Shown: positions 1 through 64,000 of the stretch, one piece after another | How positions within the stretch are numbered: position 1 is the first letter of the stretch | Layout: every line of letters starts with the position of its first letter | From: Tropicimonas isoalkanivorans | GTDB taxonomy: Bacteria; Pseudomonadota; Alphaproteobacteria; Rhodobacterales; Rhodobacteraceae | Assembly: GCF_900112335.1 (NCBI RefSeq) | Contig: NZ_FOLG01000013.1 | Span: 62,001-126,000, forward strand | Length of the DNA stretch: 64,000 bases | Direction of reading: 5' to 3' | Notes under the pieces: generated by a model | What the model saw: only the letters and a program-made list of their open reading frames with translations | Told to the model about the DNA's origin: nothing | The model's database searches: none | Position numbers and translations under genes: made by a program

Positions 1-712
1 ATAGTTCGCGGTAGTGGTACTCTTCCACAGCTCCGAGGCCCAACGAAGCGTAAAGCGCCTTCGCCGGGGCGTTCTCACGCGTCACGAGAACGGCCAGCCA
101 CGTCGCGCCCTGCGTTTGCGCCCAGAGTGCGGCCGCCTGCATGATGTGTCGCGCGGCACCCTTCCGGCGCATGTCCCGCCTGACCTCCAGCGCGTGAACC
201 ATCGCGATATTGCCATGGATTGCGGCGAAGGCGGTGCCGGCCGGGCGGTCTCCACTACGGCCCAACAGCGCGATACGCGGCCCAACGACCCGGTCCATCA
301 CCGCAAGCCGGGCAGGCCCGATCCCTCCCTGCTCCCATATCTCCACCTGGATCTGCACGGGAGGCCAGGCGACATGGTAGGCGGTGACCGGCGGCGGTGC
401 CTCGGCCAGCACCGCAACGGGGCACGCCAGAGCGATGACGGGATCTTTCACGCGGTAGCCCGCGGCCGCCAGCCGAGCATCGAGCGCGTCCTCTCCATAG
501 CGGACCATAACCAACGGACGCTGGCCGAATGCAGTGTGCGCCCGCTCCATCTCCGCAATATCCGCCGATCCCACCTTGGCCGTGGCCGCAGACACCCGGC
601 TCCCGCCGCCTTTCCCCTCTCGCACACACCAGCCCGGCACTTCGGCGATGCTCGCCGCGGGCCAGGTCGCGTCCAGCGCGGAAAAAAGGGCAGACGAAGC
701 GGGAGGCGTCAC
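1..712 (-). CDS. GNAT-family N-acetyltransferase (3' end cut by window edge)
   Basis: Read from a GTG at 712 leftwards, 237 codons are open to the window edge with no stop, so the C-terminus is missing. The last part has the GNAT core: a strand ending MVHALEVRRD, then the acetyl-CoA loop RRKGAARHIMQAA, and the late motif TRENAPAKALYASLG, all typical of the family. An N-terminal half of weaker similarity precedes it, so this may be a two-lobed GNAT. The GTG overlaps the stop of the upstream gene as GTGA (709-712), which implies translational coupling to the MoCF protein. No ATG lies near, so the coupled GTG is the best start. Substrate unknown. Confidence 0.8.
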   Translation of the reverse strand, partial: MTPPASSALFSALDATWPAASIAEVPGWCVREGKGGGSRVSAATAKVGSADIAEMERAHTAFGQRPLVMVRYGEDALDARLAAAGYRVKDPVIALACPVAVLAEAPPPVTAYHVAWPPVQIQVEIWEQGGIGPARLAVMDRVVGPRIALLGRSGDRPAGTAFAAIHGNIAMVHALEVRRDMRRKGAARHIMQAAALWAQTQGATWLAVLVTRENAPAKALYASLGLGAVEEYHYREL

Positions 713-1440
713 GCAGTCGCCTCGGGGAACATCGCGGCGAGGCGGGTCATCGCGGCATCGACCCGAGATGCATCCGTACCGCGAATGACGATGTTGGTGC
801 CGTAGGCCCCATCCCGCACGAAAGGGTAGGAGCCGACTGACAGATCGGCGAACTCTTCGGCCAGCGTCCGCAACGGCGCCGCCACCTCCCCCTCCGGGCG
901 GCGAATCGTGAGCGACTGGGACAGCAAAGGCGTCCCCCCAGCAAGGGTCGGCAGCACGCCGGCCACCATCGCCTCGAAGATCGTCGGCACACCCGCCATG
1001 ACGTGAACGTTGTTCAGGGTGAAACCGGGGGCGGCGCTGATCGGGTTGTCGATGAGCGTCGCGCCTTCGGGGATGCGGGCCATGCGCAGGCGTGCCTCGT
1101 TCAGCTCGTTGCCGCGGGCGCTCGCGTGGGCGGCTAGCAAGGCGCGGGCATCCTCCCGGACATCGAGCGGCACGCCGAACGCCTCGGCAATGCAGTCGGC
1201 GGTGATGTCGTCATGCGTCGGCCCGATCCCGCCCGACGTGAAAACCCAATCGCAGGCCTCCGACAGCGCCCGGACGGCGTCGATGATCGCCTTCCGATCG
1301 TCGGGGACCACACGCACCTCCGTCAGGCGGATTCCGCGCTTGGTCAACTCGCCCGCCAGGTGGTGCATGTTGGAATCGCGGGTGCGCCCGGAAAGGATCT
1401 CGTCACCGATCACCAGCATGGCCGCCGTTGGATTGCTCAT
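709..1440 (-). CDS. CinA-like molybdopterin-binding (MoCF) domain protein
   Basis: The 243-residue product has the MoCF/CinA N-terminal signature: VGDEILSGRTRDSN near residue 10 and TSGGIGPTHDDIT near residue 70. It ends after the MoCF domain and lacks the C-terminal NMN-deamidase (PncC) domain of full CinA, so it belongs to the stand-alone 'competence/damage-inducible protein A' group, whose reaction is not settled. Start is the ATG at 1440; the open frame continues upstream but only through the reverse strand of sfsA and map. It is divergent from sfsA with 48 nt between them and is translationally coupled to the acetyltransferase downstream. Confidence 0.88.
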   Translation of the reverse strand: MSNPTAAMLVIGDEILSGRTRDSNMHHLAGELTKRGIRLTEVRVVPDDRKAIIDAVRALSEACDWVFTSGGIGPTHDDITADCIAEAFGVPLDVREDARALLAAHASARGNELNEARLRMARIPEGATLIDNPISAAPGFTLNNVHVMAGVPTIFEAMVAGVLPTLAGGTPLLSQSLTIRRPEGEVAAPLRTLAEEFADLSVGSYPFVRDGAYGTNIVIRGTDASRVDAAMTRLAAMFPEATA

Positions 1441-1488
1441 CGTCTCACTCCTGTTGTCCGGGCCCAAGGAGCGGTATAGGCCCGGTTC

Positions 1489-2208
1489 ATGCGCTTTCAA
1501 ACCCCACTCGTTCCCGCCCGGCTGATCCGCCGGTACAAACGGTTTCTCGCCGATGCCGTCCTCGAGGAGAGCGGCGAAGAAGTCGTCGTCCACTGTCCCA
1601 ATCCGGGAGCCATGCTTGGGCTGAAGGAGCCGGACATCCGGATCTGGCTGGAGCCGAACACCGACCCACGGAAGAAACTGAACTACGGCTGGAGACTCAC
1701 CGAACTGCCGGACGGGCACTGGGCGGGCATCGACACCTCCGTGCCGAATCGCGTCGTGAAGGAGGCTCTGCTGGCGCGCGCGGTGCCAACGCTGGCGGAG
1801 TACACGACCGTTCGGCCTGAGGTGCGGTACGGAAGAGCGAGCCGGGTGGATTTCTTGCTGAGCGGTGCGGGCCTGCCGGACGCTTGGGTGGAGGTGAAGA
1901 ACGTGCACCTGCGGCGCGCGGACGACTGGGCGGAATTTCCCGACTGCGTGACCACACGCGGCGCGCGCCACCTGGAGGACCTGTCGGAGATGGCAGCACA
2001 GGGGGCGCGTGCGGTGATGCTCTATCTGGTGCAGCGGACGGACTGCGCGCGGCTGCGCATGGCGAGCGACCTGGACCCCGGCTATGCTGCCGCCTTCGAC
2101 GCTGCGCGGGCAGCGGGTGTGGAGATGATCTGCCACGGCACCTCCATCGGCCCGGGCGGGGTTTCGATCGGCCCGCCCCTGCCTGTGGATCCCTCGCCAC
2201 AAGCCTGA
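1489..2208 (+). CDS. sfsA: DNA/RNA nuclease SfsA homologue
   Basis: 239 residues, the usual SfsA length (about 235). It opens with the family pattern of an RRYKRFLADA segment followed by HCPNPGAMLGL, and has the nuclease-like core RVDFLL...WVEVKNVHL (D and E-x-K of the PD-(D/E)xK type) near residues 120-145, then ARHLEDL and AVMLYLVQRTDC. Known members bind nucleic acid and have been linked to sugar fermentation and to nuclease activity; the physiological role is unclear. The frame starts at the ATG at 1489; an AAGGAG lies rather far upstream. map follows after 74 nt and may be cotranscribed. Confidence 0.93.
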   Translation: MRFQTPLVPARLIRRYKRFLADAVLEESGEEVVVHCPNPGAMLGLKEPDIRIWLEPNTDPRKKLNYGWRLTELPDGHWAGIDTSVPNRVVKEALLARAVPTLAEYTTVRPEVRYGRASRVDFLLSGAGLPDAWVEVKNVHLRRADDWAEFPDCVTTRGARHLEDLSEMAAQGARAVMLYLVQRTDCARLRMASDLDPGYAAAFDAARAAGVEMICHGTSIGPGGVSIGPPLPVDPSPQA

Positions 2209-2282
2209 GGGGCGTTCTGGCAATTCCTGCACGAGGGGCTTATGTTCCCGTCCAGATCGCGAACCAAGTCGAAGAGAACCTC

Positions 2283-3089
2283 GTGGACGACACCCGAACA
2301 CGCTTAACGAAGGACGGCATCCGCCTGTACGAAGCGGCGGATTTCGCCGGCATGCACGCAGCCGGCCGCCTCGCTGCGGATATTCTCGACCGGGCAGCGC
2401 CGCTCGTCTATCCAGGCCAGACCACCGCCGAGATCGACCAGGCCGTTCAGTCCATGGTGGAGGAGGCCGGAGCGACGTCGGCAACCATCGGCTACAAGGG
2501 GTATCAGCACGCAACCTGCATCAGCGTAAACCACGTCGTCTGCCACGGCATTCCGGGCAGCAAGAAACTTCATGACGGTGACATCCTGAACATCGACGTC
2601 ACGGTCATCGTCGATGGCTGGTACGGGGACACCAGTCGCATGTACGTGGCCGGCAAACCTTCCCGCAAGGCCGAGCGGTTGATGGAGGTGACCCACGACT
2701 CTCTCATGAAGGGCATCGAAATGGTGCGCCCGGGAAACACGTTCGGCGACATCGGCCACGCCATCCAGACCTTCGTCGAGGCGCACCGGATGAGCGTGGT
2801 GCGCGATTTCTGTGGCCATGGCCTCGGCCGGGTGTTCCACGCCCCGCCCAACGTGCTGCACTATGGCCGCCCTGGCACGGGTCCGATCCTGGAGGAAGGC
2901 ATGTTCTTCACCATCGAGCCGATGGTGAACCTCGGCCGGCCTGAGACGAAAGTGCTCGCGGACGACTGGACGGCCGTAACCCGCGACAAGTCGCTCTCCG
3001 CGCAGTTCGAGCATTCCATCGGGGTGACGGCGAACGGGTGCGAGATCTTTACCCTTTCCCCCGCGGGCAAGTTCCACCCGACCTACTGA
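2283..3089 (+). CDS. map: type I methionine aminopeptidase
   Basis: 268 residues. Removes the initiator methionine from nascent proteins in the cytosol. The five metal ligands of the pita-bread fold are visible: two Asp in NIDVTVIVDGWYGDTS, His in GHGLGRVFH, Glu in FTIEPM and Glu in QFEHS. The open frame continues far upstream through sfsA, but family alignment places the start at the GTG at 2283 (product beginning VDDTRTRLTKDGIRLYE), with GAAGAG eight nucleotides upstream; no ATG is in frame there. The stop overlaps by 7 nt the stop of the convergent LuxR-type gene. Confidence 0.93.
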   Translation: MDDTRTRLTKDGIRLYEAADFAGMHAAGRLAADILDRAAPLVYPGQTTAEIDQAVQSMVEEAGATSATIGYKGYQHATCISVNHVVCHGIPGSKKLHDGDILNIDVTVIVDGWYGDTSRMYVAGKPSRKAERLMEVTHDSLMKGIEMVRPGNTFGDIGHAIQTFVEAHRMSVVRDFCGHGLGRVFHAPPNVLHYGRPGTGPILEEGMFFTIEPMVNLGRPETKVLADDWTAVTRDKSLSAQFEHSIGVTANGCEIFTLSPAGKFHPTY

Positions 3090-3619
3090 GCCGTACCGAC
3101 GACCGGTTCCGCCAGCAGATCCTCCACGAATTGGGAGACGAACTGCGCCCGGTTCTGGCTACCGGACTTCGCATAGATGCGCGCCAGTTGAGCCCGCACC
3201 GTGCCTTCAGCCGAGCCTCGAAGCGCGGCGATCTCCGAGGTCTGGAGGCCCTTCAGGACAAAGAGCGCCACCTCGGATTCCGCGGCCGTCAGTCCCCAAT
3301 CCGTAAACCGGCCCTCCACGACCTCCGAAAATGCGCCGGAGGCGATGGACAGCGCACGCTCCGCCTCGCGATTTCGTCGCAGCGTGCGGCGAATTTCATG
3401 GACGCCAAACCCGGTGCCCAGAAGCAGAGCGAGAGCAACCACGGCCTCGTAGTTGGTATGCGCATTCACCCCGATCCGGCGAAAATCCGTCAGAACGTCC
3501 GCAACGAAGAACACGCAGGCCAGAACCTGCACGGTTACGACGCAGGTGAGGACCACGACCCGCCGGCGTTCGGCCGGCGTCCGCTCCCCGTGGCGCGCCA
3601 AGGGGTGAGGCACCTTCAT
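3083..3619 (-). CDS. membrane-anchored LuxR-family transcriptional regulator
   Basis: 178 residues. Two hydrophobic segments (about 20-42 and 60-78) form a hairpin anchor, followed by a charged linker and a C-terminal LuxR/GerE helix-turn-helix (WGLTAAESEVALFVLKGLQTSEIAALRG..., roughly 108-165) with the typical LT-x-x-E and EIA elements. There is no receiver or autoinducer domain, so it is a one-component, membrane-tethered regulator. It lies 97 nt downstream of the secreted PepSY protein in the same orientation, which suggests cotranscription and possibly a signal/sensor pair (inference). ATG at 3619. Confidence 0.85.
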   Translation of the reverse strand: MKVPHPLARHGERTPAERRRVVVLTCVVTVQVLACVFFVADVLTDFRRIGVNAHTNYEAVVALALLLGTGFGVHEIRRTLRRNREAERALSIASGAFSEVVEGRFTDWGLTAAESEVALFVLKGLQTSEIAALRGSAEGTVRAQLARIYAKSGSQNRAQFVSQFVEDLLAEPVVGTAQ

Positions 3620-3716
3620 CTCGCCCGGCTCCCGCTCTTTCGGATCGTTCCGAAAATGAGCCTGCGGCGCGCGTGTGGCAACCCCCGCTCGGTCGCGGGA
3701 AGCCGGGCGCTGTGCG

Positions 3717-4208
3717 TCAGTCTTCCACGTCGGCGTTCAGAATTCGGCCGGAAGCGGCGTCGATATGGAGTTCCCACACCCGGCCATCTCGCCGGGCGTA
3801 GGCTTCTATCGTGCCGCCCTCCCGTTCGGACCGCAGCAGGTCGTAGCCTTCCCGCGCGAGCATGTCCTTAAGGCTGACCTCCTGTGAGTCTGGCGCAACC
3901 GCCGGCGGATGCGTCCTCACCGGTCGAGGTGCGACCGAGGAAGCGGTTGTCCGCAATGGCAGGACCTTGTGCGAGAGGACCTTTCCGCTGTTCATCGCGA
4001 TCCGGAACTCGTGGCGCTCACCGTCGCGGAGGGCAGTCACGCGAAGCACGGACTGCCGCTTGAGAATGTCCGACAGGCTGTATCCCTCAGCTTCCAGGGC
4101 GGCGCTGACATCGGCGAGGGAATGACCAACCAACGTGCCGGGCTCCGGCGCCTGGGCCAGAGCGGAGGTCCCGCCGAGGGCGAGGGCGAACGCGAGGGTG
4201 CGAAACAT
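3717..4208 (-). CDS. secreted protein with two PepSY-like repeats
   Basis: 163 residues. A signal peptide (FRTLAFALALGGTSALAQA) is followed by two similar units, about 25-80 and 110-160, each reading 'L..ML...GY.L....R.G...E...DG...EL.I...SG.IL', the pattern of PepSY-type domains, which are found in periplasmic inhibitors and sensors. The start is the ATG at 4208 with GGAAGG upstream; a longer frame to 4433 would destroy the signal peptide. The gene precedes the membrane LuxR gene on the same strand. Function is unknown; a periplasmic modulator of the neighbour is an inference. Confidence 0.82.
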   Translation of the reverse strand: MFRTLAFALALGGTSALAQAPEPGTLVGHSLADVSAALEAEGYSLSDILKRQSVLRVTALRDGERHEFRIAMNSGKVLSHKVLPLRTTASSVAPRPVRTHPPAVAPDSQEVSLKDMLAREGYDLLRSEREGGTIEAYARRDGRVWELHIDAASGRILNADVED

Positions 4209-4329
4209 CAGGGCTTCCTTCCATGCCAAAACTGGCCCGGGCGACCTGCCCGCGCTCTCTGGCAGATGGACCTTCAGCGCCGCCGGGGCCATCCGACAGG
4301 AGTTTAAAGCGCCCCGCATAAGCGCGTGC

Positions 4330-4914
4330 TTACGCCGGCCCGGTGGCGCCATCCGGCTCTGGCGCCCGCAGGATGGTGACGTGGGTGTCCCCATACGCGC
4401 GCCGGTCCAGCATCGAGAAACCGGGCGGCGCATCCTGTGGCGCGTTTTCCTCCCAGACGACGAGCGCCCCCGGCGTCAGCCAGCCACCCGACGCCGCAGC
4501 GGCGAGCGCCCGCGCGCCCAGCCCCTTGCCGTAGGGGGGATCTAGGAAAACCAGGTCGAAGGCTGCGCCGCGCACCGCTCCCAGACGGGTCGCGTCGCGG
4601 CGGAACACCTTCGTGACCCCCTGGGCGTGCATTCGTTCGATATTGTCCCTCAGCAACGCCCGCGCCTTGCCACCATCGTCGACAAACGTCACCTGCGTCG
4701 CGCCGCGAGACAGGGCTTCCAGCCCGAGTGCACCGGTGCCCGCAAACAAGTCCAGCACGCGTGCACCTAAAACCGGATCGTCGTGTGCGTGGGCCAGCAA
4801 GTTGAACAGGCTCTCGCGCACGCGGTCCGACGTAGGGCGCAAATGGGCGGCGGGGTCTCCCTTGCCAATTGCCGCCAGAGCCAGCCCGCGATTTTTCCCG
4901 CCGACGATCCGCAT
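4330..4914 (-). CDS. rsmD: 16S rRNA (guanine(966)-N2)-methyltransferase RsmD
   Basis: 194 residues, the family length. Methylates G966 of 16S rRNA in the small subunit. Visible motifs: N-terminal MRIVGGKNRG, TSDRVRESLFNLL, the SAM site VLDLFAGTGALGLEALSRGA (about 52-70) and the catalytic motif LDPPYGKG. The ATG at 4914 shares its A with the TGA stop of the upstream flavoprotein gene (TGATG), so translation is coupled. Confidence 0.95.
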   Translation of the reverse strand: MRIVGGKNRGLALAAIGKGDPAAHLRPTSDRVRESLFNLLAHAHDDPVLGARVLDLFAGTGALGLEALSRGATQVTFVDDGGKARALLRDNIERMHAQGVTKVFRRDATRLGAVRGAAFDLVFLDPPYGKGLGARALAAAASGGWLTPGALVVWEENAPQDAPPGFSMLDRRAYGDTHVTILRAPEPDGATGPA

Positions 4915-6122
4915 CAGGCCAGAAGCGCTTTCAGATCGGTATTCGGATCGGCCACGGCGGCCGGGTCCGCCGTCTGCCCGGCGTCGATCAGGCGCTTGCC
5001 GACCATGTACGCCCGCGGGTCGTTCATGGAATCGACTGCCAGCAGGGCGCCCTCGGCATAGTACCAGTGCGAGACGGAACTCTCCCGTCCCCCCGGCCGA
5101 ACGACCACAGTGTCGTAGCCGGTATTCAGCCCCGCGATCTGCAGCTTTACGTCGTACTGGTCGGACCAGAACCACACCTTCGGGTCATAGAGCACGTCCG
5201 CGCCGAGCATGTTGCCCGCGACCAGTTCCGCCTGGTCGATAGCGTTCTGCACACTTTCGAGCCGGATGCGTCTCCCGCGCCAGGGAAAGGAGGCGCAGTC
5301 GCCCGCCGCCCAGATCTGCGGGTCGGAGGTGCGCCCCTGTGCATCGACCGCGATCCCATTGTCGAGCCTCAGCCCGGCGGCCTCCGCAAGATCCGTCGCA
5401 GGCGCGATTCCGATGCCGACGATCACCACGTCCACCGGCAGGTCCGTCCCGTCGGTCAAGCGCGCGCCGCTGACCCGGCCGGTTCCGGTGAGCCGCTCCA
5501 GCCCGACGCCCTCGCGCAGGTCCACCCCATGGGCGCGATGGAGATTTCGGAAGTAATCGGACGTCTCCGGCGCGGCCACCCGGTTCAGGATGCGGCCCGC
5601 CATTTCAACCAGCGTCACCTGCACTCCCAGCTTGCACGCCACCGCCGCAGCCTCCAGGCCGATGTACCCGCCGCCCACCACGAGCGCCCGGGCCCCGGGC
5701 TTAAGGTCCGGCTCCATCCGGTCGACGTCCCGCAGGGTTCGCACCACGTGCACGCCCGCGAGGTCGCCGCCCACAGCCGCCGGCAGGGGACGCGGCACCG
5801 AGCCGGTGGTCAGCGCGAGTTGGTCGTAGTGCAGCGCTTGTCCGCCAGTCCAAACCACGCGCTCGGTCGGGTCAATGGCGTCCACCCGGCAGTCCGTTTT
5901 CAGGGTGATCCCGTTCTCGGCGTAGAAGCTCTCAGGCCGAAGGAAAAGCCGTTCGAGGTCCATCTCCTTCAACAGATATTTCTTGGACAGGGGAGGCCGC
6001 TGGTAGGGGGGAACAGGCTCCTCGCCGATTAGCGTCAACGGTCCGGCGAAGCCCTCGGCACGCAGCTTTGCCACAAGTGCCGCCCCGGCCTGACCCGCGC
6101 CAACCACGACAATGCCTGACAT
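4914..6122 (-). CDS. FAD-dependent ferredoxin reductase-type oxidoreductase
   Basis: 402 residues. N-terminal FAD-binding GxGxxG (VVVGAGQAGAALVAKLR), the PPYQRPPLSKKYL motif typical of rhodocoxin/putidaredoxin/terpredoxin reductases, a second Rossmann site VVGGGYIGLEAAA for NAD(P)H, and WAAGDCA for the flavin; a reductase C-terminal domain follows. Family members pass electrons from NADH to a [2Fe-2S] ferredoxin serving a P450 or dioxygenase. No ferredoxin or oxygenase gene lies nearby, so the partner is unknown. Start is the ATG at 6122, where the beta strand MSGIVVVGAG begins. Coupled to rsmD by TGATG. Confidence 0.9.
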   Translation of the reverse strand: MSGIVVVGAGQAGAALVAKLRAEGFAGPLTLIGEEPVPPYQRPPLSKKYLLKEMDLERLFLRPESFYAENGITLKTDCRVDAIDPTERVVWTGGQALHYDQLALTTGSVPRPLPAAVGGDLAGVHVVRTLRDVDRMEPDLKPGARALVVGGGYIGLEAAAVACKLGVQVTLVEMAGRILNRVAAPETSDYFRNLHRAHGVDLREGVGLERLTGTGRVSGARLTDGTDLPVDVVIVGIGIAPATDLAEAAGLRLDNGIAVDAQGRTSDPQIWAAGDCASFPWRGRRIRLESVQNAIDQAELVAGNMLGADVLYDPKVWFWSDQYDVKLQIAGLNTGYDTVVVRPGGRESSVSHWYYAEGALLAVDSMNDPRAYMVGKRLIDAGQTADPAAVADPNTDLKALLA

Positions 6123-6198
6123 GACTTCCTCCACCGGCCGGTTCCGCTCCGGCCGATACCTACGCTTGTCGGGTGGCAAATGGCAATCGGTGGGGGCG

Positions 6199-6504
6199 TC
6201 AGCCGTCCCGATCGCGCGGCCCGGCCAGCGCATTCATCCGACGCGCCAGCTTGATATCCCGGTTGGTCAGGCCGCCCGCATCATGCGTCGTCAAGCGCAC
6301 TGACACGGTCTTGTAGACGTTGGACCATTCGGGATGGTGGTTCATCTTCTCGGCGTGCATGGCAACGCGGGTCATCCAGCCGAAAGCCGCGATGAAGTTC
6401 TTGAATTCGAAGGTCTTGCGGATGGCCTTGCCGCCTTCCTCCAACGCCCAGCCAGATGCCTGAAGTGCCGCAAGGGCCTCGCGGTCAATGGTGTCTTCGG
6501 TCAA
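6199..6504 (-). CDS. phhB: 4a-hydroxytetrahydrobiopterin dehydratase
   Basis: 101 residues, normal for pterin-4a-carbinolamine dehydratase. Dehydrates 4a-hydroxytetrahydropterin to regenerate the cofactor of aromatic amino acid hydroxylases. The [11 protein letters not shown] active-site motif and the downstream [19 protein letters not shown] are plain. The start codon is TTG at 6504, not ATG: it overlaps the stop of the COG3146 gene as TTGA (6501-6504) and has GGGGAGG about nine bases upstream. No phenylalanine hydroxylase gene is in the window. Confidence 0.93.
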
Positions 6505-7691
6505 TCGTGATCCTCCCCGGATTTCCGGAACGGGCCGTACGTGGTGAGGAATTCCATCTCCTCGTCCACAACCCGCGCCTCTGCCTCAAGAAACTCGCGC
6601 ACCGCACGGGCAAAGCCCGGATCGGCGATCCAGTGCAGCGAATGGGTCGTCACAGGGAGGTAGCCGCGCGCCAGCTTGTGCTCGCCCTGCGCCCCCGCCT
6701 CCACCGTTTCCAGGCCGTGCGCAATCGCGTAGTCAATGGCCTGATAGTAGCATAATTCGAAATGCAGACAGGGGTGGCGGTCCAGCGCGCCCCAGTAGCG
6801 GCCATAAAGCGCCCGCCGCCCGATGAAGTTCATGGCGCCGGCCACGTTGCCCCCCTCCCGCTCGGCCAGCACCAGCAGGATGTCGTCGCGCAGCGTCTCG
6901 TGGGCAATGTCGAAGAAGGCCCGCGTCAGGTACGGCCGGCCCCACTTTCGGCTGCCGGTGTCCTGGTAGAACGCCCAGACGTCATCCCAATGGTGCGGCT
7001 CGATTTCGTCCCCGGTTAGCGACCTGATGTCTCCTCCGAACGCCTGTGCGGTCGCACGCTCTTTGCGGATGTTCTTGCGTTTGCGGGAGGAGAGCGCCGC
7101 GAGAAAGCCGTCGAAAGTCTCGTACCCGGCGTTTTCCCAGTGAAACTGCTGACCGATGCGGTGCATCAGTCCCATCTTCTCGCCGTCTGCGGCCTCGCTC
7201 GGCGTGCAGAAGGTGGCATGCAGCGAGGAGACTTCGTTGTTCGCGGCCAGTTGCACCGCCCCCCGCACCAGCGCACCCATACCGATCTGCTCGAACCCCG
7301 GCCGGATCAGGAACCGGCGGCCGGTGGCAGGCGTGAAGGGGACGGCGATCTGGAACTTGGGGTAATAAGCGCCGCCGGCATTCTCGTAGGCATGGGCCCA
7401 GGAGTGGTCGAAGACGTACTCGCCCTGGCTGTGGTGCTTGGCGTAGAGCGGGGCGCAGGCGATGATCTGGCCGCTGAAGCGGGCGACGAGGTAGGACGGC
7501 AACCACCCCGTGCCCCGGCCGACCGACCCACTGTCTTCTAGCGCCTTCAAGAAACGATACGTCGTGAACGGATCGTTCGGGCGAAAGCCGTCGGCGGCTT
7601 CGGGGCAGGCACAGGCGTCCCACTCGGCGGCCGATATCTCGCCGAGGCTCGGAAGAACCTGGATCTCGATGGCGGTTTGCGCCTCTGTCAT
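6501..7691 (-). CDS. COG3146 (DUF482) GNAT-like acyltransferase family protein
   Basis: 396 residues. Matches the conserved 'peptidogalycan biosynthesis'/GNAT-like family of Proteobacteria: [20 protein letters not shown] near residue 40, [20 protein letters not shown] near 95, [12 protein letters not shown] near 205, and [34 protein letters not shown] near 330. The fold is related to FemAB/GNAT transferases. The substrate is not known. ATG at 7691; stop overlaps the TTG start of phhB. Confidence 0.88.
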
Positions 7692-7743
7692 GAAAGCCTT
7701 CTGGTTGCTCGCACCCTAACAGTTGGCGCAGGTCGGCCGGGGT

Positions 7744-8499
7744 TCAAGCCGCCAGATACCCCTCGAAGGTCACATTATCGGCGTTCAGCCGCGCCGCCGC
7801 CTCTTCCTCCGGCGACCGTATCGTCCAGCACAGGACCGGCACGCCGCGCGACCGCAGGTTGCGCACGGCCGGCCTGTCCAGGTCTGTGGCGTGATGGCTG
7901 ATGAAGCAGCCACCGGCAGCGTCCAGATCGGCGATATCCGCCAGCCGCTCCCGGCGAGCGCCGGGGACGTCCGGCCAATCCTCGTCAAAGAAACCGCAGG
8001 TCGTCAGGCCGCGCACCGTCTCGGGCGCAATGCGTCCAAGCCCGATCATCGAATGGGGATTGAACGACATGAAGGCCAGGGGCCCAGCATATCCCTTCGA
8101 CACCTCAGCCGCCGCAGCCTCCAACGGTCCGACGTCGGGGCCGAGCGCGCCGTCCTGATCCTTGATTTCCACCAGCAGGGGGACCCGGCCGCCGACCAGG
8201 TCGAGAATCTCGCGAAAGGTTGGGATACCCTCGTCCCCGCCGAGCAGCGGAATTCGCGACAGCTCCGCAGCCGTCCGCCCTCTCACCATCCCCGCCTGCC
8301 CGGTCAGACGCGCCAGATCCTCGTCGTGGAACACCACGGCCTGACCGTCAGACGTCAGTTGCAGGTCGACCTCGATGCCGTAGTTGCCTTCGATGGCGGC
8401 CCGAACGGCAGCCCGGGAATTCTCTGGGCGACCGTCGGTTAAGTCGTGAAGGGCCCTGTGGGCAATCGGGCGATCAAGGAAGGACGCGGGGAGGGACAT
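7744..8499 (-). CDS. glycerophosphodiester phosphodiesterase family protein
   Basis: 251 residues of the GDPD TIM-barrel type: IAHRALHDL...PENSRAAVRAAIEG with the catalytic His and Glu, IEVDLQLTSDGQAVVFHDEDLARLTG with metal ligands and second His, LLVEIKDQ, and the C-terminal VPVLCWTIRSPEE. Hydrolyses glycerophosphodiesters to glycerol 3-phosphate and an alcohol. No signal peptide is seen, so cytosolic. The ATG at 8499 lies 11 nt after the RidA stop, implying an operon with the RidA gene. Confidence 0.92.
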   Translation of the reverse strand: MSLPASFLDRPIAHRALHDLTDGRPENSRAAVRAAIEGNYGIEVDLQLTSDGQAVVFHDEDLARLTGQAGMVRGRTAAELSRIPLLGGDEGIPTFREILDLVGGRVPLLVEIKDQDGALGPDVGPLEAAAAEVSKGYAGPLAFMSFNPHSMIGLGRIAPETVRGLTTCGFFDEDWPDVPGARRERLADIADLDAAGGCFISHHATDLDRPAVRNLRSRGVPVLCWTIRSPEEEAAARLNADNVTFEGYLAA

Positions 8500-8510
8500 G
8501 GCTGCGACCG

Positions 8511-8975
8511 TCAGGCGACGAGGAAAATCGCTTCGATCTCCACCGCCACGCCGAACGGCAGGGACGCCGCCGAGACCGCGGAGCGGGCGTGGCGCCCGGC
8601 ATCGCCAAGGACTTCCACCAGGAAGTCGGATGCCCCGTTGATCACCTTCGGCTGGTCGGTGAAATCGCCGGTGGAGTTGACGAAGCCCGTGAGCTTCACC
8701 ACGCGTTGCAGCCGGTCGATATCCCCGCCGCAGGCCGCCTTGCACTGCGCCAGTAGCGCGATGGCGCAGGACCGTGCCGCCGCCGCACCAGCCTCGACAT
8801 CCATGTCGGCGCCCAGCTTGCCGGTGATGATGCCATCGGGCGCGCTGCTGATCTGGCCGGACACGTGGACCATTCCGCCAACGCGGATGTAAGGCACGTA
8901 GTTCGCAGCCGGCGTCGGCGCGTCGGGAAGGGTCACGCCAAGCTGCGCGAGACGAGATTCGATGGCACCGGGCAT
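8511..8975 (-). CDS. RidA family protein
   Basis: 154 residues of the YjgF/YER057c/UK114 fold, in the longer subgroup that begins IESRLAQLGVTLPDAPTPAANYVPY. GMVHVSGQIS and the C-terminal ARSAVSAASLPFGVAVEIEAIFLVA are diagnostic. RidA itself deaminates reactive enamine/imine intermediates of PLP enzymes; this subgroup lacks a confirmed activity. Followed at 11 nt by the phosphodiesterase gene and preceded at 22 nt by the HlyD gene on the same strand. Confidence 0.9.
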   Translation of the reverse strand: MPGAIESRLAQLGVTLPDAPTPAANYVPYIRVGGMVHVSGQISSAPDGIITGKLGADMDVEAGAAAARSCAIALLAQCKAACGGDIDRLQRVVKLTGFVNSTGDFTDQPKVINGASDFLVEVLGDAGRHARSAVSAASLPFGVAVEIEAIFLVA

Positions 8976-8997
8976 AGGTCGGCTCCTCTGGGCGGCG

Positions 8998-10299
8998 TCA
9001 GGTTTCGCGGAACGCCTTGTTGAAGTAATCGGTGAAGGGCTTGAGCAGATAGGCCATGGGAGAGCGGTCCACCGTGCGGATATAGGCTTCCACCGGCATC
9101 CCCGGGATGATCTCGCGGCCTTCCAGCTTCTCGATCTCCCCCTCGTTCAACTCGATTTCCGCGCGGTAGTAGGAGCGCATGGTCCGCTCGTCCCGGAACG
9201 CGTCGGCCGAGACCTTGGCCACACGCCCGTTCATCTCCGGTGTCGTGCGGGAGGCGAAGGCCGAAAAGCGCAGGATCACGTCCTGCCCCACATGGACCTC
9301 GTCCACGTGAATCGGCTCGATCTGCGTCGCGATGACCAGCGGCCTGTCCTGAGGCACGATATAAGCCACCGGGTCGGCCGGACGGACCACCGAGCGCGGC
9401 GTGTTCACCGTCATGCCATAGACGATGCCCGCAACGGGGGCGGTGATGTCCATCCGGGCGAGTTGCGCACGCAGGCTGTGCTGACGTTCCTTCAGCTCCA
9501 GCAGATTGTACTGCAGGTCGCGCAGGCGGCTGATCGCCTCCTCGCGGCGGCTGGTCTCCAGCTTGAGGATCTCGATATCGATCTCGGTCGAACGGCCGAG
9601 GGCTTCGGCCCGGCTGGCTGTCAGCTCGCCGATCGTGCCTGACAGGCTGGCCCGCTCCCGTTGCAAGGCGAGGACGCGAGCGGCCTGCGCCAGGCCCCGG
9701 TCGAGCAGCGACTGCTGGTCCGTGAGTTCCTTGTCGATCAAGGCAAGTTGCTCGTTCAATGCCTCGCTCTGAGCGTCGATACCGACGATCTGCGACTCAT
9801 TTTGCTCGCGGCGGCGCGCAAGCTGCTCCGCCTCCTTCTCCATGGACGCAGCGCGCGCCTCGAACAGCCGCTGCTGTCCGTCCAGCAATTCCGCCACCTC
9901 GCTGTCATCGGCGGCGGCTTGCAACAGTTCTTCGGGGAAGGTGAGCTTGTCCTGGCCATCGCGCTCGGCCGCCATCCGGCTCGCCCGCGCCATGAGTTCG
10001 TGGAGCTGGCCCTCCACGATGGAAAGCTCGGACTGAACGTCGGTCGGGTCCAGACGGATCAGAACCTCGCCGGCTTCCACTAGGTCGCCTTCCTCGACCA
10101 GCACCTCATCGACGATCCCGCCGTCGAGATGCTGCACGACCTGCCGGCTCTGCTCCACTTCGAGCTGGCCGTGGGCCACGATCGCCCCGGCGATATTCGT
10201 CACCACGGACCAAGTGCCGAAGCCCCCAACCAACAGCAGCAGGGATATCACGCCGATAAATAGCGGCGTCCGCGCCGAGGGCATGTTCCTGTCGCTCAC
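8998..10299 (-). CDS. type I secretion periplasmic adaptor (HlyD/PrtE family)
   Basis: 433 residues. One N-terminal transmembrane helix (about 12-33), the lipoyl half [31 protein letters not shown], a long coiled-coil hairpin (about 100-270), and the C-terminal HlyD domain with [12 protein letters not shown] and [12 protein letters not shown]. Joins the inner-membrane ABC exporter to an outer-membrane TolC-type channel. Start is a GTG at 10299 overlapping the ABC gene's stop as GTGA, with GGAGGTG seven bases upstream. No TolC gene or RTX substrate is visible in the window. Confidence 0.92.
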
Positions 10300-12032
10300 G
10301 ATACACCTCCGTGTCCCTTGGAGCTCTGGATCTGGGCCGCGTTCTGCACGACCTCCTGCAGCACTTCATCCCGCGGCCCAAAGGCGCGCCGCACACCACC
10401 GTCGAGCACCAGAAGGAGGTCGCATTCCTGAATTGCGGCAGGACGGTGCGCCATGATGATCACCGATTTCTGCTCGGCCTTCATCTGCCGGATCGCGCTG
10501 TTGAGCGCCTCCGAGCCCTCGTTGTCGAGGTTCGAGTTCGGCTCGTCGAGCACCAGGATCACGGGATCGCCGTACAGCGCCCGCGCCAGACCGATGCGCT
10601 GGATCTGACCGCCAGACAGGCGGCTGGAGGCCGCGATAAGAGGCGTATCGTAACCCTTTGGCAGGCGGAGGATCATCTCGTGGGCGTCGGCCTTCCGCGC
10701 GGCATCCACCACCAGTTTGGGGTCCGGCTGGGTGGACAGGCGCGCGATGTTCTCGGCGATGGTGCCGTCGAACAGTGTCACCCGCTGCGGCAGGTAGCCG
10801 ATGTGCTCGCCCAGGACGTCCGGGTCGTACTGGTCTAGCGCCGCGCCATCGAGGCGGATTTTGCCGCCCGCGCAGCGCCATACGCCGATGATCGCGCGCG
10901 CCAGCGTCGTCTTGCCGGAGCCGGACGGACCGATCACGCCGAGCGCCTTGCCCGGCGGCAGGTTGAAGCTGACCATCCGGAGCGACGCCTGATGCTCTCC
11001 CGGCGGGACCACGGTCACCTGCTGACCCTCCAGCCGCGCGGCGGGCTTGGGCAGGGGCGTGCGCTGGATCTCAGGCGGCACGTCGGACAGCAATTGAGAC
11101 AGGTTCTGCCAGCCGCGCGAGGCGCGCTGGATCAGTTCCCACTGGCCGATGGCCAGCTCCACAGGCGCCAGGGCCCGGCCGAGCAGGATCGAGCCCGCGA
11201 TCATCGCACCGGAGGACAGTTCGCCCTGCAGCACGAGATAGGCACCGAGGCCGAGCATGGCCGACTGCAGGAAAAGCCGCAGCGATTTGGTGGCGGAGGT
11301 GAAGGCGCCGGCCCTGTCAGAGGCGGCCAGTTGCATCTCCACCGCGCCGCCGCGGGTCTGCTTCCAGCGGTCGAACGTCGACCCGCGCATCCCGAGGGCC
11401 TCGATGGCTTCGGCCTCGTCGCGCATCTGGTCGGACATGCGCTCCGCCCGCTGGTTCATATGCGCCGCTTCCAGCGCCGGTTGGCGCGTGAGCCACTGGT
11501 TGAGCAGTGTCACGGACACCAGCGTCACGCCGCCGGCGATGGCAAGCACGCCGAGCCACGTATGGAAGACGAAGATGGCAAGCAGGAACAGCGGCGTCCA
11601 CGGCATGTCGAAGAACGCCAAAAGCGCGGGGGACGACAGAAACCGCTGCACGACCTCCAGGTCCCGCAGGCCGGTCTGCGCCGCCTGCGCGCCGGGACGG
11701 CCGGTTTCACTGCGCAGGATGGCGGAGAAAACGCGGCTGTCGAGCATGGTCTGGAACCGGGCGCCGACCCGCGCCATCACCCGGCCGCGGGCGTAGTCCA
11801 GCAGACCCATCATCAGATACAGGAACCCGACGAGAATCGAGAGCGCCAGCAGCGTCTCCTCGGACCGCGAACCCAGAACCCTGTCATAGACCTGCAGCAT
11901 GTAGAGCGGCCCGGTCAGCATCAGAATGTTCACGAAGATGGAAAAGACGAAGGCGGCCCCGAAAAGCGAACGGCTCTTCGCCCGGGCTGCCTGCAATTCC
12001 ATCCGCCCCGCTCTGTTCTCGGCTGCGCGCAT
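10296..12032 (-). CDS. type I secretion permease/ATPase (PrtD family)
   Basis: 578 residues: a six-helix ABC exporter membrane domain (about 20-300; [23 protein letters not shown] is the PrtD hallmark) fused to an ATPase with Walker [10 protein letters not shown], signature LSGGQIQR, and Walker [12 protein letters not shown]. No N-terminal C39 peptidase domain. Energises export of unfolded, often RTX-type proteins from the cytosol. Coupled to the HlyD gene by a 4-nt overlap. ATG at 12032, with AAGGAG about 12 nt upstream; an internal ATG at codon 11 is possible. Confidence 0.93.
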
Positions 12033-12140
12033 CGTTTGACGCTCTCCTTGGTTTCGGCCGGTTGTCAGCCCCGGTCCCCGCCGCTAGGTTGCATCGGCAT
12101 TGGCCCGGCATGTCGGGCGAGGATCGGACGGCAAATTGAG

Positions 12141-12998
12141 ATGAAGCATTTATTGACCTCACCGCTATTCGCGAGGGGATATTGCCGCCGACCGGTCAAC
12201 GCAATCGCTTTGTTGGCGGGGCTCGCGTTGCTGTCGGCCTGTGGCCCTGCGCCCATCCCGGACGGGATCGACGACCCCAACGAGGCCAACAATAGAAAGA
12301 TCCACGAATTCAACAAGCGGCTTGACGAAGGGGTCTTTGGCAGCGGCGACAAAAGCGATGTCGGCGAGAGTTCGCCATCCGCCTCCGCCGACGACGAGAT
12401 GGCGCTCTCCGCGCCATCCGATTCGGACGCTCCGCCACCGGAGGTGAGCCCCGCATTGATTGCGCTGGCAAATTTCGGGGCAAACCTCGACAACCCGCGC
12501 CGGATCGCAAACAGCCTGCTCCAAGCCCGGCCCGGTGACGCCGCGCACAACACATTGCGGCTGGGTATCAACTCGACGGTCGGGATATTCGGACTGATGG
12601 ACGTGGCGCGCGCTGCCGGACTGCCCGAGATCGACACCGATTTCGGCGAGACGCTCCACGTCTGGGGCGTGCCGCAGGGTGCCTACCAGGAACTGCCTGT
12701 CATCGGGCCCTCAACACAACGTGATACCGTGGGCATGGCGGTGGACTTCGTGGGCAATCCCCTGTGGTATATCTTCCCATGGCCGCAGAACCTGGCCGCA
12801 AACGGATTTACCTGGGCCGGCGAGGCCACGGACCGGTTCCGCTACTCCGACACGGTGGATTCCCTGCTGTACGAGTCGGCAGACAGCTACGCCCAGTCGC
12901 GGCTGATCTACCTGCAGAACCGGCGCTTCGAACTGACACGTGGAGAGGTCGCCGAACAGGACTACATCGATCCCTACGAGGATATCTATGGTGACTAA
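12141..12998 (+). CDS. mlaA: MlaA/VacJ-family outer-membrane lipoprotein with unusual insert
   Basis: 285 residues. A lipoprotein signal ends in LLSACG near residue 34; DDPNEANNRKIHEFNKRLD, LRLGINSTVGIFGLMDVARAAGL, and FGETLHVWGVPQGAYQELPVIGPSTQRD identify MlaA, which removes misplaced phospholipid from the outer leaflet and hands it to MlaC. Odd point: between the first motif and NFGANLDNPRR, where homologues carry a conserved segment of type RPVA..Y....P, this protein has about 40 residues rich in Ser, Asp, Ala and Pro. mlaC overlaps the 3' end by 11 nt; mlaFEDB is absent here. Confidence 0.9.
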   Translation: MKHLLTSPLFARGYCRRPVNAIALLAGLALLSACGPAPIPDGIDDPNEANNRKIHEFNKRLDEGVFGSGDKSDVGESSPSASADDEMALSAPSDSDAPPPEVSPALIALANFGANLDNPRRIANSLLQARPGDAAHNTLRLGINSTVGIFGLMDVARAAGLPEIDTDFGETLHVWGVPQGAYQELPVIGPSTQRDTVGMAVDFVGNPLWYIFPWPQNLAANGFTWAGEATDRFRYSDTVDSLLYESADSYAQSRLIYLQNRRFELTRGEVAEQDYIDPYEDIYGD

Positions 12999-13614
12999 TG
13001 TGACGACATCGAATGACATCTCCCGCCGCACGGTGCTTGGCCTGCTGCTGGGCGGTGTGGCTCTGGCTGTTCTTCCTGCGAGCAAGGCCCACGCGATGAG
13101 CACGGCGGACGCGCAGGGACTGGTGAATGCCCTAGTCAACGACATCAACAAGGTGATCGCTTCAGGCAAGTCCGAAAGCGCGATGTACCGCGAGTTCGAG
13201 AAGATCTTCCTGCGCTACGCCGACGTACCGACGATCGCCCAGTATTCGCTCGGCTCGGCCGCCCGTTCCGCAAGCCGGGCACAGTTGAACGCTTATACGA
13301 AGGCGTTCACCGGCTACATCTCGCGGAAGTACGGCAAGCGGTTCCGCGAGTTCATTGGCGGGCGCCTGGAAGTGACCGGCGCGAAACCCGTGAAGAGCTT
13401 CGTCGAGGTGAGCACAACCGCCCACCTGCGCGGCGAGGACCCGTTTGCGGTGACGTTCCTCGTCTCCGACCGCTCCGGCAAGAGCAAGTTTTTCAACCTC
13501 TTCATCGAGGGGGTGAACATGCTTCTTACCGAGCGGACGGAAATCGGATCGATGCTCGATCGTCGCGGTGGAAATATCGACGCCCTGACCCGGGATTTGC
13601 AGTCGATGAGCTGA
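12988..13614 (+). CDS. mlaC: MlaC-family phospholipid-binding periplasmic protein
   Basis: 208 residues. N-terminal signal with a twin arginine (SRRTVLG), hydrophobic core and AHA cleavage site, so Tat export is possible. The Ttg2D/MlaC domain follows: ALVNDINKVI, FEKIFLRYADVPTIAQYSLG, FTGYISRKYGKRF, and a C-terminal segment ending ...VNMLLTERTEIGSMLDRRGGNIDALTRDL. Shuttles phospholipid across the periplasm from MlaA to the inner-membrane MlaFEDB complex. Start ATG at 12988 has GAGGA eight nt upstream and overlaps the end of mlaA by 11 nt; the longer frame from 12940 would spoil the signal peptide. Confidence 0.92.
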   Translation: MVTNVTTSNDISRRTVLGLLLGGVALAVLPASKAHAMSTADAQGLVNALVNDINKVIASGKSESAMYREFEKIFLRYADVPTIAQYSLGSAARSASRAQLNAYTKAFTGYISRKYGKRFREFIGGRLEVTGAKPVKSFVEVSTTAHLRGEDPFAVTFLVSDRSGKSKFFNLFIEGVNMLLTERTEIGSMLDRRGGNIDALTRDLQSMS

Positions 13615-13694
13615 CCCGAAAGGGCGCCGGTACGGAGTTGGATGGACGCTGCCGCTCAGGTGTCTCGTTCTCCCCGCCGGCGGTTTTGCGGTTC

Positions 13695-13726
13695 CGTCGG
13701 AATTTGGGTATTTTGCCAACAAGAAG
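13695..13726 (+). repeat. 32-nt intergenic repeat, copy A
   Basis: Between the convergent mlaC and penicillin-binding protein genes lies CGTCGGAATTTGGGTATTTT followed by GCCAACAAGAAG. The same unit occurs in inverted orientation at 47284-47315 and, less exact, at 47240-47270. Function unknown; it resembles the short REP-like elements scattered in Rhodobacterales genomes (general recollection). Confidence 0.6.
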
Positions 13727-13805
13727 CGGCAGGGCTGTTTCTCCGCGACTGAACGCTTGCCTCCGGAATAACGTCGGACGGCTTTCGGCCACTCTAAGGC
13801 CGCGG

Positions 13806-16037
13806 TCAATTCCCGCGACCGAACAGATTCAGGACATCCTGAAGAACACGCTCGGCGAGGTTGTCCGACCCGCGCCGACGTTGTTCCGTGCCATTGCTTC
13901 TGGCGCTGTTGGTGTTGCCCTCGTAGCGGGGGGCCTCGGCGGTTTGGAGGTCAGCGGCAGACGGCAGCGCCATGGGGAGCTGGGTCACCGGCAGTCCGTC
14001 GTGGATTCGAAGCATCGCCTCTTGCCAGATCTCCGCAGGCAGCCCGCCCCCCGTCACGCCGGTAAGTGGCGTATTGTCGTCGTAGCCCATCCAGACGCCG
14101 GTCACGTAATCTGCGGTGAAGCCGATGAACCATGCGTCCCGCGCGGCCTGGGTCGTACCGGTTTTGCCCGCCGCAGGCCGGTCACCCAATTTCGCCCGCT
14201 GGCCAGTGCCGGCATCGATCACCTGGCTCATCATGTAGACGAGATAACGCGCCGCCTGGTCGGAAATGACCCGCTCGCCGAAACCGCCCTCCTGACCCAT
14301 GAGCGGCGAGTCATCCCCCTGAATGCGCAGCTCGCGCAGGCCATAGGGGTGGACGGACCGTCCGCCGTTCAGGATGCCGGCGTAGGCGCCCGACATTTCC
14401 ACCAGGGTCGATTCCGATGCGCCGAGCGCCAGCGCCGGTCCGACGGCCAATTCGTTGTCGATGCCGAAATCGCTCGCGATCTTGCGGACGTTCTCCAGCC
14501 CGACCGCTTCGGCGACCTTGACCGCTGGCACGTTCAGGCTGTCTTTCAACGCATCGACAAGGGTAACGCGGCCGTGGAAGTTGCGGCTGTAGTTCTTGGG
14601 GCAATACTCACCTGAGCCCGGCACGTCGATGCAATAGGGCTCGTCCACAACGGTCGCGAGCGGGGTATAGCCGAGATCCAGCGCGGCGGCATAGACAAAG
14701 GGCTTGAACGACGAGCCAGTCTGGCGCCGGGCCATGGTGGCGCGGTTGAAAGCGCCAGAGACCTGCGTTTCCCGCCCACCGACCATCGCGCGCACCGCGC
14801 CGTCCGCCGACATCACGACGATCGCCGCCTGCGCCTCGGAGCCCTCTTTCAGCTTGGCCTCGAACACGTCTCTCATCGCCCCCTCGGCCGCGGCCTGAAT
14901 GCGCTGATCGAGCGTGGTGTAGAGGATCACATCCTCCGTTGTGTCTCGGGTCAGGAAATTAGGGCCGGTGTCCATGACCCAGTCGGCGAAGTAGCCGCCG
15001 GTGTTGGACTTCGCAGCTTCGCTCAGGGTTGCGGGGTGCGCCCATGCGTCGTCGCGCTCCGCCGCGGTTATGTAGCCCTGGTCGTACATCAGCTTGATGA
15101 CGGTATCGGCCCGGTCCTGCGCGCGCGCGAGGTTGCTCGTGGGGGCGTATCGGGTGGGCGCCTTAAGCAGGCCGGCCAGCATCGCTCCCTGCGCGGGATT
15201 GAGCTGCGCGGCGGGGATGCCGAAATACCGCTGCGAGGCGGCTTCGAACCCGCGCGCGGACGCGCCGAGATAGGCCCGGTTGAGGTAGATCACCAGGATC
15301 TCGTCCTTGGTGTACTTCAATTCCATCGCCATCGCGAAGATGGCTTCCTTGACCTTCCGCCAGATCGTTGTGCGGCGGCAGTCATCCTCGTAGGCGGCCT
15401 CCGTCTCCCACGTGTCGGAGTCGTAGGGCACCCCGAGACACAGCAGCTTTGCCGTCTGTTGTGTCAGGGTGGAGCCACCGTGGCCCGACAAGGCGCTGCG
15501 GCCCTCGCTCAAGTTGATCTTCACCGCCGAGGCAACGCCGCGAGGGCTAATGCCGAAATGGCGGTAGAATCGCCGGTCCTCCGTCGCAACCACGGCGTTC
15601 TTCACGTTGTCCGAGACCTGGTGGATCTCGGTGATCGAATCGAATTGTTCGCCCCGCCAGGCAAACACCTGGTTATCGCGGTCCAGCAGGGTGACGGAGC
15701 CGCGGGTGCGACCGTCGATAAGCTCGGTGGCGGGCGGGAGCTGGGAGTAGAAATAGAGGACAGCCACGGCCAGAACGAGCCCGACGCCCACCGACACGCG
15801 CCAGGTCAGGCTCCAGAGCAAGCCCACGATGAAGCCGAAAAGCCTGCGAATCCAGGCGATTGGGCCACGTCCACGGCCGCCGCCACTACCACCTCGGCGC
15901 GAAGTTCTCGGCGATGCCTTGCGCTTGTTCGCGGGCGCGCTTTTGGCGGGCGCCTTCGCTGCCTTTTCACGACGCTTTGCCGTTGTCTGACGCTTGTCGG
16001 CCCTCAAGACCGGGCGTTTTCCGCCTTTGGAGCCCAT
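13806..16037 (-). CDS. class A penicillin-binding protein (PBP1-type transglycosylase/transpeptidase)
   Basis: 743 residues. A very basic cytoplasmic tail (about 1-60, Lys/Arg/Ala/Pro-rich), one transmembrane helix (about 68-92), a GT51 transglycosylase domain with EDRRFYRHFG, GGSTLTQQTAKLL and KVKEAIFAMAMELKYTKDEIL, and a transpeptidase domain with SxxK in TGSSFKPF, SxN in DSLNVPA and KTGTTQAARDAWF. Polymerises and cross-links peptidoglycan in the periplasm. The frame extends to 16145, but the ATG at 16037 has GGAGG in place and gives the usual basic N-terminus. The C-terminal tail is low-complexity and ends in LNLFGRGN. Confidence 0.94.
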   Translation of the reverse strand: MGSKGGKRPVLRADKRQTTAKRREKAAKAPAKSAPANKRKASPRTSRRGGSGGGRGRGPIAWIRRLFGFIVGLLWSLTWRVSVGVGLVLAVAVLYFYSQLPPATELIDGRTRGSVTLLDRDNQVFAWRGEQFDSITEIHQVSDNVKNAVVATEDRRFYRHFGISPRGVASAVKINLSEGRSALSGHGGSTLTQQTAKLLCLGVPYDSDTWETEAAYEDDCRRTTIWRKVKEAIFAMAMELKYTKDEILVIYLNRAYLGASARGFEAASQRYFGIPAAQLNPAQGAMLAGLLKAPTRYAPTSNLARAQDRADTVIKLMYDQGYITAAERDDAWAHPATLSEAAKSNTGGYFADWVMDTGPNFLTRDTTEDVILYTTLDQRIQAAAEGAMRDVFEAKLKEGSEAQAAIVVMSADGAVRAMVGGRETQVSGAFNRATMARRQTGSSFKPFVYAAALDLGYTPLATVVDEPYCIDVPGSGEYCPKNYSRNFHGRVTLVDALKDSLNVPAVKVAEAVGLENVRKIASDFGIDNELAVGPALALGASESTLVEMSGAYAGILNGGRSVHPYGLRELRIQGDDSPLMGQEGGFGERVISDQAARYLVYMMSQVIDAGTGQRAKLGDRPAAGKTGTTQAARDAWFIGFTADYVTGVWMGYDDNTPLTGVTGGGLPAEIWQEAMLRIHDGLPVTQLPMALPSAADLQTAEAPRYEGNTNSARSNGTEQRRRGSDNLAERVLQDVLNLFGRGN

Positions 16038-16161
16038 GGGAGCCTCCGGACCATTTACTGCTCGGATTTTTTGTCTTGATACCCTGATTGCCTCGGGATT
16101 GGGAGAGCAGAAGCCGCCGAGGACAATCTTACTGGCGCCCAACATTTAGGCACGCAACGGT

Positions 16162-16184
16162 ATTTGTGCAAAGATTGTGCAAAT
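16162..16184. promoter_or_regulatory. tandem 9-bp direct repeats upstream of glnK
   Basis: TTGTGCAAA occurs at 16164-16172 and again at 16175-16183, exactly 11 bp apart, so the two copies sit on one face of the helix; the block is bounded by ATTTG and CAAAT, giving partial dyad symmetry. It lies between the divergent PBP and glnK genes and is AT-rich against a GC-rich background. It looks like an operator for a regulator of glnK-amtB; the half-sites resemble NtrC's TGGTGCA only loosely, and no sigma-54 promoter was found. Confidence 0.4.
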
Positions 16185-16304
16185 AAGGCCGATTCCGCCT
16201 ACCCAAACAGCCTCCGATTCCTTGAGTCTCCAACAATCCGGCGGCTGTTTCCTTTCGTACACCTGCCGGGGCCCTCCTCCCCGGCCAAGAGGAAGGGGAG
16301 CACT

Positions 16305-16643
16305 TTGAAACTCATCATTGCAGCAATCAAGCCGTTCAAGCTGGAGGAGGTGCGCGAAGCGCTCACCGCCATCGGTGTTCGCGGCATGATGGTGACCGAA
16401 ATCAAGGGCTTCGGGTCGCAGTCCGGTCACACCGAAATCTATCGCGGCGCGGAATACGCCGTGAACTTCGTGCCCAAGGTCAAATTGGAGATCGTGGTCA
16501 ACGCTGCCATGGCCGACCAGGTCGTCGACACGATCCAGAAGACGGCGAAAACCGACAAGATCGGCGATGGCAAGATCTTCGTCCTCGACGTGAACCAGGC
16601 GGTGCGTGTCCGAACCGGCGAGATCAACGACGACGCGCTTTGA
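16305..16643 (+). CDS. glnK: nitrogen regulatory protein P-II
   Basis: 112 residues, the exact P-II length. KLIIAAIKPFKLEEVREAL at the N-terminus, the T-loop with the uridylylation Tyr in EIYRGAEYAV, and GDGKIFVLDVNQAVRVRTGE near the C-terminus are diagnostic. Senses 2-oxoglutarate, ATP and ADP and, as GlnK, plugs the ammonium channel AmtB. The start is a TTG at 16305 with GGGGAG seven nt upstream; it encodes the canonical MKLI. An in-frame TTG at 16164 would add 47 non-conserved residues and is unlikely. Cotranscribed with amtB (33-nt gap), which marks it as GlnK. Confidence 0.93.
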   Translation: MKLIIAAIKPFKLEEVREALTAIGVRGMMVTEIKGFGSQSGHTEIYRGAEYAVNFVPKVKLEIVVNAAMADQVVDTIQKTAKTDKIGDGKIFVLDVNQAVRVRTGEINDDAL

Positions 16644-16676
16644 ACGCGACGGACGAGTTAAAGGGATAGACGCAAT

Positions 16677-18023
16677 ATGAAATTCACCAAGTTCCTCCCG
16701 CTGGTAGCGCTTATCGCCCTGCCGTCGCTGGGAATGGCTCAGGAAGCCGCCGAGGCGGCCGAAGCTGTTGCCGACACCACGCCGCCGATGGAAGAAATCG
16801 GCTACATCATGACGACGTTCATGTTCCTCGTCACCGGCTTTCTGGTGATGTGGATGGGCGCGGGCTTCTCGATGCTCGAAGCGGGTCTCGTTCGTCAGAA
16901 GAATGTGACCATGCAGCTCACGAAGAACGTCGCGCTCTTCGCCATCGCCGCGATCATGTATTACCTGATCGGCTACAACCTGATGTATCCGGGCGACGGC
17001 TGGACCATCCCCAACATGCTCGGCGCCTTCTCCATCACGTCGCTTGAGCCCGTAGGCCTCGCCGACACCGAGACGGACCTGACCTATGCCTCCGTTGGGT
17101 CGGACTTCTTTTTCCAGCTGATGTTCTGCGCCACGACGGCCTCTATCGTCTCCGGCACGCTGGCCGAGCGGATCAAGCTCTGGCCGTTCCTCATCTTCAC
17201 CGTCATCCTGACCGGCCTCATCTACCCGATCCAGGCGTCCTGGAAATGGGGCGGTGGTTTCCTTGACGCCGATTACGGCTTCCTCGACTTCGCTGGCTCG
17301 ACCGTCGTGCACTCGGTCGGCGGCTGGGCGGCACTCGCCGGTGCCCTGGTTCTCGGTCCGCGGCTTGGCAAGTACAAGGACGGCCGCGTGAACCCCTATC
17401 CGGGCTCCAACCTGGCCCTCGCCACGCTCGGCACGTTCATCCTGTGGCTCGGCTGGTTCGGCTTCAACGGCGGTTCTCAGCTCTACATGGACACCGCCGG
17501 CAACGTGGCCGACATCTCGCGGATCATGGCCAACACCAACACGGCCGCGGCCGGGGGCGCCATCGCAGCGCTCATCATGACCCAGGTGATGTACGGCAAG
17601 GTCGATCTCACGATGGTGCTCAACGGTGCGCTGGCCGGGCTGGTCTCGATCACCGCAGAGCCGCTGTTTCCGTCGCTGGGCGCAGCCACGCTGATCGGTG
17701 CCGTGGGCGGTGTGCTGATCGTCTTCGCCGTGCCGGCGCTGGACAAGATGAAGATCGACGACGTCGTCGGCGCAATCCCGGTGCACCTCGTCTGCGGTAT
17801 CTGGGGCACCCTTGCCGTGACCCTGACGAACCCGGATGCGACCTTCTTCGGTCAGCTGATGTCGATCATCATCGTCGGTGTGTTCGTCTTCGTCGTCTCG
17901 CTCGTGATCTGGTTCATCCTGAAAGCCGTCATGGGCATCCGCGTGCCGGAAGAGGATGAGATCACCGGCCTCGACATGGCAGAGCTCGGGATGGAAGCGT
18001 ACCCCGAATTCGCGAAAGGCTGA
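16677..18023 (+). CDS. amtB: ammonium transporter AmtB
   Basis: 448 residues. A cleavable signal (MKFTKFLPLVALIALPSLGMA) and an acidic linker precede 11 membrane helices. Family motifs: FMFLVTGFLVMWMGAGFSMLEAGLVRQKNV, the first pore His in VVHSVGGWAALAGA, GFNGGSQLYMD, NTNTAAAGGAIAA and the second pore His in IPVHLVCGIWGTLA. Conducts ammonia across the inner membrane under nitrogen limitation, gated by GlnK. Second gene of glnK-amtB, with an intrinsic terminator 28 nt after the stop. Confidence 0.96.
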   Translation: MKFTKFLPLVALIALPSLGMAQEAAEAAEAVADTTPPMEEIGYIMTTFMFLVTGFLVMWMGAGFSMLEAGLVRQKNVTMQLTKNVALFAIAAIMYYLIGYNLMYPGDGWTIPNMLGAFSITSLEPVGLADTETDLTYASVGSDFFFQLMFCATTASIVSGTLAERIKLWPFLIFTVILTGLIYPIQASWKWGGGFLDADYGFLDFAGSTVVHSVGGWAALAGALVLGPRLGKYKDGRVNPYPGSNLALATLGTFILWLGWFGFNGGSQLYMDTAGNVADISRIMANTNTAAAGGAIAALIMTQVMYGKVDLTMVLNGALAGLVSITAEPLFPSLGAATLIGAVGGVLIVFAVPALDKMKIDDVVGAIPVHLVCGIWGTLAVTLTNPDATFFGQLMSIIIVGVFVFVVSLVIWFILKAVMGIRVPEEDEITGLDMAELGMEAYPEFAKG

Positions 18024-18050
18024 TCTCCTCCTTCCTATCAGCCGCACCTG

Positions 18051-18081
18051 GCCCCGGACGCTAGCGCGCCCGGGGCTTTTT
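18051..18081 (+). terminator. intrinsic terminator of glnK-amtB
   Basis: Seven-base arms GCCCCGG (18051-18057) and CCGGGGC (18070-18076) with a 12-nt loop, directly followed by five T (18077-18081), 28 nt beyond the amtB stop. Confidence 0.85.
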
Positions 18082-18098
18082 CATGTGGTGGGGTTAGC

Positions 18099-18485
18099 TC
18101 AGCCGTTCTTCCCCGGGACACGGACCGAATTGCCGGTCGCCATGTCGGTGCCCATGTAGGCCTCACCCTCCGCCTTCCACGCGCCGAAGCCGCCGCCCAT
18201 ATGCGCGACCGGAGCAAACCCCGCCTTCAGCGCAGCGCGGGCAACCCGTTCAGAGCGCTTTCCCGAGCCGCAGTGAAAGACGATCCGTTTGCCAGCCTGG
18301 GACGGCAGGCGCTCGGGTTCGAAGAATGGCATGGGAAGCAGCAACGCGCCGCGGATATGCTCGAAGGCGTACTCCTGGATGGTACGCACGTCGATCAGGG
18401 CAATCTCACCGGCGCGGAAGGCTTTCGCGACCTCGGCCACGGTCCATGTCTCCAGGTCGCCTTCGGACGTCTTTTCGATCTCCAT
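18099..18485 (-). CDS. single-domain rhodanese-like protein
   Basis: 128 residues. Short acidic N-terminus, then a rhodanese domain: WTVAEVAKAF, IALIDVRTIQEYAFEHIRGALLLPM, and the active-site loop HCGSGKRSERVARAALKAGF with the catalytic Cys near residue 72; HMGGGFGAWKAEGE closes the domain. Would transfer sulfane sulfur in the cytosol. The C-terminus carries about 15 extra residues. ATG at 18485. Confidence 0.9.
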   Translation of the reverse strand: MEIEKTSEGDLETWTVAEVAKAFRAGEIALIDVRTIQEYAFEHIRGALLLPMPFFEPERLPSQAGKRIVFHCGSGKRSERVARAALKAGFAPVAHMGGGFGAWKAEGEAYMGTDMATGNSVRVPGKNG

Positions 18486-18652
18486 TGAGGGGGCTCCGAC
18501 AAGTTGCAGGGATGGTCGTTCGCCGAGGTGTGAGCCTGCGCCGGAGGAACGTCAACAGTAAGATGCTTCGCAGATACACCAATAGCCACAGCCGCCATGC
18601 GACGCCCATCGGCCAATAATCGGCGCCAGAGGGTCGGAGAGGCCTCGGTGCG

Positions 18653-19837
18653 TCAGCTCAAGGCTGACGCGATGGCGCGTGCGGTACGATCGGCCGTGTC
18701 GGGTGTAAGGCCGGCAAGGTTGATCCGCCCATCGCCAACCATGTAGATCGCGTGCTCCCGGCGCAGGGCTTCGACTTGGTCAGCCGTGGCCGGGAGGCGG
18801 GAAAACAGGCCGTTCTGGGCTCTCAACCAGTCGAACCGATCCGTGTTGGTCTCCCGGCGCAAGGCATCGGCAAGCGCGTGCCGCATCGCCCGAATCCGGT
18901 ACCGCATCCCCATTAGTTCCGCCTCCCAATCCGCGCGAAGGTCAGCGTCGCTGAGGATCTCCGTGACGACCCGCGCGCCATGATCTGGGGGGAAGGCATA
19001 GGACTGGCGATTGATCCAGGCGAGCGACCCCTGCACTGCCCGGGCCGCACCCGGCGTGCCGCAGATGGCGAGCAGCAACCCGACCCGGTCGCGATAGAGG
19101 CCAAAGGTTTTCGACGCGGAAACCGTGACGAGCACCTCGGGCACCATGGAGCACAAAAGACGGAGCCCGGCGACGTCCGTCTCGATCCCGGTTGCAAAGC
19201 CCTGATAGGCCAAGTCCACCATCGGCAGCACACCGCGTTGGGACAGGGTCCGGCCGATCGCCTGCCAGTCGGCCAGCGACAGGTCGGCGCCGGTGGGGTT
19301 ATGACAACAGCCGTGCAGCAACACGACGTCGCCGGCCCCCACGGAGGCGAGATCCTGGAAAAGGCCGTCCCGGTCCAGCTCGCTGGTGTCCGGGCTGTAG
19401 TACCTGTAGCTCCGCCGCGGCATCCCCAGCGTGTCCAGTATGGCCCCGTGGTTTGGCCAGGTGGGCGCCGATGTCCAGACGGTCGCGTCAGGCTTAGCTG
19501 TGCGGATCAGCTCGAATGCCTGCCGGACCGCCCCGGTTCCGCCGGGGGTTGCCAGCGCCGCCAGCCGGTCCGGCGCGACGGCCTGACCCAGAACAAGCCC
19601 GCCCAGAGCCGCGTGAAAGGCCGGGTCCCCCGCCAGCGCGACATAGCCTTTGGTCTGCTGGGTCTCGAGCACGCGCCGTTCCGCCGCCTTCACCGCGCGC
19701 ATTACAGGCGTTCTCCCGTCCGCCGTACGATAGACGCCAACCCCAAGGTCGACCTTGTCGGGGCGCGGGTCTTCGGCGAACTCCTGCATGACCCGCAGGA
19801 TCGGGTCCGGGGCCGGCGCACGGTGATGTTCGAACAT
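18653..19837 (-). CDS. aromatic amino acid (TyrB/AspC-type) aminotransferase
   Basis: 394 residues, aminotransferase class I subgroup Ia. DPILRVMQEFAEDPRPDKVDLGVGVYR at the start, HGCCHNPTGADLS, VDLAYQGFATGIETD and the PLP lysine in VSASKTFGLYRDRVG (near 250) are all present. Exchanges amino groups between aromatic or dicarboxylic amino acids and 2-oxo acids. ATG at 19837, where MFEHHRAPAPDPIL aligns with the family; the frame runs on to 19927 without support. Nine nucleotides separate it from the stop of the acetyltransferase gene, so it probably ends a sseA-GNAT-aminotransferase operon. Confidence 0.93.
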   Translation of the reverse strand: MFEHHRAPAPDPILRVMQEFAEDPRPDKVDLGVGVYRTADGRTPVMRAVKAAERRVLETQQTKGYVALAGDPAFHAALGGLVLGQAVAPDRLAALATPGGTGAVRQAFELIRTAKPDATVWTSAPTWPNHGAILDTLGMPRRSYRYYSPDTSELDRDGLFQDLASVGAGDVVLLHGCCHNPTGADLSLADWQAIGRTLSQRGVLPMVDLAYQGFATGIETDVAGLRLLCSMVPEVLVTVSASKTFGLYRDRVGLLLAICGTPGAARAVQGSLAWINRQSYAFPPDHGARVVTEILSDADLRADWEAELMGMRYRIRAMRHALADALRRETNTDRFDWLRAQNGLFSRLPATADQVEALRREHAIYMVGDGRINLAGLTPDTADRTARAIASALS

Positions 19838-19845
19838 GTTTCGCC

Positions 19846-20412
19846 TCAGTCGGGAATGCGGCGGCTGTCCAGCGGGCGTTTCAGCACCCGGGTGTGCTCG
19901 GTGCGGCGAACGGGAACGAACCCACATCGCTGATAGGTGCCGAGCGCCCGGGGGTGATCCAGCGTGCAGGTGTTCACGGTCAGCTTCCGGACATCCGGCA
20001 AGGACCAGCCGGTCAACACGGCAGTTTCCAAAAGGAACCGGCCCAGACCGCGGCCCACGGCCTGCGGGACAAGACCGAAATAGGTGATGTCGCAGACCTC
20101 AGGCGTGGTGTTGTCCAGCATGAAGAAACCATGCGGCCAGCCGCGCCGCATCAGCGTATGCAGCGACCTCCCCGGACGCGCCAGCCATGCAGCCAGATCC
20201 TCCTCGGAGCGATAGTGCATGTCCTCCCAAGCGTACTCCCGCCCCACGGCCTCGTAGAGAGACAGGAAGAACCAGTTGGGCGGCTCCTCCGCTTTTAGCA
20301 GCGACGCCGGCGCACCGGCTGGCTGATGCGGCCAGGAATAGCTCGGCCGCTCGGTCATCTCCAACCAGGTGACCGTATAAGGGATCTCGGTGCCGACGGG
20401 GATCACGCTCAT
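19846..20412 (-). CDS. GNAT-family N-acetyltransferase
   Basis: 188 residues. GNAT core near 115-165: CDITYFGLVPQAVGRGLGRFLLETA with the acetyl-CoA loop (V-x-x-G-R-G-L-G), then VNTCTLDHPRALGTYQRCGFVPVRR. The N-terminal half with TWLEMTERP and PPNWFFLSLYEAVGREYAW identifies a conserved proteobacterial subgroup of unknown substrate. ATG at 20412 overlaps the sseA stop (ATGA), so translation is coupled. Confidence 0.9.
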   Translation of the reverse strand: MSVIPVGTEIPYTVTWLEMTERPSYSWPHQPAGAPASLLKAEEPPNWFFLSLYEAVGREYAWEDMHYRSEEDLAAWLARPGRSLHTLMRRGWPHGFFMLDNTTPEVCDITYFGLVPQAVGRGLGRFLLETAVLTGWSLPDVRKLTVNTCTLDHPRALGTYQRCGFVPVRRTEHTRVLKRPLDSRRIPD

Positions 20413-21260
20413 CCGGTCTCGACCTTCAAATCGGGATACATCCCCCACTCCGCCCAGGACCCGTCGTAAACCGCGTTCTGCGTATGGCCGAGAAGCGTCA
20501 GCGCAAGGGTCACGGCGGCGGCGGTCACACCGGAGCCGCAGCTCGTGATGACAGGGCGGTCAAGGTCCACCCCGGCATGAGCGAACAGGCTGCGCAGCTC
20601 GTCAGGTGACTTCACCGTGCCGTCGTCGTTCACAAGGCTCGCCCAATGCACATTGTGAGAGCCCGGGATATGGCCGGAGCGCAACCCGGGTCGCGGCTCG
20701 GGCTCCTCGCCACGGAACCGTCCGGGGGAGCGGGCGTCAACGATCTGCCAGTCCCCGAGCTTCACGGCACTCGCCACCTGGGTCACGTCCTTCACCATCT
20801 GCGCCTGCCGCCGCACGGTGATGTGCCGGTCCCGCATCACCGGCGGCATGTCTTCCACTTGCCGGTCCTCGGCCTTCCACTTGGGAAAGCCGCCATCGAG
20901 CACCGCCACGTCGAAATGACCCATGTGCCGGAACATCCACCAGACGCGGGGTGCGGAAAAAAGCCCCATCCCGTCGTACACGACAATCTGGTGGCCGTCG
21001 CCCACGCCCAGTTTGCGGACCCGGCTGATGAATTTCTCCGAGGGCGGCATCATGTGCGGTATCTCGGAGCGCTGGTCGCTGACATCCTCGATGTCGAAGA
21101 ACCGCGCCCCTGGAATGTGGCCCGCATCGTATTCCGCGCGCGCATCGCGGTTCATGTTGGGAAGGTACAAGGACGCATCGAGAATCCGCAGGTCCGGATC
21201 GTTCAAATGCGACGCCAGCCAGTCCGTGCTGACGAGAGTTCTTGGATCGTCCTCGTACAT
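20409..21260 (-). CDS. sseA: 3-mercaptopyruvate sulfurtransferase
   Basis: 283 residues, two rhodanese domains. The first (about 10-130) contains VSTDWLASHLNDPDLRILDAS and is catalytically dead; the second (about 155-275) has the active loop SCGSGVTA of mercaptopyruvate sulfurtransferases rather than the CRKG loop of thiosulfate rhodaneses. Transfers sulfur from 3-mercaptopyruvate to thiol acceptors. Two in-frame ATGs lie close; the second, at 21260, has GGAGGAG just upstream and is preferred over 21272. Translationally coupled to the GNAT gene. Confidence 0.92.
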   Translation of the reverse strand: MYEDDPRTLVSTDWLASHLNDPDLRILDASLYLPNMNRDARAEYDAGHIPGARFFDIEDVSDQRSEIPHMMPPSEKFISRVRKLGVGDGHQIVVYDGMGLFSAPRVWWMFRHMGHFDVAVLDGGFPKWKAEDRQVEDMPPVMRDRHITVRRQAQMVKDVTQVASAVKLGDWQIVDARSPGRFRGEEPEPRPGLRSGHIPGSHNVHWASLVNDDGTVKSPDELRSLFAHAGVDLDRPVITSCGSGVTAAAVTLALTLLGHTQNAVYDGSWAEWGMYPDLKVETG

Positions 21261-21408
21261 CCGCTCCTCCATGCAAACCTGCCGTCTGACAGGGCTACCG
21301 TCGGCGGGGCCGGGACGCAAGCGCAAGCCGAGTCGGGGCGTCATGCGGGTCGCTCATGGCGCGGCAGGGATCACACCGGGTTGACGGCGCCTGCCCGGGC
21401 AGTTCGGG

Positions 21409-21882
21409 CTATTCGCCGTGCCGCAGCAGTCGCTGCTTCTGGCGGGCCCAGTCGCGCTTGGCTTCGGTGGCGCGCTTGTCCTGGGTCTTCTTGCCCTTGG
21501 CGATGCCGATTTTCAGCTTCGCGATGCCCTTGTGGTTGAAGTAGAGCACCAGCGGTACCAGCGTCATGCCCTTGCGCTGCGTCTCGTTCCACAACCGCGC
21601 CAGTTCCTTGCGGGAGACCAACAGCTTCCGCCGACGCCGTTCCTCGTGACCAAACATCGCGCGCTCGTAGGGGGCGATATAGCCGTTGACGAGCCACAGC
21701 TCGCCCTGCTCCACCGCGGCGTAGCTCTCCGCGATGTTGGCGGACACCGTGCGCAGGCTCTTCACCTCGGACCCCGTCAGGACGATACCGCATTCGATAT
21801 CGTCCTCGATGGCATAGTCGTACCGTGCCCGCCGGTTTTCAGCGATCACCTTGTAGTTCGGGTTATCCTTCGGCTTGGCCAT
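21409..21882 (-). CDS. smpB: SsrA-binding protein SmpB
   Basis: 157 residues. [33 protein letters not shown] and the [20 protein letters not shown] segment are SmpB signatures, with the basic C-terminal tail ([22 protein letters not shown]) that enters the ribosomal mRNA channel. Binds tmRNA in trans-translation to rescue stalled ribosomes. ATG at 21882 begins the canonical [17 protein letters not shown]. The gene for a second rescue factor, arfB, is also in the window. Confidence 0.96.
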
Positions 21883-22012
21883 GGAGGCGGGATATAGGCG
21901 CTTTGCCGGCGACTTCCAAGCGCTATGGCAAGCGTTCCACGTCCGGCCCGCATCGTGTTGCGCCAGTCAGAATCCCGATGACGGCGGCCGGCGGCGGTCC
22001 TAGCATCGGCGC

Positions 22013-22582
22013 ATGATTGGACCGTTCATGTTGTTTGCATTTTCCCTCGCCCTGCTCGCCATTTCCTTCGTCTCGGCGGACCTGGCGGATCTCCTGCTGC
22101 TCGCCGTTCCGATGACGCTCGCCAGCCTGTGGCTGTTGGTCCGCGCCAAACTGCGCCGCCCGCCCAAGGCGCCGCGACCGCGCGACCGCCAAGTGGTGAT
22201 CGACGGTTCGAACGTCATGCATTGGAGGGATCAGACCCCTCAGATGAACACACTGCGCGAGGTCGTTCAACGCCTCGCCGAACGGGGCTTCGAGCCCGGC
22301 GTGGTGTTCGATGCCAACGCCGGGTACAAGCTGGAAAACCAATATCTCAACGAGCAGACGCTGGCGCGGCGACTGTCCCTGCACAGAGACAACGTGATCG
22401 TCGTCGCCAAAGGAACGCCGGCCGACCCCATCTTGTTGGAGGTCGCGCACTCCATCGGCGCTCGCGTGGTATCAAACGATCGCTTCCGTGACTGGGAAGA
22501 CGACCATCCGGAGATCCGGGCGCCCGGCCACTTGATCCGGGGCGGGTACCGCGATGGGAATCTCTGGCTCGATATCGACTAG
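22013..22582 (+). CDS. membrane-anchored NYN-domain (Zc3h12a-like) ribonuclease
   Basis: 189 residues. Two hydrophobic segments (about 4-45) followed by a short Arg/Pro-rich linker and a PIN-like NYN domain: VVIDGSNVMHW with the first acidic residue, GVVFDANAGYK, VVAKGTPADPILLEVA and VVSNDRFRDWEDDHPE, the acidic residues expected of the metal site. Related to Regnase-1-type endonucleases. Prediction: an RNase held on the cytosolic face of the inner membrane. Divergent from smpB with a 130-nt gap. RNA target unknown. Confidence 0.82.
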   Translation: MIGPFMLFAFSLALLAISFVSADLADLLLLAVPMTLASLWLLVRAKLRRPPKAPRPRDRQVVIDGSNVMHWRDQTPQMNTLREVVQRLAERGFEPGVVFDANAGYKLENQYLNEQTLARRLSLHRDNVIVVAKGTPADPILLEVAHSIGARVVSNDRFRDWEDDHPEIRAPGHLIRGGYRDGNLWLDID

Positions 22583-22607
22583 GTCCGCCACGTGACCACT
22601 GCGCCCG

Positions 22608-23609
22608 TCACGCCATCGCCACGGCGAAGGCGAGGCCGAGCAGAAGGGCATGAACGGCAAGAACCACCGCCCCCACCCGCCGGTTCAAGAGCCCCGCAGC
22701 CGCGACACCGCGCGACATCTGTACACGGTGCGTCGTCAGGGAAAGCAGCAGCATTGAAAGGATCGCGCTAAAGGTCAGGAGGGAGACCTGGTCGACGACG
22801 CCGAACACCGCGTCGAAACCGATGCCATCTTCCAGGCGATAGCGGTTGAAGACGGCGGCAAAGATCGAGCCGGTCGTCATTCCCACCCGCGTGCCCAGTT
22901 CCGCGACCGGCACCATCAGAACCAGCCCGGTAATCAGCAGGGCCACGAAGAACCCGGCGAACTTTTCGAAGACAAAGGGCGAGAGCTTCCGGCTGATCTC
23001 GATATCCGCCGTGATCCGGGAGAAGGATGCGCCAGCCGGTCGATGGCCGAAGCCCGTCTCATAGGTCCGGCTGGTCGACGTGAGGCTGAGGGTGCCGATC
23101 CGCCAGCCGGGCGAGTTGACGTCCGCGCTGATGCGCGAGTCCGAAACATCCGGGCGAAAGACCAACTGGTCGGACGGGAGCGCCGATTCCAACTCGAAGC
23201 GGAGCGTCTGTCTGTCGAAGGGGTAATCGCGCACGTCGAAACCATGATCCACGACCGCGTCGATGAGCACGGCCGTATAGGTTCCGCCTCCCGCCAGCGG
23301 CTGCTTCTCAAATGGCTCGACCGAGGCCGAGCGCGCGATCACCTCCATGTCCCGCGTGGGATCGAACCGGCCCTGCGGATCCGCGAACCAGGCAAAGGCG
23401 GCAACCCGAAAGCTGCCGTCCCGGGGATCAATCGCCGAGAGAGACGTAATGAAAAGGCCCGCGCGCACCTCCTGCAGCCCCGCCTGCGCGGTCGCCTGTG
23501 GAGCGCAGAGCCAGCCGGCCGCAATCAGGCAAAAGACGGTGAGACAGCGCAGGAAACGCGTCTGGGCAGAAGCGATGGGACAACGAGAAGACACGCCGCA
23601 GCGTACCAC
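22608..23609 (-). CDS. putative pentameric ligand-gated ion channel (pLGIC) subunit
   Basis: 333 residues. Signal peptide ending near PQATAQA, then an extracellular-type beta domain with FAWFADPQGRFDPTRDM and the pLGIC hallmark DYPFDRQTLRFELES, then four transmembrane helices: FVALLITGLVLMVPVAEL, a Gly/Thr-rich second helix starting GTRVGMTTGSIFAA, a third starting near FGVVDQVSLLTFSAILS, and a C-terminal fourth. No Cys-loop cysteines, as in other bacterial members. The GTG at 23609 has GAGGG upstream, eight nucleotides after the dapA stop, so the two genes are probably cotranscribed. Ligand and ion selectivity unknown. Confidence 0.7.
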   Translation of the reverse strand: MVRCGVSSRCPIASAQTRFLRCLTVFCLIAAGWLCAPQATAQAGLQEVRAGLFITSLSAIDPRDGSFRVAAFAWFADPQGRFDPTRDMEVIARSASVEPFEKQPLAGGGTYTAVLIDAVVDHGFDVRDYPFDRQTLRFELESALPSDQLVFRPDVSDSRISADVNSPGWRIGTLSLTSTSRTYETGFGHRPAGASFSRITADIEISRKLSPFVFEKFAGFFVALLITGLVLMVPVAELGTRVGMTTGSIFAAVFNRYRLEDGIGFDAVFGVVDQVSLLTFSAILSMLLLSLTTHRVQMSRGVAAAGLLNRRVGAVVLAVHALLLGLAFAVAMA

Positions 23610-23617
23610 GCCGGCCC

Positions 23618-24493
23618 TCAGTCGATCAGTCCCGCGAACGCCATCGCCTCGCGGATCGCCCGCTTGGTCCCGTCGCTCAGACCGACGAGCGGCAGGCGGA
23701 CTTCTTCCGAGCACCTGCCAAGCAGCGACAGGCCATACTTCGCGCCCGCAAGCCCCGGCTCAAGGAAGATCGCCGTGTGCAGCGGCATCAGGATGTCCTG
23801 ATACTCCAGCGCCTTCGCGTAGTCGCCGGCCAGCGTCGCAGCCTGGAACTCGGCGCAGAGCTTTGGGGCCACGTTGGCGGTGACGGAGATGCAGCCCACG
23901 CCGCCATGCGCGTTGAAGCCGAGCGCTGAGGCATCCTCGCCGGACAGCTGAATGAAGTCCTTGCCGCAGGTCTGGCGCTGCTTGCTGACCCGGGTGATGT
24001 CGCCGGTGGCGTCCTTCACCCCGACGATCCGCGGCAATTCCGCCAGACGGCCCATCGTGGCGGGCGACATGTCCACCACCGAGCGGCCCGGGATGTTGTA
24101 GATGACGATCGGCAGATCGCAACAGTCGTGCAGCGCCTTGAAATGCGCGTAGAGGCCGTCCTGCGTCGGCTTGTTATAGTAGGGCGTCACCACCAGCGCG
24201 GCATCGGCGCCAACCCTTTGTGCGTGGCGGATGAGGTCGATGCCCTCGGCCGTGTTGTTGGACCCGGCACCGGCGATCACAGGGACCTTGCCGCCCGCCG
24301 CCATGACAACGCGCGCAACCACCTCGCCGTGTTCGGCATGGCTGAGCGTCGGGCTCTCGCCCGTCGTGCCCACCGGCACGAAACCGTTGCTGCCCTGCTC
24401 GAGGTGCCACTCGATCAGCGAATCGAGCCCCTCCAGGTCCAGCTTGCCGTCCTTGAAGGGAGTGACCAGAGCGGGAATTGAGCCTTTGAACAT
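23618..24493 (-). CDS. dapA: 4-hydroxy-tetrahydrodipicolinate synthase
   Basis: 291 residues. Condenses pyruvate and aspartate semialdehyde, first step of the diaminopimelate/lysine branch. [55 protein letters not shown] and the Schiff-base lysine in [10 protein letters not shown] are present. ATG at 24493 with GGAGG eight nt upstream. dapE and dapD of the same pathway lie at 45.5 and 51.5 kb. Followed at once by the putative ion channel gene. Confidence 0.97.
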
Positions 24494-24676
24494 GATGTAC
24501 CTCCGTATCCCGCGCGTCCGCCGCGCCTGCATGACGGCTCCTGGCCGACTCGTCCCCTCCGGGACGCGGCGGACCCTACAGACCCGCGTCGAAATTGCCA
24601 AGTTTGTGAGTTGCGGCGCGGCGCATGTTGGCTAGGGTCGTGCAGATCGAAAACTGCCAAACGATACGACCCGACC

Positions 24677-26629
24677 TTGCGACGCGTCACGCCCTTCCTC
24701 CTATTCTTCATCGTCTGGCTGCCGCTGCAAAGCGCAGCCGCTCAATCCTCGCAGGCCGAAGCCCTGTCGCAGGCGCTGAACCAGGTGCGCGCGGCCAACT
24801 GGCGCGCGGCGGCCGTGGCGGCGAACGGCGCGGGCACGGTCGGGCGGGACATCGTGGAGTGGCATCGCCTCCGGCAAGGCGGTCAGGCAACCTTCGACGC
24901 CTACCGCGATTTCATTTCCCGCCACCCGGACTGGCCTGGGCTTTCGTTGCTCCGGACGCGCGGAGAAGGGTCGATTCCCGAAGATGCCGCGCCTTCCGAG
25001 GTTCTGGCCTATTTCGACGGCGACCTGCCCGAAACCGGCACGGGCGTGGTGCGTGTGGTGCAGGCTCACCTGGCGCTCGGACAGCAGGGCGATGCCGAGG
25101 CTCTTGCTGTGATGGCCTGGCGGGCACGGTCGCTGTCGCCAGAGACGGAGGACGTCCTGCTCGGGTTGTTCGGCGATCTGTTGAAACGCCACAATACCGA
25201 ACGCCTAGACGAATTGCTGTGGCGGGGCGAGACAGGAGCGGCGCAACGCATGCTGCCGCGCGTGCCGGAGGATTGGCAGGCGCTGGCGGAAGCACGAATG
25301 GCGCTCGCCACGATGGCACCGGGCGTGGACAAACGTATCGAGGCGGTGCCGGCCGCCCTCGCGGAGGATGCCGGGCTCGCCTACGAGCGTTTCAACTGGC
25401 GGATTCGCAAGGGTCGCGGCGACGATGCAATCGCGTTCATGGCGCAGCGCTCAACATCTCCCGATTCGCTGGGCCGGCCGGAGAAATGGGCGAACTGGCG
25501 CCGCATCTTCGCCCGGCGCCTGATGCGCGACGGCAAGGCGCCGGAGGCCTATGCGCTGGCCAGTCAGCACTTTCTCGTCGAGGGCAGCGATTTTGCGGAT
25601 CTGGAGTGGCTGTCCGGGTTCATCGCCCTGCGGTTCCTCGCCGACCCGGAGCTGGCCCTGCTCCACTTTGACCGCTTCGCCGAGGCCGTCCGCACACCCA
25701 TCAGCCTCGGCCGCGCCGGATATTGGCGGGGGCGCGCTCTCACCGCGCTCGGGGATGATGCCGGGGCGCAGGAAGCCTTTGCCGAGGGCGCGAAGTATCA
25801 GACGAGCTACTACGGGCTGCTTTCCGCAGAGGCAGCCGGGCTGCCGATGGACCCTGATCTCGCCGGGCGGGAGACATTCGAAGACGGGAAAGCCGAGGCG
25901 TTGACGGATCGTGCGGTCGTCAAGGCCGGGCTTCTCCTGCTAGAGGCCGGTGAAACCGCGCTGGCGGAGCGTTTCCTGACGCAGACGGCCGAAGAATGGC
26001 CGCGGCAAGAGGTCGGCGCGCTGGCCGCGCAGCTCATGGACCGCGGGGAAACGCACATTGCGCTCATGCTGGCCAAACGGGCAGCAGGCGGCGGCGTGGT
26101 TCTGCCGGCCGCTTACTTCCCGCTTAGCCGGCACATGGACCGTGACTTGCCGATACCGCGGGAATGGGCGCTCGCCATCGCCCGGCGTGAAAGCGAGTTC
26201 GATCCGGTGGTCGTGAGTCCGGCCGGTGCGCGTGGCCTCATGCAACTGATGCCGGGCACGGCGCGCGACGTCGCGTTCGAAATCAAGGTGCCCTATGACC
26301 GCGACGGCCTGACCCGGCGCCCGGACTACAATGTGACCTTGGGCACGAAGTATCTGTCGGGCCTCTTCGAAGTCTTCGGCGAAGCGCCGGTTCTGGTCTC
26401 CGTCGGGTACAACGCCGGCCCCGGGCGATCGGTGGACTGGGTCTCGCGCTTCGGCGATCCGCGCTCACCGGAGGTGGATATCATAGACTGGGTGGAAATG
26501 ATCCCGTTCCGGGAGACGCGGAATTACGTGATGCGCGTCTCGGAGAGCATTCTTATCTACCGGGCGCGGCTTTCGGGGAAAACCGGCGAGGCGCCGGTCG
26601 CCATGACTGCCTTCCTGAGAGAGGGCTGA
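24677..26629 (+). CDS. slt: soluble lytic murein transglycosylase
   Basis: About 650 residues. Signal peptide (LLFFIVWLPLQSAAAQ), a long alpha-helical superhelix (about 25-470) and a C-terminal SLT domain with catalytic Glu in IARRESEFDPVVVSPAGARGLMQLMPGTA, then VTLGTKYLSGL and SVGYNAGPGR. Cleaves peptidoglycan glycan strands to 1,6-anhydro products in the periplasm. The start is uncertain: a TTG at 24677 gives an ideal signal peptide but has no clear Shine-Dalgarno, while a TTG at 24611 would add 22 unlikely residues. Divergent from dapA. Confidence 0.9.
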   Translation: MRRVTPFLLFFIVWLPLQSAAAQSSQAEALSQALNQVRAANWRAAAVAANGAGTVGRDIVEWHRLRQGGQATFDAYRDFISRHPDWPGLSLLRTRGEGSIPEDAAPSEVLAYFDGDLPETGTGVVRVVQAHLALGQQGDAEALAVMAWRARSLSPETEDVLLGLFGDLLKRHNTERLDELLWRGETGAAQRMLPRVPEDWQALAEARMALATMAPGVDKRIEAVPAALAEDAGLAYERFNWRIRKGRGDDAIAFMAQRSTSPDSLGRPEKWANWRRIFARRLMRDGKAPEAYALASQHFLVEGSDFADLEWLSGFIALRFLADPELALLHFDRFAEAVRTPISLGRAGYWRGRALTALGDDAGAQEAFAEGAKYQTSYYGLLSAEAAGLPMDPDLAGRETFEDGKAEALTDRAVVKAGLLLLEAGETALAERFLTQTAEEWPRQEVGALAAQLMDRGETHIALMLAKRAAGGGVVLPAAYFPLSRHMDRDLPIPREWALAIARRESEFDPVVVSPAGARGLMQLMPGTARDVAFEIKVPYDRDGLTRRPDYNVTLGTKYLSGLFEVFGEAPVLVSVGYNAGPGRSVDWVSRFGDPRSPEVDIIDWVEMIPFRETRNYVMRVSESILIYRARLSGKTGEAPVAMTAFLREG

Positions 26630-26698
26630 CCCGCTCAAGTACACCGCGAAGCATTTCCGCCGATGCGCAAGTCAGCAAGGCGGGCTCCCGCCCCTTTC

Positions 26699-26808
26699 CG
26701 GCCCCTCGCGGGGCCGAAAAGCGTTGGGCCACGCACGCCTTCGGCGTGCCGGCGATGCGTGGGGAGCGGTGCGCACGCGCCGCGCCGAAGGCGCGGCCTG
26801 GCCCAACG
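26699..26808. repeat. nested hairpin cluster (REP/BIME-like)
   Basis: Four inverted repeats in 110 nt: CGGCCCC/GGGGCCG (26699-26716, TCGC loop); an outer CGTTGGGCCA (26722-26731) with TGGCCCAACG (26799-26808); and inside it GCACGCC/GGCGTGC (26733-26749) and GCCGCGCC/GGCGCGGC (26779-26797). The interval between slt and the convergent EamA gene has no ORF of its own. No T-run follows, so it is not a standard terminator; an interspersed palindromic element is more likely. Confidence 0.6.
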
Positions 26809-26868
26809 CCGGACAAGCCGCGTGCGGCGCGGTTCCGGGGGCGGGAGCGCTCCGGCCTTGGTCGAACG

Positions 26869-27747
26869 TCACCGCCGGGACCGAGCCCGCTCTCTCGATA
26901 GGGCGAAGATGCCAGCGCCGATCACGATTGCTGCGCCGAGAACGACGTGTGCCTCAAGCCGCTCGCCGAAGACCACAACGCCGAGCGTGCTGGCGAACAC
27001 CAGTTGCAGGTACGCGAAGGGCTGCACTGCGCTGGCCTCGGCAACCTCGTAGCACCGGATCAACAGCCAGTGGCCCAAAGCCCCCATGAGACAGAGAAGC
27101 GTCATCCAGAGCCAGTCCCCACTGCTCATCGGTTCCCAGAAGGCGATTCCCACGACCGTCATGACCACCGCGCCCGCGACGCCGGTCCAGAAGAAGCTCG
27201 TCGACGCGCTGTCGCGCCTGGCGGCGTAGCGGGTGAGCAGGCCGTAGAGCGCAAACATCCCGGCTGCCGTCAGGGCCACAAATGCGTAGGGCGAGAACAC
27301 GCTGCGGCCGGGTTGCAGGATCACCAGGATTCCCAGAAACCCCACCCCGACCGCCATCCAGCGCAGCGGGCCGACTCGCTCGCCAAGCAGCGGAACCGAA
27401 AGGGCGGTGATGATCAGCGGATAGCAGGCGAAGATGGCATGCGCCTCCACCAGTCCCAACAGCACGAACGCCTGCACCGCCACGCAAATTTCGAGCGCCA
27501 GCAGCACGCCCCGGCCGATCTGCAGGAGCGGCTGGCGGGTGGCGGCGGCGGCCCGCACGCTCCCCGCCTGCCGGGCAGTTACGGTCATGACGAAGGCCGC
27601 GAAGAACCAGTACCGGATCATCACGATCATCAGCACGTTGTACTCGCCGGCGAGATGGCGCGAGATCCCGTCTTGCAAGGAAAAGACGAAGGTGGTGGCG
27701 ACCATCAGCGCGATGCCGAGCCGCTCGTTGTTGGCAACGGTGATCAT
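26869..27747 (-). CDS. EamA-family (drug/metabolite) transporter
   Basis: 292 residues, ten predicted membrane helices in two EamA repeats (about 8-140 and 150-285). The first repeat includes TTFVFSLQDGISRHLAGEYNVL, FACYPLIITALSVPLLGERVGPLRWMAVGVGFLGIL; the second ends with VQPFAYLQLVFASTLGVVVFGERL. Exports or imports small metabolites across the inner membrane; substrate unknown. ATG at 27747 overlaps the mnmD stop (ATGA). Confidence 0.92.
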   Translation of the reverse strand: MITVANNERLGIALMVATTFVFSLQDGISRHLAGEYNVLMIVMIRYWFFAAFVMTVTARQAGSVRAAAATRQPLLQIGRGVLLALEICVAVQAFVLLGLVEAHAIFACYPLIITALSVPLLGERVGPLRWMAVGVGFLGILVILQPGRSVFSPYAFVALTAAGMFALYGLLTRYAARRDSASTSFFWTGVAGAVVMTVVGIAFWEPMSSGDWLWMTLLCLMGALGHWLLIRCYEVAEASAVQPFAYLQLVFASTLGVVVFGERLEAHVVLGAAIVIGAGIFALSRERARSRR

Positions 27748-28421
27748 AAAGCGCGCTTCCCCGCCGTCATGTGCCGCTTGCGCCCGTACCCCGGCCTGCG
27801 CTCCACCGTGAAGCCCGCGGCGGTGAGCGCGCGGCGAACCTCGCCTGCAGCGGTGTAGGTGGCAAAGGTGCCACCGGGACGGGTGTGGCGGGCGACCTCG
27901 GCCATCAGGTCGGCCTGCCAGAGTTCCGGATTGCGGGCCGGCGCGAAGCCGTCGAGAAACCAGGCGTCGGCGGCGCCATCCCACGCCCGCAGGGTCTCGC
28001 GGGCGTCCCCCGGTATGAGGCTAGCGGAGACCGGGCCAACCTTGGCCGAGTTCGCCACCGGCGGCCAGACCTCCAGCAACGCGTCCCGCCACGGGGCCAA
28101 ATCCTCGAACGGCGCAAGGGCGCGGTCGATGTCGGGGCGGTCCAGCGGGTAGGCCTCGAAGCCGACGTAGCATACGCCGTCCACTCCGGCGCTCGCAGCG
28201 CATTCGGCCAACGCCAGAAGGTTCAGCCCCGTGCCGACGCCAAGTTCGGCGACCGTAAAGCCCGACTGCAAACGATCCGGCAACGCATTTCCTGCGAGGA
28301 ACACATGTCGTGTCTCCGCCAGCCCATTTTCGAGTGAATAGTAGGGGTCCTCGAACCTCTCCGATACCGGCACGTTTCCGTCCCGCCAGGTCAGGCGGGG
28401 GCTCTGGTCAGTCTTCTGCAC
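27744..28421 (-). CDS. mnmD: tRNA 5-methylaminomethyl-2-thiouridine methyltransferase (stand-alone MnmD)
   Basis: 225 residues matching the methyltransferase half of MnmC: LTWRDGNVPVSERFEDPYYSLENGLAETRHVFL, SAM site VAELGVGTGLNLLAL, DAWFLDGFAPARNPELW and RPGGTFATYTAAGEVRRALTAAGF. Methylates nm5U to mnm5U at tRNA position 34. A GTG at 28421 is the only sensible start; the longer frame to 29174 runs through the antisense of the next gene. The oxidase half of MnmC is not fused but is encoded divergently 51 nt away. Confidence 0.9.
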   Translation of the reverse strand: MQKTDQSPRLTWRDGNVPVSERFEDPYYSLENGLAETRHVFLAGNALPDRLQSGFTVAELGVGTGLNLLALAECAASAGVDGVCYVGFEAYPLDRPDIDRALAPFEDLAPWRDALLEVWPPVANSAKVGPVSASLIPGDARETLRAWDGAADAWFLDGFAPARNPELWQADLMAEVARHTRPGGTFATYTAAGEVRRALTAAGFTVERRPGYGRKRHMTAGKRAL

Positions 28422-28472
28422 CTGCTCTAGACCCCTGTTCAAACGCGCGGAGCATGGGCGAGAGGTGATGTC

Positions 28473-29519
28473 TTGGCAAGGATCGACGTAACGGTACGCG
28501 GGGGTGGGATTTTCGGCCTGTCCTGTGCCTGGGAACTGTGCCGCCGCGGCGCGAATGTGCGGCTGATCGAGACGACGCGCATCGGGGCAGGATCGTCGGG
28601 CGGGCTCGTCGGAGCGCTCGCCCCGCACGTCCCCGAAAAGTGGAACGCATTGAAAACTTTCCAGTTTGAAAGCCTGATCCTCGCGGAGCGCTTTTGGTTG
28701 GACGTGGCGCAGGCATCGGGTCGAGATCCCGGCTACCTGCGTAGCGGCCGACTGCAACCGATCCTCGACGAGGCCGGACTCGAGCGCGCGCGCGCTCGGG
28801 CCGTGGAGGCGGAGACGCTCTGGCAGGGGAAAGCGCGCTGGAGCGTGGTACGTGCGGAAGGCTTCGGCGACTGGGCCCCCCGCAGCCCGACCGGCTGGCT
28901 CATCCACGACACCCTGACGGCACGGCTCCATCCGCGCCGCGCGGCGGAAGCGCTGGTCGCGGCCATCGAGGGTGCGGGCGGCGAGATCGTCATCGGCGCG
29001 GCGGAGAATGAGGGAAAGGTCTTGTGGGCCACCGGGCACTGGGGGCTGGCGGATCTGAGCCGCGATCTCGGCAAGACCGTCGGCGTGCCTGTGAAGGGAC
29101 AGGCGGCGCTTCTCCGGCTCGACCGCCCGGAGGCGCCACAGTACTTCGCCGACTCCACGCACGCGGTTCCGCACACGGACGGGACCGTCGCGATCGGCTC
29201 AACCACGGAGCGGGAGTTCGACGCCGCCGAGACGACGGATGCGCAGGTCGACGCGGTGATCGCCCGCGCGAAGTCTGCCTGCCCTGCCCTGGCGGATGCA
29301 CTGGTGATCGACAAGTGGGCCGGCCTCCGCCCCCGCGCGCGGAGCCGGTCGCCGATGTTGGGCCAATGGCCGGGCCGGGACGGGCAGTTCGTCGCCAATG
29401 GGGGGTTCAAGACCGGGTTCGGCATGGCGCCCAAGGTCTCACAGGTGATGGCGGACCTGGTGCTGGAGGGTCGGGACGACATTCCCGACGGCTTCAGGGT
29501 GGAAGATAACCTGAAATAA
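28473..29519 (+). CDS. FAD-dependent oxidoreductase, candidate MnmC oxidase half
   Basis: 348 residues of the DAO family. The nucleotide-binding strand DVTVRGGGIFGLSCAWELCRRGANV starts the protein, followed by SSGGLVGALAPHVPEKWN, the conserved AALLRLD strand, and a C-terminal RPRARSRSPMLG...GQFVANGGFKTGFGMAP flavin motif. In E. coli the corresponding MnmC domain oxidatively removes the carboxymethyl group of cmnm5U34. Start is a TTG at 28473 with GAGAGG seven nt upstream; no ATG or GTG in frame fits the first beta strand. Divergent from mnmD; the assignment as a tRNA enzyme rests on this context. Confidence 0.8.
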   Translation: MARIDVTVRGGGIFGLSCAWELCRRGANVRLIETTRIGAGSSGGLVGALAPHVPEKWNALKTFQFESLILAERFWLDVAQASGRDPGYLRSGRLQPILDEAGLERARARAVEAETLWQGKARWSVVRAEGFGDWAPRSPTGWLIHDTLTARLHPRRAAEALVAAIEGAGGEIVIGAAENEGKVLWATGHWGLADLSRDLGKTVGVPVKGQAALLRLDRPEAPQYFADSTHAVPHTDGTVAIGSTTEREFDAAETTDAQVDAVIARAKSACPALADALVIDKWAGLRPRARSRSPMLGQWPGRDGQFVANGGFKTGFGMAPKVSQVMADLVLEGRDDIPDGFRVEDNLK

Positions 29520-29597
29520 CGACGCCGACGCCACCGGTGGGTGACCTCGGCGACGAAATCGTCAGTCGCGCAACCGGCCGGCTAAGCCAGGCCGCGC

Positions 29598-30119
29598 TTA
29601 TTCCTCGCAGCGCTTCTCCGCCTCTTCCATCGCTGCGGTGAAGCCCATGAGGGAGAACGTGTCCTTGGTCACGGTCCCGCGGGACGACCGTCCGGTGACC
29701 GTCGCCTCCGACCCGCGCTTGAGCGCCGTCACGAGCTTCGCATCATCCTCCGGGGATGCCGGCCACGCCCACTCCCCTTCGGTGAAGAGCTCGAAATCCG
29801 AGCCACCCACGTTCATCGTGACCGTGGACCCACCGGCGAAGGGATAGCCGCCGGTGAAGGAGACTTCGCCCGCCACCTTGGGTCGGAAGGTCACGAACAG
29901 CAGGATGTCGCCGCGGGTCACCGAAACCGGCTTGCCATCCTTCGTGTTCACGGTCTCCTTCGGTGAGGAAACACCCCAGCATTCCGTTGGGTCGGTCTCT
30001 ACGAAGACGCTCCAGTCCGTTTTTGCGGCGACCCTGTTGGTCGATTCCTGCGCCATCGCCGTCGCGGCGCCAAGAAGAATGGCGCCAGCCGCTAGTCCGG
30101 TCGTGATCCGGGAAATCAT
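29598..30119 (-). CDS. invasion-associated locus B (IalB) family secreted protein
   Basis: 173 residues. Signal peptide MISRITTGLAAGAILLGAATAMAQ, then an IalB-like domain: WSVFVETDPTECWGVSSPKETVNTKDG..., GDILLFVTFRPKVAGEVSF, AFAGGSTVTMNVG-type strands and a final EKRCEE whose Cys may pair with the early Cys. IalB homologues are periplasmic or outer-membrane proteins, studied in Bartonella but widespread in free-living relatives. ATG at 30119 gives the cleanest signal; a longer frame reaches 30272. Confidence 0.85.
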   Translation of the reverse strand: MISRITTGLAAGAILLGAATAMAQESTNRVAAKTDWSVFVETDPTECWGVSSPKETVNTKDGKPVSVTRGDILLFVTFRPKVAGEVSFTGGYPFAGGSTVTMNVGGSDFELFTEGEWAWPASPEDDAKLVTALKRGSEATVTGRSSRGTVTKDTFSLMGFTAAMEEAEKRCEE

Positions 30120-30284
30120 CTGTTTACGCAGCCTCCAGCTGTCTCTGCCTCGCTCAACCCGCTCGCGGCCCCTGGGGAACTCTTCATTGAGCGGAAGAAT
30201 TTTCATCCTACTGCCCATTATGCTAACGCATGTCGGTCGGGCGGGTGAAGCCCTTCGGGTCTTTTTTGTCATGGAGCAACGCGA

Positions 30285-31280
30285 ATGTCAGCCGTTGAGA
30301 TGGTGGAGCTTTGGCGCGGCGACATCCGGGAGTCCGTCCACCGGGGTCACGCGGTCGTCTGCGACGAGACCGGCGCAGTGGTGCACGCCTGGGGGGAACC
30401 GCAGAAGGTTGTGCTGCCGCGCTCCTCCGCCAAGGTGGTGCAGGCGCTACCGCTGCTTGAAAGCGGGGCTGCGGACGCGGCGAGATTGACGCCGGAACAG
30501 TTGGCGTTGGCCTGCGCAAGCCATAGCGGCGCGCAGATTCACATCTCGCGGGTGGAACGCTGGCTGTCGGACCTGGGGCTTGGCGAAGACGACCTGCGCT
30601 GCGGCCCGCAGGAGCCCTCCGACCCCGAAGAACATGAACGGCTTTTATGTACAGACGGCGTGCCCTGCCAACTGCACAACAACTGCTCTGGCAAGCACGC
30701 CGGATTTCTGACTCTGTCGCAGCACCTTGGCGCGGGACCGGACTACGTCGACCTGGATCACCCTGTGCAACAGGCCGTTCGTGCCAGTTGGGAAGAGGTG
30801 ACCGGCGAAACCAGCCCGGGCTTCGGAATCGACGGCTGCTCGGCCCCCAACTTTGCGGCAACACTCGCGGGGGTCGGGCGAGCGATGGCCCGCTTTGCGG
30901 CCGCGCGTGAGGGCATGGGGCGGCGGCAGGCGGGGCAGGAACGGCTGGTGCGTGCGATGATGGCGCATCCCGCGCTGGTGGCCGGCGAAGGGCGGGCCTG
31001 TACGGAACTGATGCGGGTCATGGATGGCGCGGGCGTGGTGAAGACGGGAGCGGAAGGGTTCTACGTGGCGATCCTGCCGGAGCGTCGGTTGGGCGTCGCG
31101 CTGAAGATCGAGGACGGGACGACGCGCGCCAGCGAATGCGCGATTGCCGCGATCCTGGTGTCTCTCGGCGTGCTCGACCGTGCCCATCCGTACGTCCGCC
31201 GCTATCTCGATCCCCATCTGCTGAACCGTCGGGGGATGGACACCGGACAAATGCGGCCGGTGCCCGGCGTCTTCGACTGA
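30285..31280 (+). CDS. L-asparaginase II family protein (ReAV type)
   Basis: 331 residues. The Rhizobium etli-type asparaginase, unrelated to E. coli AnsA/AnsB: SxxK in LPRSSAKVVQALP near residue 45, ACASHSGAQIHI near 75, and the Cys/Lys site NNCSGKHAGFL near 125, plus GIDGCSAPNFA. Hydrolyses asparagine to aspartate and ammonia, probably in the cytosol since no signal peptide is seen. ATG at 30285; divergent from the IalB gene and convergent with serB (15-nt gap). Confidence 0.92.
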   Translation: MSAVEMVELWRGDIRESVHRGHAVVCDETGAVVHAWGEPQKVVLPRSSAKVVQALPLLESGAADAARLTPEQLALACASHSGAQIHISRVERWLSDLGLGEDDLRCGPQEPSDPEEHERLLCTDGVPCQLHNNCSGKHAGFLTLSQHLGAGPDYVDLDHPVQQAVRASWEEVTGETSPGFGIDGCSAPNFAATLAGVGRAMARFAAAREGMGRRQAGQERLVRAMMAHPALVAGEGRACTELMRVMDGAGVVKTGAEGFYVAILPERRLGVALKIEDGTTRASECAIAAILVSLGVLDRAHPYVRRYLDPHLLNRRGMDTGQMRPVPGVFD

Positions 31281-31295
31281 CGAAGTGCCGCCGGG

Positions 31296-32174
31296 TCAGG
31301 CGGTCACGAACTCGTCTGCCGAATACCCCTGGATGTAGAGAAGGGCCGTCAGGTCACCGTGGTTGATCCGGATGTCGCACTCTGCGGCAACGACCGGCTT
31401 GGCGTGCAGCGCCACGCCTGCACCCGCCAGGTGCAGCATGCCCAGGTCGTTCGCGCCATCCCCGACGGCCAAGGCCTCCTCCACCTTGATGCCGAGCTTG
31501 TCGGTGATATCGCGCAACGCCGCAATCTTTGCCTCGCGGCCCAGGATCGGCTCCGCAGGCGCGCCGGTCAGCTTGTCGTCCTCCAACAGCAAGCGGTTCG
31601 CGCGGTGCTCATCGAAACCCAGTTGTTCAGCGATAGGGCCTGCGAAGGCGGTGAAACCGCCGGACACGAGGGCGGTGTAGGCCCCGTTCGCCTTCATCGT
31701 GGCGATGAGCTCCGGGCCGCCCCGGGTCAGGGTGATGCGCTCCGCCAGCACTTCTTCGATCACGCGTTCCGGCAGGCCTTTCAGCAATCCGACCCGCTCG
31801 CGCAGGGCGCCTTCGAAATCCAGTTCGCCGTTCATCGCGCGGGCGGTGATCTCCTTCACCCGTGCACCGACCCCGGCTGCGTCCGCCAGCTCATCAATGC
31901 ATTCCTGCCCGATCATGGTGCTGTCCATATCGGCCAGGAGCATCTTCTTGCGACGCCCTTCGGCAGGCTGCACCACAAGGTCGATGCCGAGCGACTGAAA
32001 GTCCTCCCAGACGGTCCAGCGGTTGTCCGGCATTTCCGCAATACTGAATTCCGCCGCTACCTCGGGGGACAGCCAGCGGGCCGCACTTCCGCCCCATGCG
32101 CCGCGCAGGGCCTCCACAGGGGGGCGCTCCAGGCGGGACGAATCAGGACTGGTGAGAAGCGTGACGACGAGCAT
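31296..32174 (-). CDS. serB: phosphoserine phosphatase
   Basis: 292 residues. An N-terminal domain of about 80 residues precedes a HAD phosphatase: motif I LLADMDSTMIGQECIDELAD (nucleophile and acid Asp), motif II ALVSGGFTAFAG, motif III Lys, and motif IV AVGDGANDLGMLHLAG. Final step of serine synthesis, 3-phosphoserine to serine. Divergent from serC-serA across 472 nt, so the whole phosphorylated serine pathway is clustered here. Confidence 0.95.
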   Translation of the reverse strand: MLVVTLLTSPDSSRLERPPVEALRGAWGGSAARWLSPEVAAEFSIAEMPDNRWTVWEDFQSLGIDLVVQPAEGRRKKMLLADMDSTMIGQECIDELADAAGVGARVKEITARAMNGELDFEGALRERVGLLKGLPERVIEEVLAERITLTRGGPELIATMKANGAYTALVSGGFTAFAGPIAEQLGFDEHRANRLLLEDDKLTGAPAEPILGREAKIAALRDITDKLGIKVEEALAVGDGANDLGMLHLAGAGVALHAKPVVAAECDIRINHGDLTALLYIQGYSADEFVTA

Positions 32175-32445
32175 GGCGGGTTCCGGTAGGTCAGATGCGC
32201 GGCTTTAAGCATGGACCGGTAACGAATTGCCAGCCCCGCGGTTTGATGCCCTGAATGCCCGCCGCACCAAAATTTCATCTAAACAGAGGCAAACAATAAA
32301 CAAATATGAAATCTACGGGTTAGCAGCCATACTGCGGAGGGGCCCTTCATTTGAGTTGTGCGACGCCCCGCGACGATTCCATTTCGCCAGAGTTCAAATA
32401 TAGGTTACTGTTTCTCTAATTGAAACAAACCACTCACGACGCGGA
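32175..32445. other. AT-rich divergent promoter region between serB and serC
   Basis: No protein gene is supported here. The block is clearly richer in A+T than its surroundings, especially 32270-32330 and 32390-32435, as expected of a divergent promoter for serB (leftward) and serC (rightward). A five-codon frame (MKSTG) at 32306-32323 and a small GCAG/CTGC hairpin follow, but neither can be given a function. Promoter hexamers are not convincing enough to place. Confidence 0.4.
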
Positions 32446-32479
32446 CGCCGGGGGCAGTTAAAGCTGCGCCCGGCGTTTT
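32446..32479 (+). terminator. terminator-like hairpin in the serC leader
   Basis: Arms CGCCGGG-GCAG and CTGC-CCCGGCG (32446-32457 and 32464-32475, 11 paired bases with one G/G mismatch) around a six-base loop (32458-32463), followed by TTTT. It lies 167 nt upstream of serC on the same strand with no complete upstream rightward gene to terminate, so it may act as an attenuator or end a short leader or sRNA. Confidence 0.65.
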
Positions 32480-32584
32480 CGATTTCGTCGAGACCTGGTT
32501 GGTGCGGCGACGGTGCCGCGAGCTCGAAACGCGGCATGCGGCGAAGACGCTTCATTGGTGCCTTGCGTGTTCTTCACGGAGAGC

Positions 32585-32646
32585 GTATCCGCCGAGGTGG
32601 GACACCCCTCCCCAACGAGGGGCATATATCTGGAAGGATACCACCA
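32585..32646 (+). promoter_or_regulatory. structured 5' leader of serC (serC-motif candidate)
   Basis: GTATCC (32585-32590) can pair with GGATAC (32636-32641), which includes the serC Shine-Dalgarno AAGGA; an inner hairpin CCCCTC/GAGGGG (32605-32622) is enclosed, and GGTGG (32596-32600) can pair instead with CCACC (32641-32645) next to the start codon. Both folds would hide the ribosome-binding site. A 'serC' RNA motif upstream of serC-serA is known in Alphaproteobacteria (Rfam, from memory); whether this is that motif needs a covariance-model search. Confidence 0.6.
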
Positions 32647-33801
32647 ATGGCGACTCCCTCCCCGGCTGCGCGGCCGGCGAACCCGAATTTCTCCTCCGGC
32701 CCCTGTGCCAAACCCCCCACATTCACGCTCGATAGCCTGAAGGACGCCGCCCTCGGCCGCTCGCATCGCGCGCCCATCGGCAAGGCAAAGCTTCAGGCCG
32801 CCATCGACCGGACCCGCGAGGTTCTGGGCGTTCCGGCGGAGTACCGCATCGGCATCGTGCCAGCCTCGGACACCGGGGCCATGGAAATGGCCATGTGGTC
32901 GCTTCTTGGTGCCCGGCCAGTCGAGATGCTGGCCTGGGAAAGCTTTGGCGCAGGCTGGGTGACCGACGCAGTCAAACAGCTCAAGCTCGATGCCGTCGTG
33001 AAGACCGCCGATTATGGCGAGATCGTCGATCTGGCCGGTGTGGACTTCGATAAGGACGTGGTCTTCACCTGGAACGGCACCACTTCCGGCGTGCGCGTGC
33101 CCTCCGGAGAGGCCATCCCCGCCGACCGTCAGGGCCTGACGATCTGCGACGCGACCTCCGCCGCCTTCGCGGTGGACCTGCCGTGGGACAAGCTCGATGT
33201 CACGACCTTCTCCTGGCAGAAGGTGCTGGGCGGCGAGGCGGCGCATGGCATGTTGATCCTGTCGCCCCGCGCGGTGGAGCGGCTCGAGAGCTATACGCCG
33301 GCCTGGCCCCTTCCGAAGATCTTCCGCCTGACCAAAGGCGGCAAGCTGATTGACGGGATCTTTCGCGGCGAGACCATCAACACGCCCTCCATGCTGGCCG
33401 TTGAGGACTACCTTTTCGCGCTCGACTGGGCTGCGTCGGTCGGCGGGCTCGAAGGGCTCATCGCCCGCGCCGACGCCAACACCGCCGTGATCGGTCGTTT
33501 CGTCGCCGAGAATGACTGGGTCGACTTCCTCGCCGCCGACCCGGCGATCCGCTCGAATACGTCGGTCTGCCTGAAATTCACCGACGACCGGATCAGGGAC
33601 GGCGCGGCCTTTGCCAAGGCGGTGGCCAAGCGGCTCGACAAGGAGAGCGTCGCCTACGACATCGGCGCCTACCGCGACGCGCCTCCGGGCCTCAGGATCT
33701 GGTGCGGCGCAACGGTCGAGACGTCCGACCTCGAGGCATTGATGCCGTGGCTGGCCTGGGCCTTCGAAGCGGAAATCGCGGCGCAGTCCGAACACGCCTG
33801 A
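32647..33801 (+). CDS. serC: phosphoserine aminotransferase
   Basis: 384 residues. Converts 3-phosphohydroxypyruvate to phosphoserine with glutamate. The alphaproteobacterial type: [44 protein letters not shown], and the PLP lysine in [27 protein letters not shown]. Start ATG at 32647, within the structured leader; the open frame continues to 32536 but the extra residues are not conserved. First gene of serC-serA. Confidence 0.96.
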
Positions 33802-33874
33802 AACGAGTTTTCGGCCGAAAATTCGGGGGCCCGGCGGCCCCCGTCTTCCCCCTATTCAGACAGGAGTGCCTCCC

Positions 33875-35470
33875 ATGGCCCCCAAAGTTCTCGTTTCCGA
33901 CAAGCTCAGCGAAACCGCCGTGCAGATCTTCCGTGACAACGGCATCGACGTGGACTTCCTGCCGACCCTCGGCAAGGAGCCTGAAAAGCTGCTCGAACTG
34001 ATCCACAACTACGACGGCCTCGCCATCCGATCCGCCACCAAGGTGACCGAGAAGATCCTGGCGCGGGCCGACAATCTAAAGGTGATTGGGCGCGCGGGGA
34101 TCGGCGTCGACAACGTCGACATCACCGCCGCCTCCAAGAAGGGCGTGATCGTGATGAACACGCCATACGGCAACATGATCACCACCGCCGAGCACGCTAT
34201 CGCAATGATGTTCGCCGTGGCGCGCCAGATCCCCGAGGCCAGCGCCTCCACCCACTCAGGCAAGTGGGAGAAGTCCCTGTTCATGGGCGTTGAGCTTACC
34301 GGCAAGACGCTGGGCGTGATCGGCGCGGGCAACATCGGCGGCATCGTCTGCGAACGCGCCGTGGGACTGAAGATGAAGGTCATCGCCTACGACCCATTCC
34401 TCTCCGACGAGCGCGCCACCAAGCTGGGCGTGACCAAGGTGGATCTGGACGAGCTCCTTCGGCGCGCAGATTTCATCACGTTGCACGTTCCGCTGACGGA
34501 CAAGACGCGCAACATCCTCAGCCGTGAAAACCTGGAGAAGACGAAGAAGGGCGTCCGGATCATCAACTGCGCCCGCGGTGGACTGGTGGACGAGCAGGCA
34601 GTCGCCGACCTTCTGAAATCGGGACACATCGCCGGCGCGGCCTTCGACGTCTTCGCGCAGGAGCCGGCAAAGGAGAATCCGCTCTTCGGGCTGCCGAACG
34701 TCGTCGTCACGCCGCACCTCGGGGCCTCAACCACCGAAGCGCAGGAGAACGTCGCGCTTCAGGTGGCGCAGCAGATGTCGAACTACCTCAACACGGGGGC
34801 CGTCGAGAACGCGCTCAACATGCCGTCGGTGACCGCCGAGGAAGCCAAGGTCATGGGGCCGTGGCTGAAGCTGGCCGAGCACCTTGGCGCCTTCATCGGG
34901 CAGATGACCGACGAGCCGATCGAGGCCATCAACATCCTCTACGACGGCAAGGTGGCGAGCATGAACCTCGACGCGCTCGGCTGTGCGGCCATCGCCGGGG
35001 TGATGAAGGCCTCCAACCCGGAGGTGAACCTCGTCTCCGCGCCGATCCAGGCCGCCGAGCGCGGCGTGCAGGTGTCTCGTACCACGCAGGCGAAATCCGG
35101 GGTGTTCGACGCCTTCATCAAGCTGACTGTCGTGACGGAAAAGCGGGAACGGTCGATCGCGGGCACCGTCTTTTCCGACGGCAAGCCGCGGTTCATCCAG
35201 ATCAAGGGCATCAATATCGATGCCGAGATCGGCGAGCACATGCTCTATACCACGAACAAGGACGTGCCCGGCATCATCGGCACCCTTGGGCGGACGATGG
35301 GCGAGAACGGCGTCAATATCGCCAACTTCACCCTAGGTCGTACCGAACCGGGCAAGGATGCCATCGCGTTGCTTTACGTGGACGAACCGGTCTCGCCTGA
35401 GGTCATCCAGATACTCAAGGAGACGGGCCTGTTCCAGAACGTGAGCCCCCTCGCCTTCGCCGTCGCTTGA
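33875..35470 (+). CDS. serA: D-3-phosphoglycerate dehydrogenase
   Basis: 531 residues, the long form. Substrate/NAD domains (1-315) with GRAGIGVDNVDITAA, LGVIGAGNIGGIV (Rossmann), INCARGGLVDEQAV and PHLGASTTEAQENVA (catalytic His), then the intervening ASB domain (about 320-450) and a C-terminal ACT domain (DVPGIIGTLGRTMGENGVNIANF...) that usually confers serine feedback control. First step of the serine pathway. ATG at 33875 with AGGAG upstream, 73 nt after serC. Confidence 0.97.
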   Translation: MAPKVLVSDKLSETAVQIFRDNGIDVDFLPTLGKEPEKLLELIHNYDGLAIRSATKVTEKILARADNLKVIGRAGIGVDNVDITAASKKGVIVMNTPYGNMITTAEHAIAMMFAVARQIPEASASTHSGKWEKSLFMGVELTGKTLGVIGAGNIGGIVCERAVGLKMKVIAYDPFLSDERATKLGVTKVDLDELLRRADFITLHVPLTDKTRNILSRENLEKTKKGVRIINCARGGLVDEQAVADLLKSGHIAGAAFDVFAQEPAKENPLFGLPNVVVTPHLGASTTEAQENVALQVAQQMSNYLNTGAVENALNMPSVTAEEAKVMGPWLKLAEHLGAFIGQMTDEPIEAINILYDGKVASMNLDALGCAAIAGVMKASNPEVNLVSAPIQAAERGVQVSRTTQAKSGVFDAFIKLTVVTEKRERSIAGTVFSDGKPRFIQIKGINIDAEIGEHMLYTTNKDVPGIIGTLGRTMGENGVNIANFTLGRTEPGKDAIALLYVDEPVSPEVIQILKETGLFQNVSPLAFAVA

Positions 35471-35505
35471 CGCGCTGCGTTCGAAGAACCAGATGAAACG
35501 GACAA

Positions 35506-35530
35506 CGGGCGCGCCGCATCGGGGCGCCCG
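35506..35530. other. GC-rich inverted repeat after serA
   Basis: CGGGCGC (35506-35512) and GCGCCCG (35524-35530) form a seven-pair stem with an 11-nt loop, 35 nt after the serA stop. No T-run follows, so it may only partly terminate serCA transcription before the phosphatase gene. Confidence 0.4.
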
Positions 35531-35549
35531 CAGTCATTTGGGGCGGATC

Positions 35550-36290
35550 ATGCGGACATATGCCATCGGCGACATTCACGGGCAGTTGGAGAAACTCAAG
35601 GCGGCCCATGCGTTGATCGAGGCAGACAAGGCTGCCGTGGGCGACCCGGGGGCGACGGTGGTGCATCTTGGCGACCTGCCGGATCGGGGACCGGACACGC
35701 GCGGCGTTTTCGACTACCTGCTGAAATGTCGGGACGCGGGCGCGCCGCATGTGATCCTGCTTGGCAACCACGACCGGATGATGCGCCGGTTCCTCCATCC
35801 CGAGAAACTGCGGGACCAGATGCGCGACGATCTGGACTGGCTCTGGCCGCCGTTGGGCGGGCGGGAAACGCTGGCCTCCTACGGGGTGGATGTCTCCCAC
35901 GGCCGGCGGGATACGGCGATCCATGCGGACGCGCAGAACGCCGTTCCCGAAAGCCACATTGCTCTGCTCGACAGCCTGAGCACGCCTTACACCGAAGGCG
36001 ACTGCCTCTTCGTCCACGCAGGCATCCGCCCCGGCGTTCCGATTGAGGCGCAGTCCCGCGACGACCTCGTCTGGATTCGCGAGCCGTTCCTCTCCGACAC
36101 CAGCGATCATGGCCCATTGATCGTTCACGGACACACACCCGTGGAAGAGGTGACGCACTACGGCAACCGGCTGAACCTCGACACCGGCGCGGGCTATGGA
36201 CAGGCGCTGTCGGCCGTGGTGATCGAGGGCCGGGACGTCTGGCTTTTGACAAAGGATGGACGCCGCCCGGTGCCGCCCATCGGACCGTGA
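35550..36290 (+). CDS. PPP-type metallophosphoesterase (serine/threonine phosphatase-like)
   Basis: 246 residues. The four metallophosphoesterase motifs are in order: AIGDIHGQLEK, HLGDLPDRGPDT, LLGNHDRMMRR, and VHGHTPVEEV, with FVHAGIRPG between. This is the small bacterial/phage-lambda-phosphatase-like group, active on phosphoproteins or Ap4A-type substrates; the actual substrate is unknown. ATG at 35550, 79 nt after serA. Confidence 0.92.
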   Translation: MRTYAIGDIHGQLEKLKAAHALIEADKAAVGDPGATVVHLGDLPDRGPDTRGVFDYLLKCRDAGAPHVILLGNHDRMMRRFLHPEKLRDQMRDDLDWLWPPLGGRETLASYGVDVSHGRRDTAIHADAQNAVPESHIALLDSLSTPYTEGDCLFVHAGIRPGVPIEAQSRDDLVWIREPFLSDTSDHGPLIVHGHTPVEEVTHYGNRLNLDTGAGYGQALSAVVIEGRDVWLLTKDGRRPVPPIGP

Positions 36291-36524
36291 CAATTAACCC
36301 TCTGGTTGGGATGTCCGGGTTGGATGTAGCCGATTCGGGAGGGTTGCATGAGGCTCTGGGCATACCGACCCGGTCTCCCAGATCATTGCATCAGCGAGGC
36401 GCTCCAATACCGCAGCCGAGGGATGCATTGTCGACCTTTACCGCGAAGATACAGGCAAACTTTGACTTTCGTAGGCGATCTACGGCACCTTGATTCAAAT
36501 TGGTTGTTAAATGGTCGTATTGTT

Positions 36525-37175
36525 ATGAGTCCGATAGAAAGAGTGCGTGCCCGCGCGGCCGCAAGAGAGTTGCTGGGCGTCGGGAAATTTGCGGATGCCG
36601 TGGCGATCCGAACCGCATGGCGACGCGCCGCTTTCAAGGCCCATCCTGATCGGAACGATGGCGAAGGCACGTCCTTCGCGCAGGCAAAGGCCGCATATGA
36701 GCTGTTGATCACCGACGCCGGCTTCGTTGCGGACTCGAACGCCATTGCGGAACCCGTTGCACCGGCGGAGACTCCACAGTCCGAACCCTCCACCCCGGCA
36801 AAGCCGAAGGTCGTTACACGGCTCCTACCGTTGACCCCGGAGGCCATCGATGCATGCAATGCAGTGCTACTCGCCGAACGGGCGGCGCCCACCCCTGGCA
36901 CCGGTGCGGCGGTCGCTCCGGCGGAGCATGTGCCGCTCGCCGTCGCCGTCCATGGCCGCAGCCTGACCTATACCTTCGCAACGCCGCTCGTCAGCGGACT
37001 GAACCGTGTGGCGCTGCCGACAGCGGTCCTGCAGGACATGACGATGGCGACCTTCGAAATCGTGACGTTCCGCTCTCCGACGTCGGGGGCCGGAGACGTT
37101 TTGGCGCCGGACAATATCCGCTCCCGGCAGTTCCCCGGCGCTCGCAGTGTCCGCCTTCGGTTTCGCGCTCCCTGA
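36525..37175 (+). CDS. J-domain (DnaJ-like) protein
   Basis: 216 residues. An N-terminal J-domain with ARELLGVGKFADAVAIRTAWRRAAFKAHPDRNDGEGTSFAQAKAAYELL, including the HPD that stimulates DnaK, followed by a Pro-rich linker (about 75-95) and a C-terminal domain with no family I recognise. The Gly/Phe and zinc-finger regions of DnaJ are absent, so it is a specialised co-chaperone. ATG at 36525; the frame extends to 36348 without support. Convergent with tdh. Confidence 0.8.
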   Translation: MSPIERVRARAAARELLGVGKFADAVAIRTAWRRAAFKAHPDRNDGEGTSFAQAKAAYELLITDAGFVADSNAIAEPVAPAETPQSEPSTPAKPKVVTRLLPLTPEAIDACNAVLLAERAAPTPGTGAAVAPAEHVPLAVAVHGRSLTYTFATPLVSGLNRVALPTAVLQDMTMATFEIVTFRSPTSGAGDVLAPDNIRSRQFPGARSVRLRFRAP

Positions 37176-37203
37176 CGGGCAGCAAGCACGGGGCCATACT
37201 GCG

Positions 37204-38238
37204 TCAGGTCCAGTCCAACACGACCTTGCCGGAGGAGCCGCCGCGCATGATTTCGAAGCCCTTTCGGTAATCGTCCACCTTGAAGCGGTGCGTGATGACC
37301 GGCCGGATATCGAGCCCGTTCTGCAACATGGCGATCATCTTGTACCAGGTCTCGAAGATCTCGCGGCCGTAGACGCCCTTGATCGTGATCGCCTTGAACA
37401 CGATGCGGGACCAGTCGACCGGGGACTTGCCCGGCGGGATGCCGAGCAAGGCAATCCGCCCGCCCATGGTGAGTGATTCGACCATCTGATCCAGCGCGGA
37501 CTGGTTGCCCGACATCTCCAGCCCGATATCGAAGCCCTGCGTCATCCCGAGCGCGGCAATCACATCCCGCAGATCTTCCTTGGCCACGTTGACGGGGCGG
37601 ACATCGGCCACCCGCGTGGCCAGCGAAAGACGGTCGGGGTTGACGTCGGTGATCACCACATGGCGCGCGCCGACGTGCCGGGCGACGGCGGCGGCCATGA
37701 TGCCGATGGGGCCGGCGCCGGTAATCAGCACGTCCTCTCCCACGAGATCGAAGGAGAGCGCCGTGTGCACCGCATTGCCCAGCGGGTCGAGGATGGCGCC
37801 GATCTCGTCGTCGATCTCGTCCGGCAGCGGCACCACGTTGAAGGCAGGCAGGCACAGATATTCGGCGAAGGCCCCAGGCACGTTCACGCCGACGCCGCGG
37901 GTCTCAGGGTCGAGGTGGAACTTGCCCGCCCGCACCTGCCGGGAGTGATGCCCGATCAGGTGGCCCTCCCCCGAACAGCGCTGGCCAATACTCAGGTCCT
38001 CCACCCGGCGGCCAATCTCGACGATCTCGCCAGAGAACTCGTGGCCGGTCACCAGCGGCACAGGCACCGTGCGCTGCGCCCAGTCGTCCCAGTTCCAGAT
38101 ATGGATGTCGGTGCCGCAGATCCCCGTCTTGTGCACACGGATGAGCACATCGTCCGGCCCGATCTCGGGCACGGGCACCTCCTCCATCCAGAGGCCGGTC
38201 TCGGGTTTGGCCTTCACCAGCGCTTTCATCGTGGTCAT
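37204..38238 (-). CDS. tdh: L-threonine 3-dehydrogenase
   Basis: 344 residues of the medium-chain dehydrogenase family. Oxidises threonine to 2-amino-3-oxobutyrate with NAD+. Catalytic zinc ligands are present: Cys in [10 protein letters not shown] and His-Glu in TGHEFSGEI; the NAD site is [15 protein letters not shown]. The structural zinc lobe, which holds four Cys in E. coli Tdh, reads [20 protein letters not shown] here with no Cys, so only one zinc is expected. ATG at 38238 overlaps the kbl stop (ATGA): operon kbl-tdh. Confidence 0.95.
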
Positions 38239-39428
38239 GACAACACCCCTGTTTCGCGCCCCGCCTTGCCGAACGCATCCAGTGCCCGGTCGAGGTCCTC
38301 TTTGGTCAGGGACGCGTTCATCTGCGTGCGGATACGGGCCAAACCCTTGGGCACGACCGGAAAGAAGAAGCCGGCCACGTAGACGCCGTGGTCGTAGAGC
38401 CGCTCCGCCATCTGCTGGCTGAGCTTCGCGTCGCCCAACATCACCGGCACGATGGGATGCTCTCCCGGGAGGAGCTCGAAACCAAGCCCTTGAAGGCCCT
38501 CCCGCCAGTAGGCCGCGTTCTCGAACAGCCGCGCGCGCAGGTCGTCCCCCGCCTCCACGATCTTCAGTGCCTCCAGCCCGGCCGCCACGACGGCAGGGGG
38601 AAGCGAATTGGAGAAGAGGTATGGTCGGGACCGCTGCCGCAACAGGTCCACCACGGCCTGAGGACCCGCAACGTAGCCGCCGATCGCCCCGCCCAGGGCC
38701 TTGCCGAGTGTGCCGGTGACGATGTCCACCCTATCGGCCACCTCGTGGTGATGCGGTGTGCCGCGCCCCTGCGGACCCATGAAGCCGGTCGCGTGGCAAT
38801 CGTCCACCATCACCAGCGCGTCGTAGCGCTCGGCAAGTGCGGCGATCCCGGGCAGGTTGGCGAGGTAGCCATCCATCGAGAACACGCCGTCTGTCGCAAT
38901 CATCACATGGCGCGCGCCACCGTCGCGGGCCGCCTTTAGCTGCGCTTCCAACTCGCCCATGTCGGAATTGGCGTAGCGGAAGCGGCGCGCCTTGCAGAGC
39001 CGGATGCCGTCAATGATCGAAGCGTGGTTAAGGGTGTCGGACACAATCGCGTCCTTCTCGCTCAGCAGCGGCTCGAACAGCCCGCCGTTCGCGTCGAAAC
39101 AGGCGGCGTAGAGGATCGCGTCGTCCTTGCCGAGGAACGCCGCCAGGGCCTGTTCCAACTGCCGGTGCAACGGCTTGGTCCCGCAGATGAACCGGACAGA
39201 GGCCATGCCGAAGCCGTCGCGGTCCAACGAAGCCTTGGCGGCTGCGACCAGGCGCGGATCGTCGGCGAGGCCGAGATAGTTGTTGGCGCAGAGGTTGAGC
39301 ACCTCGCGGCCCTCCACTTCGATCCGCCCGCCCTGGGGTGACGCGATCGGACGCTCGCGTTTCATCAGCCCCTGGGCCTCGATCTCCTGTAGCGTCGCCT
39401 CGAGGTCGCGGGCGAAATCCGGTGTCAT
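38235..39428 (-). CDS. kbl: glycine C-acetyltransferase (2-amino-3-ketobutyrate CoA ligase)
   Basis: 397 residues, alpha-oxoamine synthase family. Cleaves 2-amino-3-oxobutyrate with CoA to glycine and acetyl-CoA, the step after Tdh. [51 protein letters not shown] and the PLP lysine in [18 protein letters not shown] are visible. ATG at 39428. First gene of the kbl-tdh operon. Confidence 0.97.
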
Positions 39429-39569
39429 GGGTTTTCCTTTGGTCGCATCTGCCTGTTACCCGCATGGTGAACGCAATGCCGACCGAAAGCGAGTGCGCAG
39501 GAAGGTCATGTCAGGCTCAATCAGCCGAACAGGCCCGGCTTAAAGGTCCCTTCACCACCTCCGGTCAGT

Positions 39570-41936
39570 ATGCCGGCCATGGGCCACACCCCCGAGGTGG
39601 TCGAACGAGGGGAGACCGGGGACTTGAACTTGACCGACAAGCTAGCGTCCGAACGGCGCGCGCGACTTGCTGCGGAGCGCCTTCTGGAGCTCAAGAGCCG
39701 TGAACTGTTCGAGGCCAACAGGCAGCTTTCCCGGCACGCGCTGCAACTCTCCGACCAGATCGTCGAGCAGCGCGAGGAAGTTCGCGTGGTGCGCAGCGAG
39801 GCCGTCGAACTGAAGGACAGCAACGCGCGCACCCGTGCGGATCTGGAGCGGGCCCAGGCGCAGGTTCAGATCGTCGAGCGCCGGTTGTGGGATTCGGTGG
39901 AGACGATCGCCGACGGATTCGCCGTCTTCGACCAGCAGGACCGGTTGATCGCAGCCAACAGCGCCTGGCTTGCTCTTTTCGACTACCTGGAGGCAATCCA
40001 GCCCGGCATCTCCTATCTCGACCTCCTGCGGCTTGCCGTCGATGAAGGCATCGTCGATGTCGGAAACACCCCGCCCGACGAATGGATCGGTAACATGTTG
40101 GATCGGTGGGACAGGGCCGACATTCCGGACATCACGCTCCGCCTCTGGAACGGACAGTGCTGCCGGTTGCTGGACCGCCGTTCGCGTGACGGCGACATGG
40201 TGTGTCTCGCGCTCGACATCACGGCGATGATCGCCCAGGCGGAGGAACTGCAGCAGGCGCGCGAACGTGCCGAAGCCGCCAACCGCGCCAAATCGGCATT
40301 TCTCGCCAACATGAGCCACGAGTTTCGGACGCCAATGAACGGGATCATCGCCATGGCCGACCTTCTCCTCGAAAGGAACCTGGACCCGGAACAACAGCTC
40401 TACCTGCGCACCATCCGCAACTCCGGCGGTGCGTTGCTCACGATCATCAACGACGTGCTGGATTATTCTCGGCTGGAGGCCAAACGCCTGACGCTCCGCC
40501 CCGAACCCTTCGACATGGAGCGGATGTTGCACGAGATTCTGGCGTTGGTCGCGCCCATGGCGAGGGAAAAGAGGCTCGGTCTGCATATCGATTACGACCT
40601 TGGGGTGCCGACTCGGCTGATCGGCGATTCCGGCCGCATCCGCCAGGTGCTCATCAACCTGGTAGGAAATGCCGTCAAGTTCACGGACGAAGGGCATGTC
40701 CTGATCCGTCTTTCGGGAGAGGAACGCGAAGGGAATCACTGGGACATACGGGTGCGGATCGAGGATACGGGGATCGGTATCGCGCCCGAGATGCAGGAGC
40801 ACATCTTCCATTCTTTTGCGCAGGTCGAACAGGCACGAGACCGTACATACGAGGGCACCGGCCTCGGCCTCGCCATCAGCCGGGAGGTCGTTGCCCGCAT
40901 GGGCGGCGAGATCCGGGTGGAGTCCGAAGTCGGGCAGGGCTCGTGTTTCAGCTTCGGTGTCACCCTCCCGGGCGACGGCCCCTATCTCTGCGCTAGGCCC
41001 GTCCGGGGGAACGCGCAGGCTATGATCGTTGGAAATGCGGAGGATCTCGAGCTATCGATCCTGTCTAAGCACTTGACCCATCTCGGTTTTGACGTGCACC
41101 TCGCCAACTGTGGTCGTGCTGCGATGGACGCGATCCGGGTGGGTGTGCGACCTGGGATCATCCTGATCGATTCTCGCAACGTCTGCGCGGCCGAAGACTT
41201 GGCGGTCGAACTGCGAAATACGCACCTCTACCCGTCGAGAGTTCTCCTGCTCGCGGACCGCGACAGCGTGGAACCGATGGAAGGGGTCTCCGCCGTGGAC
41301 GGAACGCTCCTGCGGCCGGTTCAGCGCCGCGACTTGCTCGACGCGGTGTCCGGGATTGAGCCTGCGATAGCCGACGGTGTAGGGCTTCGGTCGGGACCGG
41401 GCGGGAGGGACCTGCCGGTGGGAGCGGTCGATCCTGACGATATCATTTTTAATTTCGTATCTGGACGATCTGACCTGCCAAGTCCCGCCAATGATGACGG
41501 CGAGGAGCAGGATTACCCTCCGGCACCGATGCGGGTCCTGGCGGCTGAGGACAACCGAACCAACCAGCTCGTCTTTCGGGGTATGGTCCAACACCTGGAC
41601 ATCGACCTAATCTTCGCCGGTAATGGTCAGGAGGCTGTCGATCTGTGCGCGGCCTTTACGCCCGATCTGGTGTTCATGGACATCTCCATGCCGGCGCTCG
41701 ACGGAAAGGAGGCGACGCGCCGCATCCGTGCATTGGACGGCCCAGCTGCGCGAGTTCCGATCATCGCCATGACCGCGCATGCCCTGACGGGAGACCGGGA
41801 GGGCATTCTGGAAGCGGGCCTCGACGACTACCTCACGAAACCCTTGCGGAAGGAACCGATCGTGGAACTGATCTCCGCCCATTGCCCACCGGAGCGTCGC
41901 CCACCACTTCGCGGCATCACCACCGCTGCGGAGTAG
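39570..41936 (+). CDS. orphan hybrid sensor histidine kinase with two receiver-like domains
   Basis: 788 residues, no membrane helix. An N-terminal coiled coil (about 25-105), a PAS domain (about 108-230: [22 protein letters not shown]), HisKA with [15 protein letters not shown] near 250, HATPase with [36 protein letters not shown], a degenerate receiver (about 480-600, lacks the N-terminal acidic pair), and a complete C-terminal receiver ([33 protein letters not shown]). Probably feeds a phosphorelay, but no HPt or response regulator gene is adjacent. Divergent from kbl. Confidence 0.92.
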
Positions 41937-42004
41937 CCATTCCAGAGCGTTATCGTGTCTTGCCGCGAATGACCGAAGGCGAAGGGACGAAGCCTCGGCG
42001 GCTG

Positions 42005-42790
42005 TCAGGCGGCAGCGGAGGCCTCGGTTTGTCGGAGAAAGGCGGGGCGATCCGGCTCCGACAGGGAAGGCTCGTAGGCGTATCCGCCCGTATCGAAGTC
42101 TTTTAGGGCAGCTTCGTCGGCCAACCGCCGCTGAACGATGAACCGCGCCATGGCTCCCCGTGCCTTCTTCGCGTGAACGCCGACGATCTTCGGTCCACCA
42201 GGCTTGTCCTCCAGAAAGACAGGTGTCACCACCCGCAGCCCGAGCGCCTCCGGCCGAACGACGCCGAAATACTCCTGACTCGCGCAATTCACGATCCTCT
42301 CGGCGCCCACCGCTTCGGCAGCTGCGCGCAAGGCGCGAGACGGCCGATCGCCCCAGAAGTCGTAGAGCGACACACCACGCCGGGTCTTGAGGCGGCTGCC
42401 CATCTCCAGGCGATAGGGTTGGATGGCGTCCAGCGGGCGGAGCACCCCATACAAGCCGGAGAAGATACGCAAGTGATCCTGCGCCCAGGCGAGTTCTTCC
42501 GCGTCCAGCGATTTCGCTTCGAGCCCGGCGTAGGTGTCGCCGGCAAACGCACGAGCGGCGGGGCGCACGGCCTCCGGCGCCGGATCGTCGGCAAAGGCCG
42601 CGAAACGCTCCCGGTTGAGCTTTGCCAGCTCCGAACTGATCCCCATCAACCGTTGCAATTGCGGGCCGGACAACCTCCGGGCCACGCGGGCCAGCGCGTT
42701 CGCCTCGGCCCTGAATTCCGGCTCTGTGCACCCGAGACCAGGCGTATTCGACCAATCCAGTCTCTTGGCAGGGGAAATGACGACAAGCAT
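42005..42790 (-). CDS. yaaA: peroxide stress protein YaaA (DUF328/UPF0246)
   Basis: 261 residues. MLVVISPAKRLDW at the N-terminus, GDTYAGLEAKSLDAEELAWAQDHLRIFSGLYGVLRPLDAIQPYRLEMGSRL, and VNCASQEYF...HAKKARGAMARFI are conserved throughout the family. In E. coli YaaA lowers intracellular iron and DNA damage under hydrogen peroxide; it binds DNA in vitro. ATG at 42790 is the family start; a longer frame reaches 42835. Upstream recQ ends 60 nt before the start on the same strand. Confidence 0.93.
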   Translation of the reverse strand: MLVVISPAKRLDWSNTPGLGCTEPEFRAEANALARVARRLSGPQLQRLMGISSELAKLNRERFAAFADDPAPEAVRPAARAFAGDTYAGLEAKSLDAEELAWAQDHLRIFSGLYGVLRPLDAIQPYRLEMGSRLKTRRGVSLYDFWGDRPSRALRAAAEAVGAERIVNCASQEYFGVVRPEALGLRVVTPVFLEDKPGGPKIVGVHAKKARGAMARFIVQRRLADEAALKDFDTGGYAYEPSLSEPDRPAFLRQTEASAAA

Positions 42791-42850
42791 GGGGCCTCCG
42801 GCTGTGTCTGCGCTCCGCAACATAATGCCCCGCACGCAACGCGCCAGCGC

Positions 42851-44908
42851 TCAGGACGCCTCGGCGAGAACCTCAAGGAACGCAGGCCCAAATCGCTCCA
42901 CCTTCTGCACTCCCATGCCGGGAATGCGGGCGAGATCGTCGAGCGAACCCGGTCGGCGTTCCGCGATCTGCCGCAGAGTCGAGGGAGAGCAGTCGAGATA
43001 TTTGTCGATTCCTTCGGGCCCACGGGCGAGTTCCGATTTCACCGCCTGCAGCCGGTCGAACACGGCGCCTGCCTCCCGCCCGGCAAGGCCGCGGCGGGCC
43101 GGGTGAACCGGCGGCTCGGCGGCGCCGGTGATGACCTCGAGAAACGCCACGCCATAGCGCTCCAGCTTGGTTGCCCCCACCCCGCCGACGCGGGCCATCT
43201 CGTCCAGCGTGGACGGGCGGCGCTCCGCCATTTCGATCAATGTCCGGTCGTTGAAGACGATATAGGCCGGAACGCCCGCCGCTTCGGCCAGGGCGCGGCG
43301 CTTTGCCTTCAGCGCCGACAGCAGCGGCGCGTCCTCCTCGCTCACAAGGGCACGTACCGATGGCGCGCTCTTGGCCTTCGCAACGCTGTCCTTGCGCAAG
43401 GTGATCGACGCCTCTCCCCGCAGGATGGGCCGGGCGGCTTCGGTCATCCGCAGGGCGCCGTGCCGTTCCGGGTCCGGGCGGACGAGGTCGTGCCCCATGA
43501 TCTGCCGGAAGATCGCCTGCCACTGGCGCTTGTCGTACTCCGTTCCGACGCCGAAGGTCGGCAACGTATCATGGCCGCGCTCGCGGACCTTTTCGGTAAC
43601 GTTGCCGAGAAGGATATCCACGAGATGCCCTGTGCCGAAGAACTCCCCCGTGCGCAGGATCGCCGACAACGCCTTCCGGACGGCCGTGGTGCCGTCGAAG
43701 ACCTCGGGTGGCCGATCGCACAGGTCGCAGCATTCACATGGCTCCGTCCGTGTCTCGCCAAAGTACGACAGCAGCGCCTGGCGCCGGCACCCCAGCGACT
43801 CCGCAAGTCCGAGCAGGGCGTTCAGTCGCGCATGATCGGCGGCCTTGCGTTCCGGTGGCGCCAGGCCTTCGTCGATCTGCGACCGCCGCAGGCGAATGTC
43901 CTCCGGCCCGAACAGCGTCATCGTCTCCGCCGCCGCCCCGTCGCGCCCGGCACGGCCAATTTCCTGGTAGTACGCCTCGATGGATTTTGGCAAATCTGCA
44001 TGGGCGACCCAGCGGATGTCTGGCTTGTCCACCCCCATCCCGAAGGCAACCGTGGCGACCACGATCAAACCGTCCTCGGTCTGGAACCGCTCTTCGACCT
44101 GTCTGCGCTCCTCGGCCTCCATCCCGCCGTGGTAATGGCAGGCGGCGTGTCCCTCCTCGCGCAGCGCCCGGGCAAGCCCCTCCGTCTTGGCCCGCGTGCC
44201 GCAATAGACGATGCCGGACAGACCTCGGCGGGCGGCGGCAAATGTCAGGATCTGGCTGCGCGGAGACGATTTGGCCGCGAAGGCGAGGTGGATGTTCGGA
44301 CGGTCGAACCCATGCAGAAACGTACGTGGCGCCTCCCCGTCGAAAAGGCGCGCGACGATCTCCTCACGCGTTTCCGCATCGGCAGTGGCGGTGAAGGCTG
44401 CCAGCGGCACGCCCAGCGATTGCCGAAGCGCACCGATACGCAGGTAGTCCGGGCGGAAATCGTGCCCCCACTGGCTGACGCAGTGGGCTTCGTCCACAGC
44501 GATGAGCGATACACCGGCGCGGCGCAGCATGTTCGCGGCCGCGCCAGACGCCAGCCGTTCAGGCGCCATATAGAGAAGTTTGAGCGCCCCCCGATCCAAC
44601 GCGTCGAAAACCGCGTCCGTCTCCTCCTGCGTGTTCCCCGAGGTCAGCGCGTGCGCCTCCACCCCGGCGGCACGAAGCCCCCGCACCTGGTCGCGCATGA
44701 GGGCAATCAGCGGCGAGATGACCACGGTCACGCCGGAGCGGCACAGCGCCGGAAGCTGGAAGCAGAGCGACTTGCCGCCGCCCGTGGGCATGATGGCGAG
44801 TGTGTTCTCGCCAGCCGCCACCGCCTCGACGATCTCGGCTTGTCCGGGTCGAAACGCGTCGAATCCGAAGACGGTCGACAGAAGGTCATTGGGAGAGGGG
44901 GCGGCCAT
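42851..44908 (-). CDS. recQ: ATP-dependent DNA helicase RecQ with two HRDC domains
   Basis: 685 residues. Helicase motifs: FRPGQAEIVEA, Walker A IMPTGGGKSLCFQLPAL, DEAH box VDEAHCVSQWGHDFRPDY, and VATVAFGMGVDKPDIRW...QEIGRAGRDG; the zinc-binding RQC follows with CRRQALLSYFGE...CECCDLCDRPP. Two HRDC domains end the protein (about 520-600 and 605-685), each with the IAERRP..LD..ARI.G.G..K.ERFG pattern; E. coli RecQ has one. Acts in recombination and fork restart. ATG at 44908; yggT lies upstream on the same strand. Confidence 0.95.
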   Translation of the reverse strand: MAAPSPNDLLSTVFGFDAFRPGQAEIVEAVAAGENTLAIMPTGGGKSLCFQLPALCRSGVTVVISPLIALMRDQVRGLRAAGVEAHALTSGNTQEETDAVFDALDRGALKLLYMAPERLASGAAANMLRRAGVSLIAVDEAHCVSQWGHDFRPDYLRIGALRQSLGVPLAAFTATADAETREEIVARLFDGEAPRTFLHGFDRPNIHLAFAAKSSPRSQILTFAAARRGLSGIVYCGTRAKTEGLARALREEGHAACHYHGGMEAEERRQVEERFQTEDGLIVVATVAFGMGVDKPDIRWVAHADLPKSIEAYYQEIGRAGRDGAAAETMTLFGPEDIRLRRSQIDEGLAPPERKAADHARLNALLGLAESLGCRRQALLSYFGETRTEPCECCDLCDRPPEVFDGTTAVRKALSAILRTGEFFGTGHLVDILLGNVTEKVRERGHDTLPTFGVGTEYDKRQWQAIFRQIMGHDLVRPDPERHGALRMTEAARPILRGEASITLRKDSVAKAKSAPSVRALVSEEDAPLLSALKAKRRALAEAAGVPAYIVFNDRTLIEMAERRPSTLDEMARVGGVGATKLERYGVAFLEVITGAAEPPVHPARRGLAGREAGAVFDRLQAVKSELARGPEGIDKYLDCSPSTLRQIAERRPGSLDDLARIPGMGVQKVERFGPAFLEVLAEAS

Positions 44909-44994
44909 GGCCGGTCCTGGAGATTTTTCAGCTGCTCGTTATTGCAGGCAGCATCCCACACCAGAAATCGGTTCACAAGGCCCGGCAGGCACGA

Positions 44995-45285
44995 TCAGTA
45001 GAGGGAACGTGCAAGCGCTGGCAGGAAAATGTCCCGTACGGCGATGATCCCGATAAATACGACGAGCGGCGCGAGGTCCAGCGGTCGGGTATCGGGGAGG
45101 ATCCGGCGAACGGGGCCATAGATCGGCTCCAGAAGCTTGTTCAGCCCGTCCCAGATGCCGCGCACCAACGGCTGATTGTAGTTGAGGACGTTGAAGTTCA
45201 GCAGCCAACTCATGATGATGTGCACGATCATGATAAAAAAGGCGACGCTGAGAAGCAGGTCGATGAACTGGATGATCGCGATCAT
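44995..45285 (-). CDS. YggT family membrane protein
   Basis: 96 residues with one YggT repeat: two membrane helices (about 3-27 and 68-88) separated by the conserved amphipathic WDGLNKLLEPIYGPVRRILPDTRPLDLAPLVVF. Proposed role in osmotic or cell-division related membrane function; not firmly known. ATG at 45285. Same strand as recQ, 86 nt upstream. Confidence 0.88.
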   Translation of the reverse strand: MIAIIQFIDLLLSVAFFIMIVHIIMSWLLNFNVLNYNQPLVRGIWDGLNKLLEPIYGPVRRILPDTRPLDLAPLVVFIGIIAVRDIFLPALARSLY

Positions 45286-45372
45286 ATGCTCTGGCTCCGG
45301 TACCCTACGCGCGAAGGATGTAAGGGTCAGCGGCGTCGTGCGCAACCGCCTGCCCTTCATGTCGTACGCACA

Positions 45373-45401
45373 GGCGGGTAAACACTTGCTTTACACCCGC
45401 C
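45373..45401. promoter_or_regulatory. inverted repeat upstream of dapE
   Basis: GGCGGGT (45373-45379) and ACCCGCC (45395-45401) flank a 15-nt AT-richer spacer with TTGCTTTACA. It lies between the divergent yggT and dapE genes and could be an operator; there is no T-run. Confidence 0.3.
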
Positions 45402-45481
45402 GCGCACGTGCCGCGATCACCAAGATTGCGAGCAGCCCGCAAAGCCGCTAGGCGGGCGCGACATTGCCCGAAGGACGCCCG

Positions 45482-46621
45482 ATGACCGACCCAGTAGACC
45501 TGACCGCCGCCCTCGTTCGCTGCCCATCGGTCACTCCGGAGGCGGAAAGCGCGCTGGAGGTGCTGTCTGCCGTACTGTCGGAGGCGGGCTTCACCTGCAC
45601 CCGGGTCGACCGCAACGGCACGCCCAACCTCTTTGCCCGATGGGGGGAGAAGGGCCATCCGAAGAGCTTCGGCTTCAACGGTCACGCCGACGTGGTGCCG
45701 GTGGGGGATGTGTCCGATTGGTCCACCCCGCCCTTTGCGGCGGAGATCAGGGACGGACATCTGTGGGGGCGCGGCGCCGTGGACATGAAGTCCGGCGTCG
45801 CGGCCTTTGTGGCGGCCGCTGTGGATGTCGTCCGGCAAGACCCACCCGACGGAGCGCTTCTGATCACCATCACGGGCGACGAGGAGGGCGACGCGACCGA
45901 CGGCACCGTCGCACTGCTCGACTGGATGGCGGATCAGGGAGAGGCGATGTCCGTATGCCTGGTGGGGGAGCCGACCTGCCCCAACGAGATGGGCGAGATG
46001 ATGAAGATCGGCCGGCGCGGCTCGATCACCGCCTGGTTCACCGCGCGCGGCGTACAGGGTCACGCCGCGTATCCGCACCGGGCGAAGAACCCGGTCACGG
46101 CCATCGCCATGTTGGCGGCGCGGCTGTCGGCGGCACAGCTCGACAATGGGACCGAACACTTCGACGCCTCCACTCTCGTCGTTACCACCATTGAGACAGG
46201 CAACCCGGCCACCAATGTCATCCCGGCAGCCTGCCGCGCGACCGTCAACATCCGTTTCAACGATTGTCACAGCGGCCGCAGCCTGACGGACTGGCTCCAA
46301 ACCGAGGCGAGTGCCGTAGCGCAAGAAACCGGCGTGGCCATCGAACTGCAGACCAGGGTCTCCGGTGAGTGCTTCCTGACCCCGCCCGGGCCACTTTCGG
46401 ACCTGGTCGCCAAGGCCGTGGAGGCAGAGACCGGGCGGCGCCCGGAACTCTCGACGTCAGGCGGAACGTCCGATGCGCGGTTCATGAAAGACTACTGCCC
46501 CGTAGTGGAGTTCGGCCTGGTCGGCCAAACCATGCACGCGGTCGACGAAAGGGTGCCCGTCGATCAGATCCGGAAATTGAAGGCGATCTATTCGAGGATG
46601 CTCGCCGAGTATTTCCACTGA
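45482..46621 (+). CDS. dapE: succinyl-diaminopimelate desuccinylase
   Basis: 379 residues, M20 peptidase family. Hydrolyses N-succinyl-LL-diaminopimelate. Metal-binding [30 protein letters not shown], the catalytic [17 protein letters not shown] and the dimerisation-domain [23 protein letters not shown] are DapE-specific. ATG at 45482 with AAGGA nine nt upstream; a TTG at 45464 is less likely. The next gene starts 3 nt after the stop. Confidence 0.96.
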
Positions 46622-46623
46622 TC

Positions 46624-47217
46624 ATGCACCGCTGCCACGTCTTCGTCATGCTGAAAGAGCCACGCCCCGGACGGGTGAAAACGCGACTGGGGCGCGAGAT
46701 CGGCATGGTGGAGGCCGCCTGGTGGTTCCGGCATCAGTCTGCCGCACTGCTTCGCAGGATCGAGGACCCACGCTGGCAGACGGTCCTGGCCGTCTCGCCA
46801 GACCGCGCGGGCATGACGTCGCGCGCCTGGCCGCCCCGGTTTCCACGCCGCCCGCAGGGGCCGGGCGATCTCGGCGCGCGCATGGAGCGCTTGCTCCGCA
46901 CCGCGCCGCCAGGTCCCGCCGTTATCATCGGAGCCGACATCCCGGACATTCGTCGCCGCCATATCGCCCAAGCATTTCGATTGCTCGGTCGCCATGAGGC
47001 CGTCTTCGGTCCGGCTTTGGATGGCGGCTTCTGGCTAATCGGGCTGAAACGAACCGCCAGCCCTCGCGAAGCTCTCCTCTCGAACGTTCGCTGGTCCACC
47101 GCGCACGCTCTGGACGACACCCTATCCGCCGTAGGTGCCAGCCGCGTGGCGTTCCTGGACTGCCTTGCGGACGTTGACGAAGCCCGCGACCTGAAGCGCG
47201 GTGCACCGTCGCCTTGA
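46624..47217 (+). CDS. DUF2064/TIGR04282-family glycosyltransferase-like protein
   Basis: 197 residues. VFVMLKEPRPGRVKTRLGREIG near the start is the nucleotide-binding motif of this GT-A-like family, with IIGADIPDIRRRHIAQAFRLL (metal-binding Asp) and AVFGPALDGGFWLIGLKR later. Members occur beside radical-SAM genes and are of uncertain function. Its ATG lies 2 nt after the dapE stop, so it is cotranscribed with dapE although no metabolic link is obvious. Confidence 0.85.
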   Translation: MHRCHVFVMLKEPRPGRVKTRLGREIGMVEAAWWFRHQSAALLRRIEDPRWQTVLAVSPDRAGMTSRAWPPRFPRRPQGPGDLGARMERLLRTAPPGPAVIIGADIPDIRRRHIAQAFRLLGRHEAVFGPALDGGFWLIGLKRTASPREALLSNVRWSTAHALDDTLSAVGASRVAFLDCLADVDEARDLKRGAPSP

Positions 47218-47239
47218 CCGGCTTTCTGTTTTCGTTCTG

Positions 47240-47315
47240 CGTCGACATGGGTATTTCCGCCAACAAGAAGCCTGACGGGTGGTCTTCTTGTTGGTGAAAA
47301 TACCCAATTCCGACG
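47240..47315. repeat. perfectly placed pair of inverted 22-nt repeats (copies B and C)
   Basis: The left arm (47249-47270, GGGTATTT...CCAACAAGAAG) and the right arm (47284-47305, CTTCTTGTTGG...AAATACCC) match at 20 of 22 positions around a 13-nt loop; the symmetry continues outward with CGTCG (47240-47244) and CGACG. The right arm in reverse complement reproduces the repeat at 13695-13726. Between the DUF2064 gene and rlmN, so it could act as a terminator as RNA, though no T-run follows. Confidence 0.7.
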
Positions 47316-47420
47316 ATTGAAGCCAAATCAGTTGCCCGAAGTCCGGACCCCACGTCGCCGCCTCTTGGAAAAGGACCCGAGACTCGGTATATCGGCGCCT
47401 TGACCCCAAAGGATCTGCCC

Positions 47421-48608
47421 ATGCCCGCCAGCGCCCCCATCACGCAGGACGTTGTGACCATTGCCCGTAACTTGCCTCAAACCGACCGGATCAATCTGGT
47501 CGGGCTAACGAGGCCGCAGTTGCGCGAGGTCCTGATTGCAAATGGGACGCCAGAGAAGAAAGCGAAGATGCGCGTCGATCAGATCTGGCAATGGATCTAC
47601 CAAAAGGGCGTGCGCGACTTCGAGGCCATGACCAATCTCGGGAAGGCGTACCGGGCGGAACTGGCCGAGCGGTTTTGCATCCAGATGCCCGAGGTCGTTT
47701 CTCAGCAGGTCTCTGCGGATGGGACGCGGAAGTTCTTGGTGCGCATCGCCGGCGGACACGAAGTCGAAACCGTCTACATCCCGGAAGAGGGGCGCGGCAC
47801 GCTGTGCATTTCCTCCCAGGTCGGCTGCACGCTCACATGCTCCTTCTGCCACACTGGTACGCAAAGGCTCGTCCGCAATTTAACGGCGGGCGAGATCGTG
47901 GGGCAGGTGATGCTGGCGCGTGATGATCTTGGCGAGTGGCCTGAGCCGGGGCGGCATCCCAAGGACGAAAGTCGCCTGATCTCCAACGTCGTTCTCATGG
48001 GAATGGGCGAGCCGCTCTACAATTTCGAGGCGGTTCGCGATGCGATGCAGATCGTGATGGACGGCGAGGGGATTTCGCTCTCCCGCCGCCGGATCACGCT
48101 ATCGACGTCCGGTATTGTGCCGGAAATCGCGCGGACGGCGGAAGAAATCGGCTGCTTGCTGGCCGTGAGCTTCCACGCGACAACGGACGAGGTGCGCGAC
48201 AAGCTCGTACCGATCAACCGCAAGTGGCCGATCGCGGAATTGCTCGACGCCTTGCGCGCTTACCCGAAGCTCTCCAACTCCGAGCGGATCACCTTCGAAT
48301 ATGTAATGCTCAAGGGGGTGAATGACAGCGACGAGGATGCGCGGCGGCTGGTAAAGCTGATTGCGGGCATCCCGGCCAAGATCAATCTGATCCCGTTCAA
48401 CGAGTGGCCCGGCGCTCCCTATGAACGCTCCGACTGGGAGCGGATCGAGGCCTTTGCAGACATCATCTACAAGGCCGGCTACGCCAGTCCGATCCGGACG
48501 CCGCGCGGCGAGGACATCATGGCCGCGTGCGGTCAACTCAAGTCCGCCACCGAGCGCGCCCGGAAAAGCCGGGCGCAGATTGCCGCCGAGACCGGCTTGG
48601 CCGGCTGA
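47421..48608 (+). CDS. rlmN: 23S rRNA (adenine(2503)-C2)-methyltransferase RlmN
   Basis: 395 residues. Radical-SAM Cys triad [11 protein letters not shown], the [14 protein letters not shown] motif, LAVSFHA and the methyl-accepting catalytic Cys in MAACGQLK near the C-terminus. Methylates A2503 of 23S rRNA and A37 of some tRNAs. ATG at 47421 with AAAGGA eight nt upstream; a TTG at 47400 would add seven residues. Convergent with the HdeD-like gene. Confidence 0.96.
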
Positions 48609-48657
48609 TGCAGATGCGACGGATCTGAAGCGATCCGCCGCATGGTTTTACGATCTG

Positions 48658-49182
48658 CTATGCGTCCACTTCCACGCCGTCGCGGCTGAACGCCATGGCG
48701 AGCGCCCATACGCCGTTGGAGAGGAGTTCCACGCCCAGCAGGATGCCGAGTACATTGAGGGCCGACATGGGGAAGTTGGAGAAGATCATGAACGCGAGGA
48801 TGATGGACACGACGCCGGACAGCAGGATTGCCCAGAAGTAGCTCCGGTCCTCCATCGAGAACGACAAGATGACCTTGGTGATCCCGCCGGCCAGGAACAG
48901 GATGCCCACCATGATCGTCAGCGTGACCATACCCCTGAGCGGATGACCCAGAATGGTGATGCCAAGATAAATCATCAGCACCCCCATGAGGATCGTCCAG
49001 ATCTTTGCGCCCATGCCGGAGACGCGGAAGCCGGCGATCAATTCCAGCACCCCGAAGAGCAGGAACATCCAGGCTGCGATGGTCGTGGCCGCAAGACTGG
49101 CCGCAATGGGATTGAGCAGTGCAAAAAAGCCACCTGCGAGGGCGATAAGCGCCATGATTAACCAAAGGATTCTGTTGGTCAT
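48658..49182 (-). CDS. HdeD family (DUF308) membrane protein
   Basis: 174 residues, six membrane helices arranged as repeats, the DUF308/HdeD pattern: LWLIMALIALAGGFFALLNPIAASLAAT, IAGFRV, MGVLMIYLGITILGHPLRG, and AILLSGVVSIILAFMIFSNFPMSALNVLGILLGVELL. HdeD contributes to acid resistance in E. coli; here the role is unknown. ATG at 49182. An AT-rich upstream block suggests its own promoter. Confidence 0.9.
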   Translation of the reverse strand: MTNRILWLIMALIALAGGFFALLNPIAASLAATTIAAWMFLLFGVLELIAGFRVSGMGAKIWTILMGVLMIYLGITILGHPLRGMVTLTIMVGILFLAGGITKVILSFSMEDRSYFWAILLSGVVSIILAFMIFSNFPMSALNVLGILLGVELLSNGVWALAMAFSRDGVEVDA

Positions 49183-49269
49183 TTTATTTCCCCTCTGACC
49201 AAAATCATATGTATTCGGTGCGCGGTTCGCCGATAAAAAGCAACAATTATATGAAAGACCTCGGGAATC

Positions 49270-49908
49270 TCAATCTATCACGCCGCGACGGTATACGCTG
49301 ACACGGTATCGTTGTTCTTCCCCCGACGGCGTGCGGTGAATGTGTCGCCGGGTTTCGAGGAGGTCGAATTGTTTCGGGGCAATCCGGTGGAGCTCCGCCG
49401 CGAGCCCCTCTGAGGACCAGCGCTGGACGTCCAGCCCGGCGCAGCGCTCCGGCCCGTCTTCGGCAAAGGTAGCCATGATAATTCGGCCACCCTTGGCGAG
49501 AGCGGCCCGCATGGCGCGGACATAGGCCGTGCGATCCGGCGGATCGGTGAGAAAATGAAACACGGCGCGGTCGTGCCAGATCTGCCAGTGCCGCCCCTTT
49601 TCCGGAAGCCAACGGGTTATGTCGGCCTTAATCCATTCGACCGCGTCCGCGCGTTCACCGAGGCGGTCCTGGCTTGCCTGCAGCGCGGTTTCGGAGAGAT
49701 CGAGTACGGTCACCGGGCCGAAACCGCCAGACAACAGACCATCGACCAGGCGTGATTGGCCGCCCCCCACATCAATGACCGGATCCCCCGGCGTGGCGTA
49801 GGCGGCGATCAGGTCCATCGAAAGTGTCGCTTCCTCCTCATACCAACCGAGTTCCTCCTCAGCCTTCCGTCGGTATATTGCCTCCCAATGCGCTGACCTG
49901 TCGGCCAT
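49270..49908 (-). CDS. class I SAM-dependent methyltransferase
   Basis: 212 residues. WEAIYRRKAEEELGWYEEEATLSMDLI, the SAM motif VIDVGGGQSRLVDGLL, VTVLDLSETALQASQDRLG and WHDRAVFHFLTDPPDRTAYVRAMR define a common proteobacterial group of thiopurine-methyltransferase-like proteins without a known substrate. ATG at 49908. Confidence 0.88.
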   Translation of the reverse strand: MADRSAHWEAIYRRKAEEELGWYEEEATLSMDLIAAYATPGDPVIDVGGGQSRLVDGLLSGGFGPVTVLDLSETALQASQDRLGERADAVEWIKADITRWLPEKGRHWQIWHDRAVFHFLTDPPDRTAYVRAMRAALAKGGRIIMATFAEDGPERCAGLDVQRWSSEGLAAELHRIAPKQFDLLETRRHIHRTPSGEEQRYRVSVYRRGVID

Positions 49909-50096
49909 GGCTTTCTCCCGCTGCGGGCCATGGTGGTGAGGGTTTTACGGCGCGAGATCCTCACCGCCACCAGATTACCTCCATTCTAACGATTTGCGGT
50001 CGGGTTTTGTTGGAATCCATCCGATATCGAGAATGATTGGGTCATGCCGATGCCCGGCGTCATCCGATACGGCCATATTGGAAACTGGAGGTGATC

Positions 50097-50414
50097 GTGA
50101 TTCGATCCATTGCACTGACGTCCCTTGTCTTTCTCCCGACACCCGTTCTGGCTTTCGATTTTGGCTTTGTCCGGGGTCCAGACTGGATGGACGCCTATTT
50201 GCTCCCTCTCATCGTGGTCTTCGCGATCACCTTTGGCCTGACACTGGTGATGAAACCGCGCGGTGTACCGGTCAATCAGATGTACCGGCACTTCTCGGAG
50301 TTCAGCCCCGCCGGACGTATGATCTATGCCTTCAGCGGTCTGGCATTCTTCGTCATCATGGGGCTCGTGTTCCTCGGCATGGGGCTGCAACGAGCGGCGG
50401 AAGCCGGGCTCTGA
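50097..50414 (+). CDS. small membrane protein, unknown function
   Basis: 105 residues. N-terminal signal-like segment ending VLA, then two membrane helices: MDAYLLPLIVVFAITFGLTLVM and MIYAFSGLAFFVIMGLVFLGM. Between them a polar loop MKPRGVPVNQMYRHFSEFS. No family recognised. The start is a GTG at 50097 with GGAGG seven nt upstream; a TTG at 50037 has no support. It is convergent with the LOG gene. Confidence 0.65.
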   Translation: MIRSIALTSLVFLPTPVLAFDFGFVRGPDWMDAYLLPLIVVFAITFGLTLVMKPRGVPVNQMYRHFSEFSPAGRMIYAFSGLAFFVIMGLVFLGMGLQRAAEAGL

Positions 50415-50455
50415 ACAGCTCACCGTTTCGGAACGATGGAAGGGCGCGGAGCGAG

Positions 50456-51307
50456 TTAATCCTCGGGGACGAATTCCCGCTTCTTGCCCGCGCCGTCCCA
50501 AGAGTCGATTGCTTCTATGGCCTCGTCGGCCGTGTCGACGATGCGGAAGAGCGTCAGGTCCTCACGGCTTATCGTGCCCACGTCAGCGAGGGCGTCGAAG
50601 TTTATGACCTTCGCCCAAAACTCGCTCCCGAAGAGCAGGAACGGCACCTGCCGCATTCGCCCGGTCTGGATCAGGGTCAGCGCCTCGAACAACTCGTCGA
50701 GCGTGCCGAATCCGCCGGGGAAGATCGCGATGGCGCGTGCCCGCATCAGGAAGTGCATCTTGCGCACACCGAAATAGTGGAAATTGAAACAGAGCTCCGG
50801 CGTGACCCACGGGTTCGGAGCCTGTTCGTGCGGCAGAACGATGTTGAGGCCGATGGACTTGCCGCCGGCGTCCGCCGCACCGCGGTTGCCGGCCTCCATG
50901 ACGCCTGGGCCGCCGCCGGTGACGATGATGTCCTCTCGGCCGCCGGAGCGTTCCAGGCTGCGCTCAGTCATGATCCGGGCGAAGCGCCGCGCCTCTTCGT
51001 AGTAACGGCTCATGAGGGCGATGTCGGGTGTCCGCGCGGAGTCGGCGCGTTCGGGCGGCTGTATTCGCGCGCCACCAAAGAGAACGATCGTTGAATCCAC
51101 GCCCTGTTCGGTCATCATGATCTCGGGCTTCAGGAGTTCGAGCTGAAGGCGCACCGGACGCAAATCGTCCCGTAGGATGAAGTCGAGATCGTCGTAGGCC
51201 AGCCGGTAGGCCGGCGAGCGCGTCTGCGGCGTGTCCGGAACGACCGAGGTGGACTGAATATCCTCCTGAGCGTCGCGGAACGATCGGTTGGCGTGGTCCG
51301 TGGTCAT
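50456..51307 (-). CDS. LOG family protein (TIGR00730, phosphoribohydrolase-like)
   Basis: 283 residues. The nucleotide-monophosphate-binding motif VTGGGPGVMEAGNRGAADAGG and the catalytic PGGFGTLDELFEALT are those of LOG/PpnN-type enzymes, which cleave ribose 5-phosphate from nucleoside monophosphates; older annotations call them lysine decarboxylases. It carries an N-terminal extension of about 70 residues. ATG at 51307 with AAGGG upstream is preferred; ATG at 51331 is possible. Confidence 0.9.
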   Translation of the reverse strand: MTTDHANRSFRDAQEDIQSTSVVPDTPQTRSPAYRLAYDDLDFILRDDLRPVRLQLELLKPEIMMTEQGVDSTIVLFGGARIQPPERADSARTPDIALMSRYYEEARRFARIMTERSLERSGGREDIIVTGGGPGVMEAGNRGAADAGGKSIGLNIVLPHEQAPNPWVTPELCFNFHYFGVRKMHFLMRARAIAIFPGGFGTLDELFEALTLIQTGRMRQVPFLLFGSEFWAKVINFDALADVGTISREDLTLFRIVDTADEAIEAIDSWDGAGKKREFVPED

Positions 51308-51504
51308 CCTGCCTGTCCCTTTTTTCTTCATCGCCTGACGCTATCCCGCCGCCTGGTGAGTGAAAAGCCCATTGCCGCGACGGCGGTCGGAAACGGCTGG
51401 CAGCTCTGGCTGACCCCCAATTGCAGAACCGGCCGATTGCCTGCACGGGACCGGGCCTCTATAGCCTCGGCCTCAGGCACAGGACAAACGCGAAGGGGAT
51501 GGGC

Positions 51505-52344
<840 letters not shown>

Positions 52345-52418
52345 ACAGCTTGGGTAGGGAACGGAACGCCGACTCCGACGTTATGAACTCAAACCATGCA
52401 TCAAAAAGGAGTGTTTGA

Positions 52419-52667
52419 ATGGGCTGGATCATCACCATTATTCTCGGCGGTCTGGCCGGATGGATCGCGGAAAAGATCATGAACGCCAATCACGGCCTTC
52501 TGACCAACATCATCCTCGGCATCGTCGGGGCTGCGGTTCTGAACTTCATTCTCGGAACGCTCCTTGGTCTTTATGCCTCTGACAGCTGGCTCGCGTACCT
52601 GATTGTCGCGATCATCGGTGCCTGCGGCCTGATCTTTACCTGGCGCGCCATCAAAGGCCGCACCTGA
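52419..52667 (+). CDS. GlsB/YeaQ/YmgE-family stress membrane protein
   Basis: 82 residues, three membrane helices, with the Gly-rich family signature: WIITIILGGLAGWIAEKIMNANHGLLTNIILGIVGAAVLNFILG. Members are small stress-induced inner-membrane proteins of unclear role. ATG at 52419 with AAAAGGAG upstream; a strong terminator follows. Confidence 0.92.
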   Translation: MGWIITIILGGLAGWIAEKIMNANHGLLTNIILGIVGAAVLNFILGTLLGLYASDSWLAYLIVAIIGACGLIFTWRAIKGRT

Positions 52668-52692
52668 CGTTAAATCTCCGGATTTTTCTAAG

Positions 52693-52719
52693 CGCCGTGC
52701 CCCCTGGGCGCGGCGTTTT
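52693..52719 (+). terminator. intrinsic terminator after the GlsB-like gene
   Basis: Ten-pair stem CGCCGTGCCC / GGGCGCGGCG (52693-52702 and 52706-52715, one G-U pair) with a three-base loop and TTTT (52716-52719), 26 nt beyond the stop. Confidence 0.88.
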
Positions 52720-52758
52720 GCGTTGACACCCTGACGCGCTTGAACGACCTGTCCCTGC

Positions 52759-53073
52759 ATGACACGCGAACATCAAGTCTTCACGCTTCTGGTCCAGGTT
52801 GGGCGACATACCGACGATGGGCTTCCCGAGGGCGCCACCGGCGCTGCTCTCATGTGCTATGCGTCGGGTGTGGACGAGGCAGAAGCGGTGCGGGAGACTG
52901 TCGCAATTCTGAAGCAGGCCGACCTCGCCCCGCTGGATGTAACCGGCTATGGGACACTTTCCGAGCGACTGGAGGAAGGGCACGACGTACCGCAGGAGGA
53001 GCGGGACCTGATGGACCGCGCTCTGGCCGAAAATTCAGTCATCGTGGCCCAGTTGACCCCCTTCTTCGACTAA
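52759..53073 (+). CDS. conserved-looking hypothetical protein
   Basis: 104 residues, soluble, acidic, no signal. A ferredoxin-like alternation is suggested: FTLLVQVGR near the start, AEAVRETVAILKQADLAPLDVTGYGTLSERLEEGHDVPQEE, and VIVAQLTPFFD at the end. No family recognised. ATG at 52759 lies 40 nt after the terminator of the GlsB-like gene, so it has its own transcript. Codon use matches the surroundings. Confidence 0.7.
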   Translation: MTREHQVFTLLVQVGRHTDDGLPEGATGAALMCYASGVDEAEAVRETVAILKQADLAPLDVTGYGTLSERLEEGHDVPQEERDLMDRALAENSVIVAQLTPFFD

Positions 53074-53198
53074 AGCGGCATTTCTTGTAACAGATTGTTA
53101 GGCAAGATGCTGCAGGTTTCTGGCGCGGCATGACTGGGCTGAGGCCACCGTCCGCCGTGCCAACGCGCTCCGGCGCACTCCGAACCCAGTGCTGCGTG

Positions 53199-53636
53199 AT
53201 GACCTTTCGCCCGACCCTCCTCTATGTTTCTCCGGTAGCGGCCCTGCTGCTCGCAGCAACGCTGGCCTCAACGCAATTCCCCGCGCCAGGCCTCAATGAA
53301 GCTGCGTCGATCTCCCGTAATTCGGGCCGCTCCACTACGGCACCGGCTTCAACCCGCGAGATGGCGATGTCGGCGCCCAAGCCTCCCCGTCAGATACCTC
53401 CACGCGCGGATCACGCCACGTCGACTGACAGCCGGCCGACGGCTCACCCACACCCCCGCCTTCAATTGCCCGATGAGGCGCCGGAGGCACCGCATATCGC
53501 CGCCGCCCGTCTCCAGACCGCAGCCCACGTCGTGGAACTCGCCCGCAGCCCACTCACGCCGTACGATGCCGCGGCCCATCGCGCGCGTTTCGGCACTCCC
53601 ATTGCTGCGCGAAAGGTTCTACGCATCGGTGGCTGA
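53199..53636 (+). CDS. hypothetical Pro/Ala-rich exported protein
   Basis: About 145 residues from the ATG at 53199 (a GTG lies one codon upstream; the open frame begins at 53130). A hydrophobic N-terminal segment (LLYVSPVAALLLAATLA) looks like a signal anchor; the rest is a Pro, Ala, Ser and His-rich low-complexity chain with a short predicted helix HIAAARLQTAAHVVELA near the C-terminus. No family recognised and no clear Shine-Dalgarno. It could be a rapidly evolving envelope protein or a spurious frame. Confidence 0.4.
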   Translation: MTFRPTLLYVSPVAALLLAATLASTQFPAPGLNEAASISRNSGRSTTAPASTREMAMSAPKPPRQIPPRADHATSTDSRPTAHPHPRLQLPDEAPEAPHIAAARLQTAAHVVELARSPLTPYDAAAHRARFGTPIAARKVLRIGG

Positions 53637-53714
53637 CGGCTCGCGCATCGCCTTGTTGTCACAAGACGCTTCGTGCTCAATGACGCGAACAGGCTATCGG
53701 GGCGCAAAACAGGC

Positions 53715-55088
53715 ATGAACGGCATCTCCAACCGCAAGCGACTCTGGGGATGGTTCTTTTTCGACTGGGCCAGCCAGCCCTATAACACGCTCCTGCTGAC
53801 ATTCATCTTTGGCCCATACGTCAAGGACCTGCTTGCCGATGGCGCCGAAGCGCAGGCCGCCTGGGGATACACCATCGGGACCGCTGGGCTGCTGATCGCA
53901 ATTCTTGCCCCCTTCCTCGGCGCGATGGCCGACAGGGGCGGGCACCGGATTGCCTGGGTCTGGGCATTCTCCGCGCTTTATGTGATCGGCGCGGGCGGTG
54001 TCTGGCTGGCGCGGCCCGACGGCGGGGACCTGGCGCTCGTGCTGCTGCTCTTCGGGCTTGGCATCATCGGGATGGAGTTCGCGACGATCTTCACCAATTC
54101 CCTCCTGCCGGACCTGGGACCCCCGGAGCAGATCGGCCGGATCTCCGGCAGCGGGTGGGCGTTCGGATACGTCGGCGGGTTGATCGCACTCGTCCTCACG
54201 CTGCTGCTCTTTGCAGAGAATGGCAGCGGCACGACCCTGTTGGGGCGCCCCCCTGCCCTCGGCCTCGATCCCGCGTCGCGGGAGGGCACCCGTTTCGTGG
54301 GGCCCTTTACCGCGCTCTGGTACACGGTTTTCATGGTCCCCTTCTTCCTCTGGGTGCGGGAGCCAAGCGGGCATGCGCGGGAGCCGGTGCGGGAGGCGCT
54401 GCGCGACGCCTGGCCGGAACTGCGGCGGACGTTGAGCGACCTGCCGCGAACGCCGTCTCTCTCCGCCTATCTCGCGGCCTCCATGTTCTACCGTGATGCG
54501 CTTAACGGTCTATACGTGTTCGGCGGCCTCTACGCGGCGGGGGTGCTGGGCTGGAGCGTCATCGACACCGGCATCTTCGGCATCCTCGCGGTGATCGCCG
54601 CCGCGATTTTCGCCTGGATCGGCGGCCACGCGGACGGGCGCTTCGGACCCAAGCCCGTCATAACGACGTGCGTCGTGATCCTTACCGCGCTGTGTGTCAT
54701 GGTCGTCTTCGTTTCCCGGGAAAGCGTTTTCGGAATGCCGACGGACCCGAACTCCCGCCTGCCTGATATCACATTCTACATCCTGGGTGCCGCCATCGGC
54801 GCGGCGGGCGGCGCGCTTCAGACCGCCAGCCGGACCATGGTCTGTCGGCAGGGCGACCCGGAGCGGATGACACAAGCCTTCGGGCTCTACGCCCTTACCG
54901 GCAAGGCCACCTCTTTCCTCGCGCCCCTCAGCATCGGGATCGTCTCCGATCTGACAGGGTCTCAACCCCTTGGCATCACGCCACTCATAATCCTTTTTTT
55001 GTTCGGCCTGCTGCTGCTAAGGTGGGTCAAACAAGATGGGGAGAGAGCAGTATGTCCACCATCCGATCCGTCCTCGCCGCAGCCCTGA
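53715..55088 (+). CDS. MFS transporter, UMF1 family
   Basis: 457 residues, twelve membrane helices. RLWGWFFFDWASQPYNTLLLTFIFGPYV is the signature of the UMF1 (Vacuole effluxer Atg22-like) family; SGSGWAFGYVGGLIALVL and LGAAIGAAGGALQTASRTMVCRQGDPERMTQAFGLYALTGKATSFLAPL are also conserved. Substrate unknown, possibly amino acids. ATG at 53715; the 3' end overlaps the start of mepA by 37 nt in another frame. Confidence 0.92.
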   Translation: MNGISNRKRLWGWFFFDWASQPYNTLLLTFIFGPYVKDLLADGAEAQAAWGYTIGTAGLLIAILAPFLGAMADRGGHRIAWVWAFSALYVIGAGGVWLARPDGGDLALVLLLFGLGIIGMEFATIFTNSLLPDLGPPEQIGRISGSGWAFGYVGGLIALVLTLLLFAENGSGTTLLGRPPALGLDPASREGTRFVGPFTALWYTVFMVPFFLWVREPSGHAREPVREALRDAWPELRRTLSDLPRTPSLSAYLAASMFYRDALNGLYVFGGLYAAGVLGWSVIDTGIFGILAVIAAAIFAWIGGHADGRFGPKPVITTCVVILTALCVMVVFVSRESVFGMPTDPNSRLPDITFYILGAAIGAAGGALQTASRTMVCRQGDPERMTQAFGLYALTGKATSFLAPLSIGIVSDLTGSQPLGITPLIILFLFGLLLLRWVKQDGERAVCPPSDPSSPQP

Positions 55089-55948
55089 TCGGGCTTGCCG
55101 CCTTGCCGGTGTCGGCCGAGCCCAAGGCCAATCAGCTTTTCGGGGCGAAGAACGCGCCGTCGCGGCAGGAGTCCCACCCGATCGGTTTCTACTCCAAGGG
55201 GTGCGCCGCCGGGAACGTCGAGTTGCCCGAGACCGGGCCGACATGGCAGGCGATGCGATTGTCTCGCAACCGCAACTTCGGTCAGCCGGAGATGGTTCAG
55301 TTCCTCGTGGACCTGTCGGCCTATGCCGCCCGATTGCCGGGCTGGAACGGCCTCTATATCGGCGACATATCGCAACCACGCGGCGGGCCGATGACTTCGG
55401 GCCACGCCTCGCACCAGATCGGACTGGACGCGGACATCTGGATGCGCCCCGCTACCAACCTGCGGTTGTCCCGCAGCCAGCGGGAGAGCATTTCCTCCAT
55501 CGACGTCCGCTCCAAGGACCAACGGAGCGTCAACGGAAACTGGACGCCCGCCCATGCGGCGCTTCTGGAACGTGCCGCCAGCGACTCTCGGGTGGACCGG
55601 ATCTTCGTCACGCCGCCGGTTAAGATCGCCCTCTGCCAGTCGGCGAAACGCAGTGACCGGAAGTGGCTCCAGAAGATCCGCCCCTATTACGGGCACAACT
55701 ACCACTTTCACGTCCGGCTGAAGTGCCCCAAGGGATCCGCCGCCTGCCGGACCCAGACGCCGACCGTCTCCGAGATATCGAACGGCGGCAGCGGGTGTGA
55801 CGAGACGCTCGTCTGGTGGGTGACGGACATGCTGAACCCGCCCAAGTCTGCCCAGCCCGCCAAACCGGCACCGAAGAAACGCAGCCCGCGGGACTACACC
55901 TTGGCCGATCTGCCGAACCAGTGTCGCGACGTTCTGGCCTCCCGCTAG
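55052..55948 (+). CDS. mepA: penicillin-insensitive murein endopeptidase
   Basis: 298 residues. Signal peptide (VLAAALIGLAALPVSA), then the MepA metallopeptidase domain: zinc ligands in SGHASHQIGLDADIWMRP and YGHNYHFHVRLKCP (the LAS-type HxxxxxxD and HxH). Cleaves D-alanyl-meso-diaminopimelate cross-links in peptidoglycan in the periplasm. Several Cys suggest disulfides. The ATG at 55052, preceded by GGGGAG, lies inside the end of the UMF1 transporter gene, so the two are cotranscribed. Confidence 0.94.
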   Translation: MSTIRSVLAAALIGLAALPVSAEPKANQLFGAKNAPSRQESHPIGFYSKGCAAGNVELPETGPTWQAMRLSRNRNFGQPEMVQFLVDLSAYAARLPGWNGLYIGDISQPRGGPMTSGHASHQIGLDADIWMRPATNLRLSRSQRESISSIDVRSKDQRSVNGNWTPAHAALLERAASDSRVDRIFVTPPVKIALCQSAKRSDRKWLQKIRPYYGHNYHFHVRLKCPKGSAACRTQTPTVSEISNGGSGCDETLVWWVTDMLNPPKSAQPAKPAPKKRSPRDYTLADLPNQCRDVLASR

Positions 55949-55970
55949 ATTCGCGCCCATTGCCCGCACC

Positions 55971-56037
55971 CGCCGGCGCATGACCGCTTGCGCCGGCGCG
56001 ACAAATTGCATAAACGACCGCTCTCCCCCACCGGGGG
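55971..56037. other. two hairpins upstream of the YhhQ-type gene
   Basis: CGCCGGCGCA / TGCGCCGGCG (55971-55980 and 55989-55998) form a ten-pair stem with an eight-base loop, then CCCCC / GGGGG (56025-56037) a short one. No T-run. They lie between mepA and the transporter gene and may stabilise or terminate the mepA transcript or structure the transporter leader. They do not fit any preQ1 riboswitch class I know. Confidence 0.4.
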
Positions 56038-56075
56038 CAAGTCGCCGCAACCTTGTCAAAACGGGCACCCGACAC

Positions 56076-56714
56076 ATGACGCGTAAACACCTTCCCGGCA
56101 TTCTTGCCATGGCCGCTATCGTGGTGGCCTCCAATATTCTCGTGCAGCATCTCCTGGGCCAATGGCTCACGTGGGGCGCGCTGACCTATCCTTTCGCCTT
56201 CCTCGTGACCGACCTGATGAACCGCCTTTATGGCCCGGGTCCCGCGCGGCGCGTGGTTCTCGCCGGGTTCGTCGTGGGCGTAATTTGCTCGCTGATCGGC
56301 AGCCAGATCATGGGTGAATTCGGCCCGCTGGTGACTTTGCGGGTTGCCTTGGCCTCCGGCTCGGCCTTCCTCGCAGCGCAACTTGTGGACATCTTTGTTT
56401 TCGACCGCCTGCGGGACGGGCAGTGGTGGCGAGCACCGCTGGCCTCCACCCTGGTGGGGTCGTCACTGGACACGGTGATCTTCTTCACCATTGCCTTCTC
56501 GGCTTCATTCAACGGGTTGGAGCCGGTAAACACGCCCCTCTGGGCGCAGGAGACGCTGCCGATGCTCGGCGTCGGGCCAGTCGCACCGCTCTGGACCTCT
56601 CTCGCGATTGCCGATTGGATGGTCAAACTGTCCCTCGCTTTGCTCGCTTTGGTGCCGTTTCGCGTCATCGTGCAACACCTCACCGGGGACACGCGAAAAT
56701 TCATTGACACGTAA
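56076..56714 (+). CDS. VUT family queuosine-precursor transporter (YhhQ-like)
   Basis: 212 residues, six membrane helices. AIVVASNILVQHLL, LTYPFAFLVTDLMNRLYGPGPARRVVLAGF and SGSAFLAAQLVDIFVFDRLR with SSLDTVIFFTIAF are the conserved motifs of the COG1738/YhhQ family, which in E. coli imports queuine-pathway intermediates (preQ0, preQ1). ATG at 56076; a longer frame to 55980 crosses the hairpin region. It ends 37 nt before the candidate structured RNA. Confidence 0.9.
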   Translation: MTRKHLPGILAMAAIVVASNILVQHLLGQWLTWGALTYPFAFLVTDLMNRLYGPGPARRVVLAGFVVGVICSLIGSQIMGEFGPLVTLRVALASGSAFLAAQLVDIFVFDRLRDGQWWRAPLASTLVGSSLDTVIFFTIAFSASFNGLEPVNTPLWAQETLPMLGVGPVAPLWTSLAIADWMVKLSLALLALVPFRVIVQHLTGDTRKFIDT

Positions 56715-56766
56715 CCGGCCTGTGGCAGGCTGGCATCAACGGAAACAAGCGAAAGGAGGTGATCCA

Positions 56767-56823
56767 GTGTCGAGAGTCATGCTGGAGAGAGGTGTCGGAA
56801 AAATCGGGGAGGCGCGCCACTGA
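56767..56823 (+). CDS. 18-codon ORF within the structured RNA
   Basis: GTG start at 56767, stop at 56823, giving MSRVMLERGVGKIGEARH. GGAGG sits seven bases upstream inside a 16-nt perfect anti-16S match, an exceptionally strong ribosome-binding site. The start codon itself would pair with the 3' part of the RNA. Either a leader peptide whose translation opens the structure, or a chance frame beside a functional 16S-binding element. Confidence 0.45.
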   Translation: MSRVMLERGVGKIGEARH

Positions 56824-56895
56824 GGCAGCCCTCGAGGTAGCCACCCGACGAGCTTATGGGCTCACGTAGGACACCTCACCTCCAAGAGAACTCGG

Positions 56896-56925
56896 AGAGC
56901 CGTTCCCTAAGGGAGCGGCTCTTTT
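56896..56925 (+). terminator. intrinsic terminator of the candidate RNA
   Basis: Arms AGAGCCGTTCCCT (56896-56908) and AGGGAGCGGCTCT (56910-56922) pair over 13 positions with one G-U, then TTTT to 56925. The best-defined terminator in the window. Confidence 0.9.
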
Positions 56926-57012
56926 CGTTTGTCATCGCTCGGGTGAGGTCCGTCGCCGTAGGGCTGTCTGCCCCCCCGACGCCCGCCGGACGCGGTCCGG
57001 CAGGCTCCCCCC

Positions 57013-57036
57013 GAGGATATTTTCAGACACAAGAAG
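57013..57036 (+). repeat. divergent copy of the ATATTTT...AAGAAG intergenic repeat
   Basis: GAGGATATTTTCAGACACAAGAAG resembles the repeats at 13706 and 47249 in its TATTTT block, spacing and AAGAAG end but differs in the middle. It lies in the 57-bp-flanked stretch between the terminator at 56925 and arfB; no gene is seen from 56926 to 57112. Confidence 0.35.
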
Positions 57037-57112
57037 GCCAGACAGCGATTTCCTTCGGGGGCTGGAGGCGGAGGTGCGATCCGGGCTATCCAATGCGCGA
57101 GGAGACGTGGGC

Positions 57113-57535
57113 ATGTTGAAAATCACCGACGAGATTACCATCGAAGACTGGGAACTGACCGAGCAGTTCATCCGCGCCTCCGGCCCCGGCGGGCAGAACG
57201 TCAACAAGGTGTCGACCGCGGTCGAATTGCGTTTCGAAGCGGCACGAAGCCCCAATCTGCCCGGCCCGGTCAAATCCCGTTTGCGGCGCCTCTCCGGGCG
57301 GCGCTGGACCGAAGACGGGGCGCTCGTGTTGAGGGTCGAGGACACACGCAGCCAAGCGCGCAACCGGGAAATCGCCCGGGAGCGCCTTGCCGATCTGATC
57401 CGGCAGGCCACGGTCAAGCCGAAACGGCGCATCCCGACGCGGCCGACGCTCGCCTCAAAGCGGCGGCGGGTGGACGCGAAAACCCGTAGGGGCTCGGTCA
57501 AGGCCCTTCGCGGAAAGGTCGTGGACGAGGAATGA
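57113..57535 (+). CDS. arfB: alternative ribosome-rescue factor ArfB
   Basis: 140 residues. The catalytic GGQ loop is in FIRASGPGGQNVNKVSTAVELRF, and a basic C-terminal tail (KPKRRIPTRPTLASKRRRVDAKTRRG) enters the empty mRNA channel as in YaeJ. Hydrolyses peptidyl-tRNA on ribosomes stalled without a stop codon, backing up SmpB/tmRNA. ATG at 57113 with GGAG upstream. Confidence 0.95.
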   Translation: MLKITDEITIEDWELTEQFIRASGPGGQNVNKVSTAVELRFEAARSPNLPGPVKSRLRRLSGRRWTEDGALVLRVEDTRSQARNREIARERLADLIRQATVKPKRRIPTRPTLASKRRRVDAKTRRGSVKALRGKVVDEE

Positions 57536-57557
57536 TCGCGAATAGGGCGGTGCGCCC

Positions 57558-58850
57558 TCAGACGATGACCTCCATCGCCTCCTGTGCGCCGACGTGGAAC
57601 ACACGCTTGTAGCGGTCCACCTCATCCGCCGGCCCCATCGACTTGTTGGGATTGTCGGACAGTTTAACGGTGGGGTGACCATTAGCGCTGACAGCCTTGC
57701 AGACCAACGAGAACGGGCGCAGCGCGTTATCGGGGACAAGGCCGCGGAAGTCATTGGTCAGCAGGGTGCCCCAGCCGAAACTCGGTCTCACGCGGCCCTC
57801 GAACTGCTTCTGGAGTTCGAGGATCTTGTCCACATCCAGCCCGTCCGAAAAGATCACCAGCTTCTCCCGCGGATCCTCTCCCCGCGACTTCCACCAAGCA
57901 ATTGCCGCCTCGGCGCCGGCGGCCGGGTCGCCGCTGTCGATACGGATACCGGTCCAGCCGGCCAGCCAGTGGGGCGCGTTCCTCAGGAATCCCTCGGTCC
58001 CGAAGGTGTCAGGAAGGATGATCCGCAGGTTGCCCTCGTGCTCCTCCTGCCAATCTTCCAGAACCTCGTAGGGGGCCCGGGCCAGTTCGCGGTCGTTTTC
58101 GGCGAGCGCGGCATAGACCATGGGAAGTTCGTGCGCGTTGGTGCCGATCGCCTCGACTTCCTGGCGCATTGCGATCAGGCAGTTCGAGGTCCCGATGAAG
58201 GTCTCGCCCAGACCTTCGATCAAGGCCTGCACGCACCAGTCCTGCCACAGGAACGAATGGCGGCGCCGGGTGCCGAAGTCCGCGATGCGGAGCGCCGGGA
58301 CCTGCCGCAGGCGTTCGACCTTTTCCCATAGCTTGGTCATGGCGCGGGCGTAAAGCACCTGCAGTTCGAAGCGCTCCATCTTGTTCAGGACCGCGCGGTT
58401 GCGCAGCTCCATCAGGATCGTGAGCGCCGGGATTTCCCACAACATCACCTCGGGCCAGGCGCCTTCAAAGGTCAATTCATACTGGCCGTCGCGTTTTTCG
58501 AGATGGTATTCGGGGAGCCGAAGGTTCTCGAACCACTCCATGAAGTCGGGGCGGAACATCTGCCGTTTGCCGTAGAACGTGTTGCCGCGCAGCCATGTGC
58601 TCTCGCCGCGCGTCACTGATAGCGAACGGACGTAGTCGAGGTGCTCGCGCAGTTCGATTTCGTCAACCAGATCGGCGAGCCGGATATCCTTCGTTCGATT
58701 GATCAGCGAGAAGGTGACGCGCGCATCGGGCTTGTTGCGAAAGATCGACTGGCACATCAGGAGTTTGTAGAAATCGGTGTCGATCATCGACCGCACGATA
58801 GGGTCTATCTTCCATTTGTGGTTCCAGACCCGTGTGGCGATGTCGACCAT
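57558..58850 (-). CDS. pncB: nicotinate phosphoribosyltransferase
   Basis: 430 residues. Joins nicotinate and PRPP to give nicotinate mononucleotide in NAD salvage. [74 protein letters not shown] with the autophosphorylated His, and [20 protein letters not shown] are characteristic. ATG at 58850, 111 nt downstream of pncA on the same strand: a two-gene salvage unit, nicotinamide to nicotinate to NaMN. Confidence 0.96.
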
Positions 58851-58961
58851 GACGCCTCTCCTGAAGTTGCGGCTGCGAAGCTATCTTTCGTGGTCACGAA
58901 TTGAAAGAGCCGCGCCCCAGGCCGCGCAAACCGCCGTTCTACTGGTTCAGGTGGCGCGCGA

Positions 58962-59564
58962 TCAGGCGCCGTCAAGCTTGACGCCGGCCTCTCGCATCGA
59001 CTCCAGCGCCGCGGCCAGCGACCCATCGAGGTCGATGGCCCGGCACGCCGCGAGGTCCACGCTGACCGAAAAACCGAGCTTCGCCGCATCGACCGCCGAG
59101 TAGAGCACGCAGAAATCCGTGGCGAGCCCAACAAGGCGGACGCGATCCACGCCGCGCGTCCGCAGGTAGCCTTCGAGCCCGGTCGGCGTTTCGCGGTCGT
59201 TCTCGAAAAATGCGGAATAGCTGTCAATCTGGCGGCGGAACCCCTTGCGGATGATAAGGTCCGCCGGATCCGTGGCGAGGTCTGGATGAAAGGCCGCGCC
59301 CTCGCTGCCCTGGATGCAGTGATCCGGCCAGAGCACCTGCGGGCCATATGGCATGTCGATCACCTCGAACGGGTCCTTGCCGGCATGTTCGGAGGCGAAG
59401 GATGCGTGGCCGGCAGGGTGCCAGTCCTGCGTAAAGACGCGCACCTCATACTTGTCCATCATGGCGTTGATTGCCGGCACGACCTCGTCGCCACCGGGCA
59501 CGGCCAGTGCACCGCCGGGGCAGAAGTCGTTCTGTACGTCGATCACGATCAGGGCTTCGGTCAT
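58962..59564 (-). CDS. pncA: nicotinamidase
   Basis: 200 residues, isochorismatase-like fold. Catalytic triad: Asp in VIDVQNDFCPGGALAV, Lys in IRKGF, Cys in GLATDFCVLYSA; metal-binding DWHPAGHASFA is also present. Deamidates nicotinamide to nicotinate. ATG at 59564 with GGAGG eight nt upstream; a GTG three codons earlier is less likely. Divergent from trhO. Confidence 0.96.
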   Translation of the reverse strand: MTEALIVIDVQNDFCPGGALAVPGGDEVVPAINAMMDKYEVRVFTQDWHPAGHASFASEHAGKDPFEVIDMPYGPQVLWPDHCIQGSEGAAFHPDLATDPADLIIRKGFRRQIDSYSAFFENDRETPTGLEGYLRTRGVDRVRLVGLATDFCVLYSAVDAAKLGFSVSVDLAACRAIDLDGSLAAALESMREAGVKLDGA

Positions 59565-59657
59565 GTCAACCACCTCCTCCCCCTTGGCTAGGCAACCGGC
59601 GAGCGCAGGTCAATGGAACCTTGTGCCGGAGCGATGATCGGTCGTAGTCAAGCAGCC

Positions 59658-60566
59658 ATGCTGACAGTCGCTGCCCTCTATCACTTCACCCGTTTTGACG
59701 ATCCGGATGCCCTTCGCGCGCCGCTCATGGCCGTGTGCGAGGAACAAGGTGTTCGCGGCAGCCTGTTGCTTGCCACCGAGGGTATCAACGGGACCATTGC
59801 AGGGCCCGCTGCGGGCATTGGCAAAGTGCTCGCTCATATCCGGTCCCTCCCGGGCTGCGCTGCGCTCGAATGGAAGGAAAGCCACACGGACGCGATGCCA
59901 TTCGGGCGGATGAAAGTTCGGCTGAAGCGCGAGATCGTGACCATGGGACAGCCAGACGTCGACCCGCGCGCCTCCGTTGGGCAATACGTTTCGCCTGCGG
60001 AGTGGAACGAGCTGATTTCGGCCCCCGACGTGGCGGTGATCGACACCCGGAATGACTATGAAGTCGCCATTGGCACCTTCGAGGGTGCGGTGGACCCCGG
60101 GATCGCGACGTTCCGCGACTTTCCCGCCTGGTGGGAGGCCAACCGCCACCGGTTCCACAACAAGCGCATCGCGATGTTCTGCACTGGCGGCATACGCTGT
60201 GAGAAATCCACGAATTACCTTCTTGGGCTGGGCGAAGCGGAGGTTTTTCACTTGAAGGGCGGCATCCTGAAGTACTTGGAAGAGGTCCCTCAGGAAGACA
60301 GCCTGTGGCATGGGGAGTGTTTCGTCTTTGACCAACGGGTGGCGCTGAAACACGGGCTGGAGCCGGGCACTCATGCGATGTGCCACGCCTGCCGCCGCCC
60401 CGTCTCCCCCGCCGACATGACGTCACCTGCCTACGAGGAAGGCGTCCGGTGCCCGCACTGCGCGGAGGAATTCAGCGACGCCGATCGGGAGCGTTTCCGG
60501 GAGCGTCAGCGGCAGGTCCTGCTCGCGCGAAAGCGCGGCGCACGCCATTTGGGCGCCGAGTGCTGA
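59658..60566 (+). CDS. trhO: tRNA uridine(34) hydroxylase TrhO
   Basis: 302 residues. The YceA family: N-terminal domain with [15 protein letters not shown], a rhodanese domain with the active Cys in [20 protein letters not shown], and a C-terminal zinc-binding part with CHACRRPVS...CPHCAEEF. Uses O2 to form 5-hydroxyuridine at tRNA position 34, a step towards mo5U/cmo5U. ATG at 59658. Convergent with the hydrolase gene (6-nt gap). Confidence 0.95.
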
Positions 60567-60572
60567 GCCTTC

Positions 60573-61526
60573 TCAGCGGTGCGGGGTTAGCCGAGGCAGC
60601 CAATCCAGGATGAAATTCGCGGTCTGCCGATAGGATTGTGGTTCAAACATCGGCATGTGACCCGCTCCCTCCACAGATCGGGGACGGGTGGCGTAGTACA
60701 TCCCGGTCAGGTGAATATCCAAGGGCGGAACCAGCCGATCCTGACCGCCGCCAATCACCAGAATGTCCGCGCGCGGTCCCGGCAACGGGGCGAAGGGCGG
60801 GAAGCCGCGTGTGCGGGCGGTCGCTGCAAGGGACTCGTCGGTGAGACGGGTGAGCATCCGCAGGAACTGGCCTTGCTCGATCCCGCCGGGAAAGAGATTC
60901 CGGCGCATTACCTCCAGATCGACCGCCGCGAGGCCGAAGAGCGAGTAGGCGAACAAAGCTCTCCAGAGTTGAGGGTTGGTGAAGGCCATCTCCATCGAGG
61001 CCCGCCACAGCCCATAGGGCGGTGCGGAACACAGGAGCACCGTACCCGCGGGACGCGTCCCCCTCCGAAGAAGGTTCTGCGCCACCGCACCGCCGAGAGA
61101 ATGACCGACCACGACGGTCGGCGTTCCAATCGCGGCAAGCGCTTCCGTGAGTGCGTCGGTGTAATCGCCAAGATCGGGGCCGTCGAAAAGCGGCGTTCCA
61201 GGAAGTGCGGCCGCGATGGCCTCCACAACGCCGCGCGCGTCCTCGTTCTCGACGGCGCGCAGGACTGCCCGACCCACCGCGCCGGGGTCCGATGCTGCCG
61301 TCGGGCCGGAACCCCGGCCGGGCAGGGTCAAGGTCCAGCAGCGGTAGCCCGCGTCGGTAAAACGTGCCAACCACTCTTCCGTCCACACCCAGCTTCCGCC
61401 TGCCATGCCATGCACGAACAACAAATCGTGCGGCTGTGACACCTCCGCCGGCTCATGCCGAGAGAGCGCCCATCCCTGATAGTCCACCGCGGCCGGAGTG
61501 GTCGTTTCCAACGTGTCGCCTCTCAT
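60573..61526 (-). CDS. alpha/beta hydrolase fold protein
   Basis: 317 residues. LLFVHGMAGGSWVWTEEWL supplies the oxyanion region; the nucleophile elbow is VVGHSLGGAVAQNLL; ILVIGGGQDRLVPPLD supplies the Asp; and EGAGHMPMFEP the His. A cap domain sits between about 190 and 250. No signal peptide. Substrate unknown. ATG at 61526, divergent from the UbiA-HAD gene. Confidence 0.9.
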   Translation of the reverse strand: MRGDTLETTTPAAVDYQGWALSRHEPAEVSQPHDLLFVHGMAGGSWVWTEEWLARFTDAGYRCWTLTLPGRGSGPTAASDPGAVGRAVLRAVENEDARGVVEAIAAALPGTPLFDGPDLGDYTDALTEALAAIGTPTVVVGHSLGGAVAQNLLRRGTRPAGTVLLCSAPPYGLWRASMEMAFTNPQLWRALFAYSLFGLAAVDLEVMRRNLFPGGIEQGQFLRMLTRLTDESLAATARTRGFPPFAPLPGPRADILVIGGGQDRLVPPLDIHLTGMYYATRPRSVEGAGHMPMFEPQSYRQTANFILDWLPRLTPHR

Positions 61527-61761
61527 GATCCGTTCCAGTTCCCTCTGCGCCGCACGCGCCGCTGACCCAGATTATGCTGCGCCGCAGCGCAAGAAAAGGC
61601 GCGTTCGTTGTGACCGAGGCACCACCATCTCGGCAAAAGCCTACCTGCCGCCGGAGCGTGCTTTGCGGCAAGCGCTTGGGGCTCATAGGTTTCCCAACGA
61701 ACGGCACCGCTCAGGGGCCGGCACCGACAGCCAGGTTGATGACGCTCTTGCGCCCAGGAAC

Positions 61762-63237
61762 ATGCCCGTGACCGAACCCCGTGACGCCGAACCGAAAGCG
61801 GCGGAAAACCCGCCAGTTCTCGCGGTCGATCTCGACGGCACGCTGATCCGCAGCGATATGCTGCTGGAAAGCTGGTGGAACGTGGCTGGCCGCGGGTTCC
61901 CCACCGCGCTCCGCGCACTCTCCCGCCTTCCCGAGGGCAAGGCCGCCTTCAAGCAGGCATTGGCGGAAGTTGCCGAAGTGGACGTGAAACGATTGCCCTA
62001 CAACGACGAGGTTCTGGACCGCATCCGGGCGCATAAAGAGGCCGGGGGACGCGTGGCGCTCGTCACAGCGACGGACCGGGCACTCGCCGAACAGATAGGC
62101 GACCACCTTGCCCTGTTCGACGAGATTCACGCCTCCAACGGCGATACGAACCTCAAGGGAGCGGCGAAGGCGGACTTTCTGGTCCAGCGATACGGCAAGG
62201 GTGGCTACGACTACATTGCCGATCACCCGGCGGATCTCGACGTCTGGCGGTCAGCGCGGCGCGCGATAACTGTCGACGCACCGGCCAATGTCAGGGCAGA
62301 CGCAGAGGCCGCGGCGCTGGAGGGGGCCGAACACCTTGGCTCCCTTCACGCCATGAAACCCAACCGCTCCTGGCTGCGCGCCATGCGACCGCATCAATGG
62401 GCCAAGAACGTGCTCGTTTTCCTGCCGGTGCTGCTGGCGCACAGCACCTGTCCTGCAGACTGGCTGGCAACCGCGGCCGCCTTCGTCATCTTCAGCATGG
62501 TCGCCTCCAGTGTGTACCTACTGAACGACCTTCTCGATCTGGAGGCCGACCGGATCCATCCGCGCAAACGCAACCGCCCGCTCCCGTCTGGCGAGATGGC
62601 GCTGCTGCACGGTTCGCTTCTGGCGCCGGCGTTGCTGCTCGGTGGGCTCGGGCTCGCCGCGCTGCTCCTGCCGTGGGAATTCCTCACGGTGCTGATCGGA
62701 TACTACATCCTGACGATGGCCTATTCCTTCGGGCTGAAGCGCAAGCTCGTCATCGACATCTGCACGTTGGCGGCACTCTACACAGTGCGCATCATCGCTG
62801 GTGGAACGGCGACGGCGATACCGATCTCGGCCTGGATGCTTGCCTTTTCCGGCTTCCTGTTTCTCTCCCTTGCCGCCATCAAACGGCAGGCCGAACTCAT
62901 CAGTGACTTCAACGCCGGGCGGGAAGGATCTTCCGGTCGGGCCTACGTGACCTCCGATCTGCCAATCGTCTCGGGCATGGCACTGAGCGCCGGCTACGTC
63001 GCCGTTCTGGTGCTCGCGCTTTACGTCAGCACGCCGGGCGTGGCCTCAAATTACAGCGCTCCGATCATGCTCTGGGGAATCTGCGCGATCCTTCTCTATT
63101 GGATCAGCCGTGCCGTGATGATGACGCACAGGGGCAGAATGAATGACGATCCGGTCATTTTTGCCCTGAAAGACAGCACCAGCCGAATTTGTGGCGGTCT
63201 GATCGTGCTTATTGCGTTAGCGGCAGCGGTGAGCTGA
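61762..63237 (+). CDS. HAD phosphatase-UbiA prenyltransferase fusion
   Basis: 491 residues. N-terminal HAD domain (about 15-185): nucleophile motif AVDLDGTLIRSDMLLESWW, VALVTATDRALAEQIGDHL, then ADHPADLDVW. C-terminal UbiA domain (about 200-490) with RPHQWAKNVLVFLPVLLAH, the first Asp-rich motif NDLLDLEADRIHPRKRNRPLPSG, and eight or nine membrane helices. Similar to decaprenyl-phosphate phosphoribosyltransferases (Rv3806c type) that transfer phosphoribose to a polyprenyl phosphate; the HAD part could remove the 5-phosphate (inference). ATG at 61762 with AGGA upstream. Confidence 0.85.
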   Translation: MPVTEPRDAEPKAAENPPVLAVDLDGTLIRSDMLLESWWNVAGRGFPTALRALSRLPEGKAAFKQALAEVAEVDVKRLPYNDEVLDRIRAHKEAGGRVALVTATDRALAEQIGDHLALFDEIHASNGDTNLKGAAKADFLVQRYGKGGYDYIADHPADLDVWRSARRAITVDAPANVRADAEAAALEGAEHLGSLHAMKPNRSWLRAMRPHQWAKNVLVFLPVLLAHSTCPADWLATAAAFVIFSMVASSVYLLNDLLDLEADRIHPRKRNRPLPSGEMALLHGSLLAPALLLGGLGLAALLLPWEFLTVLIGYYILTMAYSFGLKRKLVIDICTLAALYTVRIIAGGTATAIPISAWMLAFSGFLFLSLAAIKRQAELISDFNAGREGSSGRAYVTSDLPIVSGMALSAGYVAVLVLALYVSTPGVASNYSAPIMLWGICAILLYWISRAVMMTHRGRMNDDPVIFALKDSTSRICGGLIVLIALAAAVS

Positions 63238-63315
63238 CGTCTTGGCGGGCACCTGCCCTTGATCTTTTCCAATCAAGGCGATCTACCCTACCGAATACAG
63301 AACGAAGTCCGTGAC

Positions 63316-64000
63316 ATGCCCAAAAGCCCGAAGTTCAAAGCAAAACTTTCAGCGCTTCTGAAACAGATCTATCCGAATGCCGACCAAGCCGACTTGCGCG
63401 AAAGGATCGTCAGCGCGTTCTGGCCGGAAGGCGCGGTCACCCGAACCCGCACCCGGCCCCCCAGCAACAACCTGTGGAACGAGACCGACACGCTGGTCAT
63501 CACCTACGGCAACTCGCTCGTGGACGGCATGCACAAGCCGCTCGATCTGCTGCGGCATTTCCTCGAAAAGAACGTGGCCGGTGTCATCAGCGGCGTGCAC
63601 ATCCTGCCGTTCTTCCCATTCACGTCGGACGACGGATTCGCCGTCACGGATTACACGACGGTTAACAGCAACCTCGGGGACTGGTCCGACATCCGGCGCA
63701 TCTCTGACGAATTCAAGCTGATGTCGGACCTGGTGCTGAACCACGTCTCCAGCTTTTCGACGTGGTTCCAGGAATATCGCCAGGGCCATCCGCCGTACGA
63801 CAAATTCTTCTTCGAGGCCTCGCCCGACGAGGATCTCAGCTCCGTCGTCCGTCCGCGGACGTCGCCGCTCTTGCGCGAGGTCAGCACAGTCAACGGCCCT
63901 CGGCACGTCTGGTGCACGTTCAGCCATGACCAGGTGGACCTCGACTTCCGCAATCCCGACGTGCTCCTGGAGTTTCTCAGGGTCATCCGCCTGCATGTGG
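63316..64000 (+). CDS. GH13_18-type sugar phosphorylase, N-terminal part
   Basis: 228 codons from the ATG at 63316 run open to the window edge, so the 3' end is missing. HILPFFPFTSDDGFAVTDYTTVNSNLGDW and LMSDLVLNHVSSFSTWFQEY are the early (beta/alpha)8 motifs of GH13 enzymes closest to sucrose phosphorylase; the catalytic D and E lie beyond the edge except the FSHDQVDLDFRNP region. Likely splits sucrose, glucosylglycerate or a related glucoside with phosphate. It starts 78 nt after the UbiA-HAD gene. Confidence 0.88.
   Translation, partial: MPKSPKFKAKLSALLKQIYPNADQADLRERIVSAFWPEGAVTRTRTRPPSNNLWNETDTLVITYGNSLVDGMHKPLDLLRHFLEKNVAGVISGVHILPFFPFTSDDGFAVTDYTTVNSNLGDWSDIRRISDEFKLMSDLVLNHVSSFSTWFQEYRQGHPPYDKFFFEASPDEDLSSVVRPRTSPLLREVSTVNGPRHVWCTFSHDQVDLDFRNPDVLLEFLRVIRLHV

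Follow-up and report, generated by a model that had tools for sequence, protein, structure and literature searches.

Dual-function small RNAs (sRNAs) such as SgrS/SgrT and RNAIII/hld carry a short open reading frame (ORF), and StsR of Rhodobacter sphaeroides is an sRNA that touches rRNA. The RNAs closest to the present case are rreB and rreR. The former, from Bradyrhizobium, reportedly encodes 14 amino acids behind a 17-nt Shine-Dalgarno sequence (SD), and is said to sediment with 30S subunits, to be weakly translated and to be stabilised when its start codon is changed to a stop, while rreR, encoding 18 amino acids, is said to represent the Rhodobacter/Roseobacter lineage. A further family, CC2171 (RF01867), is typed by Rfam as an sRNA gene. 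PMC7298713 cites Hahn et al. 2017 (RNA Biol 14:1353-1363, doi 10.1080/15476286.2016.1256534) on a small mRNA whose SD is extended, and in Caulobacter 75% of the genes are without an SD (PMC4117421).

Here, we describe an element in Tropicimonas isoalkanivorans that is located behind yhhQ in the window, i.e. the whole stretch of 64,000 nt that was analysed, with all features given below on the + strand. The element is probably a stand-alone small mRNA of approximately 185-190 nt, of the rreB/rreR kind and related to CC2171, the translation of which would be gated by ribosomes. Shared with rreB/rreR are an SD matching at least 16 nt of the 16S rRNA 3' end (17 nt here) and a GTG start that opens, directly after the SD, a short ORF (of 18 codons in the Rhodobacter/Roseobacter lineage); a promoter-like sequence and a terminator further predict an orphan unit in the size range of approximately 165-190 nt, and the SD-locking helix P1, known from our alignment, can be set beside these. 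The ORF lengths that we arrived at independently, 18 codons for Rhodobacteraceae and 14 for Bradyrhizobium, agree with those reported for rreR and rreB. In kind, therefore, we regard the element as already known, and very probably in identity as well, given a likeness in layout and ORF length with no distinguishing feature at hand. Literature searches by sequence strings returned no match. The dual-function RNAs SgrS/SgrT and RNAIII/hld are likewise small orphan RNAs with a short ORF, but in those RNAs conservation falls on the peptide or the pairing region, whereas in the element it falls on the start, stop and length, and not on the last third of the peptide. StsR was also considered as a lead and set aside, as no link to the locus was seen and a better match appeared.

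The initial annotation had drawn attention to 16 nt that match the tail of 16S rRNA by complementarity, and this match (AAAGGAGGTGATCCAG, 56752-56767) is borne out against the 16S rRNA of the same genome, the 3' end of which reads GAAAGGAGGTGATCCAGCCGCAGG. Once G56751 is counted, the match grows to 17 nt (56751-56767), and exact copies of AAAGGAGGTGATCCAG occur genome-wide only in the rRNA gene and in the element. What had been overlooked is the ORF directly behind it, with a GTG start at 56767 and a TGA stop at 56821-56823, encoding the predicted 18-residue peptide MSRVMLERGVGKIGEARH (56767-56823). The 16S match is thus best described as the predicted SD of this ORF, and its GGAGG core does not vary in any sequence of alignment A1.

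The length of the ORF is exactly 18 codons in 107 of 117 Rhodobacteraceae genera, while its end signals interchange, with GTG, ATG and TTG as starts and TGA, TAG and TAA as stops; a first count of the stops in these 117 genera gave 52 TGA, 49 TAG and 16 TAA. Among the 117 matches listed in a pattern scan, the first letter of the start codon, which was left open in the search pattern, was G in 57, A in 56, T in 4 and C in none. A yhhQ tree of 103 genera requires at least 44 changes of stop identity, and TGG was never seen at codon 19, where approximately 20 cases were expected from base frequencies, in the 18-codon set, which is defined by its stop, so that TGG could sit in the 10 genera of other lengths. 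The position of the first in-frame stop has a standard deviation of 0-3.7 codons within groups, as compared to 24-66 in the other two frames. These patterns indicate that the start, stop and length of the short ORF are under selection, and comparison of the sequences suggests that the signals at either end of the frame are guarded more tightly by evolution than the enclosed peptide. At the end of the stop codon lies a conserved segment, AGGCAGCCCU (56823-56832), which could form a small hairpin, and GGCAGCCC is conserved there in alignment A1. The GGCAGCC-like segment of these columns stands just 3' of the stop in most Rhodobacteraceae; in three loci it lies inside the ORF and is read as Gln-Pro, and it apparently also falls within the ORF in several Rhizobiales, with ORFs of other orders ending in ...EQP or GQP.

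The description of the locus as a structured, terminator-ended RNA was supported by folding, as a 196-nt stretch reached -91 kcal/mol (z -5.5) and none of 200 shuffled sequences was equally stable. In an alignment of 44 Rhodobacteraceae species the whole structure scored better than all 500 shuffles and all slid controls. The SD core GGAGGU (56755-56760) forms the 5' strand of P1 and is locked by ACCUCC (56878-56883) in both fold and alignment, and a second hairpin, P2 (UCCAGU...GCUGGA, 56763-56786), likewise found in fold and alignment, covers the start codon. P1 is paired in 98.5% and P2 in 98.9% of the cells of the alignment, and both are kept with one-sided changes only. Nearly all changes in P1 keep the pair (G-C to G-U, U-A to U-G), and because the SD strand hardly varies, the support consists of compatible rather than compensatory change. 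Compensatory changes are seen in P3 and in the intrinsic terminator (56895-56925), where a GC-rich stem precedes a U run in fold and alignment; the stem has 12-13 pairs at 56895-56923, in keeping with the 13 originally proposed, and all 10 counted pairs show compensatory changes.

The locking of the SD varies with lineage. In Rhodobacteraceae the SD is paired with a probability of 0.99, in Bradyrhizobium, where the partner lies within the ORF, with one of 0.85, and elsewhere (Caulobacter/Rhizobiales and Sphingomonad groups) the value is approximately at or below that of shuffles. An SD lock as a rule for the entire family was therefore rejected, and in these other groups the sequences, judged by eye, point instead to a closing helix that begins shortly after the start codon. 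Seven Bradyrhizobium-type loci carry a 14-codon ORF (e.g. VSFTKRCHLAGIAR), and these ORFs contain UCACCUC and CUGGGAUC, both of which are able to pair with their own SD region.

The initial annotation recognised no known family, a view that needs revision given the fit to rreB/rreR as reported and a match to RF01867 (43.6 bits, E 6.1e-8) below the cut-off of 75. Its suggestion of an Rfam search thus led to a divided outcome, with no match on the element at the gathering threshold and RF01867 emerging by E-value threshold (E 6e-8). The only Rfam match at the gathering threshold anywhere in the window is a serC leader RNA (RF00517; 32595-32646, +, 71.6 bits). Scores against RF01867 are as high as 90 bits among relatives from other orders. 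The element has the conserved 5' block of that family with the SD and GTGTC (CAACAA..GAAAGGAGGUGAUCCAGUGUC), the same overall order and the terminator, and we regard it as a remote relative of CC2171. It differs in the closing helix, which in CC2171 joins a stretch around codons 3-5 to bases just before the terminator; at this helix the window shows gaps in the model alignment, and the SD pairs with ACCUCC instead. The RF01867 members that lie above the cut-off and were read for ORFs have a 22-26 codon ORF behind the same SD. Although the family is typed as an sRNA gene, the members read here, with start, stop and extended SD, suggest that this typing should be corrected. One genome (G047) has two RF01867 matches, both with the SD motif (C1:805104-805255 and C1:2921849-2922077; 68.9 and 34.6 bits), which are possible paralogues.

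Upstream of the element, a promoter-like sequence overlaps the stop codon of yhhQ, with TTGACA at 56704-56709, a 17-nt spacer and AGGCTG at 56727-56732 (56704-56732). Of 117 Rhodobacteraceae genera, 85 have a TTGACA-like box (at least 5 of 6 positions) at a distance of 57-68 nt before the start codon, and such a box occurs in 11% of shuffled upstream regions. As judged from sequence and fold, the element thus has both a promoter-like sequence and a terminator of its own. Rhodobacteraceae homologues always lie behind yhhQ and mostly before arfB, whereas loci in other orders have different neighbours. In 65 of 158 loci the next downstream gene runs in the opposite direction, which means that the element is not the leader of one gene, and together with the TTGACA-like box this argues for an orphan unit and not an arfB leader.

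Based on these features, the probable course of events would begin with a promoter at the end of yhhQ producing the RNA, which would then fold such that the SD is locked by P1 through ACCUCC and the start codon by P2. Free 30S subunits may use the 17-nt complementarity to their 16S tail to enter and open the lock; ribosome binding has reportedly been seen for the Bradyrhizobium homologue. Ribosomes would then translate the 18 codons and end just before the conserved segment, so that invasion by 30S subunits and translation of the short frame would together decide the expression and lifetime of the RNA. With the lock opened by 30S subunits and the frame translated, RNA expression and stability would depend on ribosomes, and the main importance of the product would lie in being an RNA of fixed length that is translated. 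The translational switch and the 30S-binding RNA proposed in the initial annotation both survive here in part: binding of 30S subunits and translational control are sensible because a conserved helix conceals the long match to 16S rRNA, while a 30S-binding RNA devoid of coding content is not supported, as this match serves as the predicted SD of a conserved ORF. Against the small-mRNA explanation speaks the report of Schrader et al. (PMC4117421), in which most Caulobacter ncRNAs derive from intergenic regions found untranslated by ribosome profiling; that ncRNA set counts in 27 earlier ones, and the main text is silent on CC2171 singly.

Beyond the small mRNA itself, it can tentatively be proposed that the act of translation, and not the peptide, is the function, with a pan-alphaproteobacterial RNA sensing or titrating free 30S subunits through its full match to the 16S tail, and with the start, stop and short length (14-31 codons, approximately what fits in a ribosome tunnel) selected while the amino acids are largely free. 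The opposite view, of a functional 18-aa micro-protein for which the RNA structure only sets the level, is unlikely, even though start and stop are strictly kept and codons 2-12 have a synonymous fraction of 0.49 as compared to 0.18 in shifted frames. This excess stems largely from codons 2 and 9-11, which change mostly synonymously, whereas codons 13-18 vary without coding constraint (0.25 vs 0.36-0.40). Further, nucleotide diversity at codon positions 1/2/3 is 0.37/0.39/0.38 in the ORF and 0.35/0.24/0.57 in the neighbouring yhhQ, such that the short ORF, unlike yhhQ, has no overall excess at position 3. The peptides of other orders are dissimilar, ranging from 14 to 31 aa with little in common beyond Met-Ser among the matches listed. 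Substitution patterns thus suggest that the C-terminal third does not contribute to function and that the N-terminal part may do so; a wholly unconstrained peptide was not upheld, as the synonymous excess of codons 2-12 over shifted frames leaves the irrelevance of the peptide unproven.

Three further readings turn on the structure and the neighbourhood. If ribosomes opened P1, the freed ACCUCC, which resembles an anti-SD, or another loop might bind the SDs of other mRNAs; the orphan unit and the maintenance of ACCUCC, identical to the anti-SD core of 16S rRNA, as the P1 partner in Rhodobacteraceae are compatible with such a trans-acting RNA, but the segment is often AUCUCC or GCCUCC, a weaker anti-SD, and the absence of SD pairing above shuffles in the Caulobacter/Rhizobiales and Sphingomonad groups also makes this improbable. 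Control of the downstream ribosome rescue gene arfB by attenuation at the terminator is very improbable and was rejected by synteny: arfB does follow in the same orientation at most loci of the Rhodobacteraceae, but it is missing there in several, a conserved co-directional downstream gene is lacking among the 158 loci, and a search for an antiterminator helix found none. Hardly credible, finally, is the bistable switch of two mutually exclusive helices put forward in the initial annotation. Both can be drawn in the window, GGAGGTGA (56755-56762) with TCACCTCC (56876-56883) and GAGGTGTC (56789-56796) with GACACCTC (56870-56877), but they do not compete for one 3' segment: the overlap between their 3' strands is limited to 2 nt (56876-56877), and the two helices lie adjacent at a junction of the minimum free energy (MFE) structure. 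The second helix (GAGGUGUC, 56789-56796, with GACACCUC, 56870-56877) is present in the MFE structure and not conserved in the family, being paired in 47.1% of the cells of the 44-species alignment as compared to 47.0% in shuffles. The comparison with shuffles in the alignment thus retained the helix that hides the SD and removed its supposed competitor, and with both helices in one MFE structure the two-helix switch was rejected.

New in this work are the link between CC2171 and short ORFs, and the apparent selection, which acts more on the start, stop and length than on the peptide. The element offers a testable case in which the ends and length of a reading frame are kept more strictly than the peptide, and it hints that, in bacteria with many SD-less genes, the regulatory signal may be translation itself.

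As for its distribution, homologues turned up in most of the Rhodobacteraceae when 60 relatives were searched by BLAST, and a covariance model built from the 44 Rhodobacteraceae homologues matched 141 of 150 family genomes, nearly all from different genera (approximately 130 at E < 1e-13). The pattern AAAGGAGGTGATCCNNTGTC was found in at least 117 stretches, nearly all from records named Alphaproteobacteria, and among 299 genomes of the phylum all matches fell inside Alphaproteobacteria. Two metagenome-assembled genomes labelled Gemmatimonadetes carry the same SD, a TTG start and mutually similar 20-codon ORFs, with contamination, misbinning or transfer as possible origins.
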